A DNA stretch of 64,000 bases from Halocalculus aciditolerans (GTDB lineage: Archaea; Halobacteriota; Halobacteria; Halobacteriales; Halobacteriaceae), in the NCBI RefSeq assembly GCF_014647475.1, contig NZ_BMPG01000001.1:806001-870000 (forward strand). Reading direction: 5' to 3'. Shown here piece after piece: positions 1 through 64,000 of the stretch; position 1 is the stretch's first letter; each line of letters opens with the position of its first letter. The notes beneath the pieces were generated by a model. The model saw nothing but the letters and a program-made list of their open reading frames with translations, made no database searches and was not told the DNA's origin. A program made the position numbers and the translations under genes.

Positions 1-128
1 TGCCAGTCGCTCCGACAGATCCCGCACGCCTCGACCTCGACCACCACGCCGTCCGGCGCGGGCTCCGGTCGCGCGCGCTCTTCGATAGCCAGCGGCTCCC
101 CGTACTCCCGCAGCACTGCGGCCTTCAT
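1..128 (-). CDS. Zinc-dependent alcohol dehydrogenase, N-terminal fragment (runs off the window)
   Basis: The minus strand opens with ATG at 128 and reads 42 residues before the window edge. The fragment has the start of an MDR/GroES-like fold: MKAAVLREYGEPL, then a beta strand ending in VEACGICRSDW, where the Cys of GICRSD is the usual catalytic zinc ligand. This pattern is typical of zinc alcohol dehydrogenases in the medium-chain family. Substrate cannot be told because the rest of the protein lies outside the window. Confidence 0.85.
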   Translation of the reverse strand, partial: MKAAVLREYGEPLAIEERARPEPAPDGVVVEVEACGICRSDW

Positions 129-178
129 ACCTCGCCTCTCACCGCCCGACCCGAAAACTCCTCGCCCGCCGGCAACCC

Positions 179-586
179 CTATCCCCGCTCTCCGCCGACG
201 CCCCCGACGCCGCCGGCGACGACCACGTGGAGCGCGACGTACACCGGAACCGACCCGATGACGCCCGCCGCGACGCTCACCACGACGACGAGCGGAATCG
301 AAAGCACCGACCGCACCGCGACGATGACGGCGAGCAACGCGAGAATCACCGCGAGCCGCCCGACGGCACCGCGGTCGCCGAACCACGCGCCCGCTCGCCG
401 GCCGACCGCCGAGTTCGCCCCCGGCCCCGCGCCGACGGCGAACACCGCGACTCCGACCGCCACCCACGGCCACGACACCGGCTCGCCCACCACTTCGAGC
501 GCCAGCCACGCCACCGCCAGCAGCGCCACCCCCACGTCAAGCCACGACGGTGGGCGGTCCGGCAGCCACCTCGTCTCTCCAGCCAT
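179..586 (-). CDS. Small multi-pass membrane protein, unknown function
   Basis: 135 residues with about four hydrophobic segments (roughly 18-35, 38-52, 76-93 and 98-125), the last rich in Val and Gly. The N-terminus MAGETRWLPDRPPSW is soluble and likely cytoplasmic. No motif is recognised. It lies 47 nt downstream of rfcL on the same strand, so it may be co-transcribed with it, but nothing suggests a role in replication. Confidence 0.65.
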   Translation of the reverse strand: MAGETRWLPDRPPSWLDVGVALLAVAWLALEVVGEPVSWPWVAVGVAVFAVGAGPGANSAVGRRAGAWFGDRGAVGRLAVILALLAVIVAVRSVLSIPLVVVVSVAAGVIGSVPVYVALHVVVAGGVGGVGGERG

Positions 587-633
587 TACTCGCCACCTCG
601 CCGCCGACCCCTATCAGTATTCGCCACCCTCGC

Positions 634-2112
634 TCAGAAGAACTCGTCGAGCCCCGCCTGCGAGTCGTCCTCGTCTGCTTCCTCCGGGTCGGCCGCCGAC
701 TCGTTCTCGTCGTCCTCGACGAGCGCGTCGAAGTCGTCCGACGACCCGTCGCCGTCGCCGCGCTCTCCGACCTCGCCTTCGGTTCCGCGTTCGTCGCGCG
801 TCGCGCCTTCGAACGCGCCGCCGGAGTGCTCGACTGCGGCCTCCTCTCGTTGCTCCTCGGCGTCTTCGACGATTTGCTGTACCTTGTTGGTGTCCTCGCC
901 CGACCCCGTGATGAAGGAGACGTGCGCGGCGTCGAGGTCGTAGGCCGCCGCCATCGCGACGGTGAGCTCCCGGGGCTTACAGTGATGCGTCATCGCCGCC
1001 AACACCGGCATGATCTCGCGGCGCGCCGTCGCCATCGACACCCCCGAGCGGTCCGCGATCTGACTCGCGACGTGATCCCGCGTGTTCCGCGTGCCCTTCG
1101 TCCGTCCGAGCTTCGACCAGTAGGAGGGCGGCCCGTACCGCGTCCACCCGCCCTTCGACCCCTGTCGACTCGCCGCCGTCCCCGCGACGACGTTGTCGGA
1201 GACGTACCGCCAGTACGAGTAGTTCTGCGTCGCCCGCACCCGCCCGAGCCACTGGTCGCCCTTCGCGATGAAGCCGTAGGCGTCCGCGAGCTCCGAGCCC
1301 TCGAAGTCCTTCGGCATGTTGTCCTCGATCCAGTTGATGAGGTCGTTCGGGTTCTCGTCGACGTCGTAGGACGCTTTGAGCGCGCTCTCCGCGTCGAGGT
1401 TCTTGATGACGTCGTCGAGGAAGTCGAAGATGCCTTCCGTCGTGTCGCGCTCCCCGGTGACGACGTCGTCGGCGGTGAGCACCTCGTTCGTCTCCGCGAG
1501 CGCCTGCAGGTCGTTCACCGCGGAGCGAAGGTCACCCGAGTTCTTCGACGCGATGGCGTCGAGCGCCGCGTCCTCGTACTCGACGCCCTCTCGCCGGCAG
1601 ATGTCGCGGAGCACGGGCACGATGGAGCGCTTCGAGACGTCGCGGAACTCGATGTCCTCGCACGCCCGGCGGAGCGCGTTCGACATCTCGTAGAACTCGT
1701 TCGCGATGAGGACGATGGGCTGGCTCGCGTCCTTCACCACGCGCGTGATGGCGGCCGCGCCGCCGCGGTCCGCGTTCCCGTGGAGGTTGTCCGCCTCGTC
1801 GAGGATGAGAAGCTTCCGCCCGCCGCTCCCGCCCGTGAGCGTCCCGGACTTCGCCGCCTCGCCGGCGACGCGCTCGATGACGTCCTTCGTCCGGCTGTCG
1901 CTCGCGTTCAACTCGATGACGTCCCACCCCATGTCGTTCGCGAGCGCGTGCGCCGCCGACGTCTTCCCCACCCCGGGCCGCCCGTGAACGATGACCGCGT
2001 CGCGGTGCTCGTCCCAGGACGCCGCCCACTGCTTCAACGCGTCCCGAGCCTTGTCGTTCCCCCGAACCTCGGAGAGCGTCGACGGGCGGTACTTCTCCGT
2101 CCAATCGGTCAT
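634..2112 (-). CDS. rfcL: Replication factor C large subunit (clamp loader)
   Basis: AAA+ ATPase that, with the small subunit, loads the PCNA sliding clamp at the replication fork. Start chosen at MTDWTEKYRP, the conserved beginning of RFC proteins, 25 codons inside a longer open frame. Walker A GRPGVGKT is at about 44-51, Walker B LLILDEAD at 101-108, and the conserved AxxxNAS-type segment follows the ATP site. After about residue 410 the chain becomes acidic and low complexity, and it ends QAGLDEFF, which matches the PCNA-interacting PIP box (QxxLxxFF). The length of 492 residues is normal for haloarchaea and no intein is present, although archaeal RFC genes sometimes carry one. Confidence 0.95.
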   Translation of the reverse strand: MTDWTEKYRPSTLSEVRGNDKARDALKQWAASWDEHRDAVIVHGRPGVGKTSAAHALANDMGWDVIELNASDSRTKDVIERVAGEAAKSGTLTGGSGGRKLLILDEADNLHGNADRGGAAAITRVVKDASQPIVLIANEFYEMSNALRRACEDIEFRDVSKRSIVPVLRDICRREGVEYEDAALDAIASKNSGDLRSAVNDLQALAETNEVLTADDVVTGERDTTEGIFDFLDDVIKNLDAESALKASYDVDENPNDLINWIEDNMPKDFEGSELADAYGFIAKGDQWLGRVRATQNYSYWRYVSDNVVAGTAASRQGSKGGWTRYGPPSYWSKLGRTKGTRNTRDHVASQIADRSGVSMATARREIMPVLAAMTHHCKPRELTVAMAAAYDLDAAHVSFITGSGEDTNKVQQIVEDAEEQREEAAVEHSGGAFEGATRDERGTEGEVGERGDGDGSSDDFDALVEDDENESAADPEEADEDDSQAGLDEFF

Positions 2113-2308
2113 TACCGGAGGGTGGGCCGAAGCGCGTTTAGTGGTTGCGGAGCACCCCCGCCCACCGACGCGCGGTCTCGTACACACCTCCCCGCACGCG
2201 ACTCACCGGGCGCGAAGCCCTCGACCGCCACTCGCGGTCGTTCTGTTCGATGTCTGCGCGTGATACGGCCCCAACGGCTTTTGCCGACTCCCGCGAACGT
2301 ACCCACGT

Positions 2309-2869
2309 ATGTCCACCGCACTTGACGAGTACGAGGTCCCGTTCGTCTCGGGCGCGGCCGCCGGCGTTATCGCGTGGCTCGTCGGCTACGTCCTCACGTA
2401 CGCCGCGACGGCCGGGTCCATCCGGAACTCTCTCATCGGCCAGCTCCTCCAGAACAGCGACGCCGGCGGCGTCTGGCAGGCCGTCGGCCTCGTCTTCTAC
2501 AACGCGCACTTCGTCGACACCATCGTGAACGCGGGCTTCTTCGGCTCGTCCGCGACGAACTTCATCGGCGGCGACGACGGCTTCACGGTCGCGCTCTACG
2601 CGATCCCCGCCCTCGCCCTCCTCCTGGCCGGCCTCCTCGTCGCCTTCCGGTCGAACGCCCGCGACCCCGCCAGCGGCGCGAAATCCGGCGTGACCGTCGC
2701 CATCGGCTACGCCGTCCTCGCCGTCGTCGGCGTCTTCGTCATGCAAATCGGCTCCGGAAGCCCCTCCGCCAAACCCGACGTCGTCACCGGCATCGTCCTC
2801 GCCGGCGTCATCTACCCCGTCGTCTTCGGCGCAGTCGGCGGCGCAGTCGGCGGCGTCGTCGGCGACTGA
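2309..2869 (+). CDS. Four- to five-helix haloarchaeal membrane protein
   Basis: 186 residues; after a short acidic N-terminus (MSTALDEYEVPF) come hydrophobic segments at about 14-34, 60-75, 92-112, 129-147 and 158-183, the last very rich in Gly and Val. It resembles conserved haloarchaeal membrane proteins without assigned function. It is divergent from rfcL; the 196 nt between them would hold both promoters. It ends 4 nt before the convergent acetyltransferase gene. Confidence 0.7.
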   Translation: MSTALDEYEVPFVSGAAAGVIAWLVGYVLTYAATAGSIRNSLIGQLLQNSDAGGVWQAVGLVFYNAHFVDTIVNAGFFGSSATNFIGGDDGFTVALYAIPALALLLAGLLVAFRSNARDPASGAKSGVTVAIGYAVLAVVGVFVMQIGSGSPSAKPDVVTGIVLAGVIYPVVFGAVGGAVGGVVGD

Positions 2870-2873
2870 CGGC

Positions 2874-3356
2874 TCAGAGGTCGCGCGCGACCATCTCGCC
2901 CCAGTGCGAGAAGCCGTAGCGGTCGTAGAAGGCCCGCGCGCGCTCGTTCTCGCCGTCGACGTCGAGCACCATCCGGTCGAGCGGGAGGTCCATGTCCCGC
3001 GCGAAGGCGAGCGCGGCGTCCATCAGGTCGTCCGCGACGCCCGTCCCCCGGTGCGCGGGCGCGACGTAGATTTCGTTCAGCACTGCGGCGTCCCAGACGA
3101 ACTTCGCGGACTCCGGGAGGACGAAGACGTAGCCCGCGAGACCGACGTCGCCTTCCGCGACCTGCACGCAGCGCTCGTCCTCACCGACACAGTCCGCCAC
3201 CCACGACAGCCACTCCCCGCGGTACGAATCGGTGAGCTTCGCCGCGTACTGCTCGGCTTTCTCCTCCCCGCCCGTCCCCTCGCCGAGCCCCGTCTCGAAC
3301 CCCTCCTTCAGCGACCACAGCTCCTCGCCGTCCGCGTCGTCGTACGGTCTGACCAT
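2874..3356 (-). CDS. GNAT-family N-acetyltransferase
   Basis: Start placed at MVRPYDDADGEELWSL, the usual GNAT beginning, rather than at an upstream ATG that would add an Arg-rich tail. The acetyl-CoA binding loop is visible as APAHRGTGVADDLM, followed by the helix ALAFARDMDL and the C-terminal strand with ARAFYDRYGF. About 160 residues, normal for the family. Acts in the cytoplasm, transferring acetyl from acetyl-CoA to an amine of a protein or small molecule; the substrate cannot be inferred. Confidence 0.85.
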   Translation of the reverse strand: MVRPYDDADGEELWSLKEGFETGLGEGTGGEEKAEQYAAKLTDSYRGEWLSWVADCVGEDERCVQVAEGDVGLAGYVFVLPESAKFVWDAAVLNEIYVAPAHRGTGVADDLMDAALAFARDMDLPLDRMVLDVDGENERARAFYDRYGFSHWGEMVARDL

Positions 3357-3455
3357 ACGCCTCCGGCGGCCCGCGCACGGTAAGCCCTTCGCGTTCGGCA
3401 CGTGTCGAACCCTGGTTTCGATACGCATTAGGGCGAGTAGCCGCACACAGCCTGT

Positions 3456-4160
3456 ATGGACACCGACCCGCGTGACGCGCTCGCCGAACGAATCGCGGGC
3501 GACGTGACGCTCTCCGAGGACCCCGGAGCCACCCTCCGCAAGTGGCGCACCGACTTCGACGTCTCACAGACCGACCTCGCCACCCAACTCGACGTCTCCT
3601 CGAGCGTTATCTCCGACTACGAGAGCGGCCGTCGCGCGTCGCCAGGCATCGACCTCGTCTCCCGCCTCGTCAACGCCCTCCTCGACATCGACGAACGGCG
3701 CGGCGGCGACCGCATCCGCCAGTACGCCCGCGTCGTCTCCGCCGGCTTCGCCAGCGACGTCGTCCACGACCTCCGCGAATACTCGACGAGCGTCCCCCTC
3801 CGAGACGTCTACGACGCCATCGACGCCAAAGAGGTCACCGAGGGGAGCCGCGACACCGTCAACGGCCACACCGTCATCAACTCCATCCAGGCCATCACGA
3901 AGCTCTCCAGCGACGAATTCTACCGCCTCTACGGCCAGAGCACCAATCGCGTCCTCGCCTTCACGGGCGTCACCCGCGGCGAATCACCCCTCGTCGCCCT
4001 CCGCGTCGTCAACCCCACGCCGAACGCCGTCCTCCTCCACGGCCTCGACGAAGACGACCTCTGGGAACACGCCCCCCGACTCGCCCAGCGCGACGACTAC
4101 TCGCTCGCTATCTGCGACACGCCCGTCGACGACGTGCTCGACGCCCTCCAGCAGTTCTAG
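3456..4160 (+). CDS. XRE-type helix-turn-helix transcriptional regulator
   Basis: 234 residues. The N-terminal DNA-binding domain at about 27-75 has the XRE signature QTDLATQLDVSSSVISDYESGRRASPG. The remaining 150 residues form a C-terminal domain seen in archaeal regulators of the COG1709 type. It is divergent from the acetyltransferase, 99 nt apart. The last 50 bases of this gene have a damaged second copy about 840 bp downstream, next to the histidine phosphatase gene. Confidence 0.85.
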   Translation: MDTDPRDALAERIAGDVTLSEDPGATLRKWRTDFDVSQTDLATQLDVSSSVISDYESGRRASPGIDLVSRLVNALLDIDERRGGDRIRQYARVVSAGFASDVVHDLREYSTSVPLRDVYDAIDAKEVTEGSRDTVNGHTVINSIQAITKLSSDEFYRLYGQSTNRVLAFTGVTRGESPLVALRVVNPTPNAVLLHGLDEDDLWEHAPRLAQRDDYSLAICDTPVDDVLDALQQF

Positions 4161-4280
4161 CGGAACGCCTTCCGGAAGTCGCCCCTGCGTCTCGTCACCC
4201 GGTCCGTCCGACCGATCGACGAGCCGAACGCGCTCCGCGGCGGCGATGCCGGAGCGCTCGCGGGGCGTGTCACCGCCGAG

Positions 4281-4877
4281 TTAGATGCCGAGCCATTCGT
4301 CGGCTCGGACCTCGTACCCGTTCGTCCGGCAGAACTTCGCCGCCTGTCGTCGCACCGCGCGAGACGACGGCAGCGTCTCATCCTCGTGAATCCGGTCGAC
4401 GACCCAATCACTGACGACTGCGATTCCCTCGTCGTCGTCGGCGTCGATCGCTTCGAGCTCTCGGAACGTCTGCTCGTACGCCCTGCGTTGCGACCAGCTG
4501 AACTCCGTGTTCCGAAGCGTCTCGCCGGCCTCCACGACTCGCTTCATCGCTGCCGCGACTGTCGGCCGCCGGATCTGCACTCGCACGGCGGCCGGGGAGT
4601 CGAACTCCTCTTTCTCCGTCTCCGGGACGACCTCCCGAATCGCGTAGCTTCCCTCGACTGACTGGACCGCGTAGTCGCCGAGCTGCGCGACGATGTCCGC
4701 CCCGGACGCCGGGAACTCGACGGACTCGAGTTCCGCCTCGAAATCGCCGAGCTCCGACGCCTCCACCGGCGGCTCTGGTTCGTCTCCCCGTTCTACCTCT
4801 TCGGCGATCTCTCGCTCCTGCTGGCGTCTCTCTGCGTCCTGCGCTTGCTTTCGCCGCCCGCTCTTGTCGTCTGCCAT
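4281..4877 (-). CDS. DUF5789-like haloarchaeal protein
   Basis: 198 residues starting MADDKSGRRKQAQDAERRQ, a charged helical N-terminus followed by an acidic middle and a C-terminal part with RRPTVAAAMKRVVEAGE and AAKFCRTNGYEVRADEWLGI. From memory this matches the haloarchaeal DUF5789 family, of unknown function. Longer upstream starts in this frame were rejected because they give non-family sequence. It sits alone between the XRE gene and a scrap repeated from that gene's 3' end, so it may have been inserted there. Confidence 0.75.
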   Translation of the reverse strand: MADDKSGRRKQAQDAERRQQEREIAEEVERGDEPEPPVEASELGDFEAELESVEFPASGADIVAQLGDYAVQSVEGSYAIREVVPETEKEEFDSPAAVRVQIRRPTVAAAMKRVVEAGETLRNTEFSWSQRRAYEQTFRELEAIDADDDEGIAVVSDWVVDRIHEDETLPSSRAVRRQAAKFCRTNGYEVRADEWLGI

Positions 4878-4950
4878 CGTGTACCCTGGGGCCTCCACTC
4901 GGATAACCCCGCGGTCGATTACGGGCACGTCGGAAGCGCACTCCCCCGCC

Positions 4951-4981
4951 ATCTGCGACACGCCCGTCGACGACAGTTCTA
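4951..4981 (+). repeat. Damaged duplicate of the 3' end of the XRE regulator gene
   Basis: 24 bases at 4951-4974 are identical to 4110-4133 inside the XRE gene (coding AICDTPVDD in the same reading frame). They are followed by agttcta, which matches 4153-4159, so the second copy equals the first with 19 bases (4134-4152) removed. Upstream similarity fades after about 10-15 more bases. The copy ends inside the stop codon of the convergent histidine phosphatase gene. Confidence 0.75.
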
Positions 4982-5608
4982 CCGCCCGTCCGTCGGCGGC
5001 GCAGTCTCGTTCTCGCATACGATGTGCGTCTCCTCCGTCTCGGCGTCGTAGTCGAACTCGTTGATGGCGCACATCGCTTGCGTCTGCTCCATCGACGCCG
5101 CGACGTCGAGGCCCTTCACGTGCCCGAGAACCAGGCGAATCGGGCCGCCGTGCGCGACGACGAGGACCGTCTCGTCCGGGCCGCAGTCGTCGAGGAGCCC
5201 CTCCCAGGCCGCGACGATTCGCTCCCGGAGGTCGACGAGACTCTCCCCGCTCTCCGGCGTCTCTCGCGCCGCGTCGATTCCGTTCTCCCAGAGATCGTAC
5301 GCGGGGAACCGCTCGAACCACGCGCTCGCCAGCAGGCCCTGGAACACCCCGAAATCCCGCTCCCGCCACGCCTCGTCCCACGTCACCGGGGCGTCGACGT
5401 CGTCGCGAAGTAGCTCCGTCGTCTCCGCCGTCCGACGGAGGTCCGAGGACAGCACCCGGTCGACGTCGTACCGCCGACCCAACTCCACACCGAGCGCCCG
5501 CACCTGCTCGCGGCCCGCCTCCGTCATCGCCACCGGGGCCCAGCCCTGAATGCGCTCCTCCCGCGTCCACGCGGTCTCACCGTGCCGCGTCACGACGACA
5601 GTGGTCAT
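4979..5608 (-). CDS. Histidine phosphatase family protein (phosphoglycerate mutase-like)
   Basis: 209 residues with the catalytic RHG motif right at the start (VVVTRHGETAWTREERIQGW), the conserved ALGVELGRRYDVDRVLSSDLRRTAET segment carrying the second phosphate-binding Arg, and the second catalytic His in VLVVAHGGPIRLVLGH. These are the hallmarks of the family; members range from phosphoglycerate mutases to alpha-ribazole and sugar phosphatases, and the substrate cannot be chosen here. The C-terminal stop codon lies within a scrap of sequence copied from the neighbouring XRE gene, so the native tail may have been altered. Confidence 0.88.
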   Translation of the reverse strand: MTTVVVTRHGETAWTREERIQGWAPVAMTEAGREQVRALGVELGRRYDVDRVLSSDLRRTAETTELLRDDVDAPVTWDEAWRERDFGVFQGLLASAWFERFPAYDLWENGIDAARETPESGESLVDLRERIVAAWEGLLDDCGPDETVLVVAHGGPIRLVLGHVKGLDVAASMEQTQAMCAINEFDYDAETEETHIVCENETAPPTDGR

Positions 5609-5803
5609 TCGCCAACCTTCCGAGCACGGCCACCTATCACTTGTGGACCTTCAGGTTACACGCGCCTACGTGACTCCGGGCCGCTCGCTCACAGGCTGCG
5701 CGTTCTACCGGCGACGACCGCCGAAACGATCGCTCGGTACGTTAGCACCACTCCCCCGAGATGCGGGTTAGATACTTGTACAAACCCCGTAAACTACCAC
5801 ACG

Positions 5804-6292
5804 ATGCCCTCCCGCCGGACTGTACTCACTGGAGCGACAACGTCTGCGCTTCTTCTTTCAGGATGCACGAGTATCGTTCGGGTCCAGCCAAAGATTGACA
5901 GAGGTATCGAGTTCCGGAGGGGGGCGGTCTTCTACCCCGAGCAACCAGATCTGCAAGCAGAAAAGCCGCTTGCGCGGGCCTATATTTTCGATACCGAAAG
6001 CGAAGCATCGGCTCTCAATTGGGGGATGCTATTACATCCGGCAGAGTACCGGCAGACGAACTTCGATACGCACTGTCTCGTGCTGGTTGTGGGTCTATCA
6101 GAGAGCGGGACGAAAGTAGTACTTGATGAACAAGAGGTGAACGGACAGTCCCTCTCCTATCAAATGAGCGTCACTGCAGCAGAGCACGAACCGGAACGAC
6201 CTACATTCTCGTACTACCTTCAGAAGTGGCGTCTCGGAACCGTATCCGATATCGAATCTACCGACGTGAGATTATCGGGGAAAAGCAGCTAA
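5804..6292 (+). CDS. Tat-type lipoprotein of unknown function, AT-rich
   Basis: 162 residues beginning MPSRRTVLTGATTSALLLSGC: a twin-arginine motif, a short hydrophobic stretch and the lipobox LSGC, so it should be exported folded and anchored by lipid at Cys18. No domain is recognised in the mature part. Base composition is clearly lower in GC than the neighbours and codon choice is looser, suggesting recent acquisition. The start is supported by an AT-rich stretch at about 5769-5776, roughly 30 nt upstream, as expected for a leaderless transcript. Confidence 0.65.
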   Translation: MPSRRTVLTGATTSALLLSGCTSIVRVQPKIDRGIEFRRGAVFYPEQPDLQAEKPLARAYIFDTESEASALNWGMLLHPAEYRQTNFDTHCLVLVVGLSESGTKVVLDEQEVNGQSLSYQMSVTAAEHEPERPTFSYYLQKWRLGTVSDIESTDVRLSGKSS

Positions 6293-6503
6293 CTTGCGAA
6301 TAATAGCTACAAACACGTCGGCTCTATTCGACCTGTCGAGCGATTCCGCCTCGGCAATCGATACGTAACCCTTCTAACCTCACGCTTGCCCTATCACGCA
6401 GAGGCGCGTCTGAGAGTTCTCGATGCCACCCTCACAAACCACGGTGCTGAGCGTCCGCGAGCGAACGGTTCGAAGTCCGCGCGAACGGAGTGAGTGCGGG
6501 CAA

Positions 6504-6631
6504 GCGGGACCGGAGGTCCCGCCAAGAACCTGAGCGAGCGGTTCACTCGCGCGAGCAAAGCGAGCGCGAGGCCGACGACTGAGGGGAGTGCTTTTTCCAA
6601 GTTTTTGCCGAATAGGGTCGCGAAGCGACCC
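6504..6631. repeat. Cluster of hairpins in a 358-bp intergenic region
   Basis: Between the Tat lipoprotein (ends 6292) and HMG-CoA synthase (ends 6651) no gene is seen. Instead there are perfect hairpins: 6504-6522 (8-bp stem, loop GGA) and 6615-6631 (7-bp stem, loop GAA), with an imperfect one at 6546-6570 (loop region containing AAA). Short T/A runs at 6591-6606 and 6643-6647 could end the two convergent transcripts. Similar fixed-loop hairpins occur near 19.8, 20.0, 25.9, 30.1 and 53.4 kb. Confidence 0.7.
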
Positions 6632-6650
6632 CATGCAGCGGAAAAAGTGG

Positions 6651-7985
6651 CTAGACGAAGGTGTACTTCCGCTCGTTCATGGGGCCCCAGCCGTCGAAGA
6701 CGAACTCGCCGTCGGGCTGCGTGAACGGTTCGAGTTCGGTGCGTTTGTCGTGGTTGTGGCGGTCGTGGACCTGCTCGTACTCGTCGAAGGAGATGTCGTA
6801 GCGTCGCTCGATCTGCTCGTCGATGTTCGTGGCGAGCGCTTCCTCTTCCCAGCCGTCGACGATGGTCTCTTCGTGGATTTCGGCCTGTGCGCCCGAGCCG
6901 TAGGAGCCGACGAGGAGCTTGTCACCAGTAAGGTCGTCGCCGGCTTCGGCGGCGGCGCGGAGCGCGCTCATCCGCGCGATGTGGACGCTACCGGTGTACC
7001 AGTTCCCGACCTGCGAGCTGATCGAGAGCGTCGGCTCGATGGTCTCGCCGTACCACTCGCGGTACTCCTCGGTCTCTTTGAGGTCGTCCATGTAGTCGCG
7101 GATGGCGTCGTCGAACGCCTCGCGGGAGTCGAAGTCGTCGCGGCGCGGCTGCGGGCCGATGCGGTCGGTGAGCGCCTCCTCAGCGTCGGTGCCGCGGATC
7201 ATGTGGCGGTAGCCGAGTACGGCGGCCTTCCGCACCATCCCCGGGAACGGCGTGTGGAACGGGATGTACTCGTAGTCGTCGGGATGCGTCTCGCCCGCGA
7301 CGCTCTCGAAGTCCTCCAGCGCCTCGCGCATCCGCGAGAGGTAGACCTGCACCGAGCGCTTCCCGTCGACGGACGGGAACTGCTGGTTCGGCTTGAGGAA
7401 GTCCGTCTCGTCCGCGCTCCCGTACCCCTGCTCCGTCGAGAGCTCGACGAGCGAGGGGTTCTCCGTAATCCACATCGCCACCGCGCCCGCGCCCTGCGTC
7501 GCCTCGCCGGCGTCGCCGCGCGCGTAGAGCGCGGTGTCGGACGCGACGACGATCGCCCCGCGCCCGCGATTCCGCCCCGCCTTGATCCAGTTGTACGCGT
7601 CGTCGATGGACTGCGTCCCCGCGATACACGCGAACTTCCGCTCGCCCTTGTTCGCGTGGTGGAAATCACCCTCGTACACCTGCTCCAGACACCCCGCGAT
7701 GTACGTCGAGACGGGCTTCGAGTTGTCGAACGCCGACTCCGTCGCCACGTCGATCCGACCCACGTCGTCCGGGTCCAGGTCTTTCCGCTCCATCAGCCGA
7801 TGCGCGGCGTTCGCGCCCATCGTCACGATGTCCTCGTACGCGTCCGGGAACGACGACCCCTCCAGCCCCAGCCCCTTCGTGTACTTCGCCGGGTCGTCAC
7901 CCATCTCCGGCGCGAACGTCTCCGCCAGATCGAGTTTCAACTTTCCGGTCCAGATTTCGACGGCGTCGATGCCGACTGCGGTCAT
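6651..7985 (-). CDS. hmgB: Hydroxymethylglutaryl-CoA synthase
   Basis: Condenses acetyl-CoA with acetoacetyl-CoA to HMG-CoA, the second step of the mevalonate route that feeds archaeal isoprenoid lipids. 444 residues from MTAVGIDAVEIWTGKLKLDL, the conserved start; five extra codons upstream are possible but unlikely. The catalytic Glu lies in DVATESAFDNSKP (about residue 83) and the nucleophilic Cys in ERKFACIAGTQS (about 120); a conserved His is in YEYIPFHTPFPGM. It is a eukaryote/archaea-bacterial (MvaS-like) HMGS rather than a thiolase. Monocistronic by spacing; a T-run on the minus strand follows its stop. Confidence 0.93.
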   Translation of the reverse strand: MTAVGIDAVEIWTGKLKLDLAETFAPEMGDDPAKYTKGLGLEGSSFPDAYEDIVTMGANAAHRLMERKDLDPDDVGRIDVATESAFDNSKPVSTYIAGCLEQVYEGDFHHANKGERKFACIAGTQSIDDAYNWIKAGRNRGRGAIVVASDTALYARGDAGEATQGAGAVAMWITENPSLVELSTEQGYGSADETDFLKPNQQFPSVDGKRSVQVYLSRMREALEDFESVAGETHPDDYEYIPFHTPFPGMVRKAAVLGYRHMIRGTDAEEALTDRIGPQPRRDDFDSREAFDDAIRDYMDDLKETEEYREWYGETIEPTLSISSQVGNWYTGSVHIARMSALRAAAEAGDDLTGDKLLVGSYGSGAQAEIHEETIVDGWEEEALATNIDEQIERRYDISFDEYEQVHDRHNHDKRTELEPFTQPDGEFVFDGWGPMNERKYTFV

Positions 7986-8071
7986 ACCCGGCACATACAC
8001 GAAACGCCCATATGGAGCTGTCGATTAGGGGTTTCGACGATTGTTGGGTGCCGGCGCGCCAGAGCTTGGGC

Positions 8072-9730
8072 TTAGTACCCACCGTTCGTGAATTGGATAG
8101 TCTTCTCCGACCCGTCATCGAAGTAGAGGTGAACCGTCACCGACTCGTACTGCATGTTCGTCTCTCGACCCCCGTCGTAGAAGTAGTAGAGTTTCACCGA
8201 GGAGTCTGCTCCCGGTGCAACCGTTGCCGGTCGAATGAGCGGTGCTTTCGTCTCAAGCCGGTAGGCGTCTCTCCCTTTCGCTTGGTCGCCAGAGTCGTAG
8301 TAGCCGGACCCGACCATGATCTCGTGGTTGTTCCCACCGCTGCTCTCGTATATCGTATCCGCTGCCGAGGAGTTCACCATCACGTCCGTCACTTCCACAG
8401 AGTCGTTACCCGTGTTCGTGATACTAAACTGGATTCCGCTCTCCCCGTTGTACGGCGAAGCGTCATAGTTGTAGTCGATCTGTGAGGCCGACGTCGAACC
8501 ACCGCCGCCACCGTCACCACCACTGGTGCCGCCTTTCCGGACGGTGAGGTCGTAGAAGGCCTTCTGCCGGGGTTCACCGGAGAGGGTGTCGGAGCCGAAC
8601 CAGACGGAGACGTTCACTTTCTTCTCCTGTCCGGTGATGCTGTCGGGGGCGTTGTAGGTGAAGGAGGCGTCGCCGTCGACGCCGCTTTCGTCTGTCGGAG
8701 TGACGCTCTCGCCGCTCCCTTTCGCGGTCACGATTTCCGCGTGGACGGTCTGACCGGAATAGGGGTTATTGTACTTGTCTCTGACTTCGGCGACGAGCGT
8801 CTGCGTGCCGTCTTCGGCAACTGTCGAGCCGTTTCCGGACTGCTTCACGACGTACCACGGACGCGGATCGTCCGCGCCGGTTCCGACGCCGACGTTCGCC
8901 ATCTGGAGCGTGTACGTTCCGGGTTCGAGCGTGAGCGCGATTCGGGAGCCGTCCTCCGTAACGTCGACGACGTGGCCGTCTGCGTCGTCCGTCGCTCCGT
9001 CCGCTCCGTCCGGGTCGTAGTCGTCGCCGAGGAGGGACTCCCACCGGTCGGCCGAGAGGCTGCTCGGGAGGCGAATCGTCATCTCGCTATCCGCCGTCAC
9101 CTGCGTCGACTTCATCGCGGTGCTCTTCGTCTGGAAGTCGAGCGTGCTCGTGCGCACGCCGCTCTGCGAGTAGTTCCCGGTGAGCGTGACGAACGTGAGC
9201 CGGTTCCCGTCGACGATGGAGGGGTCGGCGTCGACGATCTGCGCGTTCTGCTGGGTGTAGTTCCGGTAGACGAGTGAGTTCGAGTATCGGACGTCAGGCG
9301 AGTCGATGTAGGTGTAGCTCGCCCGGTAGACGAGCGGCTTCGTCGTGAAGTTCCGCTCGTTCCCGTTCCAGTAGTCGGCGGCGTCACTCTCGGTGGCTGT
9401 CGCACCGGTTATCGTGACGTTCCCGGCCGCACCAGTTCGGAGCTGTCCCGTCACCGGCGGCGGGTTCACGAAGAAGATCCGTGGTTGATACCGCGCGCCG
9501 AGGTCGACTGCTGTCGGATACGAATTACCGGACGCGGCGGTCTTGAGGAGGTTGTTCCGCAGCTCGACCATGTCCGACTGGACGGCCTGCGAGTGTTGGA
9601 ATTCGGTGCCCTCGTTCTGGGTGGGGACGACTTGTGCTTGGTAGATAGAGAGGAGAACGACGAGGACGGCGAAGAGGAGGATCGCTCCGACTTGCACCGT
9701 GACGCCGCGTGTGTCGTCCCGAAGTCTCAC
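8072..9730 (-). CDS. Large surface protein with archaeal pilin-like N-terminus and Ig-like domain
   Basis: 552 residues. The N-terminus MRLRDDTRGVTVQVGAILLF has the short charged leader and long hydrophobic helix typical of haloarchaeal pilin/archaellin-like proteins. The exterior part is Ser/Thr/Asn-rich with many NxS/T sites. Around residues 300-395 a segment (TLVAEVRDKYNNPYSGQTVHAE onward, then DASFTYNAP) resembles a bacterial Ig-like group 1 (invasin-type) domain. A Gly/Ser linker near 400-410 leads to a C-terminal beta-rich domain. It is probably membrane-anchored and outward facing; function unknown. Confidence 0.75.
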   Translation of the reverse strand: MRLRDDTRGVTVQVGAILLFAVLVVLLSIYQAQVVPTQNEGTEFQHSQAVQSDMVELRNNLLKTAASGNSYPTAVDLGARYQPRIFFVNPPPVTGQLRTGAAGNVTITGATATESDAADYWNGNERNFTTKPLVYRASYTYIDSPDVRYSNSLVYRNYTQQNAQIVDADPSIVDGNRLTFVTLTGNYSQSGVRTSTLDFQTKSTAMKSTQVTADSEMTIRLPSSLSADRWESLLGDDYDPDGADGATDDADGHVVDVTEDGSRIALTLEPGTYTLQMANVGVGTGADDPRPWYVVKQSGNGSTVAEDGTQTLVAEVRDKYNNPYSGQTVHAEIVTAKGSGESVTPTDESGVDGDASFTYNAPDSITGQEKKVNVSVWFGSDTLSGEPRQKAFYDLTVRKGGTSGGDGGGGGSTSASQIDYNYDASPYNGESGIQFSITNTGNDSVEVTDVMVNSSAADTIYESSGGNNHEIMVGSGYYDSGDQAKGRDAYRLETKAPLIRPATVAPGADSSVKLYYFYDGGRETNMQYESVTVHLYFDDGSEKTIQFTNGGY

Positions 9731-9786
9731 GGGTGTAGTTGCGCGCGCTGGCAGTTAAAACCCGTCGGGCGCGGCGCTGGTCAGCG

Positions 9787-10365
9787 TTACTCGTCGTCTT
9801 CGATGACTTCGGGCTGGGCGAGCGCGGACTGGAGGCTGTCGAGGCCGTTCACCCACTCGGTGACGAGGCCGTACTCGAGGTCTTCGGTGACGCTCATGTC
9901 GAGGTCGTCGCCGTCGATGATGCGGGTGCCGGCGCAGGCGGCGAGGCCGAGCGCGCGGTCGAAGTCCTCGTCCGCTTCCGCGCCGGCGGCGGCCTGCACG
10001 TACTCTTCGACGCTGGCTTCGTCCGCGACGCCGTCGCCGACGTACTGCTCGGCGGAGTAGAAGACGGCGACGAGGCTCGTCTGCACGCCGTCGACGAGCA
10101 TGAGGGTCTCCTCGTCCTCGATGTCGGGTTCGGCGAGCACGACCTCGCGGATGTCCGCGAGTTCTTCGAGGGCGTCCTCCTGCTCGATCTCGTCGTCGTC
10201 GTAGTCGGTGACGATTTTGGCGACGGCGATGGCGACGTCGTCCTGGAGGTTCAGGAGGAGGCGCGCGGAGTCCTCGTCCTCGGGGTCGAGTTCTTCGTCC
10301 TCTAGTCGGGAGAGCCAGTTCTGCCAGCGTTCTTCGGAGTAGGCTTCCTCCTCGGCGGAGCTCAT
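9787..10365 (-). CDS. DUF2150 family protein
   Basis: 192 residues from MSSAEEEAYSEERWQNWLSRL; an upstream ATG nine codons earlier was not used because the family begins at the SAEE/RWQNW segment. Very acidic, mostly alpha-helical, with the conserved LLNLQDDVAIAVAKIV helix. The family is widespread in haloarchaea with no known function. It lies 46 nt downstream of the TatD-type hydrolase on the same strand and may share its transcript. Confidence 0.8.
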   Translation of the reverse strand: MSSAEEEAYSEERWQNWLSRLEDEELDPEDEDSARLLLNLQDDVAIAVAKIVTDYDDDEIEQEDALEELADIREVVLAEPDIEDEETLMLVDGVQTSLVAVFYSAEQYVGDGVADEASVEEYVQAAAGAEADEDFDRALGLAACAGTRIIDGDDLDMSVTEDLEYGLVTEWVNGLDSLQSALAQPEVIEDDE

Positions 10366-10411
10366 ACGTATACGCCCGCCCCGCCGCTTCAAAGACCTTT
10401 CTTTCCCTCGC

Positions 10412-11254
10412 CTAGTCGAGCGTGCCCGCGGTGTCGACGCCGTAGACGCGCTCGGGCGTGGTGACGTGCGCGCGCTCGACGGCGTCGTGGAAGCCCTCTT
10501 CTCGGAGCCAGGCGACCCGCCGGGGGACGGTTTTCGGGCCGAGCACCATCCCGGGGTTGTCGGGGTCGTCGACGAAGTCCGTCTCCATGAGGAAGGGGTC
10601 GCCGGCGTCGATGGCGTCGGTGAGGTACTCCTTCTCGCTCATGACGGAGCCGGTGACGCCGGCGAGCTCGCCGGTGGCGTAATGTTTCACGACGCGCTCG
10701 GGCGGCAGGCCGGCGTCTTCGGCCCAGCCGGCGACCTCGGTGAGGTCGTCCGTGTGTTCGGTGTGGAGCTGCACGGCGACGCCGGTCTCCGCGCCGAGTT
10801 CGAGCGCGTGCCGGAGGACCTCGTTCGACGCCGCCCAGACGTCGTCGCTCACGTCGTAGTGCGGCCGCCCGGACTTCAGCGCGACCGCCTCGCCGTCCGC
10901 CGCGTACGTCGCCGCTTCGTCCAACCCGGCCTTCATCAGTTTTGCTGCCTCGTCCGCGCTGAACCCGCGGTCGTCGACGAGTCGGGAGACGAGGCCCGGA
11001 TGCACGCCGAGCACCGGCCACGCCCGCCCGCGAAGCTCCGCCGAGGCGTCCGCGGCGAGAGCGAGCGTCGCCGAGAAGACCGCCCGGAAGTCCGCGCCGT
11101 CCTCGGCTTCGACGCCGAGATGCCACGACGGCTTGTTCACCACGAGCAGGTGCGTCCCGCCGCTCCGCGCGAACTCCCGCGCCGCCTCGATGCCCTTCCC
11201 GTCTCTATCGAGGTGGAGGTGGTCGTCCAACACCGGCGTCCCCAGGTCACGCAT
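10412..11254 (-). CDS. TatD-family metal-dependent hydrolase (COG1099 type)
   Basis: 280 residues, TIM-barrel amidohydrolase-like fold. Metal ligands visible: DDHLHLD at the N-terminus (HxH), the Glu/Asp-rich middle strand ALKSGRPHYD, LHTEHTDD, VVKHYATGEL and METDFVDDP near the C-terminus. Members related to TatD are nucleases or deaminase-like hydrolases; the archaeal COG1099 group is uncharacterised, so no substrate is claimed. Heads a possible two-gene unit with the DUF2150 gene. Confidence 0.82.
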   Translation of the reverse strand: MRDLGTPVLDDHLHLDRDGKGIEAAREFARSGGTHLLVVNKPSWHLGVEAEDGADFRAVFSATLALAADASAELRGRAWPVLGVHPGLVSRLVDDRGFSADEAAKLMKAGLDEAATYAADGEAVALKSGRPHYDVSDDVWAASNEVLRHALELGAETGVAVQLHTEHTDDLTEVAGWAEDAGLPPERVVKHYATGELAGVTGSVMSEKEYLTDAIDAGDPFLMETDFVDDPDNPGMVLGPKTVPRRVAWLREEGFHDAVERAHVTTPERVYGVDTAGTLD

Positions 11255-11325
11255 ACGCCCGCTACTCGCCGAGCGCGAAAAAACCGGTCGGAGTCAGTCG
11301 GAACGCCAGCCCCGACCTGCGGCGA

Positions 11326-11676
11326 CTACGCGTCCGCGCTCGTCGGCGCGCCCGCGATGACGAGCCGCAGGCGCTCCTCGCCGCGATTGAACACCTGCCG
11401 CGTCGTCTCCGCGTCCACCCGGACCGCCTCGTTCTCCCCGACTGTGACGGTGTCGCCCGCGATCTCGAACGTCGCCTCACCGTCCACGCAGACGTAGACC
11501 TCTTCTTGACTCGTCCCGCTCTCGTCGTGCTCCATCCCGCGCGCGCCCGGTTCGAGTTCGAGGACGCTCACGCCGAGTTCGCTCGCCTCCAGCGGCTCCT
11601 TCAGGAACCACATCCCGCCGTACTCCTCGTCCACGACCGATTCGACGTCGCTCGCACTCGCCGTCTGATACGCCAT
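11326..11676 (-). CDS. Cupin-domain protein
   Basis: 116 residues forming a single cupin barrel: MEHDESGTSQEEVYVCVDGEA corresponds to cupin motif 1 with partial metal ligands, and TVGENEAVRVDAETTRQVFN to motif 2. Motif 2 lacks the usual His, so metal binding is doubtful. Small cupins bind ligands or act as simple isomerases; the role here is unknown. It is separated from the hydrolase gene by 71 nt. Confidence 0.8.
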   Translation of the reverse strand: MAYQTASASDVESVVDEEYGGMWFLKEPLEASELGVSVLELEPGARGMEHDESGTSQEEVYVCVDGEATFEIAGDTVTVGENEAVRVDAETTRQVFNRGEERLRLVIAGAPTSADA

Positions 11677-11725
11677 AGAAAAACCGACTCCCGCCGGGGA
11701 CTTCTACGCTTCGCCGCCCGGCGGG

Positions 11726-13267
11726 CTACTCGTCGCTCCCGCCGGTCGAGAACGCCGCGGAGAGGTTCTCCCGGAAATCCCGCATCTCCGCGAGCTCCGC
11801 CTCCAGCTCCTCGACGTCGCCTTCGAGGGATTCGCGCGCCTCCCGGACGTCCGTCGCGAGCATGTCGACGTCGTCTTCGAGCCGTCGGAACCGCGTCTCG
11901 TGGCTGCTCCGCACGTCCGCCACCTCGCGCTCCAGCGCGTCCACGGACGACCGGAGAGCCGCGACGTCCTCGGACAGGTCGTCGTGGCGGGACGCGAGGT
12001 CGTCGTGAGCGTCCTCTCGCTCAGTGACGCGCGCTTCGACCGACTCCACGGCGTCGTCGAGGTCGTCGAGCCGCGCGGCCGTCTCGTCCATGAACGGCGA
12101 CGCCGTCCCGTGCGCCTCGATGGTCTCCTCCAGCGCGTCCGCGTACGCCTCGAAGTCGCTCATCCGCGACTGGAGGTGGCGGAGCCGAACGTCCGCCGCG
12201 GCATCCTCCGCGCGCACGTACTCGCGGAGCACTTCGAGCGTCTCCTCGCTCACCTCGCCCGACTCGACCTCCGCCGCGAGCCGCTCAGCCACCGACTCGT
12301 CGACGACCGACTCGCCGTCCGCGTCCTCGGCGGATTCGACCGCCGCATCACCGGTCTCGTCGACCGTCTCGCGCGCGTCACCGCCCCCTATCGCTCCCTC
12401 CGCTGTTGCGCCCTCCGCGTCGCTCGGCTCGCCGTCGGTTCCCGGCTCCGCCTCGGCGTCCGGGTCCGAATCGACCGCTTCGGCCGCTTCGATGACGATG
12501 TCCTCGTCGTCCGGGTCGTCAGCCGCGTCCGTTTCGTCTCCGGCCGTCGTCTCGCCGTCGGCCTCCGCCGCCTCGTCGGCCGCGGATTCGGCTTCGGCGT
12601 CGACGCGTTCGACGGCGTCGTCGAGGTCCTCCCACGCCACCGCTTCGGATTCGCCTGCGGGCTCCGCCGTCTCGATGGCGATGCCGTCCTCCGTCTCGAT
12701 AGTCGTCGTGGACTCCTCGCGTCCACCTCGCGGGGCCGACGCGTCCGCCTCGGCGGTGTCCGCGTCCGCCGCGCTCGCCGCGTCTTCCGCGCCGCTGTCG
12801 CGTTCGACGATGTCGACGTCCGGCTCCTCGCTACCGCCGCCGAGAAGCGCGCGCACGCCGCCGAGCCACCCCGACGTCTCGAAGGGGTCGCCGAAGAGGA
12901 ATTCTCCTGCGTTCGCGTCGACGCCGACGTCGAGCGCGGTGACCTTCGGGTCGTCGTCCGCGGGGAGCACGCGGTCGCGGTCCCCCGCGACGCCGAGAAT
13001 CACGTCCGTCTCGCCGTCCGCCGCGACATCGAAGACGACCGCGTCGTCCGACTGCTCCCACGCCGTCGGCCCGTGCTCCGGGTGGAAGCCGACGTCGCGC
13101 ACCGCCGCGTCCCCCGCGAGCGGCTGCACGATTCGCAGCCCCGCGACCTCCGTCGCGGCGACCGCGACGTGGTACGTGACCGTGACCCCCTCCTCCTTCC
13201 GCTCGACGCTCCGTTCCACCGCGACGGGCGCGCTCCCGCCCGCTGAACGGTCTATCGTCTGAGACAT
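11726..13267 (-). CDS. Acidic coiled-coil protein, haloarchaeal
   Basis: 513 residues from MSQTIDRSAGGSAPVAVER; an ATG three codons upstream is also possible. The first 130 residues form a folded domain that reads like an N-terminal domain of haloarchaeal coiled-coil proteins (KEEGVTVTYHVAVAATEVAGLRI). Residues about 145-305 are very Asp/Glu/Ala-rich and disordered. From about 325 to the end there are long heptad-rich helices (RLDDLDDAVESVEARV, DVAALRSSVDALEREV). No enzyme motif is seen. A structural or partitioning role is conceivable but not shown. Confidence 0.75.
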   Translation of the reverse strand: MSQTIDRSAGGSAPVAVERSVERKEEGVTVTYHVAVAATEVAGLRIVQPLAGDAAVRDVGFHPEHGPTAWEQSDDAVVFDVAADGETDVILGVAGDRDRVLPADDDPKVTALDVGVDANAGEFLFGDPFETSGWLGGVRALLGGGSEEPDVDIVERDSGAEDAASAADADTAEADASAPRGGREESTTTIETEDGIAIETAEPAGESEAVAWEDLDDAVERVDAEAESAADEAAEADGETTAGDETDAADDPDDEDIVIEAAEAVDSDPDAEAEPGTDGEPSDAEGATAEGAIGGGDARETVDETGDAAVESAEDADGESVVDESVAERLAAEVESGEVSEETLEVLREYVRAEDAAADVRLRHLQSRMSDFEAYADALEETIEAHGTASPFMDETAARLDDLDDAVESVEARVTEREDAHDDLASRHDDLSEDVAALRSSVDALEREVADVRSSHETRFRRLEDDVDMLATDVREARESLEGDVEELEAELAEMRDFRENLSAAFSTGGSDE

Positions 13268-13330
13268 GCGGAGCAAGAGACGACGTATTCCGATAAAGGC
13301 TCTCCAGGTTTCGCGGCTCGATACCCGCGC

Positions 13331-13768
13331 TCAGAGAACGACCGCGTGGTCCGCCGCGTTCACGAGCGCGTCCGACCGCCCGTGCTCCCCCGGTGCGATT
13401 GCTACCGTCCGCAGCCCGTGCCGGTTCGCCTTCTCCACCACCGGCTTGAAATCCGTGTCCCGCGACGCCACCGCGAGCACCTCCAGTTGCCCCTCGACGA
13501 CGAGCTCCGTCGCGTCCACCGCGAGCTTCACGTCGACGTCGCCGCTCGTCACGCGCACGTCGAACCCCCGCGCCTCACCCGCCTGAATCAGCCCGGGCGT
13601 CGCGTGCTCGTTCAAGTAGAGCCGGGTCGCCGAGAGGTTCCCGTGCTCTCGCGCGACCTCCCGAACGTCGTCTAAATCCGTATCGAACTCGTCGCGGAGA
13701 ACGTTCGGCCCGTCGACGAACAGGCCGACACGCGCGTTCGTGTCGACGAACCGCCGGAGTATCTCCAT
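13331..13768 (-). CDS. NYN/PIN-like domain protein (TIGR00288 type), putative RNase
   Basis: 145 residues from MEILRRFVDTNARVGLFVDGPNVL. NYN domains are PIN-fold nucleases; the acidic metal-binding residues are seen in VGLFVDGPN, GDVDVKLAVDA and VASRDTDFKPVVEKA, followed by the conserved VAIAPGEHGRSDALVNAADHAVVL end. Cytoplasmic, likely acting on RNA, though members of this archaeal group are not characterised. A much longer open frame upstream is a GC artefact. Divergent from the antiporter gene with 187 nt between. Confidence 0.85.
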   Translation of the reverse strand: MEILRRFVDTNARVGLFVDGPNVLRDEFDTDLDDVREVAREHGNLSATRLYLNEHATPGLIQAGEARGFDVRVTSGDVDVKLAVDATELVVEGQLEVLAVASRDTDFKPVVEKANRHGLRTVAIAPGEHGRSDALVNAADHAVVL

Positions 13769-13955
13769 GGACGCCTTCAGGTACACGCGGGCAAAACCGT
13801 ACCGTTCCACTCCCGTACAATTCGACCGAAGCCCACGCGCGCTTACACCGCTCCCGCCGCCGGAACCGCGTCTCCCTCCGAGCGATTGCGTCGACCGCTC
13901 GCGTTCGCCGAGGCACCAACGTCTTTGTGTCACCCGCCGCTTCTCTCGACCACCC

Positions 13956-15662
13956 ATGGCTGCAACCGGCGTCGAACAGGAACTCATCGACCTCATCGCG
14001 ATCTTCATCATCGCCGCCGGCGTCGGCGTCTTCGTCGCGAAGGTCGGCCGGTTCCCCTACACCATCGCCCTCCTCATCGCCGGCTTCGGCGCGTCCGCGC
14101 TCGGCGTCGGCACCGAACTCTCCATCCCGATCAGCCACGACATCATCCTCTTCGTCCTCCTCCCGCCCCTCCTCTTCGAGGGCGCGGCGAACACGGAGCT
14201 CGAGCAGTTCCGCCGGAACTTCCCGCCCATCATCGCGCTCGCCGTCCTCGGTCTCCTCGTCTCCGTCGCGGTTCTCGGCGTCGTCAGCGCGTCCGCCCTC
14301 GGACTCCCCGCCCTCGTCGCCCTCCTCTTCGCCGCGATGATCCTCCCCACTGACCCCGTCAGCGTCCTCGCGCTCTTCAAGGAGCTCGGCGCGCCGGACA
14401 GACTGAGCGTCCTCGTCGAGGGCGAGAGCCTCATCAACGACGGCACCGGCGTCGTCCTCTACACCGTCGTCCTCGGCCTCATCGCCGAATACGACGTCGC
14501 CACTACCGCGCTCTCTGACCTCCTCAACCCCGGCGTCCTCGGGCACGTCGCCGTCGAAATCCTCTACGTCTCCATCGGGGGCGCGCTCGTCGGCTTAGCC
14601 GGCGGATACGTCGTCTACCGCGTCATGTACAACCTCGACGAACACATGACCGAGACCGTCCTCGCACTCATCCTCGCCTACGGGAGCTTCCTCCTCGCCG
14701 AACACTATTTTCATGTTTCCGGCGTCATCGCCTGCGTCGTCGCCGGCCTCTTCATCGGGAACCGCGCCGTCGAATACGCGATGAGCCCGCAGACGAAGAT
14801 TACGGTGTTCAACACCTTCGAGACCGGCGGCTTCCTCGCGAACACCTTCATCTTCATCATGATCGGCGTGAAGACGCCGCTCTCCCAGCTCGTCGACCAC
14901 GCCGGCATCATCGCCGTCGCCATCCCGCTCGTCCTCGTCGCGCGCGCCGCCGGCCTCTACCCCACGCTCGCCGTCGTCAACCGCGTCACCGACACGACGG
15001 TCGAATGGGACTACCAGCACGTCCTCTGGTGGGCCGGCCTCCACGCCTCCATCCCCATCGCGCTCGTCCTCGGCCTCCCGCCGGAGACGCCCTACCGGAC
15101 GGAGCTCCGCGCGCTCGTCTTCGGCGTCGCCGCCTTCAGCCTCGTCGTTCAGGGCCTCACGATGTCGCGCTACCTCGACTTCCTCGGCGTCGTCACGCGC
15201 AGCGAATCCCAACAGCTCTACGAGCTCCTCTCCGGGCGCGCCCGCGCCGTCGACGAAGCCCTCGACGCCGCGGACCGACTGAAACGCCGCGGCGACCTCC
15301 CCGGCGACGTCTACGACGAGTTCACGAGCGAATACCGCGAGGAACGCGAGGCGCTCGCCACCGCCATCACCCAGCTCCTCCGCGAACACCCGGAACTCCG
15401 CCACGAACAACAGCTCGCCGGCGAACGCCGCGTCCTCAAACAGGAGAAATCCGCGGTGATGGACGCGATGCGTCGCGGCATCATCTCCGACGACGTCGGC
15501 GACGAACTCCTCCGCGAAGTCAACCTCAAACTCGACCAGGTTCAAAGCGGCGAGACGACCGTCTCCGGCGAAGGCGAGGGGTTCGAGGAGTTCTGGCGCG
15601 AACGCGCCCGCGAGTACGGCCTCGACGTCGACGACCCCGAGACCGCGGCCGAGGATTCATAA
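13956..15662 (+). CDS. CPA1-family Na+(K+)/H+ antiporter (NhaP type)
   Basis: 568 residues. Residues about 1-400 form some 12 membrane helices of the CPA1 fold, including ILPTDPVSVLALFKELGAPDRLSVLVEGESLINDGTG, which carries the conserved Asp residues for cation binding. From about 405 to the end is a charged cytoplasmic helical tail (SESQQLYELLSGRARAVDEAL onward), as in NhaP/NHE-like proteins. It would expel Na+ in exchange for protons, important in a salt-in organism. Start chosen at MAATGVEQELIDL; the preceding frame is not coding. Confidence 0.93.
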   Translation: MAATGVEQELIDLIAIFIIAAGVGVFVAKVGRFPYTIALLIAGFGASALGVGTELSIPISHDIILFVLLPPLLFEGAANTELEQFRRNFPPIIALAVLGLLVSVAVLGVVSASALGLPALVALLFAAMILPTDPVSVLALFKELGAPDRLSVLVEGESLINDGTGVVLYTVVLGLIAEYDVATTALSDLLNPGVLGHVAVEILYVSIGGALVGLAGGYVVYRVMYNLDEHMTETVLALILAYGSFLLAEHYFHVSGVIACVVAGLFIGNRAVEYAMSPQTKITVFNTFETGGFLANTFIFIMIGVKTPLSQLVDHAGIIAVAIPLVLVARAAGLYPTLAVVNRVTDTTVEWDYQHVLWWAGLHASIPIALVLGLPPETPYRTELRALVFGVAAFSLVVQGLTMSRYLDFLGVVTRSESQQLYELLSGRARAVDEALDAADRLKRRGDLPGDVYDEFTSEYREEREALATAITQLLREHPELRHEQQLAGERRVLKQEKSAVMDAMRRGIISDDVGDELLREVNLKLDQVQSGETTVSGEGEGFEEFWRERAREYGLDVDDPETAAEDS

Positions 15663-15718
15663 CCGAGAGCGCGGCTACCGACTGTCGCCGGCCACCGAAC
15701 ACACCAGCCGGTCCGACC

Positions 15719-15901
15719 ATGCTCGCCTGCCAGAACTGCCGTAACCGGTCCGCGTTCCGCCTCACCATCGAACACACCGTCTCGCTCGGCGTCGACGACC
15801 CGCCGGCGGTCTCGCTCTCCCTTCAGTGCGCCGCCTGCGACAGCACCGCCGTCGCCGGCGACCCGGTCGCGGCTCTCGACGACTACCTCTCCGCCGCGTA
15901 G
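15719..15901 (+). CDS. Small two-CxxC zinc-binding protein
   Basis: 60 residues, MLACQNCRNRSAFRLTIEH at the start and LSLQCAACDSTAVAGDP near the end, giving CxxC pairs 33 residues apart as in a zinc ribbon. It lies 56 nt after the antiporter on the same strand. The last 19 bases overlap the 3' end of the convergent gene. Function unknown; such small zinc ribbons are common in haloarchaea. Confidence 0.65.
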   Translation: MLACQNCRNRSAFRLTIEHTVSLGVDDPPAVSLSLQCAACDSTAVAGDPVAALDDYLSAA

Positions 15902-16281
15902 AACGGCGAGGCCGCGCGGACGAACTCCGCACCGACGTTCGCGCAGGCCGAGTCGAGTACGCCGACGACGGTCGACGCGAGCGCCGGCGAACAGCGCTCG
16001 CAGAGACACGCCGCCGTCGCCTCGGGGAGCCAGACCTCCGCCGGCCGCTCCCGGAACACGAGCACGACCGCGGCGCGCGTCGCGTCGACGACGTCGTCGC
16101 TTCGGTAGTGGACGAACCACCGGCCGTCGGCGGCGGAGTAGACGACGGCCGAACACAGTCGGTCGTGTCCGCCGAATCCGTCGCCCGCGTCGGAGGTGTC
16201 GCGTGCGCTGCGGGCGCTGCGGGCTGGCTGTCCCGCTTCGAACACGAGCCGGCGTCCGATCCATCCCGTCTGCGACGACAT
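15883..16281 (-). CDS. Conserved-looking hypothetical protein with Cys residues
   Basis: 132 residues: a disordered start, then VVYSAADGRWFVHYRSDDVVDATRAAVVLVF and a CLCERCSP segment, which could bind metal. No family is recognised. It starts 4 nt from a perfect 17-bp palindrome shared with the divergent AbrB-like regulator, so the two genes may be controlled together. Its 3' end overlaps the zinc-ribbon gene. Confidence 0.6.
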   Translation of the reverse strand: MSSQTGWIGRRLVFEAGQPARSARSARDTSDAGDGFGGHDRLCSAVVYSAADGRWFVHYRSDDVVDATRAAVVLVFRERPAEVWLPEATAACLCERCSPALASTVVGVLDSACANVGAEFVRAASPFYAAER

Positions 16282-16284
16282 TGA

Positions 16285-16301
16285 CTATTTCGTCGAAATA
16301 G
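16285..16301. promoter_or_regulatory. Perfect 17-bp palindrome between divergent genes (likely operator)
   Basis: CTATTTCG-T-CGAAATAG reads the same on both strands. It sits 4 nt before the start codon of the leftward gene and 41 nt before that of the AbrB-like gene, just upstream of that gene's TATA-like gataatag at 16310-16317. A binding site for the divergent AbrB-like regulator is the natural guess, but this is inference. Confidence 0.6.
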
Positions 16302-16341
16302 CTACGAGACGATAATAGTGCCGACCCGCACTTCCCGGGTA

Positions 16342-16509
16342 ATGAGTGACGACCGGATTCTCGGCACGACGAAAGTGACAGACAGGTGGCGGATGAGTCT
16401 CATCAAGGCGGTGCGCGAGGAGTTCGAAGCCGACGGCGACTCGGTCGAAGTCGGCGACCAGATCGTCTTCCGGAAGCAGGACGGGAAGATCGTCATCGAG
16501 CCGGCCTGA
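16342..16509 (+). CDS. AbrB/SpoVT-like DNA-binding protein
   Basis: 55 residues: MSDDRILGTTKVTDRWRMSLIKAVREEF, then VEVGDQIVFRKQDGKIVIEPA. This is the swapped-hairpin AbrB beta fold (strand, RMSLIKAVRE helix, GDQIVF, GKIVI). Such proteins act as dimeric regulators or antitoxins; no toxin gene of the usual kind adjoins it. A TATA-like gataatag about 25-32 nt before the ATG suggests a leaderless mRNA. It is 38 nt upstream of gcvT and may be co-transcribed, so it could regulate glycine cleavage genes (inference). Confidence 0.8.
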   Translation: MSDDRILGTTKVTDRWRMSLIKAVREEFEADGDSVEVGDQIVFRKQDGKIVIEPA

Positions 16510-16547
16510 TAGCAAAGCCATTAGGTGCCGGCGTTCGACCCACGGGT

Positions 16548-17630
16548 ATGGGTGCACGGACGCCGCCACTACGCGGCACGCACGAGGCGGACGGCGCGAC
16601 GTTCACGGATTTCGGCGGCTGGGAGATGCCCGTCCAGTTCGAGGGAATCCGCGCCGAACACGCCGCTGTCCGCGAGGAAGCCGGAAAGTTCGACGTGAGC
16701 CACATGGGCGAGATTCGGGTTCGCGGCCCGGACGCCGACGAACTCACGAGTCGCCTCACGTCGAACGACGTCTCGGCGCTCGACCACGGCGACGCGCAGT
16801 ACGCCGCCATCACGAACGACGCGGGAGCGATGCTCGACGACACCGTCGTCTACCGCCTCCCGGAGAGTGACGACGACGACCTGCTCTTCGTGCCGAACGC
16901 CGGCCACGACGACCAGATGTATCGGCGGTGGACCGACCACCGCGACGAGTGGGACCTCGCCGCCGAGGTGGAGAACGTCACCGCGGAGTACGCGATGTTC
17001 GCCGTACAGGGCCCGGACGCGCCCGGACTCGTCGACGACCTGGCCGACGCGGACCTCTCCACGCTCTCCCGATTCAGCGCCCAGTACGCGGACGTCGCGG
17101 GCGTCGAGTGCTGGGTCGCCCGCACCGGCTACACGGGCGAAGACGGCTTCGAACTCGTCCTCCCCGCCGAGCACGCGGAGACCGTCTGGGACGCGCTCGA
17201 CTGCCGACCCTGCGGGCTCGGCGCGCGCGACACGCTCCGCCAGGAGTACGGATTCCTCCTCTCCGGACAGGACTTCGACCCCGAGACCAACCCGCGAACG
17301 CCCGTCGAGGCGGACATCGGCTTCGCCGTCGACGTCGACCACGACTTCCCCGGCCGCGACGTCGTCGCCGACCAACTCGAACACGGCACGGACGAGGTCT
17401 TCACCGGCCTCGTACTCACCGAACGCGGCGTCCCCCGCCACGGCTACGAAGTCAGAGCTGACGGCGAGCGAATCGGCGAACTCACCTCCGGGACGATGAG
17501 TCCGACGCTCGACCAGCCCATCGGCCTCGGCTACATCGACACCGGGTACGCCGAGGACGGCCAGGGCGTCACCGTCGTCATCCGCGGCGAGGAGAAGACC
17601 GCAGAAATCACGACCCCCCCGTTCCTCTAA
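16548..17630 (+). CDS. gcvT: Glycine cleavage system T protein (aminomethyltransferase)
   Basis: 360 residues from MGARTPPLRGTHEADGATFTDFGGWEMPVQF. Transfers the methylene group of lipoyl-bound aminomethyl to tetrahydrofolate, releasing ammonia. Family motifs: HAAVREEAGKFDVSHMGEIRV, QYAAITNDAGAMLDDTVVYR, TGYTGEDGFELVLP, LGARDTLRQEYGFLLSGQD, and the C-terminal SGTMSPTLDQPIGLGYI barrel. gcvH follows 6 nt after the stop, so the two form an operon; the P-protein genes lie 3.3 kb further on, beyond an inserted island. Confidence 0.96.
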   Translation: MGARTPPLRGTHEADGATFTDFGGWEMPVQFEGIRAEHAAVREEAGKFDVSHMGEIRVRGPDADELTSRLTSNDVSALDHGDAQYAAITNDAGAMLDDTVVYRLPESDDDDLLFVPNAGHDDQMYRRWTDHRDEWDLAAEVENVTAEYAMFAVQGPDAPGLVDDLADADLSTLSRFSAQYADVAGVECWVARTGYTGEDGFELVLPAEHAETVWDALDCRPCGLGARDTLRQEYGFLLSGQDFDPETNPRTPVEADIGFAVDVDHDFPGRDVVADQLEHGTDEVFTGLVLTERGVPRHGYEVRADGERIGELTSGTMSPTLDQPIGLGYIDTGYAEDGQGVTVVIRGEEKTAEITTPPFL

Positions 17631-17636
17631 CACACC

Positions 17637-18011
17637 ATGTTCGACGTTCCCGACGACTGCTACTACCTCGAATCGCACGAGTGGTACCGCCCCGCCGACG
17701 GCCGCGTCGGCATCACCGACTTCGCGCAGGACGAACTCGGCGACGTCGTCTTCGTCGAACTCCCCGACGACGGCGACGAACTCACCGTTGACGACCAGTT
17801 CGGCGTCGTCGAATCCATCAAGGCCGTCAGCGACCTCTACAGCCCCGTCTCCGGGACGGTCGCGGACACGAACGACACGCTCCACGACAAGCCCGAGCTC
17901 GTGAACGACGACCCCTTCGGCGACGGCTGGATGCTCGAACTCGACGACGTCCCCGAAGACACCGTCGACGCCCTCCTCACGCCCGAGGAGTACCGCGAGC
18001 AGATCGAGTAA
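17637..18011 (+). CDS. gcvH: Glycine cleavage system H protein (lipoyl carrier)
   Basis: 124 residues. The lipoylated Lys is at about 62 in [18 protein letters not shown], inside the biotinyl/lipoyl barrel; SHEWYRP and [19 protein letters not shown] are typical of H proteins. It shuttles the aminomethyl group between P and T proteins. Its stop codon is followed in the same frame by an open stretch coding a broken winged-helix protein, marking the left edge of the island. Confidence 0.96.
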
Positions 18012-18218
18012 GACTCGGACTTTCGATTCCCGTTTTTCGCGCGTTCAGCGGATGGCTTTGGATTCACGGATCTGGAAGCGGAGTTAACCATCAGTTCATC
18101 GACGTTGAATCAGCGACTCGCAGAGGCGCAGAGTCACGGGCTCGTCACATCCGGGATGAACCTGGGTGAGACCGCGGTCCGGAAGGAGTACCGAATCACG
18201 ACGCGTGGGGGCGCGTAG
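18012..18218 (+). pseudogene. Remnant of a winged-helix regulator (5' part missing)
   Basis: Directly after the gcvH stop and in the same frame, an open stretch with no ATG at a suitable place reads FGFTDLEAELTISSSTLNQR, then LAEAQSHGLVTS and VRKEYRITTRGGA before TAG at 18216-18218. This is the recognition helix and wing of a MarR/HxlR-like wHTH protein. The first helices are absent, replaced by a non-homologous DSDFRFPFFARSADG lead. It looks like a gene cut off when the island joined gcvH. Confidence 0.65.
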
Positions 18219-18226
18219 TCCGGCGG

Positions 18227-18598
18227 ATGGACCGGCAGGGAATCACGCACGCGTGCCAGACGATTCTCGATTATACGCACCGGATCGAGGACGAGATGGA
18301 TTCGTTAGTTGAGTGGGTGACGACGCATCAGGCAGAGCTCGCGCGCCTCGACGATCAGCCCGCGTACGTGGACGCGTTCGGCGAATCAGTCACGACTCCA
18401 GTCGATGAGGAGGTCGAGTACGATGACGAATTCACGAGTCAATCCGGACCTTGGGTTACTCAGCTGAGGCAATGGCTAACAACCAAAACTACGATATCGG
18501 GTACTTCAACGGGTGTTGATAGGAGTTACAATCCGTCTTCTGCCCTCCCACTGGCAGAAAACTTATTAAATGATGCGGTCCATAAAATGTATGACTAG
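18227..18598 (+). CDS. Hypothetical protein, possibly with a foreign C-terminus
   Basis: 123 residues. The first 75 (MDRQGITHACQTILDYTHRI, later LVEWVTTHQAELARLDDQP) look like a genuine small helical protein in normal haloarchaeal codon use. From about 18470 onwards composition turns AT-rich and the tail (TTKTTISGTSTGVDRSYNPS) reads poorly. The gene begins 8 nt after the wHTH remnant, suggesting an original two-gene unit. The tail overlaps the promoter and extreme 5' end of the next gene, so it may have been truncated and re-ended by the junction. Confidence 0.45.
   Translation: MDRQGITHACQTILDYTHRIEDEMDSLVEWVTTHQAELARLDDQPAYVDAFGESVTTPVDEEVEYDDEFTSQSGPWVTQLRQWLTTKTTISGTSTGVDRSYNPSSALPLAENLLNDAVHKMYD
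18563..18570 (+). promoter_or_regulatory. TATA box of the Tat-secreted protein gene
   Basis: TTATTAAA lies 21-28 nt before the ATG at 18591, the right distance for archaeal TBP with a leaderless or near-leaderless transcript. It lies within the AT-rich part of the island. Confidence 0.5.
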
Positions 18599-19229
18599 CC
18601 GTAGACGGTTTCTGTCCCTCCTTGGTATTAGCGGATTAGGGGTGACTACCCCAAAATTACTGGACCGCCCTTCAAGAACCGATTCACTGTCCAATAAGGG
18701 AACAAATACTATGCAACGAACGATAACGATACAAAACGACAACTCGGTAATAGAGAGTATCGGACTTACAGTAGGGATTGAACTGGTTCAGGATGTGATC
18801 ACGGCTACTGAGCCAGGCGATCTGAGGATTGTTTTGGTTAATTCCAGCAAAGAAAAACATTCCTTTTCAACGGGAGCAGAGCCAGTTATCGGGCCGATCA
18901 TCGGGTCGGAAGGGGAAAACAGGCTGGTTCTTCTTCCTATCGACAATAGGAATCCTCAGAATCCGAGTAAGGGACAGCCCTGGCATCTTAACGAGGTGCC
19001 TGCACAGAAGGCATCAATTAATCGGTTTGAGTTAGATCCTGGTGAGGCGACGACTAAACGTCTCCGCATTTGGGACGCCCCACAGAACAGGTCATACCTC
19101 CCGAAAGGAGAGTATGAATTCGCAGTTCCATTTAAACTGTTCAAAGAGTCAGGGAATAGTGAAATGGCCACGTTCAACACTGCGGAAGAAGCGAAATGGT
19201 GGTTCACGATATCACTCCAAAACAAGTGA
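18591..19229 (+). CDS. Tat-secreted protein of unknown function, AT-rich
   Basis: 212 residues from MTSRRRFLSLLGISGLGVTT: a classic twin-arginine signal (SRRRFLSLLG) with no lipobox Cys, so a freely secreted or loosely held protein. The mature part has several beta-like stretches (GDLRIVLVNSSKEKHSF, GEYEFAVPFKLF, EEAKWWFTISLQNK), suggesting a beta-sandwich; no family is recognised. An ATG seven codons upstream exists but the TATA box favours 18591. Low GC and the island setting suggest horizontal gain. Confidence 0.65.
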   Translation: MTSRRRFLSLLGISGLGVTTPKLLDRPSRTDSLSNKGTNTMQRTITIQNDNSVIESIGLTVGIELVQDVITATEPGDLRIVLVNSSKEKHSFSTGAEPVIGPIIGSEGENRLVLLPIDNRNPQNPSKGQPWHLNEVPAQKASINRFELDPGEATTKRLRIWDAPQNRSYLPKGEYEFAVPFKLFKESGNSEMATFNTAEEAKWWFTISLQNK

Positions 19230-19755
19230 CTACGATCCACAAAACTACTCAAAGAAACCATCGCTCGACCGGACCGAATTCTTCGTTTTCCGAACTCATT
19301 TAGCCAGAAGGCACTGTCTAGTTCTGCACCTCCTCAGCTGGCGTTTTTCCACCGAGAGATTGATGCGGTCTCTGTTTATTGTAGTAGTGCATAAACTGTT
19401 CAAGGCATTCGCGGACGCTCGACCGACTGCCCACCCACGAGTTATGGAAACGGTCGATACGCATTTTGAGCGTGTCGAACCGCTTTTCGATAAGGTTCCG
19501 GTCGGTACCGTCCACCCGAGCGTTCAACCCTAATCGAGCAAGGGCAGTCTGATAGCCGAATCTATCGGTCAGAAATACCGTATCGGAGAGATCGTGTTTC
19601 CCGCGGAGACCATGCAGGAACGCAGCCGCCGGATCGGTGCCATGCCGACCGAACAACTCGACGTCGAGAATCAGTTTCGTCTCGATGTCTATTGCAGTGT
19701 ACAACCAAGACCACTCGCCGTTAATCCCGATAGCGGTCTCGTCAACGGCGACCCT

Positions 19756-19820
19756 TGACGGCTTCGCCGTCACCAGAACGCAAAGCGTTCTGGTTGGCAC
19801 ACGAGAGCTCCGCTCTCGTG
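19756..19820. repeat. Hairpin cluster inserted in the transposase gene (first site)
   Basis: Three perfect hairpins in a row: 19756-19772 (7-bp stem, loop TTC), 19772-19794 (10-bp stem, loop AAA) and 19800-19820 (9-bp stem, loop TCC). Comparison with the expected IS6 protein shows that about 55 bp here is extra and causes the frameshift. One arm of the first hairpin is transposase sequence itself, the other arm is the inverted copy. Confidence 0.7.
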
Positions 19821-19980
19821 AGCGTCGGCGGGTCGCAGGCGCTATCAGAGATCCGATATACCTAGTTCCAAACCGCTCTATGTGAGCGTTCAACGCCTAA
19901 TTCCGCGAGAATCGTTTTCATATCACGAAGCGAACAACAGGTTTCGTGGAGGGTGGCGGCGAACGCCCTGACGGGTGTCC

Positions 19981-20026
19981 CCAGAGATCTTCGATTTCTG
20001 GGTGCGAACGAGCGCTCCGCTCTCGT
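19981..20026. repeat. Hairpin cluster inserted in the transposase gene (second site)
   Basis: Two hairpins: 19981-20001 (9-bp stem with one G-T pair, loop TTC) and 20008-20026 (8-bp stem with one G-T pair, loop TCC). The segment adds about 17 in-frame residues to the transposase and shares its layout (loop GGA hairpin, short spacer, second hairpin) and part of its sequence with the cluster at 19756-19820. Confidence 0.65.
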
Positions 20027-20291
20027 CAACGTCACCGTCGGCTCGTTCTCCCAAGCTTCTTCTAAATCCGCGTCATCGCTCTCGCTGAGCAGGTCTGCGA
20101 GCATCTCTAGTCAAGTTACTCAACGACCTGCTCACTTCTCAAACTGACCCAACTAGACAGTGCCCTCTACCCCATTCAGTAAGACTTGCATGACGTCTCC
20201 TTGAATCACACCACCCGACGAGTGAACGTCTACATCGATGAGGAGCGAACAGCTGAACGGTCGTCTCCTCGCTCGTTATATCCGCGATGGG

Positions 20292-20477
20292 CTACGATTT
20301 TCGGCCTTGGAGTAATTTCCATCCACTGACGGCAATCCCAAGTAATACCGCAACTAGATACAGATATACGGTCCACGGTTTGTGGTTTAGTAACGACACT
20401 ACATAGAGGCCGAGGATCAAATTTATGATCCAGAGAGCTAGCATGCCCGCTGCTCTCTTACGATAGGAGTTATCCAT
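20292..20477 (-). CDS. Small two-helix membrane protein
   Basis: 61 residues: MDNSYRKRAAGMLALWIINL with a positively charged start, one helix at about 10-28, a KPW turn, a second helix at 34-53 and a KLLQGRKS tail. Both ends should face the cytoplasm. It has its own TATA-like element 24-29 nt upstream and lies 53 nt downstream of the frameshifted secreted-protein gene on the same strand. Size and topology resemble immunity or holin-like proteins, but no homology is claimed. Confidence 0.55.
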   Translation of the reverse strand: MDNSYRKRAAGMLALWIINLILGLYVVSLLNHKPWTVYLYLVAVLLGIAVSGWKLLQGRKS

Positions 20478-20500
20478 GTCGATACTTATGAATTCTAAGT

Positions 20501-20506
20501 GTTAAA
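20501..20506 (-). promoter_or_regulatory. TATA-like element before the two-helix membrane protein gene
   Basis: On the minus strand TTTAAC sits 24-29 nt before the ATG at 20477, within an AT-rich stretch, as expected for a leaderless haloarchaeal promoter. Confidence 0.4.
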
Positions 20507-20530
20507 TGTACCATTCTTTCAACTCACGAG

Positions 20531-21293
20531 TCACTGACTGTGAATACTCCCCGTTGTTCCTCCGACGTAGTATCTCTTGTAAGTAATTTCAACACCACAC
20601 CCGTCGTCGTACACCTCAATTTCTCCGATGAAAGCCGTTAACGCTATAGATATAATCTCCGGAACCACTGCTGGGACAGCGCCGATTCCGGTCGCGTCCA
20701 GGATAACCGCGGTAACGGCACTTACCGCATCTCCTGCGATGAGGGACGCCGCAACTTGCTTCGTGAGTTGATGGTCCATCCAGAGGTTAACCTGGGCATA
20801 GGTTGTCTGGATAGAGTATGTCAGTTTGGTCTGGCCACAGTTCGTTGCCTGAGCGGTCACACCAGTCGAGTTACTACTCAACGAGGTAGACGAGATCCCG
20901 GTACTGGAAGCCGAGACGGATGGCGTGACCATCACACGCCCTTGTTTCTCTTTCAGTGTCCAGTATCCTTTCTGAACCCCCTTATTCAGGAAGGCAGCGA
21001 GCGTTTGGGCATCGATTCCTCTAGGAAGACCAGATGCCAGCGAAGAGAGCGCGAAAATATTAGCCGAGTGGTGGTTTGTAGATGTCCAAATAGCCAGGTT
21101 GGGCTCGGCGAGAACACGCGATTCTGTATCGCGATCATTGGTTTATTCTGTCGTCTTCGTCGGTTGGCGGGGTTGACGTCGAAACGGCTGATTGATACGC
21201 GTCTTTGCCCACACTGGACAACCCACCCGCTAACACATACACGAACGTGCGTAGTTTTCGGTGCTCGCGTGGTTCCGGAACCGGGAGTATCAT
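20531..21293 (-). pseudogene. Frameshifted gene for a probable secreted, disulfide-containing protein
   Basis: Two minus-strand frames join into one protein. The first starts ATG 21293 ([20 protein letters not shown]) behind a strong GGAGG ribosome site and stops at 21135. The second is open from 21142 to 20531 with no start codon before a GTG at 20935. Removing one base near 21141-21148 gives about 250 continuous residues. The second part includes LASGLPRGIDAQTLAAFLNK, a Ser/Thr linker, a hydrophobic helix region (VAASLIAGDAVSAVTAVILD; IISIALTAFIGEIEVYDDG) and two Cys (TNCGQ, DGCGV). No family is recognised. It is divergent from gcvPA. Confidence 0.55.
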
Positions 21294-21350
21294 ATCCTCC
21301 GGTCCGCAATCACCGCGCATGAGCACGCGCGACACGACAGAGGTTCGACG

Positions 21351-22682
21351 ATGAGCGGACAACGCGGGGGGAGCCCGTACGCGCCGCACACGCCGGACGA
21401 AACGGCAGAAATGCTCGACGCCGTCGGCGTCGACTCGGAAGAGGATCTCTTCGACATTCCCGCGTCCGTCCGGTTCGACGGCGAGTTCGGCTTGGACGCG
21501 CGCAGCGAGCAGGAGGCGCGGCGGCACGTCGGCGATCTCCTCGGGGCGAACGACGACCTGACGGAGTTCCTCGGGCGCGGCCACTACGCGCACTACGTCC
21601 CGTCGCTCGTCGACCACCTCTCCCAGCGCTCGGAGTTCATCACCTCGTACACGCAGTACCAGCCGGAAGTGACGCAGGGCTTCCTGCAGGTGCTCTTCGA
21701 GTACCAGTCGATGCTCGTCGAGCTGACGGGGCTCGAAATCGCGAACTGCTCGATGTACGACGGCGCGACGGCGCTCGCGGAGGCCGCGCTCCTCGCCGAC
21801 CGCGCGCGGAGCGTCGACGGCACCGCGGTTCTCGTCCCCGAGAACCTCCGCACGGCGCAGTTCGAAGTGCTGGAGAACTACCTCGGCGGCCAGGACCTCC
21901 ACGTCGAGACCGTCCCGACTGTCGACGGGACGCTCGACGTCGACGCGCTCCGCGAGGCCGCGGACGCGGACACCGCGTTCGTCTACGCGGAGAACCCGAC
22001 TGTCACGGGCGCTATCGAAGAATCCCTCCGAGAGATCGGCGACATCGCGGACGAGGCGGGCGCGCTCTTCTGCCTCGGCAGCGACCCCGTCGCCCTCTCT
22101 CTCCTCCAGCGGCCGAGCGACGTCGGCGCGGACGTCGTCGTCGGCGACGCCGCCGCCCTCGGCGTCGGCCACGCCTACGGGATGGGGCTCGGCCTCTTCG
22201 CGTGTAGGGAGGAGTTCCTCCGGCAGGTCCCGGGGCGACTCGTCGGCGCGAGCGAGGACCAGAACGGAGTGCGGGCGTACACCCTCACGCTCCAGACGCG
22301 CGAACAGCACATCCGCCGGGAGCGCGCCACGTCGAACATCTGCACGAATCAGGCGTGGGTCGCGCTCCGCACGGCCATCCACGCCGCCTCCCTGGGCCCG
22401 CAGGGCCTCGTCGACCTCGCGAACGACATGGTCGACCTGCCACGAGCGCTCGCCGCCGACCTCGACGCCATCGACGGCGTCACCGCGCCCGTCCACGACC
22501 GCCACCACTTCCGCGAGTTCGTCGTCGCCGTCGACCGGCCCGCCGGCGAGGTCTGCGAGGAACTCGAAACTGACGGATTCGCCGTTCACCAAGTCGGCGA
22601 CACCGAGATTCAGGTCTGTATCACCGACGTGAACGAACACGCCGCCGACGACCTCGTCGCGGCCTTCGAGGAGGCACTATGA
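21351..22682 (+). CDS. gcvPA: Glycine dehydrogenase (decarboxylating) subunit 1
   Basis: 443 residues from [20 protein letters not shown], the usual start of the archaeal PA subunit. PA and PB together form the PLP-dependent P protein, which decarboxylates glycine and passes the aminomethyl group to GcvH. Family features: [20 protein letters not shown]-like start of the fold, [36 protein letters not shown] and [18 protein letters not shown]. Its stop overlaps the start of gcvPB by 4 nt, so the two are translationally coupled. Confidence 0.96.
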
Positions 22683-24100
22683 ACTACGACCAGGCACGCT
22701 GGACGCACGACGACGAGACGTACGAACCGCTCCTCTCCGAGAAAGGCACGCGCGACGTCGAGGTGGAGTCCTCGCTCCCCGACGACCTCACGCGGGACTC
22801 ACTGGAGCTCCCGGAGCTCTCCGAGCCCGAGCTCGCGAGACATTACGTCCGCCTGAGCGAGCAGAACTACGGTGTCGACTCCGGGCCGTACCCGCTCGGG
22901 AGCTGTACGATGAAGTACAATCCGAAGTTCACGGAGGACCTCGCGGCGCGGCCGTCCGCGGCCGTTCACCCGGACCGTTCCGAGGAGAGCGTACAGGGAA
23001 CGCTCGGCCTCATGCACGGCCTTCAGGACCAGCTGGCGAGAATCGGCGGGATGGACGCCGTGACGCTCCAGCCGCCCGCGGGCGCGGCGGGCGAGTTCGC
23101 GGGCATCCGCATCGCCGCGGCGTTCCACGAGGCGAACGGCGAGGGCGACCAGCGGACGGAAATCGTCATCCCGGACAGCGCGCACGGCACGAACTTCGCG
23201 TCGGCGGCGCTCGCGGGCTACGACGTCGTCGAACTCCCCTCTGCCGACGACGGCCGCGTCGACCTCGACGCGCTCGACGCCGCGGTCGGCGAGGAGACCG
23301 CCGCGCTCATGCTCACGAACCCGAACACGCTCGGGCTCTTCGAACGCGACATCGAGACCATCGCCGAGACCGTCCACGACGCCGGCGGCCTCCTCTACTA
23401 CGACGGCGCGAACCTGAACGCGCTCCTCGGCCGCGCTCGCCCGGGCGACATGGGCTTCGACATCATGCACTACAACGTCCACAAGACGTTCGCGACCCCG
23501 CACGGCGGCGGCGGCCCCGGAGCCGGCCCGGTCGGCGTCGTCGACCGTCTCGCCGACTTCCTCCCCGACCCCCACGTCCGCCAGACGGACGACGGCGTGT
23601 TCGAGACGTACACTCCCGAGAACTCGGTGGGTCACCTCCACGGCTTCGCCGGGAACTGGCTCGTGCTCGTCAAGGCCTACGCCTATATCGCGCGTCTCGG
23701 CGACGACGGCCTCAGCGACGCCTCCGCGAAGGCGGTCCTGAACGCGAACTACCTCGCCGAACGGGTTCCCTACGACGTTCCGCACGGCCCCTTCCACCAC
23801 GAGTTCGTCGCGTCCGCCGGCGACCAGGACGCCGCCGACGTCGCAAAGCGCATGCTCGACTACGGCGTCCACCCGCCCACGACGAAGTGGCCGGACATCG
23901 TCCCCGAAGCCCTCATGACCGAACCGACGGAGGTCGAGAGCAAGCGGAGCCTCGACCAGCTCGCCGACGCCTTCACCGCCGTCGCCGACGAAGACGACGA
24001 AACCCTCCACGCCGCCCCCGAACGCACGACCGCGCGCCGCATCGACCAGACCACCGCCGCCCGGAACCCCCGCCTGTCCTGGCAGGCCCTCGACGACTGA
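22679..24100 (+). CDS. gcvPB: Glycine dehydrogenase (decarboxylating) subunit 2
   Basis: 473 residues. The PLP-binding Lys is at about 269 in [36 protein letters not shown] and [20 protein letters not shown] are conserved segments of the PB subunit. Works as an alpha2beta2 complex with GcvPA; in the normal haloarchaeal arrangement it would follow gcvT and gcvH closely. Starts within the last codons of gcvPA (ATGA overlap). Confidence 0.96.
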
Positions 24101-24150
24101 CCGGCCGATTTACTAGCTTCTTATTACTCATTGGCGACTCAGTTAACAAT

Positions 24151-24570
24151 ATGACCGTCGTCAGCGTCTCCATGCCGGACGAGCTCTTAGAGCGTATCGA
24201 CGAGTTCGCCGACGACCACGGCTACACCGGTCGCAGCGAGGTCGTCAGGGAAGCGGCGCGCAACCTCCTCGGTGAGTTCGAGGACAAACAGTTGGAGGAC
24301 CGCGACCTCATCGGCGTCGTCACCGTGCTCTTCAACTACGAGGAGACCGCCGTCGAAGAGCGCATGATGCACCTCCGCCACGAGCACGAGAACCTCGTGA
24401 CGGCGAACGTCCACAACCACGTCGGCGACCACTACTGCATGGAGCTCTTCATCCTCGAGGGGAGTCTCGAAGGCATCTCCTCCTTCGTCGGCCGCGTCCG
24501 CGCGACCCGTGACATCCTCAGCGTCGACTACTCGGTCATCCCCGTCGACGCCTTCCCCTACAGCCAGTAA
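24151..24570 (+). CDS. nikR: Nickel-responsive regulator NikR
   Basis: 139 residues. Residues 1-42 are a ribbon-helix-helix DNA-binding domain ([20 protein letters not shown]). The C-terminal ACT-like domain has the nickel site: His79 in RHEHEN, His88 and His90 in [10 protein letters not shown], and Cys96. These correspond to the His-His-His-Cys set known in E. coli NikR. It would act as a tetrameric repressor of nickel uptake; no nickel transporter lies in this window. A TATA-like ttattact about 24-31 nt before the ATG supports the start. Confidence 0.9.
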
Positions 24571-24642
24571 CCCAATAGATTTCTCTGGGAGCGCACACAC
24601 AATTAAGTTCGCGCGGGGGGTTTACACGCGTGGGAACTCACG

Positions 24643-25380
24643 ATGGCGAAGCTCACCGTTCGCATCCTCGACACGGGCGTCTCCGGCGAGGACCGCGACC
24701 AGGCCGAACGCGCGCTCCACACTGCCGCCGACCGACTTCCCGACGGTTACCTCGCCGTCGGCGACACCGTCACCTACGACGGCGACCGGCCGAACACCGC
24801 CGACCGAAGCGCCCTCGACGCCGCCGTCGACGGCTGGCTGAAAGACCGATTCTCACCGGACGAAACCCGGAATACGACCTTCCACGTCCTCGTCGACGCC
24901 GGGCCGACGCGCCTCGCGAGCGACGCCCTCCGCACCCGCTCGGTCGGTCCGGCGCTCGCCGCCGGCGTCTGCACGCGCGTCGCCGGAATCGCCGGCGACG
25001 ACGGCTACGCCCACGGTCTCGCCTACACGAACACGTGGGTCGACGCCTTCGTCTCGCTCGCCCCCGTCCCCTACTCGCCGAAACGCGCTATCCCCGTCAC
25101 CGCCATCCACGAGCTCGGCCACTCGCTCATGGCGGGTATCGACGCCGAGAACGAACACTACCTCGGCGAACAAGCCTACTACGACGCCGACGAGACGCAC
25201 GCCCACGTCACCCCGATGACCTACTGGTACGACGACCAGCTCTCCACGTGGGCGCGCAACCCGAATGAGGTCGAATCCACCTGTCCCGTCGACCCCGCCG
25301 ACCTCGACCGCGCCGTCGAGGCGTACAGCGACCGCACAGTCGACGCTATCACCACGCACGTCGACGCCCACTACGACTAA
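24643..25380 (+). CDS. Single-domain zinc metallopeptidase-like protein
   Basis: 245 residues with no signal peptide. The HExxH zinc motif is at 156-160 in VTAIHELGHSLMAGID; the extended motif HELGHxLMAGID followed by an acidic YYDADETHAHVTPM segment suggests a zincin fold with further ligands downstream. The first 100 residues are an alpha/beta region (MAKLTVRILDTGVSGEDRDQ). The family is not recognised. Being cytoplasmic, it might process an internal substrate. Confidence 0.7.
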   Translation: MAKLTVRILDTGVSGEDRDQAERALHTAADRLPDGYLAVGDTVTYDGDRPNTADRSALDAAVDGWLKDRFSPDETRNTTFHVLVDAGPTRLASDALRTRSVGPALAAGVCTRVAGIAGDDGYAHGLAYTNTWVDAFVSLAPVPYSPKRAIPVTAIHELGHSLMAGIDAENEHYLGEQAYYDADETHAHVTPMTYWYDDQLSTWARNPNEVESTCPVDPADLDRAVEAYSDRTVDAITTHVDAHYD

Positions 25381-25564
25381 CTCCGCCACTGACGCCCGGC
25401 GACAACGCGCTACGACCCCGGCGACGCCTCTGCGAGCCTTCCTCACCCGACACTCGCTCTCGCTCCCGACATTGCCCGCGACAGCATTTTGCGCCGTACT
25501 CGCGTCGAGCGGCGTCGCGTGGCGATGGCTACGCGGCGGTGGAGGACGGAGAGAATCCGTATCG

Positions 25565-25732
25565 TTACGCGGGGAGCGAGTCGATGTCGCCGTCGATCTT
25601 GACGAACCCGTAGCCGCAGTCGGTGCAGAACCACTTCGTCTTCAACCCGAGGTGGAGGTGGGTCGCGGCCGCGCGGTAGAACTCCTGTTCCGCGTCGCAG
25701 TCGGGGCACTCCCGTTCCAGTTCCGTAGCCAT
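25565..25732 (-). CDS. Small zinc-ribbon protein
   Basis: 55 residues: MATELERECPDCDAEQEFYR, then KTKWFCTDCGYGFVKIDGDI. Two CxxC pairs form a zinc ribbon; the spacing and the TDCGYGFVKID segment recall small haloarchaeal zinc-finger proteins of unknown role. The ATG at 25732 gives a complete product. It is convergent with the metallopeptidase gene. Confidence 0.75.
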   Translation of the reverse strand: MATELERECPDCDAEQEFYRAAATHLHLGLKTKWFCTDCGYGFVKIDGDIDSLPA

Positions 25733-25878
25733 ACTCGCTCCTCTGGCCGGCGCGTACGTTAACGTACTGGTTCGACCGGCCGGTACTGTTCACATGAGGC
25801 GATTGTGACGGGAGAAACGTCGGAGCCGTCGTTTCCGAAACCCCCCGACTGCTCGGCGGCTGCGAACGCCGCTGCGCG

Positions 25879-25957
25879 CGGCCTCCGGCCGTGCTTGCGG
25901 GTTGGTTCGAGAGAGCGAAGCTCTCTCGTCATCACGAAAGGCGCTTTGCGCCTTTCG
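25879..25957. repeat. Hairpin cluster in a 419-bp intergenic region
   Basis: Between the zinc-ribbon gene and the Vms1-like gene (25733-26151) no coding sequence is supported. Three perfect hairpins are present: 25879-25891 (5-bp stem, loop TCC), 25908-25928 (9-bp stem, loop GAA) and 25935-25957 (10-bp stem, loop TTT). Loop type and order match the cluster at 53.4 kb. The rest of the region shows nothing recognisable. Confidence 0.75.
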
Positions 25958-26151
25958 AACGATCTCGCTCGCCGAGCAGTCGGCCCCCTTTCGATTTCCA
26001 ACCCCGCGGTGGTTGTGGCGATGGTCTATGCGTATCTGAACACCTCGGACCGACCACGCCGCCGCGCCGAGACCGCTCTGCACCGAACGCCTCCGCACCG
26101 CCCGAGCGACGCCACCACGAGTCGATAAACCGAATGTGGCGATATGGATAT

Positions 26152-27201
26152 CTACTCGATGGGGAAGCGGAGGAGTGCGCCGACGCCGTCGAACCCGCGG
26201 ACGAACCGCGCCCCGCGGTCGGAGTCCGCAGACACGACGACGCAGTCGCCGCCCTCGTCTTCCGCGCGCTCGCGGAGGTGCTGTCGGCGTTCCGCGTCCA
26301 GCGACGCCGCGACGAGGAGGGTATCGACCGCGCCGTACGTGAGCGCGTCGTCCACCGCGTCCACGCCGTACGCGACTGTTTCGTCGCCCACCCCGTCGAA
26401 GAACGCGTCCAGTGTCTCTCGAACCTCGCCGTCCGCGTCGAAGTCGTCGCGCGCCCGCTCCGCGAGTTCGCGCAGGCCCGTCTCGGAGGCGTGGTCGACG
26501 GGGTACGTGTCGAGGAGGCGGTCGGCGAGTCGATAGTCGAGCACGTCGGCGTCGCGGAACTCCTCGACCGTGATTTCGGTGCCGCCGAGCGCGAGGCCGT
26601 CGACGAGCGGGTCGGTGAACGCGTCCGCCGCGGCCGCACCGACCTCCGCGAAGAACGCGCGTTTCTGGGCCTCGCGGCGGCGCGCGAACCGCGCCGCCGA
26701 CTGCCCGCCCTTCGAGTGCTTCCCCATCACGTCGCTGTCGACCCGCTCCACGGGCGTCACCCCGCCGTCCTCGTAGACGCCGAGCGCCGCGCCGCCGCGC
26801 TCCACCACCAGCAGGCCGTACCGCCCGCCGCCGCGTTCTGCGGCGTCGAGCGGCTCGGTCACGAACGCGTTCTCGACCGCGTAGACCCGCTCGCTGACTG
26901 GCCGGTCGAGGTCGTCGAACACGAACTCCGTCAGGCTGCCGTCGACGACGCCCGCGTAGACCGCGAGGCCGCCGTCGGGGATCTCCGTATACTCGTGGAG
27001 GCGGTGGCGCACCGCACCGAGCGCCTCCACGACGGGCTCGCTCGCCGACTCGTCTAAGTATTCGGCCGCCGCGTGGTCTTCTTCCACGTCCGCTAGCGCG
27101 GCGTTCAAATCACCGTCCGGCGGGAGCGTGAGGGAGACGAGGCGGTTCTCGTCGGCGTCGACGGACCGGACGGCCGCGAGCCGATCAGCAAACGAAGCCA
27201 T
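26152..27201 (-). CDS. Vms1/Ankzf1-like peptidyl-tRNA hydrolase (aRF1 relative)
   Basis: 349 residues. The middle domain has the release-factor-like loop GKHSKGGQSAARFARRREAQ (GGQ at about 165-167), followed by the eRF1 domain 3-like C-terminus with TLLVAASLDAERRQHLRERA. It lacks the stop-codon-reading NIKS domain of aRF1. In eukaryotes Vms1/ANKZF1 frees stalled nascent chains from tRNA on split ribosomes; the archaeal proteins are inferred to do the same. Single gene, 63 nt after the aspS end on the same strand. Confidence 0.85.
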   Translation of the reverse strand: MASFADRLAAVRSVDADENRLVSLTLPPDGDLNAALADVEEDHAAAEYLDESASEPVVEALGAVRHRLHEYTEIPDGGLAVYAGVVDGSLTEFVFDDLDRPVSERVYAVENAFVTEPLDAAERGGGRYGLLVVERGGAALGVYEDGGVTPVERVDSDVMGKHSKGGQSAARFARRREAQKRAFFAEVGAAAADAFTDPLVDGLALGGTEITVEEFRDADVLDYRLADRLLDTYPVDHASETGLRELAERARDDFDADGEVRETLDAFFDGVGDETVAYGVDAVDDALTYGAVDTLLVAASLDAERRQHLRERAEDEGGDCVVVSADSDRGARFVRGFDGVGALLRFPIE

Positions 27202-27264
27202 CGTCTCCCGTTATCGGACGCCGAGAAAAAGGTCTTCCCGCCGAATCGCCGTGGGACCGCGAAC

Positions 27265-28575
27265 CTAGGGCGTGAGGCGCGTCGGGTCGCGCGGGAAGAG
27301 GATGGCTTCCTTGATGTTGTCGAGGTCGCAGACCTTCTGGACGAGTCGGTCGATACCGAGGCCGTAGCCGCCGTGGGGCGGCGTCCCGTAGCTGAGGCCT
27401 TCGAGGTAGAACTCGAAGTTCTCCTCCGGGACGTCGTTCTCCGCCATGACCTCCTTCATGACGTCGACGTCGTGCTGACGCTGGCCGCCCGAGGAGAGCT
27501 CCTGGCCCTTGTAGATGAGGTCGAACTTCCGGGAGGCGATGTCGTCGCCCTCGACGTCCTGCATGTAGTAGAACTTCTCGCCGGGGTAGCCGACGACGAA
27601 GAACGCGGGGTGGCCCTGCTCCTCGAAGTGCTGGCCGAGCAGGCGCTCGCCCTTCGTGTCGAGGTCCGTGGGGTCCTCGGGGAAGTGGCCGAACTGGGCT
27701 TCGAGGATGTCGAGGGCTTCGTCGAACGTGATGCGCGGGAAGTCCTCTTCCGGGACGGTGAGGTCCACGCCGAGCTCGTCGAGTTCGCGCTCGGCCTCGT
27801 CGGCGACGGCCCGGAGCGCGTAGCGCAGCGACTCCTCCTGAACGTCCATGACGTCGTGGTGGTCCTCGATGTAGGAGAGCTCGACGTCGAACATCGAGAT
27901 CTCGGAGACGTGACGGCTCGTCGCGAAGTCCTCCGCGCGGAACGCCGTCCCGACCTCGTAGATCTTATCGAAGCCCGACGCCATCAGAATCTGCTTGTAG
28001 AGCTGCGGGCTCTGCGAGAGGAACGCCTCCTGTTCGTAGTAGACGACCGGGAAGAGCTCCGCGCCGCCTTCCGCGCCGCCCTTCGAGATTAAGGGAGTTT
28101 CGACGTCGACGTAGCCCTCGTTCTGGAACCACTCCTCCATCGCGTCCATCAGCTTCGACTTCAGCGTGAAGACCGCCATCACCTCGGGCTGGCGGAGGTC
28201 GACGCCGCGGTGGTCGAGGCGCGTGGAGAGGTCGGCGTCGACGTCCTTCGAGATTTCGAGCGGGAGCGGCGCGTCCGCCTCGTCGATAACCTCCAGTTCC
28301 TCGGGGACGAGTTCGACGCCGCCGGGGGCCTGCCCGGACTCCGTGACCTCGCCCGTGACGCGGACGACGTCCTCTGCGCCCAGCTCCTCGGCCTGCTCGA
28401 AGAGCTCGGGCTCGCGGTCCTCCTTGAAGACGCCCTGAATGAGGCCGTCGCGGTCGCGGACGATGACGAACACCAGCCCGCCGAGGTCGCGGAGTTCGTG
28501 AACGTGCCCCGCGACGGACACCGTCTCGCCGTCCATCGCTTCCGTAATCTCACTCGTATACGTGCGTTCGATCAT
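27265..28575 (-). CDS. aspS: Aspartyl-tRNA synthetase (archaeal type)
   Basis: 436 residues. An N-terminal OB fold for anticodon binding (about 1-105, [20 protein letters not shown] onward) precedes the class II catalytic core: motif 2 [21 protein letters not shown] and motif 3 [14 protein letters not shown]. The archaeal enzyme often also charges tRNA-Asn (non-discriminating), later amidated by GatCAB; whether this one does depends on anticodon-contact residues that were not assessed. The ATG start gives the standard family N-terminus. Confidence 0.96.
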
Positions 28576-28792
28576 GAGTGGTCGGTTACCCTCCTCTATC
28601 TGACTCGGGCACTTGACTACTGCTATCCGGCGTCGACGGCCAGCCCCGACGCGCAGTTCCGGCCCGCTCCGGCGAGCCGCCTCCTCAGGCGGCCGGGCCG
28701 CCGGACCACTGACCCAGAGGAACCGACCGGGCGCGAAACGACCGGGCGTGTTCGCGGGAAACTCCTATGAGGCTTCCCGTCCCACTTCGAGT

Positions 28793-29053
28793 ATGAGCGA
28801 CGACCTCGTGCTGTACTCGCTGGACGGCTGTCCGTACTGTCAGAAAGTCCACGACGCCCTCGACGACCTCGGTCTCGACTACGAGACGCGCTGGGTGGAG
28901 GGCCTCCACTCGACGCGGAACGAGGTGAAGCGCGTGAGCGGGCAGCGCGCCGTGCCCGTCCTCGTCGACGACGACCGCGGCGTCACGATGGCGGAGTCCG
29001 CGAACATCGTCGAGTACGTCGAGAAGACGCTCGCGCCCGCGGTAGACGCATAG
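28793..29053 (+). CDS. Glutaredoxin / GST N-terminal-like thioredoxin-fold protein
   Basis: 86 residues from MSDDLVLYSLDGCPYCQKVH. The CPYC redox centre is at about 13-16, and QRAVPVLVDDDRGVTMAESANIVEYVEKTL is the cis-Pro and C-terminal helix of a glutaredoxin/GST N-terminal fold. Haloarchaea use gamma-glutamylcysteine rather than glutathione, so it likely works with that thiol. The next gene starts directly after the stop codon, forming an operon with the cobalamin adenosyltransferase. Confidence 0.88.
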   Translation: MSDDLVLYSLDGCPYCQKVHDALDDLGLDYETRWVEGLHSTRNEVKRVSGQRAVPVLVDDDRGVTMAESANIVEYVEKTLAPAVDA

Positions 29054-29587
29054 ATGAAGATCTACACCGGCCGCGGCGACGAGGGGATGACGGACCTCCA
29101 GGACATGTCCCGCGTCTCGAAGACGAACCCCCGCATCGAGGCCTACGGCACCGTCGACGAGGCGAACACCGTCGTCGGGATGGCGCGCCCCACCGGCTAC
29201 GACGACATCGACGAGTGGCTCTCCGGCGCGCAGAACCACCTCCACGTCATCCAGGCGGACCTCGCGAACCCCGACCCCGACGAGGACTCGCCCGTCATCA
29301 CCGAAGCGCACGTCGACGAACTCGAAGCGTGGATCGACACCGCCGAAGCCGAACTGGAGCCGCTCACGCACTTCATCCTCCCCGGCGGGAGCGAGACCGG
29401 GTCGCGACTCCACCACGCCCGCGCCGTCTGCCGGCGCGCCGAACGCCGCGCCGTCACCCTCGCCGACGACGAAGACGTCAACGCCGCCGTCGTCGCCTAC
29501 CTCAACCGCCTTTCCGACGCCCTCTTCGAGTGGGCGCGCCTCGTCAACGCCCGCGAAGGCGTCCCCGAACACCAGCCAACCTACTGA
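29054..29587 (+). CDS. Cob(I)alamin adenosyltransferase, PduO type
   Basis: 177 residues with the family's ATP-binding start YTGRGDEGMTDLQDMSRVSK, the EAYGTVDEANTVVGMAR segment and the C-terminal CRRAERRAVTLADD and YLNRLSDALFEWAR helices. Makes adenosylcobalamin from cob(I)alamin and ATP, the cofactor of methylmalonyl-CoA mutase. This links it functionally to the propionyl-CoA carboxylase genes 16 kb away. Zero-spacing with the glutaredoxin-like gene suggests co-transcription and perhaps thiol-linked cobalt reduction (inference). Confidence 0.92.
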   Translation: MKIYTGRGDEGMTDLQDMSRVSKTNPRIEAYGTVDEANTVVGMARPTGYDDIDEWLSGAQNHLHVIQADLANPDPDEDSPVITEAHVDELEAWIDTAEAELEPLTHFILPGGSETGSRLHHARAVCRRAERRAVTLADDEDVNAAVVAYLNRLSDALFEWARLVNAREGVPEHQPTY

Positions 29588-29630
29588 GTCCGCCGACACG
29601 CTTATTCTCCGTCCGGGTATACTGTCGCCT

Positions 29631-29888
29631 ATGAACCAACACTTCAAAGACGCGCAACACCACCTCACCAAAGCCGCCGAAGACGCCCGACACGGCATCG
29701 AGGACGAACTCGACGACGTCGAAACCCGCGTCCGCGAACTCATCGGCAAGGAGAAAGACCCCGAGCCCTCCCGCGTCGAAAAACTCCAAGCGGACCTCAA
29801 GAACCTCGAACAGCGCGCCGAAGGCGAAGCCAAGAACGCCATCGGCGACGCCCGCCTCAAAATCGACGCCTACCGCAACTCCGAATAA
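29631..29888 (+). CDS. Small helical haloarchaeal protein (DUF7553-like)
   Basis: 85 residues, almost entirely charged amphipathic helices: MNQHFKDAQHHLTKAAEDAR, ELDDVETRVRELIGKEKDPE and LKNLEQRAEGEAKNAIGDAR. It resembles short conserved haloarchaeal proteins predicted to form helical bundles or oligomers. Function unknown. It lies 43 nt after the adenosyltransferase and just before tRNA-Val. Confidence 0.75.
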   Translation: MNQHFKDAQHHLTKAAEDARHGIEDELDDVETRVRELIGKEKDPEPSRVEKLQADLKNLEQRAEGEAKNAIGDARLKIDAYRNSE

Positions 29889-29927
29889 GCACCCTTAAGG
29901 GTTCCCTCCCTCTACATCGAACTGTCC

Positions 29928-30002
29928 GGGTCGGTGGTCTAGTCCGGTTATGACGGCTCCTTCACACGGAGCAGGCCGGCGGTTCGAATCCGCCCCGACC
30001 CA
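29928..30002 (+). tRNA. tRNA-Val (anticodon CAC)
   Basis: 75 bases that fold as a cloverleaf: acceptor stem GGGTCGG paired with CCGACCC, D arm gtctagtccggttatgac, anticodon stem GCTCC/GGAGC with loop TTCACAC (anticodon CAC, reading GUG), variable AGGCC, T arm GGCGG-TTCGAAT-CCGCC and discriminator A at 30002. CCA is not encoded, and there is no intron. Confidence 0.95.
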
Positions 30003-30066
30003 CTAATTCTGTCGCGAGTCACCGACGAGCGACGAATTCGTTCGGAGGGGCGATTCGAACTAGGGA

Positions 30067-30127
30067 GGACGCGCAAGCGGTAGCGAGCGCGTCCGACCGT
30101 AGTTGACGCGAGCGGAGCGAGCGTCAA
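30067..30127. repeat. Two hairpins downstream of tRNA-Val
   Basis: 30067-30094 has a 7-bp stem (ggacgcg/cgcgtcc) around caagcggtagcgag, and 30103-30127 has a 6-bp stem (ttgacg/cgtcaa) around cgagcggagcgag. The inner parts are alike while the stems differ. They sit between tRNA-Val and a partial copy of its 3' end; the rest of 30003-30288 shows no gene. Confidence 0.6.
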
Positions 30128-30130
30128 GGA

Positions 30131-30148
30131 CGAATCCGCCTCGACCCA
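30131..30148 (+). repeat. Partial copy of the tRNA-Val 3' end (possible attachment-site scar)
   Basis: cgaatccgcctcgaccca matches 29985-30002 (T arm and acceptor end plus discriminator) at 17 of 18 positions. Integrating elements that use tRNA genes leave such 3'-end copies. No integrase or element is present now in the 128 bp between. Confidence 0.5.
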
Positions 30149-30288
30149 TGAACGTTCTCGACGAGCGATAGTGACCATGGTCGCGGGGAGCGGCACGAGT
30201 GGTTCGAAATCGGCCGTGACGAATCCGCGTCGGCGAAGCGCGTCTCTGGAACGACGAGGGTGACCGATAGCGTTGCTGTGGTGTTCGG

Positions 30289-30462
30289 TTAGCGTTCGGT
30301 GTGGTCGGGTTCGGGCTCGGGTTCGTCGGGGGCGGTCGGTGGTGGTGTGGCGTCGGGGGTTGGAAGGCGTTCGTTGCAGAAGGGGCAGTGGGTGGTGTTG
30401 ACGAAGGTGTTGACGAGTCGGTCGCAGTCGGGGCACGGTTCCACGGGGGCGCTATCGGTCAT
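30289..30462 (-). CDS. Small zinc-ribbon protein
   Basis: 57 residues: MTDSAPVEPCPDCDRLVNTF, then NTTHCPFCNERLPTPD and a Pro/Glu-rich tail (PDEPEPEPDHTER). Two CxxC pairs 15 residues apart form a zinc ribbon. An AT-rich stretch upstream (about 30489-30496 on this strand) could be its promoter. Function unknown. Confidence 0.7.
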   Translation of the reverse strand: MTDSAPVEPCPDCDRLVNTFVNTTHCPFCNERLPTPDATPPPTAPDEPEPEPDHTER

Positions 30463-30519
30463 GAACAACCGTTCGTGTCGGTGCCCCTTAGTTATTGCCT
30501 AGCCAAGGTGTTGTGTTGG

Positions 30520-31497
30520 TCAGTCGGCGTCGTGACCGGTGGCGTCGTCGAGGCGGACGGTGGGGGTGGCGTTCTGGGTCGCGTCGGTGGGGAGGAAGTC
30601 GGTGAGGGCGGTGGTGAGGTGGCGGCTGCCGATGATGGCGAAGCCGGCGAAGACGACGAGGAAGCCGGCGACGGTGAGGGGGGTGATGGTTTCGTCGAGG
30701 ACGAGTGCGCCGCCGGCGGTGGCGGCGAGGGGGACGACGTAGAAGATGAGGTTGGCGTGGGTGGGGCCGGCGTCGTCGAGGAGGGTGAAGTAGGCGATGA
30801 AGGCGAGCGCGCCGGCGAAGACGCCGACGAAGGCGAGGGCGGCGAGGCCGGTGTGGGTCCAGGTGACGGCGTCGAGGGTCTGGCCGTCGGCGGCGGCGAG
30901 GGCGTGGGTGAGGAGTGCGCCGAGGGGGAAGGCCCAGGCGGTGCGCGTGGTGCTGGAGAGGTCGCCGTCGGCGCGGCGGATGAGGACGCTGCCGAGGGCG
31001 GCGCTGGCGGCGCCGCCGAGGAGGAGGAGTTTGCCGAGGCCGCCGGCGAGGAGGCTGTCGGGGGTGGGGTTGACGACGACGGCGACGCCGAGGAGGCCGA
31101 CGGCCATGCCGAGCGCGGTGCGGCGGGAGAGGCGTTCGTCGTCGAGGAGGAGGGCGGCGAAGACGGGTGTGAGGATGGGGTTGAGGCTGAAGACGATCGC
31201 GCCGATGGCGCTGGTGGCGTACTGCTGGCCGACGAAGAGGAAGGCGTTGGTGAGGCCGACGGAGAAGACGCCGGCGGCGGCGATGGCGGCGAGGTCGCGG
31301 CGGCTGCGGGGGAGCAGGCTCCGGAGCGGGCGGGTGAGGAGGACGTAGGCGGCGAGGGCGACGGCGGCGACGTCGAAGCGGAGGGAGACGAAGAGGAGCG
31401 GCGGGAAGAACTGGAGGCCGTACTTCGCGGCGACGAACGTGCCGCCGAAGAGGAGGCTGGCGGCGAGGAAGGCGAGGGCGGTGCGGCGCGCGGCCAC
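30520..31497 (-). CDS. EamA/DMT-family transporter
   Basis: 325 residues from GTG at 31497 (VAARRTALAFLAASLLFGGT), the only suitable start near the first helix. Ten hydrophobic helices form two EamA repeats: the first ends near VVVNPTPDSL, the second near FAGFAIIGSRH, with the typical ALNPILTPVFAALLLDDERL-like SLNPILTPVFAA segment. Likely exports a small metabolite or drug. It is divergent from a FilR1-like regulator; two palindromes lie in the shared promoter region. Confidence 0.88.
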   Translation of the reverse strand: MAARRTALAFLAASLLFGGTFVAAKYGLQFFPPLLFVSLRFDVAAVALAAYVLLTRPLRSLLPRSRRDLAAIAAAGVFSVGLTNAFLFVGQQYATSAIGAIVFSLNPILTPVFAALLLDDERLSRRTALGMAVGLLGVAVVVNPTPDSLLAGGLGKLLLLGGAASAALGSVLIRRADGDLSSTTRTAWAFPLGALLTHALAAADGQTLDAVTWTHTGLAALAFVGVFAGALAFIAYFTLLDDAGPTHANLIFYVVPLAATAGGALVLDETITPLTVAGFLVVFAGFAIIGSRHLTTALTDFLPTDATQNATPTVRLDDATGHDAD

Positions 31498-31623
31498 TAC
31501 GCGGTCACCTCCGCGGGCGAGAGAGCGAGGAGTTCGTGCATACACGGATGGAGGGGCGTCAGGGGGATAGTGCCGTCCAGAAATCGTTTCGCGGGCGCGG
31601 CCGGGGCGGGCGGCGCGCGGGAC

Positions 31624-31651
31624 GTTGCACGGCGTGCAACCCTTGCAGGGT
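31624..31651. promoter_or_regulatory. Two adjoining palindromes in the EamA/regulator intergenic region
   Basis: GTTGCAC-GGC-GTGCAAC at 31624-31640 is a perfect 7-bp inverted repeat, and ACCCT-TGC-AGGGT at 31639-31651 overlaps it by two bases. They lie between the start codons of divergent genes (31497 and 31691), with a gatttacc TATA-like stretch following at about 31663. A binding site for the divergently encoded regulator is the likely meaning. Confidence 0.6.
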
Positions 31652-31690
31652 GGAAAGCGATTTACCGCGAGGGCGAGGAAGGAGGAGTAT

Positions 31691-32482
31691 ATGGAGTCCG
31701 TGCTGGAGGAAGTGGAGTTTCTCGCGCGCTCGCCGAACCGCGTCGAGGTCCTGCGGCTGCTCGCGGAGGACCGGCAGACGCGGGACGAACTGGCGGCGGC
31801 GACGGGGGCGTCGCAGGCGACGCTCGGCCGCATCCTCACCGACTTCCAGGAGCGGTCGTGGGTGCGGCGGGCGGGCGCGCAGTACGTCGCGACGGCGACG
31901 GGTCGGCTGGTGGCGAGCGGGTTCACCGACCTCCTCAACATCATCGAGACGGAGCGGGAGCTCCGCGACATCGTGGAGTATCTGCCGACGCACGCGATGG
32001 ATTTCGATCTGGGGCGGCTGGCGGACGCGACCATCGTGACGCCGAGTCAGACGCGGCCGGACGCACCCGTAAAACGCGTCGTCGACCTGATTCGGGACGC
32101 AGAGGCGGTCACGGTGTTCTCGCACGCGTTCAACAACCAGAGTCTGGAGGCCGTCGAAGCGCGCGTCGCGGCGGGCGAGCAGACGTTCCGCGCGGTCTTC
32201 TCGGAGCGCGCCATCGACGCGCTCGCGGACGACGCGCCGCTCCGCCGGCAGTTGGAGTCCCTCCTCGACGCGGACGGCGCGGAAATCCGCGTGCGCGACG
32301 AGGATATCCCGCTCGCCGTCACGACGGCGGACGAGACGGTCCACATGCTCTTGCGCGACGAGAACGGCGTGCTGCAGGCGTCGCTCGACACCGATGACGA
32401 CGCGGTCCGGTCGTGGGCGCGCGACACCTTCGACCACTACTGGCGCACCGCGACGCCCCTCGACGCCGCCGACCTCGCCTGA
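31691..32482 (+). CDS. Winged-helix regulator with FilR1-like sensor domain
   Basis: 263 residues. N-terminal wHTH (about 5-75: SPNRVEVLRLLAEDRQTRDEL, then SQATLGRILTDFQERSWVRR), followed by a middle/C-terminal domain like that of the methanogen regulator FilR1 (RRVVDLIRDAEAVTVFS-type start through HMLLRDENGVLQASL and the WARDTFDHYWRTATPL end). Such haloarchaeal regulators usually control nearby transporters. A strong GGAGGAG ribosome site precedes the start. Divergent from the EamA gene. Confidence 0.85.
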   Translation: MESVLEEVEFLARSPNRVEVLRLLAEDRQTRDELAAATGASQATLGRILTDFQERSWVRRAGAQYVATATGRLVASGFTDLLNIIETERELRDIVEYLPTHAMDFDLGRLADATIVTPSQTRPDAPVKRVVDLIRDAEAVTVFSHAFNNQSLEAVEARVAAGEQTFRAVFSERAIDALADDAPLRRQLESLLDADGAEIRVRDEDIPLAVTTADETVHMLLRDENGVLQASLDTDDDAVRSWARDTFDHYWRTATPLDAADLA

Positions 32483-32594
32483 CTCGCGGTATTCCACTTA
32501 CTGATTCGACTCATCGAGACGACTCATCAAGGGGGTTTTCGGCGAGACCGCCGACGGGCGTCGACTTCTTCCGGGCGAGCGCGCAAGGACGAGT

Positions 32595-33239
32595 ATGGAC
32601 GTACTCGTCGCCGGCGCGCACGGGAAGGTCGGACAGCACGTGACCGAACTGCTCGCGGGGAGCGAGCACGGGGTTCGCGGGATGGTGCACGACCCGAAGT
32701 ACGCGGCAGATATCGAGGCGCTGGACGCGGAGCCGGTAGTGGCGGACCTGACGGACCCGGTGTCGCTCCCGGACGCCGTCGGCGGGTGTGACGCGGTCGT
32801 GTTCGCCGCGGGGTCGAGCGGCGCGGACGTCTGGGGCGTGGACTGCGAGGGCGCGAAACACCTCGTCGACGCCGCGGGCGACGCGGGCGCGGACCGCTTC
32901 GTGATGTTGAGCGCGATGAACGCCGACGCGCCCGAGGAGGGGCCCGAGGAACTCCGCGAGTACCTCCGCGCGAAAGCCGAGGCGGACGCCTACCTCCGCG
33001 AGAGCGACCGCACCGACACCATCGTGCGGCCGGGCGCGCTGACTGACGACCCCGGAACCGGCCGGGTTCGGACGGGCCGCGACCTCGACCGCGGCGAAGG
33101 GACGATTCCACGCGAGGACGTCGCGGAAACCCTCGTCACCGCCCTTCCGATGGCGAGCACGCACGGCGTGACGTTCGAAGTGCTCAGCGGCGACGACCCC
33201 ATCGAGCGCGCGCTCGACGACCCGGTCGACGACGCCTGA
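32595..33239 (+). CDS. NAD(P)-binding atypical short-chain dehydrogenase
   Basis: 214 residues. Rossmann nucleotide motif GAHGKVGQHV at about 7-16, then VVADLTDPVSLPDAVGGCDAV, FVMLSAMNADAPEE and IVRPGALTDDPGTG. This matches the NAD(P)H-binding (YwnB/SDR-a5-like) group without the classical YxxxK triad. May sense redox state or act on an unknown substrate. 69 nt before the SLC13 transporter. Confidence 0.88.
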   Translation: MDVLVAGAHGKVGQHVTELLAGSEHGVRGMVHDPKYAADIEALDAEPVVADLTDPVSLPDAVGGCDAVVFAAGSSGADVWGVDCEGAKHLVDAAGDAGADRFVMLSAMNADAPEEGPEELREYLRAKAEADAYLRESDRTDTIVRPGALTDDPGTGRVRTGRDLDRGEGTIPREDVAETLVTALPMASTHGVTFEVLSGDDPIERALDDPVDDA

Positions 33240-33308
33240 GCGCGGACGGGAACGAACGGACGGGCGGGACGCATCGCTTTTCTGCCGGGGCCGTGACGCG
33301 GGAAGTGT

Positions 33309-35165
33309 ATGGTCGTCCCACCGGTGACGACGGGGACGCTCGTCGTCTTCGCGCTCATCGCCGTCGCGCTCGTGTTGTTCGTGACGGAGGTGGTGCCGTC
33401 GGACTTCACCGCTATCGGCGTGCTGGTCGCGCTCGCCGTCCTCGAACCCTATACGGGCGTTCCGGCCGCGGACGCCATCGCGGGGTTCGCCAGCCCCGCG
33501 ACGGTGACCATCCTCGCGATGTACATCCTCAGCGAGGGCGTCCAGCAGACCGGTATCGTCGAGCGCCTCGGCGTCTACCTCGCGCGGCTCACCGGCGGGG
33601 ACGAGACGCGACTGCTCGCGGCGACCATCGGGACGACCGGGCTCTCCGCCGGCATCGTGAACAACACGCCGGTCGTCGCGGTCTTCATCCCGATGGTGAC
33701 GGGGCTCGCCGAGCGCGCCCGAATCTCGCCGTCGAAACTCCTCCTCCCGCTCTCCTACGCCGCGATGCTCGGCGGCACGCTCACGCTCATCGGCACGGCG
33801 ACGAACCTCCTCGCGAGCGACTTCGCGCGCGAGATTCCCGGCCGCGGCCCCATCGGGATGTTCGAGTTCACGCCGCTCGGCGTGCTGGTGTTCATCGTCG
33901 GCGCGGCCTACCTCCTCACCGTCGGCCGCCGACTCACGCCCGAACGCGTCCCGCCGCTCGCGGCCCTCACCGAGGAGTTCGCGGTCGACCGCCACCTCGT
34001 TCGCTTCGGCGTCCCCGAGGACTCCGCGCTCGTCGGCCGCGGCGTCGACGCGTTCCACGAGGAACTGGACGCACAGGGTGCCGACGCCGACCTCCTCCAG
34101 GTCGAGCGGGACGGCGAGGGCTTCCACGCGCAGTCCTCCGACCAGACGCTCGCCGCCGGGGACGTCCTCACGTTCCGCGCGACCGCGCGAACCGCCGACC
34201 GCCTCCTCGACCAGTACGGTCTCAGCCAGCCGCGGGCGGGCGACGTCTCCGACGACGACCTCGTCACCGACGCGAGCACCGTCGCCGAAGCCGTCGTCCT
34301 CCCGGACTCCGCGCTCGTCGGCGAAACCCCGGCGTCAGCCGAACTCGACGTCCGCTACGACACCACGGTGCTCGCCGTGCAGCGCGGCGACGACCTCCTC
34401 CGCGACGCCGTCGAAACCGTCGAACTCCGCGCGGGCGACACCCTCCTCCTCCACGCGACGCCCGCCGGCGTCGACCACCTCCAAGCGCGGGGCGACGTCT
34501 CCGTCACCCACGTCCCCGAGGGCGAACTGGACCTCCTCGAACCCGACGCCGACGAGGCCGACGTCGCGCCGCTCAGCGCGAAGACGCCCGTCGCCGTCGG
34601 CATCGTCGCCGTCGTCGTCGGCCTCGCTGCGCTCGGCGTCGTCCCCATCGTCATCGCGGCGCTCGGTGGCGTCGTCGCCATGGTCGTCACCGGTTGTCTC
34701 GCGCCCGCCGACGCCTACGACGCCGTCAGCTGGAACATCGTCTTCCTCCTCGCCGGCGTCCTCCCGCTCGGCGTCGCCATGCAGCGCACCGGCGGCGCGG
34801 CCGTCGTCGCCGGCCTCCTCGTCGAGAGCGCGCACGTCCTCCCCATCATCGCCGTCCTCGGCCTCTTCTACGTCCTCACCGGCCTCTTCGCGAACGTCAT
34901 CACGCCCGTCGCGAGCGTCGTCCTGATGAGCCCCATCGCTATCGACACCGCCACCCGCGTCGACGCCGACCCCTTCGCCTTCCTCCTCGCCGTCACCTTC
35001 GCCGCCTCCGCCGCCTTCATGACGCCCATCGGCTACCAGACGAACCTCATGGTCTACGGCCCCGGCGGCTACAGGTTCACGGACTACGTCCGCGTCGGCG
35101 GCCCCCTCCAACTCCTCCTCGCCGTCGTCGTCACGCTCGCAATCCCCGCGTTCTTCGGCCTCTAA
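33309..35165 (+). CDS. SLC13/DASS-type transporter with two RCK_C (TrkA-C) domains
   Basis: 618 residues. Helices at about 5-200 and 415-618 flank a soluble middle of roughly 200 residues holding two RCK_C domains (FGVPEDSALVGRGVDAFHEE and VVLPDSALVGETPASAELDV). Substrate-binding loops are visible as SAGIVNNTPVVAVFIPMV and GTATNLLAS in the first half and GLFANVITPVASVV with IGYQTNLMVYGPGGY in the second. These are typical of the DASS family, carrying dicarboxylates or sulfate with Na+. The RCK_C pair suggests gating by a ligand. Confidence 0.9.
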   Translation: MVVPPVTTGTLVVFALIAVALVLFVTEVVPSDFTAIGVLVALAVLEPYTGVPAADAIAGFASPATVTILAMYILSEGVQQTGIVERLGVYLARLTGGDETRLLAATIGTTGLSAGIVNNTPVVAVFIPMVTGLAERARISPSKLLLPLSYAAMLGGTLTLIGTATNLLASDFAREIPGRGPIGMFEFTPLGVLVFIVGAAYLLTVGRRLTPERVPPLAALTEEFAVDRHLVRFGVPEDSALVGRGVDAFHEELDAQGADADLLQVERDGEGFHAQSSDQTLAAGDVLTFRATARTADRLLDQYGLSQPRAGDVSDDDLVTDASTVAEAVVLPDSALVGETPASAELDVRYDTTVLAVQRGDDLLRDAVETVELRAGDTLLLHATPAGVDHLQARGDVSVTHVPEGELDLLEPDADEADVAPLSAKTPVAVGIVAVVVGLAALGVVPIVIAALGGVVAMVVTGCLAPADAYDAVSWNIVFLLAGVLPLGVAMQRTGGAAVVAGLLVESAHVLPIIAVLGLFYVLTGLFANVITPVASVVLMSPIAIDTATRVDADPFAFLLAVTFAASAAFMTPIGYQTNLMVYGPGGYRFTDYVRVGGPLQLLLAVVVTLAIPAFFGL

Positions 35166-35344
35166 CGCTCCACTCACCGGTTCTCCGACGCCTTCCCCTC
35201 GCTCACAGTCGCCGCCGTCGTCCGCGCTCACGGCGTCGACGTCCGCGCTTTCTCGCACCCAGCGCCGCTCGCACCGACGCGGCGGTCTTTCCCCGAACCG
35301 CGGCTGGCCCCCACGCTCAACTGTCACCGCGTCGAACTCCCCGT

Positions 35345-35656
35345 ATGTCGATGCAGACCTACGAGCTGGTCGTGACGGAGGACGACTCACACGCGGGCCT
35401 CGACGTCGAAGTCCGTGGTGCCGACGACCTCATCGTCGCCTCGACGCGCCTCGACTACGAGGACTACGGCGAGGAAGCGCTCCGCGAGGACGACTACGAC
35501 GGGGAGACGTGGACCGCGGAAGCCACCGCGGACGTCGAACGCGTCGACGTCGAAGTCGAGACCGACGGCTCCGGATTCACCGTCACGCTCGTCGGCGACG
35601 ACGAGCCGCTCGAGCGTATCTACGTGAGCCGGCAGGACCTCGAAATCGGGGGGTGA
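35345..35656 (+). CDS. Small acidic protein, unknown function
   Basis: 103 residues from MSMQTYELVVTEDDSHAGLD. Very acidic and predicted mostly beta strand (LVVTEDD, LDVEVRGADDLIVAST, VDVEVETDGSGFTVTLVGDD, ERIYVSRQDLEI), like a small beta sandwich. Not recognised. The 179 nt before it show only a normal intergenic stretch. Confidence 0.65.
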   Translation: MSMQTYELVVTEDDSHAGLDVEVRGADDLIVASTRLDYEDYGEEALREDDYDGETWTAEATADVERVDVEVETDGSGFTVTLVGDDEPLERIYVSRQDLEIGG

Positions 35657-35815
35657 CGCGGCTCGGAACGAGCGACCGGGACGGGAGCGAGCGAGAACCG
35701 CGAAAAAGCGAGCGGGGAGGTACGACCCGCGAGCACGGTCCGAACGGGTTCGTCCCTGCTCGCACTCACTGGCGTTCGCGCGGGCGATGCGGTTCGGAGG
35801 GCGTGAGCGACGCGG

Positions 35816-36343
35816 TTAGAGGCGGCGGGACATGCGGTAGGTCGCGCCGACGGGGTCGTCAGTCGTGAAGCCGTGTCGGCGGTAGAGTTTCTGTGCGCCG
35901 CGCTTCCAGGATTCGACGGAGAGCCAGACGCGGGTGACGGCCTGCGATCTGGCGTGGCCGAGGCCGGTGCGGATGAGTTCGGTGCCGACGCGGGCGCGCT
36001 GGTAGTCTTGGTGGACGAAGATGGCGAGTTCGTGGGTGTCGTCGTCGGGGACGAAGGCGACGTGGCCGACGACGCGGTCGTCGTGGCGGGCGACGACGCC
36101 GGGGCCGGTGGTGACGTGGTCGAGCCAGTCGCGGACGGCCGCTTCGCCGACGGGCGGCGTGCCCTGCGCGCGCATCGCGGGGTCGAAGTCGTCGTACATG
36201 GCGGCGAGCGCGTCGACGTCGGCGTCGGTGAACGCGCGGTAGTGGATTGGGCGGCCGTGGGCGTCCTCGACGGTTCGCGGCGGGGTGGGGAAGTCGTCGT
36301 CGGGGCGGACGCGGTCGAGGAGTCGGCGGAGTCCGTCCAGCAT
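35816..36343 (-). CDS. GNAT-family N-acetyltransferase
   Basis: 175 residues. After a 25-residue lead comes the GNAT core RPIHYRAFTDADVDALAAMY, the central strands VGHVAFVPDDDTHELAIFV and the acetyl-CoA loop HQDYQRARVGTELIRTGLG, then ESWKRGAQKLYRRHGF. Substrate unknown. It is divergent from the DNA methyltransferase with about 90 nt between. Confidence 0.87.
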   Translation of the reverse strand: MLDGLRRLLDRVRPDDDFPTPPRTVEDAHGRPIHYRAFTDADVDALAAMYDDFDPAMRAQGTPPVGEAAVRDWLDHVTTGPGVVARHDDRVVGHVAFVPDDDTHELAIFVHQDYQRARVGTELIRTGLGHARSQAVTRVWLSVESWKRGAQKLYRRHGFTTDDPVGATYRMSRRL

Positions 36344-36432
36344 GCGCTATCGACCGACCCGTGGGTGGGAGTCGTTATCACGTTTCCGCCGATGGCGGGG
36401 GTTTTTGCGGGCGGACGGCGGAGTCCTCGCCA

Positions 36433-37464
36433 ATGCGCACGCGGCACACCGTGACCGTCGGGGACGCTCGCTCGCTCCCGCTCCCCGACGACTCCGTGGA
36501 GCTCGTGGTGACGTCGCCGCCGTATCCGATGGTGGAGATGTGGGACGAGGCGTTCGGGGCGCTCGACGACCGCGTCGCGCCGGCGCTCGACCGCGGGGAC
36601 GGCGACGCGGCGTTCGACGCGATGCACGACGTGCTCGACGACGCCTGGGACGAGGTCGCGCGCGTCCTCGTAGACGGCGGCATCGCCTGCGTGAACGTCG
36701 GGGACGCGACGCGGACGCTCGACTCCTTCGAACTCTACCCGAACCACGAACGCGTCGTTCGCGCGTTCCGCGAGCGCGGGTTCGACCAGCTCCCGGGCGT
36801 GCTCTGGCGGAAGCCGACGAACTCGGCGGCGAAGTTCATGGGGTCGGGGACGCTCCCGCCGAACGCCTACGTCACCCTCGAACACGAGCACGTCCTCGTG
36901 TTCCGGAACGGCCGCCGGCGGTCCTTCCCGCCGGGCGACGACGACCGCTACGGCGCGGCGTACTTCTGGGAGGAGCGCAACGAGTGGTTCTCCGACCTCT
37001 GGACGGACATCCGGGGGAAGCGACAGGCGCTCGACGGGGACGCGCGCGAGCGCTCCGCCGCGTTCCCGCTCGAACTCCCCTTCCGCCTGATAAACATGTA
37101 CAGCGCCTACGGCGACACCGTCCTCGACCCCTTCTGGGGGACGGGGACGACGACGACGGCGGCGATGGTCGCCGGCCGCCACTCCGTCGGCGTCGAACGC
37201 CTCCCCGACCTCGTCGACGCCTTCCGCGAACACACCGACGAGGTTCCCGGGCTCTCCACGGCCATCCAGTCGGAGCGACTCGACGACCACCGCGCGTTCG
37301 TCGACGCGCGCCGCGAGGACGGCGACACCCCCGGGTACGACGCGACCTACTACGACTTCCCCGTCGTCACGAAGACCGAACGCGACATCCGCCTCTACGC
37401 CGTCGACGACGTCGAGCCGACGCCCGACGGCTACGTCGCCGACCACACTCGCCTCGAACAATAA
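36433..37464 (+). CDS. zim: DNA methyltransferase, probable CTAG N4-cytosine type
   Basis: 343 residues from MRTRHTVTVGDARSLPLPDD. The catalytic motif IV TSPPYPM is at 27-33 and the S-adenosylmethionine motif DPFWGTGTTT at 232-241 with VGVERLPDLV following. TSPPY with the SAM motif behind it is the beta-class order. The segments PPYPMVEMWDEAF, WRKPTNSAAKFMGSGTLPPN and FWEERNEWFSDLWTDIRG are those remembered from the widespread haloarchaeal CTAG methyltransferase (Zim). No restriction enzyme gene is nearby, so it is an orphan methylase, perhaps used in replication or regulation. Confidence 0.82.
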   Translation: MRTRHTVTVGDARSLPLPDDSVELVVTSPPYPMVEMWDEAFGALDDRVAPALDRGDGDAAFDAMHDVLDDAWDEVARVLVDGGIACVNVGDATRTLDSFELYPNHERVVRAFRERGFDQLPGVLWRKPTNSAAKFMGSGTLPPNAYVTLEHEHVLVFRNGRRRSFPPGDDDRYGAAYFWEERNEWFSDLWTDIRGKRQALDGDARERSAAFPLELPFRLINMYSAYGDTVLDPFWGTGTTTTAAMVAGRHSVGVERLPDLVDAFREHTDEVPGLSTAIQSERLDDHRAFVDARREDGDTPGYDATYYDFPVVTKTERDIRLYAVDDVEPTPDGYVADHTRLEQ

Positions 37465-37497
37465 CCCTCTCCCTCGCCCTCCTTCGCTTTCTTCGCG

Positions 37498-37767
37498 TCA
37501 GCTCCCGATGACGCCGAGGACGTCGCGGAGCAGCCATATCGCGCCGAGGTAGAGGATGCAGGCGGCGATGACGACGATGCCGATAGTCCCGATGACGCCG
37601 GAGTAGTAGAAGAGGAGGACGGCGAGCTGGTACTCGCCGGCGAGCCGCTGGAAGTAGAGGCCGGCGGCGGCGACGAAGAACGAGAGGAACCAGATCGCGA
37701 TGCCGACGACGACGACCATCGCGACGTACGGGTGGACGAACCGGTCGAAGAACGAACGCACTCCCAT
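37498..37767 (-). CDS. Small membrane protein
   Basis: 89 residues with two hydrophobic helices (about 13-38 and 48-80) and an amphipathic start MGVRSFFDRFVHPYV. No family recognised. It is convergent with the methyltransferase and divergent from the Tat lipoprotein gene. Confidence 0.65.
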   Translation of the reverse strand: MGVRSFFDRFVHPYVAMVVVVGIAIWFLSFFVAAAGLYFQRLAGEYQLAVLLFYYSGVIGTIGIVVIAACILYLGAIWLLRDVLGVIGS

Positions 37768-37864
37768 ACGTCCTCTCGGGGGCCTGTGGGACTTATCAGT
37801 CCCGACTCCGCGCCGCTCCGAGACCCCGCCACGGACGTTTATACTTCGAGCGCTAGGGGTGGGT

Positions 37865-38428
37865 ATGGAGGATGGGGATTCACGGTCGCGGCTGCGGCGA
37901 CGCGGCTTCCTCGCGGCGCTCGGCGCGGCGTCCCTCGCGGGCTGTAACGCCGTGAGCGACGGCGAGCCCGACGAGCCCGACGAGGGCGCGACGGCGAGTG
38001 AGAGCGCGAGCGACGAAACGTCGACGCCGACGCCCGTCGGCTACGGCGGCACGACACTCGCGCCGACCACGTCGACGTCCACCGGGGCGTCGAACGAGAC
38101 CACAGCCCCCGGAACGACGCCACCGACGGCGACGACGACCGCCCCGGACTCGTCAAACGGTGGGGCGACCAGCGACGAGACCACGACCGAGACCCCGGAG
38201 AACAGCGAGTCGGCGACTGGGAGCGGTGGGTCGACAGGCAGCGCTGGCGGCGGGTCGACACGAAGCGGTAGTGGATCGACAGGCGGGAGCGGTGATGGGT
38301 CGACGGGCGGTAGCAGTAGTGGGTCGACGGGCGGCGGTGGGTTCGGGAGCGCGCCGACGACGTCGAACGATTCGTCGGACTACGGGCGGCAGGGCTACGG
38401 CGAGCACGGCTACGGCGGCGTTCGATAA
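37865..38428 (+). CDS. Tat lipoprotein with Ser/Thr/Gly-rich stalk and YGxxGYG tail
   Basis: 187 residues. The N-terminus has a twin-arginine lipoprotein signal (SRLRRRGFLAALGAASLAGC; lipobox LAGC). Almost all of the rest is low-complexity Ser/Thr/Gly/Pro (TTSTSTGASNETTAPGTTPP), suited to heavy O-glycosylation as a cell-surface stalk. It ends in DYGRQGYGEHGYGGVR, a repeated YGxxGYG unit seen from memory at the ends of other haloarchaeal surface proteins. No enzymatic domain is present. Confidence 0.7.
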   Translation: MEDGDSRSRLRRRGFLAALGAASLAGCNAVSDGEPDEPDEGATASESASDETSTPTPVGYGGTTLAPTTSTSTGASNETTAPGTTPPTATTTAPDSSNGGATSDETTTETPENSESATGSGGSTGSAGGGSTRSGSGSTGGSGDGSTGGSSSGSTGGGGFGSAPTTSNDSSDYGRQGYGEHGYGGVR

Positions 38429-38449
38429 AGAGAGAAGGCGTCGGCGGAG

Positions 38450-39319
38450 TTAGAGGAGGTCTTCGACGTGCTCGGCGACTTCCTCGGGGGTATCTCCCAC
38501 AGGAACGCCGGCGTCGTTGAGGGCGTTGATTTTGGATTCCGCGGTGCCCGTGCCGCTGCCGGAGACGATTGCGCCGGCGTGCCCCATGCGTTTTCCGGGG
38601 GGCGCGGTGCGGCCGGCGATGAAGCCGACGACGGGCGTATCCATGTGCTCCGCGATGTACGCGGCGGCTTCTTCCTCGTCCTCGCCGCCGATTTCACCGC
38701 ACATGGCGATGACGTCGGTCTCGGGGTCGTTCTCGAACTCTTCGAGAGCGTCGATGAACGAGGTGCCGATGATGGGGTCGCCGCCGATGCCGATGGCGGT
38801 GGTCTGGCCGATGCCGCGCTCGGTGAGGGAGTCGACGACCTGGTAGGTGAGGGTGCCAGAGCGGGAGACGAGGCCGACGTTCCCCTCGGAGAAGATATTA
38901 CCGGGTAAAATGCCGAGTTTGGCTTCCCCGGGCGTGATAATCCCCGGACAGTTCGGGCCCTGGAGGCGCGTGTCGACCTCGGACAGGCGCTTGTTGACCT
39001 TGGCCATGTCCTGCGTCGGGATGCCCTCGGTGATGGCGACGACGAGGTCGAGGTCCGTGTCGAGGGCCTCGAAGATGGCGTCGGCGGCGAACGCCGGCGG
39101 GACGAAGACGACGGAGGCGTCCGCGTCCTCTTCCTCGACGGCCTCGTCGACGGTGTCGTAGACGGGGACGCCGCTGACTTCCTGACCGCCCTTCCCGGGC
39201 GAGGTACCGGCGACCACGTTGGTGCCGTACTCGATCATCTGTTCGGTGTGGAACTTCCCTTCGCCGCCAGTGATGCCCTGGACGACGACGCGGGTGTCTT
39301 CGTCTACGAGAATGCTCAT
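38450..39319 (-). CDS. sucD: Succinate--CoA ligase (ADP-forming) alpha subunit
   Basis: 289 residues. CoA-binding Rossmann N-terminus ([20 protein letters not shown]), the ligase domain, and the phosphohistidine at about 247 in [17 protein letters not shown]. With SucC it interconverts succinyl-CoA and succinate with ATP formation in the TCA cycle. Its ATG overlaps the sucC stop by 4 nt; the order sucC-sucD in the direction of transcription is typical. Confidence 0.96.
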
Positions 39320-40458
39320 TGTTCGTCCTCCGCGTATTCGACGGCGCGCTGCACAGCGCCTTCGAGGGTTTCTTCGACCGTGACCAGTTCGTCGTTGAGG
39401 ATTTCGCGGCCTTCGACGGCGTTCGTGCCGGCGAGGCGGACGACGACGGGTTTGGGAATCTCGTCGAACTGTTCGAGGGCGGTGTTGATGCCCTTCGCGA
39501 CTTCGTCGCCGCGGGTGATGCCGCCGAAGATGTTGAAGACGACGGAGTCGACGTTCTCGTCGGAGAAGACCATGTCGAGGGCGTTCGTGACGCGTTCGGC
39601 TTTCGCGCCGCCGCCGATGTCGAGGAAGTTCGCGGGCTTCCCGCCGTAGTAGTCGACGAGGTCGAGCGTCGTCATGACGAGCCCCGCGCCGTTCCCGATG
39701 ATGCCGACGTTGCCGTCGAGGCGGACGTAGTCGAAGCCGTACTCGTTGGCTTTGGCTTCGAGGTCGTTCTCGGCGGCCTCGGTCTCGTACTCGGCGAACT
39801 CGGGGTGGCGGAAGAGCGCGTCCTCGTCGATGTTGAGGACGGCGTCGGCCGCGATGATCTCGTCGTCCGTCGTGACCATGAGCGGGTTGATCTCGGCGTC
39901 GCTCGCGTCCGAGTCCTCCCAGATGTCGTAGAGCGTCGTGAGGACGCTGGAGACGCCGCGGGCGAGCTCCTTCGGCACGCCGGCGTCGTAGACGACCTTC
40001 CGCGCCTGATAGGGATGCATCCCGAACGCGGGGTCGATGTGCTCGCGGGCGATCGCGTCGGGGTTCTCCTCGGCGACCTCCTCGATGTTCACGCCACCCT
40101 GCGTGGACACCATGGCGACGGGCTTGCCCTCGCCGCGGTCCATCGTGACCCCGACGTAGAGCTCGTTCTTGAAGTCGACAGCGCCCTCGACGAGGACCTT
40201 ATCGACCTGGTAGCCCTTGAGGTCCATGCCGAGGATGGATTCGGCGGCGTCGCGCGCCTCCTCCTCGTCCTCGGCGAGTTTGATGCCGCCGGCCTTCCCG
40301 CGGCCGCCGACGTGGACCTGTGCTTTCACCGCAACCGGATACCCGATGCGCTCCGCCTGCTCGACGACCTCGTCGACCGTGGTCGCGAGCGCAGACGGCG
40401 GCGTCGGGATGTCCGCCTCGGCGAAAACATCCTTCGCCTGGAATTCGTGAAGCCTCAT
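39316..40458 (-). CDS. sucC: Succinate--CoA ligase (ADP-forming) beta subunit
   Basis: 380 residues. ATP-grasp domain ([60 protein letters not shown]) followed by the ligase-CoA domain with [16 protein letters not shown]. First gene of the sucCD operon. Its promoter lies within the 129 nt shared with the divergent small membrane protein gene. Confidence 0.96.
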
Positions 40459-40587
40459 GCGTTCGATGGTCCAACCCGTCCGCGCATAAAACCGTCCATT
40501 TGGGTATGTGGTGACGCGCCCCGCTCACAGGGCCCGCGACACCCGTGACACCAAGAACTATCACGTCCGGATTTTACAGTTGTCTTG

Positions 40588-40962
40588 ATGTCACGACTAC
40601 TCAAGACGTCCGGCTTCCTCGGACTGACCGTACAGATGCTGTGGGGGATGGGGAACGTCGTCTACCTCATGGGGAGCCCGCCGGCCTTCTGGGCCGAGTG
40701 GGTCGGCGCGCACGCGCACTTCGGCGTCCTCGGCATCCTCGCCGTCGCCACCGGCTTCGCCGTCGACCACTTCGAGACCAGCGGCACCCGCCGGACGGTC
40801 GTCGTCTACGGCTTCGTCCTCGGTCAGTGGCTCCTCCCCGCCACCCTCGTCGCCCAGGGCGTCACCGGCATGCACCAGATCGGCATCCTCGAATTCGTCT
40901 GGGGTCTCTGCCTCCTCGCCGCCATGGCCGTCATGACGCTCGAAGCCTGGAACAAGGGCTGA
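40588..40962 (+). CDS. Four-helix membrane protein
   Basis: 124 residues from MSRLLKTSGFLGLTVQMLWG; a TTG one codon upstream is ignored. Four hydrophobic segments at about 8-28, 43-60, 70-92 and 100-120, with conserved-looking polar residues (GMGNVVYLMGSPPAFWAEWV, AHAHFGVLG, TGMHQIGILEF). The His and Gly pattern suggests a heme- or quinone-related role only weakly. A TATA-like atttta at 40571-40576 lies 12-17 nt before the ATG. Confidence 0.7.
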   Translation: MSRLLKTSGFLGLTVQMLWGMGNVVYLMGSPPAFWAEWVGAHAHFGVLGILAVATGFAVDHFETSGTRRTVVVYGFVLGQWLLPATLVAQGVTGMHQIGILEFVWGLCLLAAMAVMTLEAWNKG

Positions 40963-41049
40963 TCCGCCGCTACTCGCGCGTGTCGACGAATCGCCTCGCG
41001 GCCGGACGTGCCGCCTACACTTATCCGCGCCGCGGCCGACGGTTCGGGT

Positions 41050-42006
41050 ATGCGCGCAGTCCGCTATCACGAGCACGGTGGTCCCGAGGTCCTGCAGGTC
41101 GACGACGTGCCGACGCCGGAGCCCGGTCCGGGCGAGGTGCGAATCGCCGTCGAAGCGGCGGGCGTGAACCCCGTCGACACCTACTTCCGCGAGGGCGCGT
41201 ACGCTCCGCCGGCGCTCCCGATGATTCCCGGGAGCGACGTCGCGGGCGTCGTCGACGCCGTCGGCGACGACGCCACCCGCTTCGAGCCCGGTGACCGCGT
41301 CTTCGGCACCGGCCTCGGGAACGACCGGCAGGGGACGTACGCGGAGGAAGTCCTCGCGCCCGAGGACCGCCTCGCCGCGCTCCCCGACGGCGTCTCCTTC
41401 GTCGAGGGCGCGGCCGTCGCGCTCGTCGGCGTCACCGCGTGGCGCGCGCTCTTCGACCACGGCGACCTGAACCCGGCCGAGACCTGCCTCGTCCACGGCG
41501 GGAGCGGCGGCGTCGGCCACGTCGCCGTCCAGCTCGCGGACGCCGCGGGCGCACGCGTAACGACAACAGCGAGCGAGGCGTACCACCGCCGCCTGCCCGA
41601 GTTCGGCGCGAACGCGATCCTCGACTACGCGCGCGACGACCTCGCGGAAGCCGTCGTCGACGCCGGGAACCCCGACGTCGTCCTCGACCACAAGCTCGAC
41701 CACTACCTCCAGTTCGACGCGGACGTCGCCGCCGAGGGCGCGCGCGTCGTCGGTATCGGCGAGGACGACCCCGCCGTCGGCTTCGACGCCGTCGGCGCGG
41801 CGCGCTCGAAGGACGTCGAATTCCACTTCATGAGCATGTACAACACGCCGGACTTCGCGGGCGTGCTAGAGTCGCTCGCCACGCTGATGGCGGACGGCCT
41901 GCTCGTCCCCGACGTCCACGACACCTACGCGCTCGACGAGGCCGCCGACGCCCAGCGCGACGTCCTCGACGCGTCCTTCTTCGGGAAGCTCGTCGTCGAC
42001 GTCTAA
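41050..42006 (+). CDS. NADPH:quinone oxidoreductase (zeta-crystallin-like MDR)
   Basis: 318 residues from MRAVRYHEHGGPEVLQVDDV, the standard MDR quinone reductase start. NADPH-binding motif VHGGSGGVGHVAVQLADAAG at about 155-174; catalytic-domain segment GVNPVDTYFREGAY. No structural or catalytic zinc Cys are present, as in zeta-crystallins. Reduces quinones or other electrophiles one electron at a time. Confidence 0.9.
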   Translation: MRAVRYHEHGGPEVLQVDDVPTPEPGPGEVRIAVEAAGVNPVDTYFREGAYAPPALPMIPGSDVAGVVDAVGDDATRFEPGDRVFGTGLGNDRQGTYAEEVLAPEDRLAALPDGVSFVEGAAVALVGVTAWRALFDHGDLNPAETCLVHGGSGGVGHVAVQLADAAGARVTTTASEAYHRRLPEFGANAILDYARDDLAEAVVDAGNPDVVLDHKLDHYLQFDADVAAEGARVVGIGEDDPAVGFDAVGAARSKDVEFHFMSMYNTPDFAGVLESLATLMADGLLVPDVHDTYALDEAADAQRDVLDASFFGKLVVDV

Positions 42007-42010
42007 CGCC

Positions 42011-42241
42011 TCAGTCTTCGAGCGCCGCGGCGATGCGCTCGGCGGCGACCGCGATGCGAAGGAGGAAGTAGAGCGCGAGCGCGACGGCGGCGAACTCGGC
42101 GAGCGCGAGCAAACCACCGACGACGCCGGCGAGAGAGACGTTGAGGAGCGGTGCGACGAAGAGGACGGTGACGACGACGCCGATTGCGAGAACGAGCGCG
42201 TCCCCACTGAACAGCCGGGACGGGTCGAATGTGGCGGGCAT
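42011..42241 (-). CDS. Small two-helix membrane protein
   Basis: 76 residues, MPATFDPSRLFSGDALVLAI, with helices at about 15-33 and 36-65 and an acidic tail AAALED. Convergent with the quinone oxidoreductase, 4 nt apart. No function can be inferred. The 236 nt between this gene and the Na+ symporter show no gene. Confidence 0.65.
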   Translation of the reverse strand: MPATFDPSRLFSGDALVLAIGVVVTVLFVAPLLNVSLAGVVGGLLALAEFAAVALALYFLLRIAVAAERIAAALED

Positions 42242-42477
42242 ACTCGATGCGTGACGGGCGCGCGGCTTAAGCGGTTCGCGCGGACGGGACGCGGTGTCGC
42301 GTTCGCCGACGAACGAGACGCGTGGGCGTCGGGAACGAGTTGCGACCGTGGTTCCGTGACGGCGACTCTCTCGTTCCCATCGGATATCTGTCTGTTCTGT
42401 ATGCGTGTCGAGAATGTGTGACGGAGCAGCAATCCGTGTGGCTTATTGCGGGGGGCCGACCAGTGACGTGACACGCT

Positions 42478-43830
42478 ATGTCAACACGAGAAACCTGGAC
42501 GACGCGCGCGGGGTTCATCTTCGCCGCGGTCGGCAGCGCCGTGGGGTTAGGCAACATCTGGTCGTTCCCCTTCCAGACGGCCTCCAACGGTGGGGCGGCG
42601 TTCCTCGTCGTCTACCTCCTCGCCGTCTTCCTCATCGGTTTCCCGACGATGCTCGCCGAGTTCGTCATCGGCCGGCGCTCCGAGCAGAACGCCATCTCCG
42701 CCTTCGAGCGACTCGGCTTCAGTAACTGGACGTTCACCGGCGCGCTCGGCGTCTTCGCCGCCTTCGTCACGCTCGCCTTCTACAGCGTCGTCGGCGGCTG
42801 GGTGCTCCGCTACATCGTCGGCAGCCTCACCGGCGCGTACTTCGGTGACACCGCCGGCTACTTCGCCGCCATCTCCGCCGGCCCCGGCGCAATCGTCACG
42901 CACGCCGCGTTCATGGCGATCACAATCGGCATCGTCGCGTTCGGCGTCGCCGACGGCATCGAGCGCGCGACCAAGTTCATGATTCCCGCCATCATCGTCC
43001 TCCTCATCGGTCTCGCCGGCTGGGGCGCGACGCTCTCCGGCGCTGGCGCGGGCTACAGCTACTACCTCTCCCCGGACGTCGACGTCATCCTCAGCAACTT
43101 CGGCTCCATCGTCCCGTCCGCCATGGGACAGGCCTTCTTCACGCTCTCCCTCGGGTTCGGCGTGATGATCGCGTACGCCTCCTACCTCGGTAGCGACGAC
43201 AGCCTCCCCGGCGACAGCGCCATCATCGTCGTCCTCAACACCGTCGTCGCGCTCCTCGCCGGCTTCGCCGTCTTCCCCGTCCTCTTCTCCACGCTCGAGG
43301 ACCCGACGACGACCTCCGGCGGCATGGGTACGGCGTTCACCGCGCTCGCCGGCGCGTTCGGCCAGCTCCCCGCCGGCCAAGTGTTAGGATTCGTCTTCTT
43401 CGTCGTCCTCCTCTTCGCCGCGCTCTCCAGCTCCATCAGCCTCCTCGAAGCCCCCACCTCGTACGTCGTCGACACCTACGACTACGACCGCTGGAAGATC
43501 GCCGTCGGCGTCGGCGTCGTCACCTTCGTCGTCGGCGTCCCCTCCACCTTCGGCATCACCTGGCTCGCCTTCTACAACGACCTCGTCTTCAACGTCCTCC
43601 TCCCCGTCGCCGTCTTCCTCATCGCCGTCTTCGTCGGCTGGGTGGCTGACGCGGAAGCGTTCGATGAACTCGGCCGCGGCAGCGTCGTCGGCGACGTCCC
43701 CGGCACCGCGCCCCTCACCACCATCTGGCTCTGGTGGGTGCGCGTCGTCGTCCCCATCGTCGTCCTCTACACGCTCTACCTCGGCGTGACCTCCCTCTAC
43801 ACCGGTCTCACCACCGGCGGCTACTTCTAG
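42478..43830 (+). CDS. Sodium-dependent transporter, NSS/SNF family (first of a pair)
   Basis: 450 residues, about 11-12 helices of the LeuT fold. The unwound first helix FIFAAVGSAVGLGNIWSFPFQ carries the Na+ and substrate site. QAFFTLSLGFGVMIAYASYL and LSSSISLLEAPTSYVVDTYD are further family segments. Imports an amino acid or related compound with Na+. Followed by a paralogue 147 nt downstream on the same strand. Confidence 0.93.
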   Translation: MSTRETWTTRAGFIFAAVGSAVGLGNIWSFPFQTASNGGAAFLVVYLLAVFLIGFPTMLAEFVIGRRSEQNAISAFERLGFSNWTFTGALGVFAAFVTLAFYSVVGGWVLRYIVGSLTGAYFGDTAGYFAAISAGPGAIVTHAAFMAITIGIVAFGVADGIERATKFMIPAIIVLLIGLAGWGATLSGAGAGYSYYLSPDVDVILSNFGSIVPSAMGQAFFTLSLGFGVMIAYASYLGSDDSLPGDSAIIVVLNTVVALLAGFAVFPVLFSTLEDPTTTSGGMGTAFTALAGAFGQLPAGQVLGFVFFVVLLFAALSSSISLLEAPTSYVVDTYDYDRWKIAVGVGVVTFVVGVPSTFGITWLAFYNDLVFNVLLPVAVFLIAVFVGWVADAEAFDELGRGSVVGDVPGTAPLTTIWLWWVRVVVPIVVLYTLYLGVTSLYTGLTTGGYF

Positions 43831-43977
43831 CGCCGACGAATCGTAACTTCAACCCGATTTCAGCCGACCGTTTTGAACCCGAAAGACGGCGCAACGGCCA
43901 TCAACGACCGTGAGATTTGTGTTTTGACGGTTCGTTAGTCGAAATCCTCTTTACCGCCTACTCGCTACGAGGGGTCA

Positions 43978-45414
43978 ATGACAACACGTGGCTCGTGGGG
44001 GACACGCCTCGGGTTCATCCTCGCCGCCGTCGGCAGCGCCGTCGGGCTAGGCAATCTCTGGCGATTCCCCTGGATGGCCGCCGACAACGGCGGCAGCGCC
44101 TTCCTCGTCGTGTACCTCGCCGTCATCGTCCTCGTCGGCGTCCCCGGCCTCCTCGCGGAACTCGTCATCGGCCGGCGAAGCAACCGAAGCCCCGTCGGCG
44201 CGCTCGTCTCACTCGCCGACTCCGACCGCTGGCGCGCCCCCGGCCTCCTCGCCGTCGGAACCGCTGTCCTCCTCCTCTCCTTCTACGCCGTCGTCGGCGG
44301 CTGGACGCTCCGCTACTTCCTCACCTCGGCGACCGGCGCGTACTTCGCCGAACCCGGCGCGTACTTCTCGGGCGCGAGCAGCGGCCTCGACGCCTTCGCG
44401 TTCGCGCTCGCCTTCCTCGCGCTCACCGGATTCGTCGTCTACCGCGGCGTCGACGCCGGCATCGAACGCGCCTCGAAAGTGATGATGCCCGCCATCCTCG
44501 TCCTCCTCGTCGCGCTCGCCGCGTGGGCGCTCACCCTCCCCGGCGCGGGCGCTGGCGTCTCCTTCTACCTCGCCTTCGACCTCGCCACTCTCCGCGCGAA
44601 CGCCTTCGACATCCTGCCCGCCGCCGCCGGCCAGGCGCTCTTCACGCTCTCCCTCGGCTGCGGCACGATGCTCACCTACGCCTCCTACCTCTCCGAGGAC
44701 CGCTCGCTCCCCGCGGACGCCACCGCCATCGCCGTCCTCAACACGCTCGTCGGCGTCCTCGCCGGCCTCGTCGTCTTCCCCCTCCTCTTCGCGCTCGGCG
44801 ACGGCGCGGGCGCTGGCGGCCCCGGTGCCGTCTTCGTCTCCATCGCCGCCGCCTTCGCGACCCTCCCCTACGGCCAGGTGTTAGGAGTCGTCTTCTTCGG
44901 CGTCGTCCTCCTCGCCGCCCTCTCCAGCTCCATCAGCATGCTCGAAATCCCCGTCGCCTACCTCGTGGAGGAGCGCGAGCACTCGCGGCACACCGCCGTC
45001 GCGGGCCTCCTCAGCCTCTTCGCCGTCACGAGCGGGGTCTGCGCGTTCTTCCCCGCGATATTCGCCTTCGTCTCCGGCACCCTCGTCGACCTCCTCCTCA
45101 CGACTGGCCTCGTCGGCTTCCTCCTCTTCGTCGGCTGGGTCCTCGGGAAGGACGCCGTCGACGAGTTCCGCACCGGCGCGGGCGACTTCGCCGGCCGCCT
45201 CGCCACCCCGTGGCTCTACGCCGTCGCCGTCGTCCTCCCCGTCTTCCTCCTCTTCACCCTCGTCACCGGCGTCCTCGGCGCGCTCGGCGTCACCGTCGCC
45301 GACGTCGCGCTCGGCGGCGTCACCGTCTCCGGCACGACCCAGCTCGTCGGCGTCGCCGTCCTCCTCGCCCTCACCGCCTACGCGACCCTCCGCCGGCCCG
45401 GCTCCGCCGTCTGA
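43978..45414 (+). CDS. Sodium-dependent transporter, NSS/SNF family (second of a pair)
   Basis: 478 residues, starting MTTRGSWGTRLGFILAAVGS with the same GSAVGLGNLWRFPWMAADNG site as the upstream gene. It differs in helix 1 (RFPW rather than SFPF) and has one more C-terminal helix pair. The RFPW form is the common NSS version, so substrates of the two probably differ. A tandem duplication followed by divergence is the simplest origin. Confidence 0.93.
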   Translation: MTTRGSWGTRLGFILAAVGSAVGLGNLWRFPWMAADNGGSAFLVVYLAVIVLVGVPGLLAELVIGRRSNRSPVGALVSLADSDRWRAPGLLAVGTAVLLLSFYAVVGGWTLRYFLTSATGAYFAEPGAYFSGASSGLDAFAFALAFLALTGFVVYRGVDAGIERASKVMMPAILVLLVALAAWALTLPGAGAGVSFYLAFDLATLRANAFDILPAAAGQALFTLSLGCGTMLTYASYLSEDRSLPADATAIAVLNTLVGVLAGLVVFPLLFALGDGAGAGGPGAVFVSIAAAFATLPYGQVLGVVFFGVVLLAALSSSISMLEIPVAYLVEEREHSRHTAVAGLLSLFAVTSGVCAFFPAIFAFVSGTLVDLLLTTGLVGFLLFVGWVLGKDAVDEFRTGAGDFAGRLATPWLYAVAVVLPVFLLFTLVTGVLGALGVTVADVALGGVTVSGTTQLVGVAVLLALTAYATLRRPGSAV

Positions 45415-45507
45415 CCCCGCGCTATCGACGCGCGTCGAACCCCGATTTCTCGCGGCTCGCCGTCTCGCAACCCTTTTGCACGCCGTGGCTGAAGCCACGA
45501 GTAACAG

Positions 45508-47058
45508 ATGACGATGGAAGAGCGCATCGAGGAGTTACGCGAACGCGTCGAACGCGCCGAGCTCGGCGGGGGCGAGGCGCGCATCGAATCCCAGCACGAC
45601 AAGGGGAAGATGACCGCGCGCGAACGCGTCGACTACTTCCTCGACGACGACACCTTCAACGAGTTCGACAAGCTCCGCACGCACCGCTCGCACAACTTCG
45701 GGATGGAAGAAGAACAGATCCCCGGCGACGGCGTCGTCACCGGCTACGGCGAAGTGAACGGCCGCACCGTCTTCGTCTTCGCCCACGACTTCACCGTCTT
45801 CGGCGGCTCGCTCGGCGAGGTCTTCGCCGAGAAAGTCTGTAAGGTCATGGACCGCGCGATGGAGGTCGGCGCGCCCGTCGTCGGCCTGAACGACTCGGCA
45901 GGCGCGCGCATCCAGGAGGGCGTCTCCAGCCTCGCCGGCTACGCCGACATCTTCACCCGCAACGAGAAGGCTTCTGGCGTTATCCCCCAGATCTCCGCCA
46001 TTATGGGGCCCTGCGCGGGCGGCGCGGTCTACTCGCCCGCCATCACCGACTTCATCTTCATGGTGAAGGACACGAGCCACATGTTCATCACCGGCCCCGA
46101 CGTCATCGAGACCGTCACCGGCGAGCAGGTCGGCTTCGAGGAGCTCGGCGGCGCGACCACGCACGCCAGCGAATCCGGCGTCGCGCACTTCGCCTGCGAG
46201 AACGAAGAGGCCGCACTCGACCAGATTCGGCGACTCCTCTCCTACCTCCCGCAGAACAACGTCGAAGACCCACCCCGCGTGGAGCCCTGGGACGACCCCG
46301 AGCGCCGCGACGAAGAGCTCACCTCTATCGTCCCCGACCAGCCCCGGAAGCCCTACGACATGACGAGCGTCATCGACTCCGTCGTCGACGAGGGCTCGTT
46401 CTTCGAAGTCCAAGAGCAGTACGCGCCGAACATCGTCGTCGGGTTCGCGCGCCTCGACGGCCGCTCCGTGGGCATCGTCGCGAACCAGCCGCGCGTGAAC
46501 GCGGGCACGCTCGACATCGAGGCGTCCGAGAAGGCGAGCCGGTTCGTCCGCCACTGCGACTCGTTCAACGTCCCCATCCTCACCTTCGTCGACGTCCCCG
46601 GCTTCATGCCCGGCACCGACCAGGAGCACGGCGGCATCATCCGGCACGGCGCGAAACTCCTCTACGCCTACAGCGAGGCGAGCGTCCCCCTCCTCACCGT
46701 TATCACCCGGAAGGCCTACGGCGGCGCGTACGACGTCATGGCCTCTAAACACCTCGGCGCGGACGTCAACTACGCGTGGCCGTCCGCCGAAATCGCCGTC
46801 ATGGGCCCGAAGGGTGCGGTGAACGTCCTCTACCGGAAGGAGCTCGCGAACGCCGACGACCCCGACGAACTCCGCGAGGAACTCATCGACGAATACCGCG
46901 AGGAGTTCGCGAACCCATATACTGCTGCTGACCGCGGCTACCTCGACGCCGTCATCGAACCGCAGGACACCCGCCCCCGGCTCGTCTCCGACCTCGAGAT
47001 GCTCGCGTCCAAACGCGAGGAGGGCCCGTCGAAGAAACACGGCAACATCCCCCTCTAA
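45508..47058 (+). CDS. pccB: Propionyl-CoA carboxylase carboxyltransferase (beta) subunit
   Basis: 516 residues. Crotonase-like carboxyltransferase halves: [40 protein letters not shown] in the first; [20 protein letters not shown] and [18 protein letters not shown] in the second. Transfers carboxyl from biotin to propionyl-CoA (often acetyl-CoA too). Start [20 protein letters not shown]. pccX begins at the very next base after its stop. Confidence 0.95.
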
Positions 47059-47304
47059 ATGCGCCTCGACATCCCCGAGGACGCCGACGTCGAGGAGGCC
47101 GCCGCGATCACGGCCGCCGTCGGCCAACACCTCACGGACGTCGCCGCCGCAGCCGCCGCGGCGGAATCGACCGAGGAGACCTGGCAGGGCGAGAAGTGGC
47201 GGTTCGCCGGCCGCCTCGACGCCCTCGGCGAGGAACCGAAACGCGTCCCCGACGGCGCGCCCACCGACGCCTGGACCGCCGCCGGCCGCATCGACCGGCT
47301 CTAA
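47059..47304 (+). CDS. pccX: Small propionyl-CoA carboxylase subunit PccX
   Basis: 81 residues, [20 protein letters not shown] through [20 protein letters not shown]. The Ala-rich helix and the EKWRFAGR segment recall the small third subunit PccX reported in Haloferax mediterranei, needed for propionyl-CoA carboxylase activity. It begins immediately after the pccB stop, so they are co-translated. Similar in size to actinobacterial epsilon subunits. Confidence 0.85.
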
Positions 47305-47425
47305 CCCACTCGCGACACCTCTCCTCGCCCCGCGACGCTCCCACCGCACCCCACTCCACCCCGGTCGCCGTGGGACGCCGACTCACGGAAGGGTTATCAG
47401 TGGCCCCCGCATACGAGGAGTTGCA

Positions 47426-47620
47426 ATGGCAAGCGGTAAGGTCGACTTCTTCAACGACACTGGCGGTTACGGCTTCATCTCCACCGAGGACGCAGACGAC
47501 GACGTTTTCTTCCACATGGAAGACATCGGCGGACCCGACCTCGAAGAGGGACAGGAAGTAGAGTTCGAAATCGAGGACGCTCCCAAGGGTCCCCGCGCGA
47601 AAAACCTCGAGCGCCTCTAA
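47426..47620 (+). CDS. cspA: Cold-shock domain protein
   Basis: 64 residues. RNA-binding RNP1 is GGYGFIS and RNP2 is DVFFHME; start MASGKVDFFNDTGGYGFIST. Single CSD protein acting as an RNA chaperone. It sits between pccX and pccA, with a GAGGAG ribosome site, and a T5 run 40 nt after its stop; it probably has its own transcript. Confidence 0.93.
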   Translation: MASGKVDFFNDTGGYGFISTEDADDDVFFHMEDIGGPDLEEGQEVEFEIEDAPKGPRAKNLERL

Positions 47621-47659
47621 GGCGCTCTCGCCGCCACACGGCGGCACTCGAAACGCAGA

Positions 47660-47664
47660 TTTTT
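47660..47664 (+). terminator. T-run terminator after cspA
   Basis: A run of five T in otherwise GC-rich DNA, 40 nt after the cspA stop; archaeal RNA polymerase stops at short T-tracts without a hairpin. The remaining 190 nt up to pccA show no gene. Confidence 0.4.
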
Positions 47665-47856
47665 AGCGAAACTACCCGACGAGCGACACGCTCGCCGAAC
47701 CCACACACAACTCACGACCGGCGACGCCGACGCACGCGACTGGTGACGTCGACGACGGATAGCGGAGCCGCTCCCGAGTTCCGAGTCGCCACCGACCAGA
47801 GGGAGGGGGCGACTCGGAACCGACACTCTCAGTAGGGCGGTGTAAGAATTGCAGGT

Positions 47857-49656
47857 ATGTTCGAGAAGGTTCTCGTCGCGAACCGGGGAGAAATCGCCGT
47901 GCGCGTGATGCGCGCGTGCGAGGACCTCGGGATCGACACCGTCGCGGTTTACAGTGACGCGGACAAGCACGCGGGCCACGTGCGGTACGCGGACGAAGCG
48001 TACAACGTCGGGCCGGCGCGCGCCGCGGACTCCTACCTCGACCAGGAGGCCATCGTGGACGCCGCGTTACAGGCCGGTGCGGACGCTATTCACCCGGGCT
48101 ACGGTTTCTTAGCGGAGAACGCCGACTTCGCGGCGCTCGTCGAGGAGACGGAGGGCGTGACGTGGGTCGGGCCGGCGTCGGAGTCGATGGAGACGCTCGG
48201 CGAGAAGACGAAGGCGCGGAAGGTGATGGACGCCGCGGACGTCCCCATCGTGCCGGGGACGACGGACCCGGTCGAGACGGCCGAGGAAGTCCGCGCGTTC
48301 GGCGAGGAGCACGGCTACCCCATCGCCATCAAGGCGGAGGGCGGCGGCGGCGGCCGCGGGATGAAGATCGTGGAGAGCGAGGAGGAAGCGGAAGACCAGC
48401 TCGCGTCCGCGAAGCGCGAGGGCGAGGCGTACTTCGACAACGACTCGGTCTACCTCGAACGCTACCTCGAGGACCCGAAGCACATCGAGGTGCAGATCAT
48501 CGCGGACGAGCACGGGAACGTCCGCCACCTCGGCGAGCGCGACTGCAGCCTGCAGCGCCGCCACCAGAAGGTCATCGAGGAGGGGCCGTCGCCGACGCTC
48601 TCCGACGACGTGCGCGCGGACATCGGCGAGGCCGCTCGGCGCGGCGTCGGCGAGGCCGACTACGTGAACGCCGGCACGGTCGAGTTCCTCGTGTCCGAGG
48701 GCCAGTTCTACTTCCTCGAAGTGAACACGCGGATTCAGGTCGAGCACACGGTCACCGAGGAGATTACGGGTATCGACATCGTGAAGCACCAGCTCCGGGT
48801 GGCTGCCGGCGAGGAACTCGACTTCTCGCAGGACGAGGTAGCGATCGAGGGGCACGCGATGGAGTTCCGTATCAACGCGGAGAACGCGTCGAAGTCGTTC
48901 GCGCCGGCGACCGGGACGCTGGACGTCTACGACCCGCCGGGCGGCATCGGCGTGCGGATGGACGACGCGCTCCGGCAGGGCGACGAAATCAACGGCGAGT
49001 ACGACTCGATGATTGCGAAGCTCGTCGTGTACGGGAAGAACCGTGAGGAGTGCATCGCGCGGTCGAAGCGCGCGCTCGCGGAGTTCGAAATCGACGGCTT
49101 AGTTACGGTTATCCCGTTCCACCGCTTGATGCTGGAGGACGAGACGTTCGTCGACGGCGAGCACACGACGAAGTACCTCGACGAGGACTTCGACAAGAGC
49201 CGGCTCGTGGACGCCCAGGAGCAGTGGGGGCCGGAGCACGACTCCTCGGAGAGCGAGGAGGAAGAGCGCGTCGAGCGTGAGTTCACGGTCGAGGTGAACG
49301 GGAAGCGCTTCGACGTGAGTCTGGAGGACGTCGGCGGCGCGGCGCTGGCGGCTCCGGCGTCGGGGTCGAGCGGGCGCGCGGAGCGCCCCGAGTCGGCGCA
49401 GTCGAGCGGGAGCGAGGCGGAGACGCCGGTCGTCGAAGGGGACGGCGAGACGGTGGAGGCGGACATGCAGGGGACGATTCTCTCCGTTGACGTCGCGGCG
49501 GGCGACGAGGTCGCGGCGGGCGACGTCCTCCTCGTGCTGGAGGCGATGAAGATGGAGAACGACGTGGTCGCGAGCCACGGCGGCACGGTCTCGCAGGTGC
49601 TCGTCTCGGAGGGCGAGAGCGTCGACATGGGTGACGTCCTCGTCGTCATCGAGTAA
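47857..49656 (+). CDS. pccA: Acyl-CoA carboxylase biotin carboxylase/carrier (alpha) subunit
   Basis: 599 residues. Biotin carboxylase domain about 1-445 ([23 protein letters not shown] loop [40 protein letters not shown]), a 60-residue acidic linker, and a C-terminal biotin carrier domain with the biotinylated Lys at about 565 in [13 protein letters not shown]. Provides carboxybiotin to PccB; a partner in acetyl/propionyl-CoA carboxylation and so in the 3-hydroxypropionate or methylmalonyl route. Confidence 0.95.
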
Positions 49657-49741
49657 CTCCGATTCTTCTCGTTCTATAGACATTTTCTGTCGTCCGAGCG
49701 TCAGACGTCCGTCTTCATGCGATTTCACCCGGCCGCCACCC

Positions 49742-49747
49742 TTTTTT
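49742..49747 (+). terminator. T6 run after pccA
   Basis: Six T at 86 nt past the pccA stop, in a short AT-rich stretch. It may end the pccA transcript; at 57-62 nt before the next start it is too far to be its TATA box. Confidence 0.35.
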
Positions 49748-49803
49748 GCAACAATGATGTTCTCAGAAATAAGAATGAAGATGGATGGGCGACCTATCGA
49801 CGC

Positions 49804-50382
49804 ATGACGGGGGGTGACCACCGGTCGTTCGTCACGCGCCTCGACGCACTCAAGACGGACGGGTGTTCACTCCTCGTCTCCGGGGACGTCTCCTCGTACG
49901 CGGGACACGCGGCGACGCGGCGGCTCATGGGCGCGCCGACCGAATCGCGCCGACGCGTCCTCGTCCTCGGCGGTGACGTCCCGGCCGGCCACTGCCTCCC
50001 CGGCGGCGTCGCCCCGACCGACGACCACGTCGCCGTCGTCGACGACGGGCCCGACACCGCCGACCCGACCGACGTCGCCGCCGACGTCAGCGACGCCGTC
50101 ACCGCCCTCGAACCCGACGCCGGCTACGACCCCGGCCAGCTTCGCGTCGGCGTCGTCACCACCGACCGCGGCGGCGACGTCGACGTCGTCGCGCGCACCG
50201 CCCGCTCCGTCGGCGACCGCGTCCGCGACGCGAACGGCATGGGCCACTGCCGCCTCCACGTCGCCAGCGACGACGCCCACGCCGTCGCCGGCGGCTTCGA
50301 CGCCCACCTCGAACTCCGCGAAACCCCGCACGTCCAGCAGCGCTGGCACCTCGACGAACCCACCCGCTGGTTCGACCTCTAA
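49804..50382 (+). CDS. DUF7504-like haloarchaeal protein (copy 1)
   Basis: 192 residues from MTGGDHRSFVTRLDALKTDG, chosen by alignment with the next gene's start. RecA/KaiC-like layout without a Walker motif: LLVSGDVSS, RRRVLVLGGDVPAGH, GQLRVGVVTTDRG and the C-terminal VQQRWHLDEPTRWFDL. From memory this fits DUF7504. Function unknown. Located between pccA and birA, with a clear paralogue following. Confidence 0.75.
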   Translation: MTGGDHRSFVTRLDALKTDGCSLLVSGDVSSYAGHAATRRLMGAPTESRRRVLVLGGDVPAGHCLPGGVAPTDDHVAVVDDGPDTADPTDVAADVSDAVTALEPDAGYDPGQLRVGVVTTDRGGDVDVVARTARSVGDRVRDANGMGHCRLHVASDDAHAVAGGFDAHLELRETPHVQQRWHLDEPTRWFDL

Positions 50383-50466
50383 CCTCTCACGTCAGCCACC
50401 AGCCTTTTCCGACGCGACCGCCGAGTTGTCATTGGCTAACACGGATCCGCTGGGGGGCGGGGGAAG

Positions 50467-51054
50467 ATGGTCACACGAGAACACGCACCCGACTTCACGT
50501 CACGGCTCGCATCGCTCAAACAGCGCGGCTGCTCGCTTCTCGTCACGGGAGACGTCCCGGACGAAGGCCGCATGCTCGCCACGAGGCGGCTTCTCGGCGC
50601 GCCAGAGGAGCCGCGCCGCCGAGTCCTCGTGCTGAACGACGAACACCCCGGACACTACCTGCCGAGCGGTGTGAGCGCCGACGACGACACGGTCCGCGTG
50701 CTCAGACCCGACGCCGGCGACCCGACGAGTCTCCGAGACGCAGTCGCCGACGCCGTCGACGACCTCGAACCCGACCGCGGCTACCACCCGAGCGAACTCC
50801 GCGTCGGCGTCCCGTGCTTCGGCGAGTTCCACGCCACCGACGCGTACGCCGACATCCGAGAGACCCTCGACCACCTCGCCGAGGTGTTCCTCGAAACGAA
50901 AGGAATGGGTCACTGCACGCTCGACGCGCCGAGCGACGACCACCTCGTCACCGACATCGCGGACGGCTTCGACGCGCAGGTCGAACTCCGCGCGACCCAC
51001 CGCATCGAGCAGCGCTGGCACCTCGACGAGGCGAGCGGCTGGTTCGAACTCTGA
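50467..51054 (+). CDS. DUF7504-like haloarchaeal protein (copy 2)
   Basis: 195 residues, MVTREHAPDFTSRLASLKQR, clearly homologous to the gene before it: CSLLVTGDVPDEGR, RRRVLVLNDEHPGHYLPSGV, MGHCTLDAPSDD and RIEQRWHLDEASGWFEL line up throughout. The shared end QRWHLDExxxWF.L is a good family mark. Tandem duplication; 84 nt separate the copies. Confidence 0.8.
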   Translation: MVTREHAPDFTSRLASLKQRGCSLLVTGDVPDEGRMLATRRLLGAPEEPRRRVLVLNDEHPGHYLPSGVSADDDTVRVLRPDAGDPTSLRDAVADAVDDLEPDRGYHPSELRVGVPCFGEFHATDAYADIRETLDHLAEVFLETKGMGHCTLDAPSDDHLVTDIADGFDAQVELRATHRIEQRWHLDEASGWFEL

Positions 51055-51098
51055 GCGAGACGTCTACGCTTTTCTCCGTCCGGCCCCGAGAGCCGGGT

Positions 51099-52040
51099 AT
51101 GCACGAGACGCGCCGGGCCGTCCTCGAACGCGTCGCCGACGGCCCCGTCACCGGGCCGACGCTCGCCGACGCCCTCGGAGTCTCCCGAGCCGCAGTCTGG
51201 AAGCACGTCGAAGCCCTCCGCGCGGACGGCTTCCGCATCGACTCGACCGACGACGGCTACGTCCTCGAAGCCGCCCCGGAGTTCGGCGGCGCGGCCGTCG
51301 AACTCGGCCTCGACGCGCCCTTCGACCTCGAATACCACGACAGCGTCGCGTCCACGAACGACCGAGCGCGAGAACTCGCCGCCGCCGGCCGCGACGACGT
51401 CGTCGTGCTCGCCGACGAACAGACCGGCGGCCGCGGCCGCCGCGGCCGCGCCTGGGCCAGCCCGTCCGGCGGCATCTGGCTGAGCCTCGTCCTCCGCCCG
51501 GACTGGCCGCCCGCTCGCGTCCCGCTCCTCACGCTCGCCGCCGCCGTCGCTGTCACCGACGCCGCCCGAGCCCGCGGCGTCGACGCCGCCATCAAGTGGC
51601 CGAACGACGTCCTCGTCCCCGACTCGTCTACCGCTCGCGGCGGCCGGAAGCTCACCGGCATCCTCACCGAGATGGAGGGCGAGGCCGGCCGCGTGTCCTG
51701 GGTCGTCCTCGGCGTCGGCGTCAACGCGAACCTCGACCCCGACGAACTCGGCGAGGACGCGACGAGCCTCCGCGCCGAACGCGGCGACGTCGACCGCGCC
51801 GCCTTCACGCGCGACGTCCTCGAACGCTTCCACGGCCTCCGCGCGGCCCCCGACGACATTCTCGACGCGTGGCGCGACCGCAGCGCCACCCTCGGCCAGC
51901 GCGTCCGCGTCCGCACCGCACAGGGACCCGTCGAAGGCGACGCCGTCGACGTCACGGACGTCGGCGCGCTCGTCGTCGACACCGACGGAGGAGAAGAAGT
52001 CGTCCACGCCGGCGACTGCGAGCACCTCCGGCCGGCCTAA
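51099..52040 (+). CDS. birA: Biotin--[acetyl-CoA-carboxylase] ligase with regulator domain
   Basis: 313 residues. N-terminal wHTH (about 1-55: LADALGVSRAAVWKHVEALR), then the ligase core with GGRGRRGRAWASPSGGIWLS (biotinyl-AMP loop) and KWPNDVLVPD, and the C-terminal SH3-like domain. It attaches biotin to the Lys of PccA and may repress biotin genes when loaded. Location close to pccA fits the partner role. No biotin synthesis genes are seen here. Confidence 0.94.
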   Translation: MHETRRAVLERVADGPVTGPTLADALGVSRAAVWKHVEALRADGFRIDSTDDGYVLEAAPEFGGAAVELGLDAPFDLEYHDSVASTNDRARELAAAGRDDVVVLADEQTGGRGRRGRAWASPSGGIWLSLVLRPDWPPARVPLLTLAAAVAVTDAARARGVDAAIKWPNDVLVPDSSTARGGRKLTGILTEMEGEAGRVSWVVLGVGVNANLDPDELGEDATSLRAERGDVDRAAFTRDVLERFHGLRAAPDDILDAWRDRSATLGQRVRVRTAQGPVEGDAVDVTDVGALVVDTDGGEEVVHAGDCEHLRPA

Positions 52041-52110
52041 GCCGCGCTGTCGTCCCTACTGGCCGACTGCTGTTTGGCTACCGTTCGGCTGTCGTTCGAT
52101 TCCTGACCGG

Positions 52111-53145
52111 CTACTGGTCGACGCTCGCTGCGTGAACGTCCGTGACGTCGCTCGCGCCGGCGCGCCGGACGACCGCGCGGACGGCGTCCCGGTAGCCGGC
52201 GAGGTTGTCCGTGTCGCCGTCGAGCACGAGGAGGTCGGCGGGCCGGCCTTCCTCGACGACGCCTCTGTCCGCGCCGATAATCTCCGCGCCCGCGCGCGTC
52301 GCCATGTGGAGGACGTCGACGGCGTCCACGCCGCAGACTTTCGCCGTGAACTCCATCTCCCGGAACATGCTCGGGGAGTTGAGCATGACGTTGTCCGTCC
52401 CGAGCGCGACCGTCGTCGTCTCCAGGAGGGCGTTCACGTCCGGCGTTCCGACGTTCGTGACGAGGTTCGAGCGCGGGCAGACCGCCACGGGGATGTCGGC
52501 GTCCGCCAGCCGCTCTAAGTGGATGGTGTCGGCGTGCACCATGTGCACGAGCATGTCGGGGTCTAAGTCCATCGCGGGGTTGATGTCCGAGTCGTCGCGC
52601 TCGCCCGCGTGAATCCCGAAGAACTTCTCCTGCTCTCGCGTCGCGTTCCGCACGCGGGTGAAGTCGCCGTCGTTCGGCCCGCTCGCCCCGAACCCGTCCG
52701 CGATTTCGAGCACGGCTTCGTCCTCGCGGCCGAGCACGAACGGGTCGACGCCCGTCCCGTCGGCGGCCTCCCGGATGTTCTCCACGCCTTCGACGCCGCC
52801 CTCGCGGAACTCGATGGTCGACACCGTCCCCGTCTCGGCCATGAACTGGAGGCTGCGCCGCATCGCCGCGACCTTCTCCTCGCTCGACGCCCGCCGGAGC
52901 AGGCGGTGTTTCAGGCCGTCCGGCGGCGCGACGAGCTCGTCGAGCTCCATCCCCCGACCGGCCTCTTTGGCGATGGAGTCGCCGATGTGCGTGTGCGCGT
53001 TCGTGAACGCCGGCAGCACGATGTCGTCGCTCGCCACCGACTCCTCCTCGATACTCGCGATTTCGCCGTCGTCGACGACGACGCGGCCCTCGACGGCCTC
53101 GAACTCGGGGCCGACGAGAACCGTCCCTTCGAACGTTTCCTGCAT
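52111..53145 (-). CDS. Amidohydrolase family protein (ATZ/TRZ-like)
   Basis: 344 residues from MQETFEGTVLVGPEFEAVEG. Metal site: NAHTHIGDS (HxH), FGIHAGERDD, MVHADTIHLERL and GTDNVMLNSPSMF (catalytic Asp). N-terminal beta-sandwich and a C-terminal end RPADLLVLDGDTDNLAGYRD. The fold is shared by chlorohydrolases, adenosine/S-adenosylhomocysteine deaminases and guanine deaminase; the exact substrate is unclear. Confidence 0.88.
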   Translation of the reverse strand: MQETFEGTVLVGPEFEAVEGRVVVDDGEIASIEEESVASDDIVLPAFTNAHTHIGDSIAKEAGRGMELDELVAPPDGLKHRLLRRASSEEKVAAMRRSLQFMAETGTVSTIEFREGGVEGVENIREAADGTGVDPFVLGREDEAVLEIADGFGASGPNDGDFTRVRNATREQEKFFGIHAGERDDSDINPAMDLDPDMLVHMVHADTIHLERLADADIPVAVCPRSNLVTNVGTPDVNALLETTTVALGTDNVMLNSPSMFREMEFTAKVCGVDAVDVLHMATRAGAEIIGADRGVVEEGRPADLLVLDGDTDNLAGYRDAVRAVVRRAGASDVTDVHAASVDQ

Positions 53146-53266
53146 ACTCGCCGCTTCGACGCCCCGCCCTATGGGTCGTTCGCCTTCGGCATCCCTCGGG
53201 ACTTCCACCGCGCCCGCGCGCCGGTCACGACTCCAAACGCGCGACAGCCCGCCGAATGATGGTCAA

Positions 53267-53382
53267 TGCGGAAGCGGCAGTTGTACGGTGGCGGAGCAGT
53301 ACGGTGGCGGAAGCGGAGCAGTGCGGTGGTGGAAGCGGAGCAGTGCGGTAGCGGAAGCGGAGCAGTGCGGTGGCGGAAGCGG
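53267..53382. repeat. 22-bp tandem repeat (minisatellite)
   Basis: Three complete 22-bp copies (53306-53327, 53328-53349, 53350-53371) of ggcggaagcggagcagtgcg-gt with one to two differences, a partial copy to 53382 and two shortened copies upstream from 53267. A period of 22 is not a multiple of three and no convincing reading frame runs through it. Part of a 353-bp intergenic region with no gene. Confidence 0.8.
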
Positions 53383-53403
53383 TCGACGTACCGCGTGATG
53401 ACG

Positions 53404-53491
53404 CGGGCCGCCGAAGGCGGCCCGTCTGCGTCTGCCAACGGCAAGGGTGGGAATCTGCAAGGGGTTTTCCGGGCGCTTTGCGCCCGGAAAA
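53404..53491. repeat. Hairpin cluster downstream of the minisatellite
   Basis: 53404-53424 has a 9-bp perfect stem (cgggccgcc) with loop GAA, and 53465-53491 has a 12-bp perfect stem (ttttccgggcgc) with loop TTT. The second ends 8 nt before the stop codon of the HD-domain gene and could also end its minus-strand transcript. The order (loop GAA, then loop TTT) matches the cluster at 25.9 kb. Confidence 0.75.
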
Positions 53492-53498
53492 GGGCTTG

Positions 53499-54743
53499 CT
53501 AGAAGTCGCTCAGACTCGTGTATTGGCCGTGGGAGGCGTTTTCGGCGATGAGTGCGCCGTCGGTTTGGAGGCCGAGGACGCGTTCGGCGGCGCGGCCGAC
53601 GGGTTCGGTGAGTTCGGTGGGGGTGTAGACGCCGAGTCGCCACTGTTCGCGTTGGGCCATCTGGAGGGCGCGGACGAGGGTGGATTGGTCGCCGAGGCGG
53701 CGGATGTCGCCGTTGACGAGGACGCGGGTGGTGGTTTCGCGCATGCCGGGGGCGGATTGGACGTCGATGATGACGTGGTCGGGGTCGACGTCGGCGTCGG
53801 CGGCGATGTCGTCTTCGAGGGCGCGGCGTTCGCCGTGGGTGGCGTCGAGGAGGCCGGCGTCGGGGTCGACGACGTCTTCGAAGACGTCGGCCATTTCGGC
53901 CCAGACGGCGCGTTTGTAGAGGTCGCGGTCGGCGAGGCGGTCGGCGAGGTCGCGGGAGGCGTCGTGGGCGCGGAGGGCGACTTGGAGTTCGGCGTCGTCC
54001 ATGCGGCGGACGCGCTGGGGTTGGGCGTCGCCGGCGTCGACGAGGGCTTCGGTGGCGCGGCGGAGCATCGCCTTCGAGATGCGGGCGACGTGGTGGTTGT
54101 AGACGGTGGGGTTCATGAGGGCGCGGGCGACGAGGAGGGATTCGGCGGTCTGGACGTTTCCTTCACCTAGGACGAGTTCGCCGTCGATGAAGGCGAGTTC
54201 GCGGACGAGGCGTTCGTGGTCGATGGTACCGTAGGGGACGCCAGTGTGGTGGGCGTCGCGGACGAGGTAGTCCATGCGGTCGACGTCGAGTTCGCCGGCG
54301 ACGAGCTGGGCGAGTTCGCCGTCGCCGCGCACCATGTCGGCGATGGTCGCGGGGTCGATGCCGTGGTCGTCGAGGACGCGGGCGACGGGGCCGGTGGCGA
54401 CGAGGTCGTCGACGTCGTCGTGGTAGCGGCCGGTGTGGCGGTGGAGGAGGGATTCGACGTTGTGGCTGTAGGGGCCGTGGCCGATGTCGTGGAGGATGGC
54501 GGCGGCGCGGGTGCGTTCGGCGCGCGCGCCGTCGATGCCGAGGTGGTCGAGGGCTTCGCAGGCGAGGTGGTAGACGCCGAGGGAGTGTTCGAAGCGCGTG
54601 TGGTTCGCGGACGGGTAGACGTAGGAGACCGTCCCTAACTGTTTGATGCGGCGGAGGCGCTGGATGGGCGGCGTGTCGAGGAGGTCGGCGGCGACTCCGT
54701 CGACCGTGATGTGGTCGTGGACGGAGTCCTTGATAGTCGACAT
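53499..54743 (-). CDS. HD-domain phosphohydrolase (dNTPase/SAMHD1-like)
   Basis: 414 residues from MSTIKDSVHDHITVDGVAAD. The HD metal site appears as SANHTRFEHSLGVYHLACEA and AAILHDIGHGPYSHNVESLL, then GELDVDRMDYLVRDAHHTGV. These are the features of the COG1078 HD superfamily, related to dGTPases. The rest is a helical C-terminal part. Probable substrate is a nucleotide or similar phosphate ester. Confidence 0.9.
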   Translation of the reverse strand: MSTIKDSVHDHITVDGVAADLLDTPPIQRLRRIKQLGTVSYVYPSANHTRFEHSLGVYHLACEALDHLGIDGARAERTRAAAILHDIGHGPYSHNVESLLHRHTGRYHDDVDDLVATGPVARVLDDHGIDPATIADMVRGDGELAQLVAGELDVDRMDYLVRDAHHTGVPYGTIDHERLVRELAFIDGELVLGEGNVQTAESLLVARALMNPTVYNHHVARISKAMLRRATEALVDAGDAQPQRVRRMDDAELQVALRAHDASRDLADRLADRDLYKRAVWAEMADVFEDVVDPDAGLLDATHGERRALEDDIAADADVDPDHVIIDVQSAPGMRETTTRVLVNGDIRRLGDQSTLVRALQMAQREQWRLGVYTPTELTEPVGRAAERVLGLQTDGALIAENASHGQYTSLSDF

Positions 54744-54825
54744 ACCTCGTGGTTCGCCGTCACGATACAAAAACCGTCGCTCGCGGAACGCCGGCTATTT
54801 ATCCGGCGCGGGCGACCGGTCGGGT

Positions 54826-55563
54826 ATGCGTCTCCGCCAGTTCGGACCGGTCCTCCTCGTCGTGCTCGTCGTCCTCGCTGGGTGTAGCGGGAGCGGCGGG
54901 CAGCCCTATCAGACGCCGCTGAACAGCACGCAAGTCGAGCAGTCGCACACGCAGGCTCTGGAGGAGTCGGGGAGTTTCACGTACCGACTCACGACGAACA
55001 CGTCGTTCGGTGACGAGCAGGCGTCGTCGAGCCTCTCCGGTGGCACGACCGTGAAAGTCGACACCGAGTCGGACGCGCTCGCGGTGAACACGACGACGGC
55101 GCTCGGGAATCTCTCGGTCTACCAGTTCGGGAACGGCACGGCGTTCCTCCGCCTCACCATGGGTGACCGCACGCAGTACGCGCGCGGCGACGACGGCCGG
55201 TACAACGCCTCGCAGTTCACGCACCTCGGCCTCGGGAACCTCACCGAGTCGGTGAACTTCACGCACAACGGCACGGCGACCGTCGAGGGCGACACCGTCC
55301 ACGAGTACGTCGCGCACGAGAACCAGACGCTCTCCGCGCTCGCCGGCACGAACACCACGATGGGCGGGAGTGACGCGAACGTCACGTCGACGCTCCGCGT
55401 CTACGTCCGCTCGGACGGCCTCGTGAAGAAGTACCGCTACCACGTCGCCTACGAGGGCGTCGGAACGATGGACGTCACCGGCCGCTACACGGACCTCGGG
55501 TCCACGGACGTCTCTCCGCCGCCGTGGCTCGACGACGCGAGGGCGAACACGACCGCCTCGTAG
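54826..55563 (+). CDS. Lipoprotein with beta-rich domain (DUF7537-like)
   Basis: 245 residues. Sec-type lipoprotein signal MRLRQFGPVLLVVLVVLAGC (lipobox LAGC), followed by a glycosylation-prone extracellular domain rich in NxT/S (NTSFGDEQ, NTTTALGNLS, NFTHNGTATV). The domain layout fits haloarchaeal LolA-like lipoproteins of the DUF7537 kind (recalled, not verified). A ctatttat TATA box about 24-31 nt upstream shows a leaderless transcript. Confidence 0.75.
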   Translation: MRLRQFGPVLLVVLVVLAGCSGSGGQPYQTPLNSTQVEQSHTQALEESGSFTYRLTTNTSFGDEQASSSLSGGTTVKVDTESDALAVNTTTALGNLSVYQFGNGTAFLRLTMGDRTQYARGDDGRYNASQFTHLGLGNLTESVNFTHNGTATVEGDTVHEYVAHENQTLSALAGTNTTMGGSDANVTSTLRVYVRSDGLVKKYRYHVAYEGVGTMDVTGRYTDLGSTDVSPPPWLDDARANTTAS

Positions 55564-55636
55564 AGCGCCGTCCGCGGTATCGCGCTTTTTCCCCGACGAC
55601 GCAAGCGGTTAATGCCTCCCAGTGTTCTCTCCGGAT

Positions 55637-56641
55637 ATGACGACGTTTCTCGCTGGCGGCACCGGGACGCCGAAGTTGCTCGCGGGCGCGGGCGACGTCT
55701 TCGACCCGGCGGACACCACTGTCGTCTGTAACACGGGCGACGACGTGGAGTTCGGCGGGCTGTTCGTCTCCCCCGACATCGACACGGTGCTCTTCGACGG
55801 CGGCGGCGTCCTCGACCGCGAGTTCTGGTGGGGTATCGAGGGCGACACGACGACGACGCACGACGAACTGGAGCGGCTCGCCGACGCCGCCGGCATTCCC
55901 GAGGGCCCGCGGTATCTCGACGCCGACGCGCAGACGAGCGGACGCGACATCTCGCGCTGGCGGCGGTTCTCGGGCGCGCGCGAGTTCATGACGTTCGGCG
56001 ACGAGGACCGAGCGGTTCACGTTCTGCGGACGAGCCTGCTCGACGAAGGGGAATCGCTCACCGAAGTGACGCGGACGCTCGCCGACGCCTTCGACGTGCC
56101 CTACGACGTCGTGCCGATGAGCGACGACCCGGTGGCGACGCTGATCCACGTGGAGGAACGAGCGGACCCGATGCACTTTCAGGAGTACTGGGTCGGCGAG
56201 CGCGCGGCCCCGACAGTCGCCGACGTGGAGTTCCGCGGCGCGGACGCGGCGACGGCGGCGACGGCGGCCGTCGACGCGATTCGCGAGGGCCCGGTGGTCG
56301 TCGGCCCGTCGAATCCGGTGACGAGCCTCGGGCCGATGCTCGCGCTCGACGCGCTCAGGGAGGCGCTCGACGAGACGCGGGTCGTGGCGGTGTCGCCGTT
56401 CGTCGAGGACGACGTGTTCTCCGGGCCCGCGGCCGACCTGATGGCGGGGACGGGGCGGGAGGCGAGCACGCGCGGCGTCGCCGACGCCTACGACTTCGCG
56501 GACGCCTTCGTCCTCGACGCGGCGGACGGGACCGACCTCGACCGCCCCGTCGTCCGCACGGACACGCGGATGGACGACGACGAGGACGCCGAACGGGTCG
56601 CGCGCGCCTGCCGCGACGCGCTCGCGGAGGTGGGCGCGTGA
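55637..56641 (+). CDS. cofD: 2-phospho-L-lactate transferase (coenzyme F420 biosynthesis)
   Basis: 334 residues from [20 protein letters not shown], the conserved CofD start with the GGTGxxKL motif. [20 protein letters not shown] and [14 protein letters not shown] are further family signatures. It transfers a phospholactyl (or related) group onto Fo to give F420-0. The GTG of the next gene overlaps its stop. Confidence 0.95.
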
Positions 56642-57381
56642 GCGGACGCGACCCCCCGGCGCTCGTGCTCGCGAGCCTCTCCGGGGAGGCGGACGCCGAG
56701 TGGGCGCGCGCCGCGAGCGAGTACGCCGACCGCGCCGTCCTGGGGGGGATTGCGCTCGACGACGCCACCCGCGAGGCGGCGCGGGAGATGGCGCGTGACA
56801 GAGAGCGGACGGAGTTCCTCCCCGACGACCCCGTCGCGTTCGTCGCCGACCAGCTCGACGCGCTCGCGGACGCACCCATCGAGACGGGGTTCAACGTCCG
56901 GGCGACGACGCTCGCCCCGCTCCGCGAGGCGGCGCGCGTCTGCGCCGAGCGAGACGCGTGGCTGGAGGTGAACGCGCACTGCCGGCAGGGCGAGATGTGC
57001 GCCGCTGGCGCGGGCGAATCGCTCCTCGCGCGGCCCGACGCGCTCTGCGAGCAGGTCGCCGCCGCGGCCGGCGAAGGCGCGACGGTCTCGGTGAAAGTCC
57101 GCGCGGAAGTCGACGGCGTCGACCTCCCCGCGCTCGCCGGCCGCCTCGACGCCGCCGGCGCGAGCGTCCTCCACGTCGACGCGATGGACTCCGAGGCGGT
57201 CGTCGAGGCGTGCCGCGACGCCTTCCCGGGCGTCCTCGTGGCGAACAACGGCGTTCGAGGCCGGGAGTCGGTCGACGAATACCTCGGGTACGGCGCGGAC
57301 GCCGTCTCCGTCGGCCGGCCGAGCGACAACCCGCGCGTCCTCCGACGCGTCCGCGACGCGCTCGACGAGCGGGGCGAGTGA
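56638..57381 (+). CDS. tRNA-dihydrouridine synthase-like TIM-barrel protein
   Basis: 247 residues from GTG 56638 ([20 protein letters not shown]). FMN-barrel segments: [20 protein letters not shown] with the Dus-type Cys, [20 protein letters not shown], and [20 protein letters not shown] with [11 protein letters not shown] for phosphate binding. The sequence is shorter than canonical Dus enzymes and lacks their RNA-binding domain, so it may be a small-molecule flavoenzyme. Its start overlaps the cofD stop and its stop overlaps the next start. Confidence 0.8.
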
Positions 57382-58220
57382 TGCGGCGGAGCGCCGCCGC
57401 GAACGCCGAACTCGCGCTCCACCTCGAAGTCGCGAGCACGCCGAAACCCGGGAACGTCGACCGCCACCGCGACCTCGACGGCCTCCGGTTCGAGCATTTC
57501 CTCGCCGGCGGGGTCGGCGCGCGCCCCGGCCTCGAAGCCGCCGAATCCGGCGCGCCCGTCGGCGAGGCGTTCGAACGCGCCGTCGCGGGGATGAGCGAGC
57601 AGACCGGCGGGAACACGCAGTTCGGCTGCCTCCTCCTGCTCGTTCCGCTCGTCGCCGCCGCCCGCGGGGGGCGACCGCCGACCCGCGAGGCCGCCGCGCG
57701 CGTCACCGACGCGACGACCGTCGACGACGCCGCCGGCTTCTACCGCGCGTTCGAACACGTCGACGTCGCCGTCGCCGACCCGCCCGACGGCTGGGACGCC
57801 CTCGACGTCCGCCACGGGAGCGACGCGATTCCCGCGCTCCGCGAACGCGACCTCACCCTCGCCGACGTCATGGGGAACAGTGACGGCGACCTGAACGCCG
57901 CCGAGTGGCGCGAGGGGTTCCCGCGCGCGTTCCGCATCGCCGACGTCATTCAGCGGGGCGAAGGTCCGCTCCCGGACCGCGCCGCCCGCGCCTTCCTCGA
58001 CCAACTGGCGCGCGAACCCGACACGCTCGTCGCCACACAGCACGACCGCGAGACCGCCGAACGCGTGCGCGAGCGCGCCGACGAACTCCGCGGAGCGTCG
58101 GAAAAAGCCGTCGAGGAGTGGGCGGACGACCTCGTCGCGCGCGACGTCAATCCGGGAACGACGGCGGACCTCACCTGCGCCGGCATCTTCCTCGCCCTCG
58201 AACGCGGGGTGACCGTATGA
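57381..58220 (+). CDS. CitG/MdcB-like triphosphoribosyl-dephospho-CoA synthase family protein
   Basis: 279 residues from [20 protein letters not shown]. Family motifs EVASTPKPGNVDRHRDLDGL and SEQTGGNTQFGCLLLLVPLV are clear. In bacteria CitG makes the prosthetic group of citrate lyase; archaea lack that enzyme, and homologues in methanogens and methylotrophs appear near methanopterin-linked C1 genes. The true reaction here is unknown. Translationally linked on both sides by overlaps. Confidence 0.85.
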   Translation: MRRSAAANAELALHLEVASTPKPGNVDRHRDLDGLRFEHFLAGGVGARPGLEAAESGAPVGEAFERAVAGMSEQTGGNTQFGCLLLLVPLVAAARGGRPPTREAAARVTDATTVDDAAGFYRAFEHVDVAVADPPDGWDALDVRHGSDAIPALRERDLTLADVMGNSDGDLNAAEWREGFPRAFRIADVIQRGEGPLPDRAARAFLDQLAREPDTLVATQHDRETAERVRERADELRGASEKAVEEWADDLVARDVNPGTTADLTCAGIFLALERGVTV

Positions 58221-58885
58221 CCGCGTGGCCGGTCGTCCTCCGCGGCGTCACCGAAACCGTCGTCACGACGCGCGGTCCGAACGGCCGGTGGAACGTCGCG
58301 GCGCTGGGAGTCCACGCGCCGCCACGGAGCGGCGGTGCGGAGGAAGGGAACGGGAGGGAAGGACCCGCGGGCCGTGCGTCGGCGAATACCGACGCAAACG
58401 GAGCGAGCGACGGAGTCGAGAGCCGCGCGTCGGCGCGAACGTGGGGGCGGACGCGGACGCGGGGGAACTTCCACCGGGAAGGCGAAGGCTACGTGCAGTT
58501 CACGCCGGACCCGGTTGTGTTCGTGCGGGCGGCGTGTTCGGTGCACGAAGTCGACGACCCGATACTGCCGTCGGCGGACGCGTGGGCGCGTGTCGACGTC
58601 GAGTCGCTGGAGGCGGGCGTCGACGGCGGGACGGAGTGGGAGGAGTGGGCGGTGACGCCCGTGGAGAGCCGGGTCGTGGCGGAGCGGCCGTTCACGGCGA
58701 ACCGCGGGTATTACGCCGTGGTGGAGGCGACGGTGGCGGCGTCGCGGCTGGACGTGCCGGGCTACGAGACGGACGCGCTCCGCGAGCGCCTCGACTACTT
58801 CGCGGGCGTCTGCGAGACATGCGGCGGGGAGCGAGAGCGCGAGGCGTTCGCGCTCCTCGACGAACTCACCGGCTGGCGCGAGTAG
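58217..58885 (+). CDS. DUF447 family protein with a hairpin-rich insertion
   Basis: 222 residues from MTAWPVVLRGVTETVVTTRG. DUF447 is a flavin-reductase-like split-barrel family, with TWGRTRTRGNFHREGEGYVQ and the VEATVAASRLDVPGYETDAL end conserved. Between residues about 33 and 72 lies a non-conserved, low-complexity stretch (GGAEEGNGREGPAGRASANT) that appears to be an in-frame insertion. The gene overlaps the CitG-like stop by 4 nt. Role unknown; context links it to a cofactor pathway. Confidence 0.85.
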   Translation: MTAWPVVLRGVTETVVTTRGPNGRWNVAALGVHAPPRSGGAEEGNGREGPAGRASANTDANGASDGVESRASARTWGRTRTRGNFHREGEGYVQFTPDPVVFVRAACSVHEVDDPILPSADAWARVDVESLEAGVDGGTEWEEWAVTPVESRVVAERPFTANRGYYAVVEATVAASRLDVPGYETDALRERLDYFAGVCETCGGEREREAFALLDELTGWRE

Positions 58886-59045
58886 CAATCGGTCTCGGCT
58901 TCGGCGCGGGCTCTCGGCGCGTTTACGACCACGACCACGCCCGTGCGTATCTCCCGCATACGCGTGGGTCGCGTGCGGGGCGTTTGCGGCCGGCGGCGGG
59001 AGGACATTCAGAACGTTTTAACGCGCGGCGATAGATAGCGGAAGT

Positions 59046-59225
59046 ATGGCCATCAAGCCCGACTACGTCAAGAAGACGGGGAACATCCTGATGGAGCGCT
59101 ACCCGGACGCGTTCAGCACGGAGGACTTCGATCACAACAAGGAAGCCGTCGAGCAGCTCACGAACATCGAGTCGAAGCCGGTCCGCAACCGCATCGCGGG
59201 CTACATCACGCACAAACGCAACTAA
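59046..59225 (+). CDS. rps17e: 30S ribosomal protein S17e
   Basis: 59 residues, MAIKPDYVKKTGNILMERYP through TNIESKPVRNRIAGYITHKRN-type end. Matches archaeal S17e in length and sequence. Located 160 nt after the DUF447 gene and just before asd, a frequent pairing in haloarchaea. Confidence 0.95.
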   Translation: MAIKPDYVKKTGNILMERYPDAFSTEDFDHNKEAVEQLTNIESKPVRNRIAGYITHKRN

Positions 59226-59280
59226 GCCATATTTTCCAGCACCCGAAGTGCTTTGTCCGTCCCGCCGATAGGGGACGCGT

Positions 59281-60312
59281 ATGACTCGCGTAGGTGTACT
59301 CGGAGCCACTGGTGCCGTCGGCCAGCGCTTCATTCAACTCCTCTCTAGCCACGACGACTTCGAAATCGCCGCGCTCACCGCCTCCAGTGACTCCGCCGGG
59401 AAACCCTACAAGGAGGCCGCGAAGTGGCGCGTCGACACGCCCATCCCGGATTCGGTCGCCGACGTCGACGTCCTCGAAACGACGCCCGAGGCGGTTCCGA
59501 ACGACGTCGACCTCCTCTTCTCCTCGCTCCCCTCCAGCGTCGCCGAGCGCGTCGAGCACGGCTTCTGCGAGGCCGGCTACGTCGTCTCCTCAAACTCCTC
59601 GAACGAGCGGAACGCCGCCGACGTCCCCCTCGTCATCCCCGAGGTGAACGCCGACCACCTCGACCTCATCGAGGTCCAGCGCGACGAGCGCGGGTGGGAC
59701 GGCGCGCTCGTGAAGAACCCGAACTGCTCGACCATCACGATGGTCCCGACGCTCGCGGCGCTCGACCGCTTCGGCCTCGACCGCGTCCACGTGTCCACGC
59801 TTCAGGCCGTCTCCGGCGCGGGCTACTCCGGCGTCTCCTCGATGGAGATCCTCGACAACGTCATCCCGCACATCGGCGGCGAGGAGGAGAAGATGGAGAC
59901 CGAGAGTCGCAAACTCCTCGGCGAGTTCACGGGGAGCGAAATCGACTGGCACGACGTCGACGTTTCCGCGTCCTGTAACCGCGTGCCGACGCTCGACGGC
60001 CACCTGGAGAACGTCTGGGCGGAGCTCGACGACGACCCGACGGTCGAGGACGTCTTCGCCGCCTTCGAGGACTACGCCGGTCAAGACCTCCCGAGCGCGC
60101 CCAGCCCGCTCATCGAGACGTTCGAGGAGCCCGACCGCCCGCAGCCCCGCCTCGACCGCTTCCTCGGCGACGGCATGGCGGTCGCCGCCGGCGGCGTCCA
60201 GCAGACCCCGGACGGCGTGCAGTACAACTGCCTCGCGCACAACACGATTCGCGGCGCGGCCGGCGCGTCCGTCCTCAACGGCGAACTCCTCGAACGCGAC
60301 GGCTGGCTCTAA
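59281..60312 (+). CDS. asd: Aspartate-semialdehyde dehydrogenase
   Basis: 343 residues. NADP motif GVLGATGAVGQRFIQLLSSH, catalytic Cys149 in KNPNCSTITMVPTLAALD, SGAGYSGVSSMEILDNVIPH and the substrate Arg/His region CNRVPTLDGHLENVWAEL. Reduces aspartyl phosphate to the semialdehyde for Lys, Met, Thr and Ile synthesis. Archaeal-type enzyme of normal length. Confidence 0.96.
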   Translation: MTRVGVLGATGAVGQRFIQLLSSHDDFEIAALTASSDSAGKPYKEAAKWRVDTPIPDSVADVDVLETTPEAVPNDVDLLFSSLPSSVAERVEHGFCEAGYVVSSNSSNERNAADVPLVIPEVNADHLDLIEVQRDERGWDGALVKNPNCSTITMVPTLAALDRFGLDRVHVSTLQAVSGAGYSGVSSMEILDNVIPHIGGEEEKMETESRKLLGEFTGSEIDWHDVDVSASCNRVPTLDGHLENVWAELDDDPTVEDVFAAFEDYAGQDLPSAPSPLIETFEEPDRPQPRLDRFLGDGMAVAAGGVQQTPDGVQYNCLAHNTIRGAAGASVLNGELLERDGWL

Positions 60313-60393
60313 CGCCCGGCTTCGCCCGCCCGCCCGTCTGTCTATCCGCCCGTCTGTCCGTCCGCCTGTTCGTTCGTCCGTCTCGTCCCCCGA

Positions 60394-60399
60394 TTTTTT
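60394..60399 (+). promoter_or_regulatory. T6 run: TATA-like element and/or terminator
   Basis: gattttttag lies 26-31 nt before the ATG at 60425 and 82 nt past the asd stop, so it could serve as the TATA region of the membrane-protein gene and as the asd terminator. The 60 bases before it are runs of ccgtctgt-like short repeats. Confidence 0.4.
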
Positions 60400-60424
60400 A
60401 GTGCGCGGTGTCGTGGCGTCAGAT

Positions 60425-60619
60425 ATGGATTGGAAGCGCGTCGTGTTCGCCGGGAGTCTGCTGTGCGGGTTCGCGACGTGGCTGGTGCTCGCGCAGTACC
60501 TCATCGACGACGTCCTCGGTCTCGCCATCGCGCTCGCCGTCGCGCTCGCCGGCCCCCTCCTCTATCAGGTCTACGAGGTCATGGGACCCGGTTCCGGAAG
60601 TCGCGTGAGCCGGCTCTGA
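60425..60619 (+). CDS. Small two-helix membrane protein (DUF7534-like)
   Basis: 64 residues, MDWKRVVFAGSLLCGFATWL, with helices at about 5-24 and 30-50 and a basic tail GSGSRVSRL. It fits a small haloarchaeal family of membrane proteins (DUF7534, from memory). The 3' end overlaps the convergent dehydrogenase by 41 bp. Confidence 0.65.
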   Translation: MDWKRVVFAGSLLCGFATWLVLAQYLIDDVLGLAIALAVALAGPLLYQVYEVMGPGSGSRVSRL

Positions 60620-61529
60620 GCGTCTCGACGTTCTCCGCGACGATGTCGGCGAGGCGCTCCCAGTGCCGGGGCGTGTGTCCGGCGTTGTGCGGCGTGATGA
60701 GCACGTTCCCCATGTCCCAGAGCGCGTGGTCGCTCGGGAGCGGTTCGGGGTCGGCGACGTCGATGGCCGCGCCGCGGATGCCTTCTCGTTGAATCTCCGC
60801 AGTGAGCGCGTCCGTGTCGACGACGCCGCCGCGCGCGACGTTGACGAGGACGCTGTGCGGCTCCATCGTCGTCAACTCCGCCGCGCCGACGAGTCCCTCC
60901 GTGGTCTCCGTGAGCGGGCACGCGATGACTACGTAGTCGGAGCGGGCGAACGCGTCGTGCACCGCGTCCGCCTCGAAGCCGACGACCTCGTCCGTCGGCC
61001 CGCCCTTCTCCGGCGTGTACCGCACGCCGATAGTGTGGCAGTCGAAGCCGTCGAGGCGCTGCACGACCGCCTGGCCAATCGCGCCCAGACCGACGACGGT
61101 CACCGTCGCCTCGGTGAGTTCGTACCCCTGGAAGTGCCGCCACTCGCCGCGTTCTCTCCGGCGGATTCCCTCGTGGAGGTTCCGCGCGAACGTCAGACAG
61201 TAGCCGAGGACTTGGTCGGCGATGGCGGGCGCGTGGATGCCGGCGGCGTTCGTCACGACGACGCCGCGCTCGTCGAGTTCGGCGAGCGGCAGGTGGCCGT
61301 AGCCGGCGTAGGCGCACGCGAAGAGTTCGAGCTCCTCGGCGGCGTCGAGCAGGTCGGTGTCGATGCCGGTGCCGACGACGACGGGCGCGTCGGCGACGAG
61401 TTCGCGCTCCTCACGGGGCGTCGCGGCGAACGCGACGTCGGCGTCCGGGAGTCGGCTCCGAATTTCCGCGGCGAGGTCGCGGGCGGTCAGCCCGTGCGTG
61501 TCCGCACGGAGCACCACAACATCGGTCAT
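60579..61529 (-). CDS. D-2-hydroxyacid dehydrogenase
   Basis: 316 residues from MTDVVVLRADTHGLTARDLA; a longer upstream frame is not family-like. NAD-binding motif VVGLGAIGQAVVQRLDGFDC, the NVARGGVVDTDAL helix with the catalytic Arg, and the Glu/His relay ending NVLITPHNAGHTPRHWERLA. Substrate (glycerate, phosphoglycerate, lactate, others) unknown. It lacks the ACT domain of SerA-type enzymes. Confidence 0.9.
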   Translation of the reverse strand: MTDVVVLRADTHGLTARDLAAEIRSRLPDADVAFAATPREERELVADAPVVVGTGIDTDLLDAAEELELFACAYAGYGHLPLAELDERGVVVTNAAGIHAPAIADQVLGYCLTFARNLHEGIRRRERGEWRHFQGYELTEATVTVVGLGAIGQAVVQRLDGFDCHTIGVRYTPEKGGPTDEVVGFEADAVHDAFARSDYVVIACPLTETTEGLVGAAELTTMEPHSVLVNVARGGVVDTDALTAEIQREGIRGAAIDVADPEPLPSDHALWDMGNVLITPHNAGHTPRHWERLADIVAENVETLRAGSRDFRNRVP

Positions 61530-61792
61530 ACCGGGTCGTCGCACCGGAACCGACCTAAACGTTCTCGTCACCGCGCCCGCTTGCCGCCGGCCCGCCGCAG
61601 ACGCCCCACAGACCGCCACCAGCCCGCCGTCGACGCTACATCGACCTGCGTCCGTGCGTCGCTCGCCTCCCGCCGCCCGGAGCGCGCGACGGTCGCGGCG
61701 TTCTGCGCCGCGTTCTCTCCGGGTGAACGCCGCCGTCAGCCCTCCTCGCCGGTAAGCCAAGGGTTTTTGCCGCACATCGAATAGGGACGAAC

Positions 61793-62038
61793 ATGAGCGA
61801 CGCTCCCGACCTCTCCTGCCACGCGAAACTGGCGCGCGTGGTGCTCGACAACCGCGGCCCGCTCTCTCCCGCGGAAGTCGCGACCGAGGCGCGAATCACC
61901 GAAGCCGACGCAGAGGACGCCCTCACGGAACTCGAAACCGCCGGCCTCGTCGACTGCGTCTGCGGCGTCTGCGCCACCAAAGAGGTCGTCTACGAACTCC
62001 GCACCGAATCCGAACCCGAGCCCGCCGGACAGGCGTAG
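61793..62038 (+). CDS. Small winged-helix DNA-binding protein
   Basis: 81 residues. Helices and turn AKLARVVLDNRGPLSPAEVA, ITEADAEDALTELETAGLVD, then CVCGVCATKEVVYELRTESE. A CxCxxC cluster between the recognition helix and the wing suggests metal or redox sensing. Similar short wHTH genes are common in haloarchaea. Confidence 0.75.
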   Translation: MSDAPDLSCHAKLARVVLDNRGPLSPAEVATEARITEADAEDALTELETAGLVDCVCGVCATKEVVYELRTESEPEPAGQA

Positions 62039-62661
62039 CGCAGCCCTCATACGCCCCGCCCGCATACGTTCTCTCGCGTCCCACAAGTCCCCGCCCGAGC
62101 CTACCCGCTCCGGGCGCGATGACGAGCGGAGAACCCAGGGACGCGACATCCGGCCCACACGGGCCCGCCTGGTACACGCACGTACTCGCCCGCCACGAGG
62201 GTTTCCCGGCCGACACGGCACGCCGCCCAGGGATGACGCCGGTCGTTAGTGTCGCGGGCGCACATTTCAATATACTGCTAGATGCGTCCATAAATAATAT
62301 CTAGTGCTCCAGTTACGGTCTACCCTTGAGAGCGACGTCGTGACTGCGCCTCCTACCGCGTTGTGGACACAGTCAACGCTGACGAGCCTGGAACGGGGGC
62401 TGCCGGGGTATCGACATCTGCCGGCTTTGGATCGTCGCGCTGGCTACAGAGCGCGTACCACACATTGACCCCATCATCAGTTTAAAAATATCGGTGTCTG
62501 ATATTTCGAACCTAACACACCAAACTTGAAACTACCATTCATGCGTTATCTCTTAAGCACAAGAGCATTGAACGGGGTGGTTGTATTATTTACTGGGATG
62601 ATCGGCGAGAACGCGGAGCGCGATTGGTGCCCGCCGACACCTAACCAGAGGTGGTCACGAG
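62039..62661. other. AT-richer intergenic region without a supported gene
   Basis: 623 bp. The right half (from about 62260) is much more AT-rich than the surroundings. A minus-strand stretch at about 62365-62480 reads like the end of a protein (NVWYALCSQRDDPKPADVDT) but has no start, and may be a gene scrap. A perfect inverted repeat is at 62486-62506. A 43-codon frame from ATG 62541 is judged spurious. Confidence 0.5.
62486..62506. promoter_or_regulatory. Inverted repeat AAATATC-n7-GATATTT (candidate operator)
   Basis: Seven perfect base pairs on each side of ggtgtct, in AT-rich DNA 156 nt before the permease remnant. The form suits an ArsR/SmtB-like or other dimeric repressor; none is encoded in view. 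Confidence 0.45.
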
Positions 62662-63168
62662 GTGGTGACTGAGACCGTCGTTGAGGGCTTGCGCCTCGCT
62701 GGGGAGGTGTTCTGGGAAACCCGGTGGGCGCTCGTGGGGTTCACGGTCGCTGGTGCCGTCGAGGCGTTCGTCAGTGAGGAAAGGACGTCCGCCGTTCTCG
62801 GTGGGAACGGCCGGCGTGAACTCGGTCTCGGGACGGTCTTCGGGGCGGCGTCCTCGCGGTGTTCGCTTGGCGCGGTTGCGGCGACCGAGTCGCCGTTCGA
62901 GAGAGGTGCATCACCTGTTGCGAGCGGCCGCCTCTCAGTTCGCCTCGACGAACCTCGTGATCGAACTGGGCCGTGTCATGTGGGTCTCGTCCCGCCGCAG
63001 GGCGAAGCCGGTGGAACCGCGCCGTCCGGCTATACGCTGTACCTCAACGCCGTGTTCACACTGCTTCTCCCCGGTCAGGTCTACGTCGGTCACTGGGCGA
63101 CACAGAGCGGTGAGGAACCCGCTGAACACGAGATGGGGATGACGCACGAGCTACACGAGGGGAGTTGA
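62662..63168 (+). pseudogene. Decayed permease (DUF318/ArsP-like)
   Basis: From GTG 62662 the first 85 residues read as a metal permease N-terminus (GFTVAGAVEAFVSEERTSAV; GLGTVFGAASSRCSLGAVAA). Then the frame shifts: the expected AASQFASTNLVIELGRVMWV is found in another frame (about 62920-62990). The end GYTLYLNAVFTLLLPGQVYV is back in the first frame. At 168 residues it is about half the family length, so the middle is deleted. The protein is presumably dead. The next gene starts at the adjoining base. Confidence 0.7.
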
Positions 63169-63843
63169 ATGCAAGATAGCACTCCCGCGCCCGTCGAAAG
63201 CGGTCGCAGTGAACGGGTTCTGCCAGACTCGCTCGCGCGATATACAGACGCCGCACTGTACGGACTCGTCGCCGGGGCGGCGCTGTGTCTGTTTGCCCTG
63301 TTTACGAACCCGGTTCCAGACCCATCGTTCCCGTGGGCGACGTTGCCGGCGTCGCTGCGACTACCGTTCAGACAGCCGCGCATCGAGCACTGGCCAGTCA
63401 CCTACACGGCTGGGATCTGGCTGTGGATCGTCGGCTTCCCCGGACTCTTTCTGAAGGGGTATGAGCGATACAGCGCGGCTCGTCGCATCTCACCGATGGC
63501 GTGGCTCGTTGGCCTCCCGACCGGAGCGATGTTCGCGTGGACGACCTACTGTCGGTTCTTCTGGCCGAAACTACATCCGCCGACGTGGAACGCACCGTCG
63601 TACACGTTCGTCTGCTGGCTCTACTGCTCGTCGTACCACCCGATCTGGAGCGATCTCGCGTACGCAGTTGCGACCCTTGGTGCCCTCAGCATCTTGCTCG
63701 ATACTCGGTATCGGTGGGCCACGAAATACGCGATCACGGTGTTTGGCGTGCTTTCGCTCCCCCTCGGACTTCCCGCCCTCTACGAAGCACATCGCCGCGA
63801 TACGAATCAGGCGACCGAGTCAGGGGAGGTGGCCCGGGAATGA
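63169..63843 (+). CDS. Membrane protein adjoining the permease remnant
   Basis: 224 residues, from MQDSTPAPVESGRSERVLPD, with five or so hydrophobic segments at about 29-48, 79-100, 112-130, 150-172 and 180-203. Trp- and Tyr-rich loops (FFWPKLHPPTWNAPSYTFVC) are noteworthy. It begins directly after the permease stop and seems intact, so it was probably the permease's operon partner. No family is recognised. Confidence 0.65.
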   Translation: MQDSTPAPVESGRSERVLPDSLARYTDAALYGLVAGAALCLFALFTNPVPDPSFPWATLPASLRLPFRQPRIEHWPVTYTAGIWLWIVGFPGLFLKGYERYSAARRISPMAWLVGLPTGAMFAWTTYCRFFWPKLHPPTWNAPSYTFVCWLYCSSYHPIWSDLAYAVATLGALSILLDTRYRWATKYAITVFGVLSLPLGLPALYEAHRRDTNQATESGEVARE

Positions 63844-64000
63844 CCCGATAATCACCCGCAACGACCGCGGTCGAGCAGGTTCGAGCTACTCTCACGCGGC
63901 GGGACGTCGTCGTCGTGGGTGGCTGCTCGCGACAGCCATCGAACGCTGTGACGACTTCCGCTTTGTCCGGCCAACGACGCTCTCGTGTAGCCACACGTTC

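Follow-up and report, generated by a model that had tools for sequence, protein, structure and literature searches.

Recurrent insertion of a double-hairpin element at strong hairpins of haloarchaeal IS6-family transposase genes

The transposase gene of an IS6-family insertion sequence (IS) in the window (the whole 64-kb stretch of DNA analysed, part of a haloarchaeal genome of 3.38 Mb) carries two copies of a fixed double-hairpin unit which shows a preference for strong hairpins of this gene as insertion points. The recurrence of both points among haloarchaeal IS6 copies is a new finding. The inserts are probably copies of a non-autonomous haloarchaeal REPIN-like hairpin dimer that inserts beside CG within DNA forming strong hairpins.

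The host insertion sequence and its two inserts

The host element was assigned to the IS6 family based on its DDE_Tnp_IS240 domain, its short terminal repeats (TIRs) and the size of about 750 bp in its relatives, which are annotated as 'IS6 family transposase'. It comprises 855 bp between the TIRs GGCACTGTCTAGTT at 19310-19323 and 20151-20164, and its twice interrupted minus-strand transposase contains the Pfam domains rve_3 and DDE_Tnp_IS240. The intact relatives in other haloarchaea, of which about 70 copies were compared, have a length of 744-746 bp. The first-pass annotation of the window had described the transposase frame as interrupted at two places by about 50 bp each, and the comparison with the intact relatives bears this out with extra segments of exactly 55 bp and 54 bp. 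The same alignment, which the annotation had suggested, provided the borders of the inserts and revealed the repeated CGTC (Table 1).

Table 1. Features of the IS6-family element and of the double-hairpin elements in the window.
Feature	Position	Strand	Remarks
IS6-family IS, host of both inserts	19310..20164	-	TIRs; DDE_Tnp_IS240 and rve_3; 112 relatives aligned
Site-1 target hairpin	19748..19772		Intact relatives GCGACCCGCGACGGCGACGC^CGTCGGCGGGTCGCG; among the two strongest IS hairpins
Insert 1, double-hairpin element, subfamily with TCACCAGAACGC	19768..19822	+	55 bp; left-end CGTC repeated at 19823-19826; E=3e-18
Hairpin 1 of insert 1, accagaacgc-AAA-gcgttctggt	19772..19794	+	Homologous stem covaries
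Hairpin 2 of insert 1, cacgagagc-TCC-gctctcgtg	19800..19820	+	Covariation
Site-2 target hairpin (cgaacgcccTGACGGG ... CGTCaccgtc), split by insert 2	19960..20039		Intact relatives GACGGCGAACGCCCTGACGGG^CGTCGCCGTC; strongest or second-strongest
Insert 2, double-hairpin element, subfamily with TCCCCAGAAATC	19976..20029	+	54 bp; then CGTC 20030-20033; E=2.7e-12
Third, more divergent element copy in the window	25903..25963	-	Covariance model E=3.7e-7

On the intact transposase, insert 1 is located at residue 76 (PAE^AQPKRVAVDET), just ahead of the motif VAVDET with the first catalytic Asp, and insert 2 at residue 25 (RTAT^PVRAF) in the N-terminal part. Since the length of insert 1 is no multiple of three it shifts the reading frame, while insert 2, the length of which is a multiple of three, adds 18 residues to the N-terminal region. 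Jointly, both inserts split the gene into separate frames and thus very probably inactivate the transposase. The inserted segments also shift the transposase frame in the related carrier copies examined.

Both inserts share the layout CGTC-hairpin-spacer-hairpin-AACG. The stems are formed by CCAGAACGC-AAA-GCGTTCTGG and CACGAGAGC-TCC-GCTCTCGTG in insert 1 and by CCCAGAGATC-TTC-GATTTCTGGG and ACGAGCGC-TCC-GCTCTCGT in insert 2. A covariance model trained solely on element copies from other genomes detected them in the 64-kb window with 70 bits and 50 bits, respectively (E-values in Table 1), and this independently built model rules out chance palindromes as an explanation. The inserts had initially been taken for copies of one kind of unit; this is correct in so far as both are double hairpins of one kind. 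However, they represent different subfamilies, both of which have further members in the genome (L076 and L078), and therefore neither was copied from the other. An identity as MITE of the host IS6 element was rejected as the inserts lack the terminal repeats of the IS, and a known RNA family was discarded as well, the best Rfam match reaching 23.8 bits against a threshold of 39.8.

Empty sites and target hairpins

The proposal of the first-pass annotation that the hairpin clusters are gained as insertions, and the units thus mobile, is confirmed by their absence from all intact relatives and by the existence of near-identical empty copies. Two pairs of IS copies, L129/L042 (97.2% identical) and L168/L201 (97.8% identical), each differ by a clean 56-bp segment with CGTC at both ends. 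The empty site of L129, ...GACGGCGACGC^CGTCGGCGGG..., corresponds to ...GACGGCGACGC(CGTCTTCAG...GTGGA)CGTCGGCGGG... in the filled copy L042, and the pair L168/L201 shows the same arrangement. The left CGTC is present whatever the right flank and thus belongs to the element. CG recurs at both ends of the element, the repeated bases being CG only or, in IS6, CGTC. The recurring CG may either stem from the duplication of two bases or be target sequence that remained on one side.

The first-pass annotation had furthermore derived one arm and the loop of the hairpin at 19756-19772 from transposase codons and regarded the other arm as an inverted copy, as if made by snap-back copying. This 17-bp structure, TGACGGC-TTC-GCCGTCA, is the inner part of the site-1 target hairpin and is native to the intact genes except for the CGTC supplied by the insert: the 5' arm, the loop and the GC that begins the 3' arm belong to the transposase DNA, and the completing CGTC now lies in the CGTC repeated by the insert. 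Hence, arm and loop were recognised correctly, but the other arm is likewise native in the intact relatives, which possess the palindrome GACGGC-NNN-GCCGTC (e.g. GACGGC-GAC-GCCGTC) within a larger GCGACCCGC...GCGGGTCGC hairpin. With CGTC simply repeated by the element, the palindrome is restored to the left of it and no snap-back is needed. Although the hairpin does contain transposase codons, copying of its first arm back from the transposase DNA is refuted by the empty sites with both arms in place, and the insert otherwise consists of a repeat found across the genome, so that we give this origin practically no credence.

In about 67 of the 69 intact copies the hairpins at site 1 and site 2 occupy the first two ranks among all hairpins of the IS. 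Their mean energies amount to -15.7 and -19.1 kcal/mol, respectively, compared to an IS median of -2.8 kcal/mol (DNA parameters). An intact IS copy contains about 10.6 CGTC motifs, and a scarcity of CGTC therefore does not explain the choice of these two sites.

Recurrent insertion at the two IS6 sites

Including the window, site 1 was found to be filled in 18 and site 2 in six distinct IS copies. These counts represent a minimum (at least 17 other copies at site 1 and at least five others at site 2). It had been proposed that intact related IS with the same extra segments would speak against an insertion. Many related copies do carry segments of the same kind at the same two positions, but no intact copy does. 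Since near-identical empty copies exist, the insertion stands and repeated targeting is to be added to it. One exception to the two-site pattern was seen, a truncated element copy in reverse orientation near IS position 270 (L247).

Most of the site-1 copies had been retrieved with a query containing the insert, and the search was therefore repeated in 59 genomes with an intact IS as query. The alignment break points again concentrated at site 1 (18 observed versus 2.8 expected, P=3e-10) and at site 2 (13 observed versus 3.7 expected, P=8e-5). The recurrent sites are filled by single units of 54-57 bp, by nested units of 107 bp or by tandem units of 112 and 169 bp. One and the same site is occupied by differing subfamilies (TCACCAG, TCCTCAG, TCCCCAG; as single, double and triple tandem), site 1 holding at least three or four subfamilies and site 2 no fewer than two.

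In the IS tree, the state of site 1 requires 13 changes for 16 carriers, as expected for random labels (shuffle mean 14.8), and that of site 2 requires five changes for five carriers, which is likewise what random labelling would give. Even at distances of at most 60 bases from the site, the carriers of site-1 inserts are no nearer to one another than to empty copies (0.203 versus 0.198 for positions 400-457 and 0.233 versus 0.230 for positions 462-520). Together with the diversity of subfamilies at each site these observations argue against an entry which happened only once or a few times per site in an ancestor, followed by precise, hairpin-promoted deletion between the CGTC repeats and by recombination of the IS copies as source of the patchy distribution. 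On the other hand, the variants GGGCCGC and GTGGA each occur in 13 of the 18 site-1 inserts, though not always in the same copies, and are absent from the copies read elsewhere, so that shared ancestry, combined with recombination or with precise loss, may account for part of the recurrence in place of new insertion. An ancestral entry would also be in line with the mosaic nature of the IS copies (L014 and L193 differ by 1.3% in the left part and are distant from each other in the right part) and with the likeness of L193, L194, L195 and L014 around the site. We regard it as a serious, if less likely, alternative. We conclude that site 1 received at least three or four separate insertions and site 2 two or three, and that recombination or precise excision contributed further spread or loss.

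Two further observations concern the structure of individual copies. The left and right parts of L014 on the one side and of L193 and L194 on the other derive from different relatives, and such mosaics point to frequent recombination. In the 107-bp site-1 inserts of L193, L194 and L202, the spacer of the element encloses a different double hairpin (AGGCGAATC-TTC-GATTCGCC ... GGAGCGC-TTT-GCGCTCC), one insertion thus sitting within another.

A haloarchaeal family of hairpin dimers

The consensus of the element, flanked by CG on either side, reads TCCTCAGAACGC-NNN-GCGTTCTGATGGGCTGCACGAGAGC-NNN-GCTCTCGTGAA. A CGTYC-hairpin stands at the start from whichever end it is read, and the element is thus an inverted pair of tagged hairpins. 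It has a size of approximately 52-58 bp with stems of 8-10 bp, which start with T-A/C-G, a spacing of about 7 nt (spacer TGGGCTG) and the tags in the outermost position; the left tag CGTC is nearly invariant, while the right tag is CGTT in most copies and CGTC in others. DNA hairpins with GNA loops and a GC closing pair are unusually stable. Of 139 loops of the element, 126 consist of 3 nt. Among these three-base loops 69, hence over half, are GNA or the complement TNC, as if there were selection for stable DNA hairpins.

Covariation in the two stems is strong. Nine of the 18 stem pairs have changed on both sides, and 93.7% of the cells are paired compared to 83.5% after shuffling. The covariation score of 0.288 (shuffled 0.127) was reached by none of 500 shuffles, and controls with slid pairing did not exceed 0.089. 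Some partial matches covered hairpin 1 only and had at first been read as transposons whose ends lie apart; they turned out to be dimers in which the second hairpin has diverged.

The genome of the window contains 51-54 matches, some of them on both strands, which correspond to about 40 places. The element was matched in 38 of the 40 genomes of the set of relatives, with a maximum of 85 matches per genome. When genomes were sampled across the phylum, those of the same order were positive in 30 of about 33 cases and only two single weak matches lay outside, and this near-confinement to one order identifies the element as a haloarchaeal family. Our literature search, with subscription journals mostly outside its scope, yielded no published account of a haloarchaeal REP family beyond PMC3119063.

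Comparison with known repeats

In its architecture the element matches the known head-to-head dimers of CGTC-tagged REPs, which provide the closest description rather than a family membership. According to Di Nocera et al. 2013 (PMC3733652), these REPs are short hairpins with a CGTC tag (TGTC too) at the outer ends which form inverted dimers, are located within genes and, in the case of H. neapolitanus, also within palindromes, and for which no dedicated transposase is known. They are described there with a stem of 8-9 bp starting with two A-T pairs, a loop of 4-5 nt and a CCA tail. The haloarchaeal element resembles them in the CGTC tag on the outer end of each hairpin unit and in the inverted arrangement of two units with the tags outside. 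In contrast, its loops have 3 nt, its stems do not open with two A-T pairs, a CCA tail is lacking and the right tag is mostly CGTT, and the abstract and the CGTC section of that paper name bacteria only as carriers of CGTC-tagged REPs, whereas the present element is haloarchaeal. Because of the differences in loop size, stem start and tail we do not claim membership. With the REPINs and GTAG REPs the element has in common that the mobile unit consists of two inverted hairpins with conserved tags in the outermost position. Unlike these repeats, which are accompanied by a RAYT (TnpA-REP), it carries CGTC/CGTT instead of GTAG and is found without a RAYT, in a genome lacking any Y1 (PF01797) gene.

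Among the haloarchaeal repeats, the SMR-A of Haloquadratum walsbyi are presented in PMC3119063 as transposase-free repeats of about 110 bp with terminal inverted repeats and an open mode of movement, inserting into the near-terminal palindromes of IS605-type elements without target duplication. The present element is similar in being a transposase-free haloarchaeal repeat that inserts into IS605-type palindromes; by this description, it is set apart by its size of 52-58 bp, its two hairpins and the additional targeting of IS6 genes. The PATEs are portrayed in the same paper as short non-coding haloarchaeal elements with palindromes, of which 52-bp versions exist. The element could accordingly be imagined as a terminal-only relic of an IS605/IS1341 transposon in the manner of a PATE, its two hairpins being the left and right ends fused after deletion of the core. 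The 52-bp terminal-only elements of Haloquadratum seem to be mobile (PMC3119063), and TnpA/TnpB genes lie near the element in several genomes. However, the core deletions described there run between copies of one palindrome and leave a single one, whereas two different hairpins are present here; moreover, the few IS605-type elements examined (L105-L112, L222) have other end hairpins and are targets rather than parents. Such a derivation seems rather improbable.

Possible mode of mobilisation

In the reading as a REPIN-like dimer, the element of two inverted CGTC/CGTT-tagged hairpins would move as an intact unit and insert next to a CG dinucleotide inside DNA which itself forms a strong hairpin. 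The recognised target would presumably be a folded single strand, either a cruciform or a lagging-strand hairpin, and the mobility would be provided in trans. As the two strongest hairpins of the IS6 gene are the preferred places, the same two sites would be struck repeatedly and the transposase destroyed.

Y1 HUH transposases act on hairpins, and the IS200 type is the sole Y1 subclass reported in archaea (PMC6006769). An IS200/IS605-type Y1 HUH TnpA might be the likeliest enzyme class. However, a search for the Y1 transposase (PF01797) gave no match in the genome of the window and was positive in 26 of the 40 genomes searched. Genomes without and with Y1 have similar medians of 9.5 and 10.5 element copies, respectively; the copy number correlates weakly with the Y1 count at rho 0.32 (P=0.04, uncorrected for kinship). 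Several genomes contain elements near TnpA/TnpB genes, and where this was read the proximity to tnpA genes results from insertion of the elements into those transposons.

Alternatively, a replication fork stalled at a hairpin might switch its template via CG/CGTC microhomology and copy in another hairpin without any transposase. Hairpins as donor and target alike, the CG shared by the junctions, the tandem and nested arrays and about 40 copies in a genome without Y1 transposase would all be consistent with it. Random switching, however, would not preserve the fixed ends (CGTC...AACG) and the two-hairpin layout throughout the class, and template switching thus seems unlikely.

The spread of REP-like repeats without a transposase is treated as an open question for CGTC REPs (PMC3733652) and for SMRs (PMC3119063). 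It is conceivable, though we consider it doubtful, that a class-wide archaeal hairpin dimer spreads from hairpin into hairpin via folded target DNA without a dedicated transposase and thereby naturally inactivates other mobile elements with strong palindromes in their genes or ends.

With its two recurrent sites and its near-identical empty and filled copies, the IS6 gene offers a natural experiment, and the proposed hairpin target can be tested in genetically tractable haloarchaea. Insertion of the element would explain many broken IS6 copies in haloarchaeal plasmids as well as the palindromic parts of transposons as hot spots.

Targets outside IS6

Palindromes at the ends of IS605-type elements carry an insertion of the element at five loci (L026, L037, L040, L215, L027). 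At three of them (L037, L040, L215) it lies in the left-end palindrome of tnpA/tnpB elements. The palindrome CCCACGGC-TTTA-GC^CGTGGG near the ends of TnpB elements is filled in L027, L044 and L052. The element furthermore follows a copy of itself, head to tail at its own end, in L020, L216 and L217.

Among the 58-64 non-redundant sites outside IS6, the joined flanks of 13-23% rank within the strongest 5% of local windows, and on average they fold more strongly than the local DNA (median percentile 0.28-0.49; the KS P value varied with the flank length between 0.06 and 5e-5). Counts of pairs spanning the joined flanks of all element copies showed no general enrichment, only the energy test being positive. 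The targeting of hairpins at non-IS6 sites is thus statistical and not universal, to be understood as a preference and not as a rule.

Particular arrangements were observed in single genomes. The small genome G034, which has 85 matches, harbours in or near IS605-type elements (L215, L216 and L217) arrays in which several 57-base units from mixed subfamilies follow one another head to tail, and the arrays of L215 and L216 sit in left-end palindromes. In another genome (G005), the left-end hairpin of a tnpA-tnpB element (L222) is occupied by a tandem pair, and a further copy lies near the 3' coding end of tnpB. In genome G027, which is devoid of a Y1 transposase, five element copies (L207-L211) have homologous flanks, suggesting a larger repeat containing the element, inside which these copies may have multiplied.
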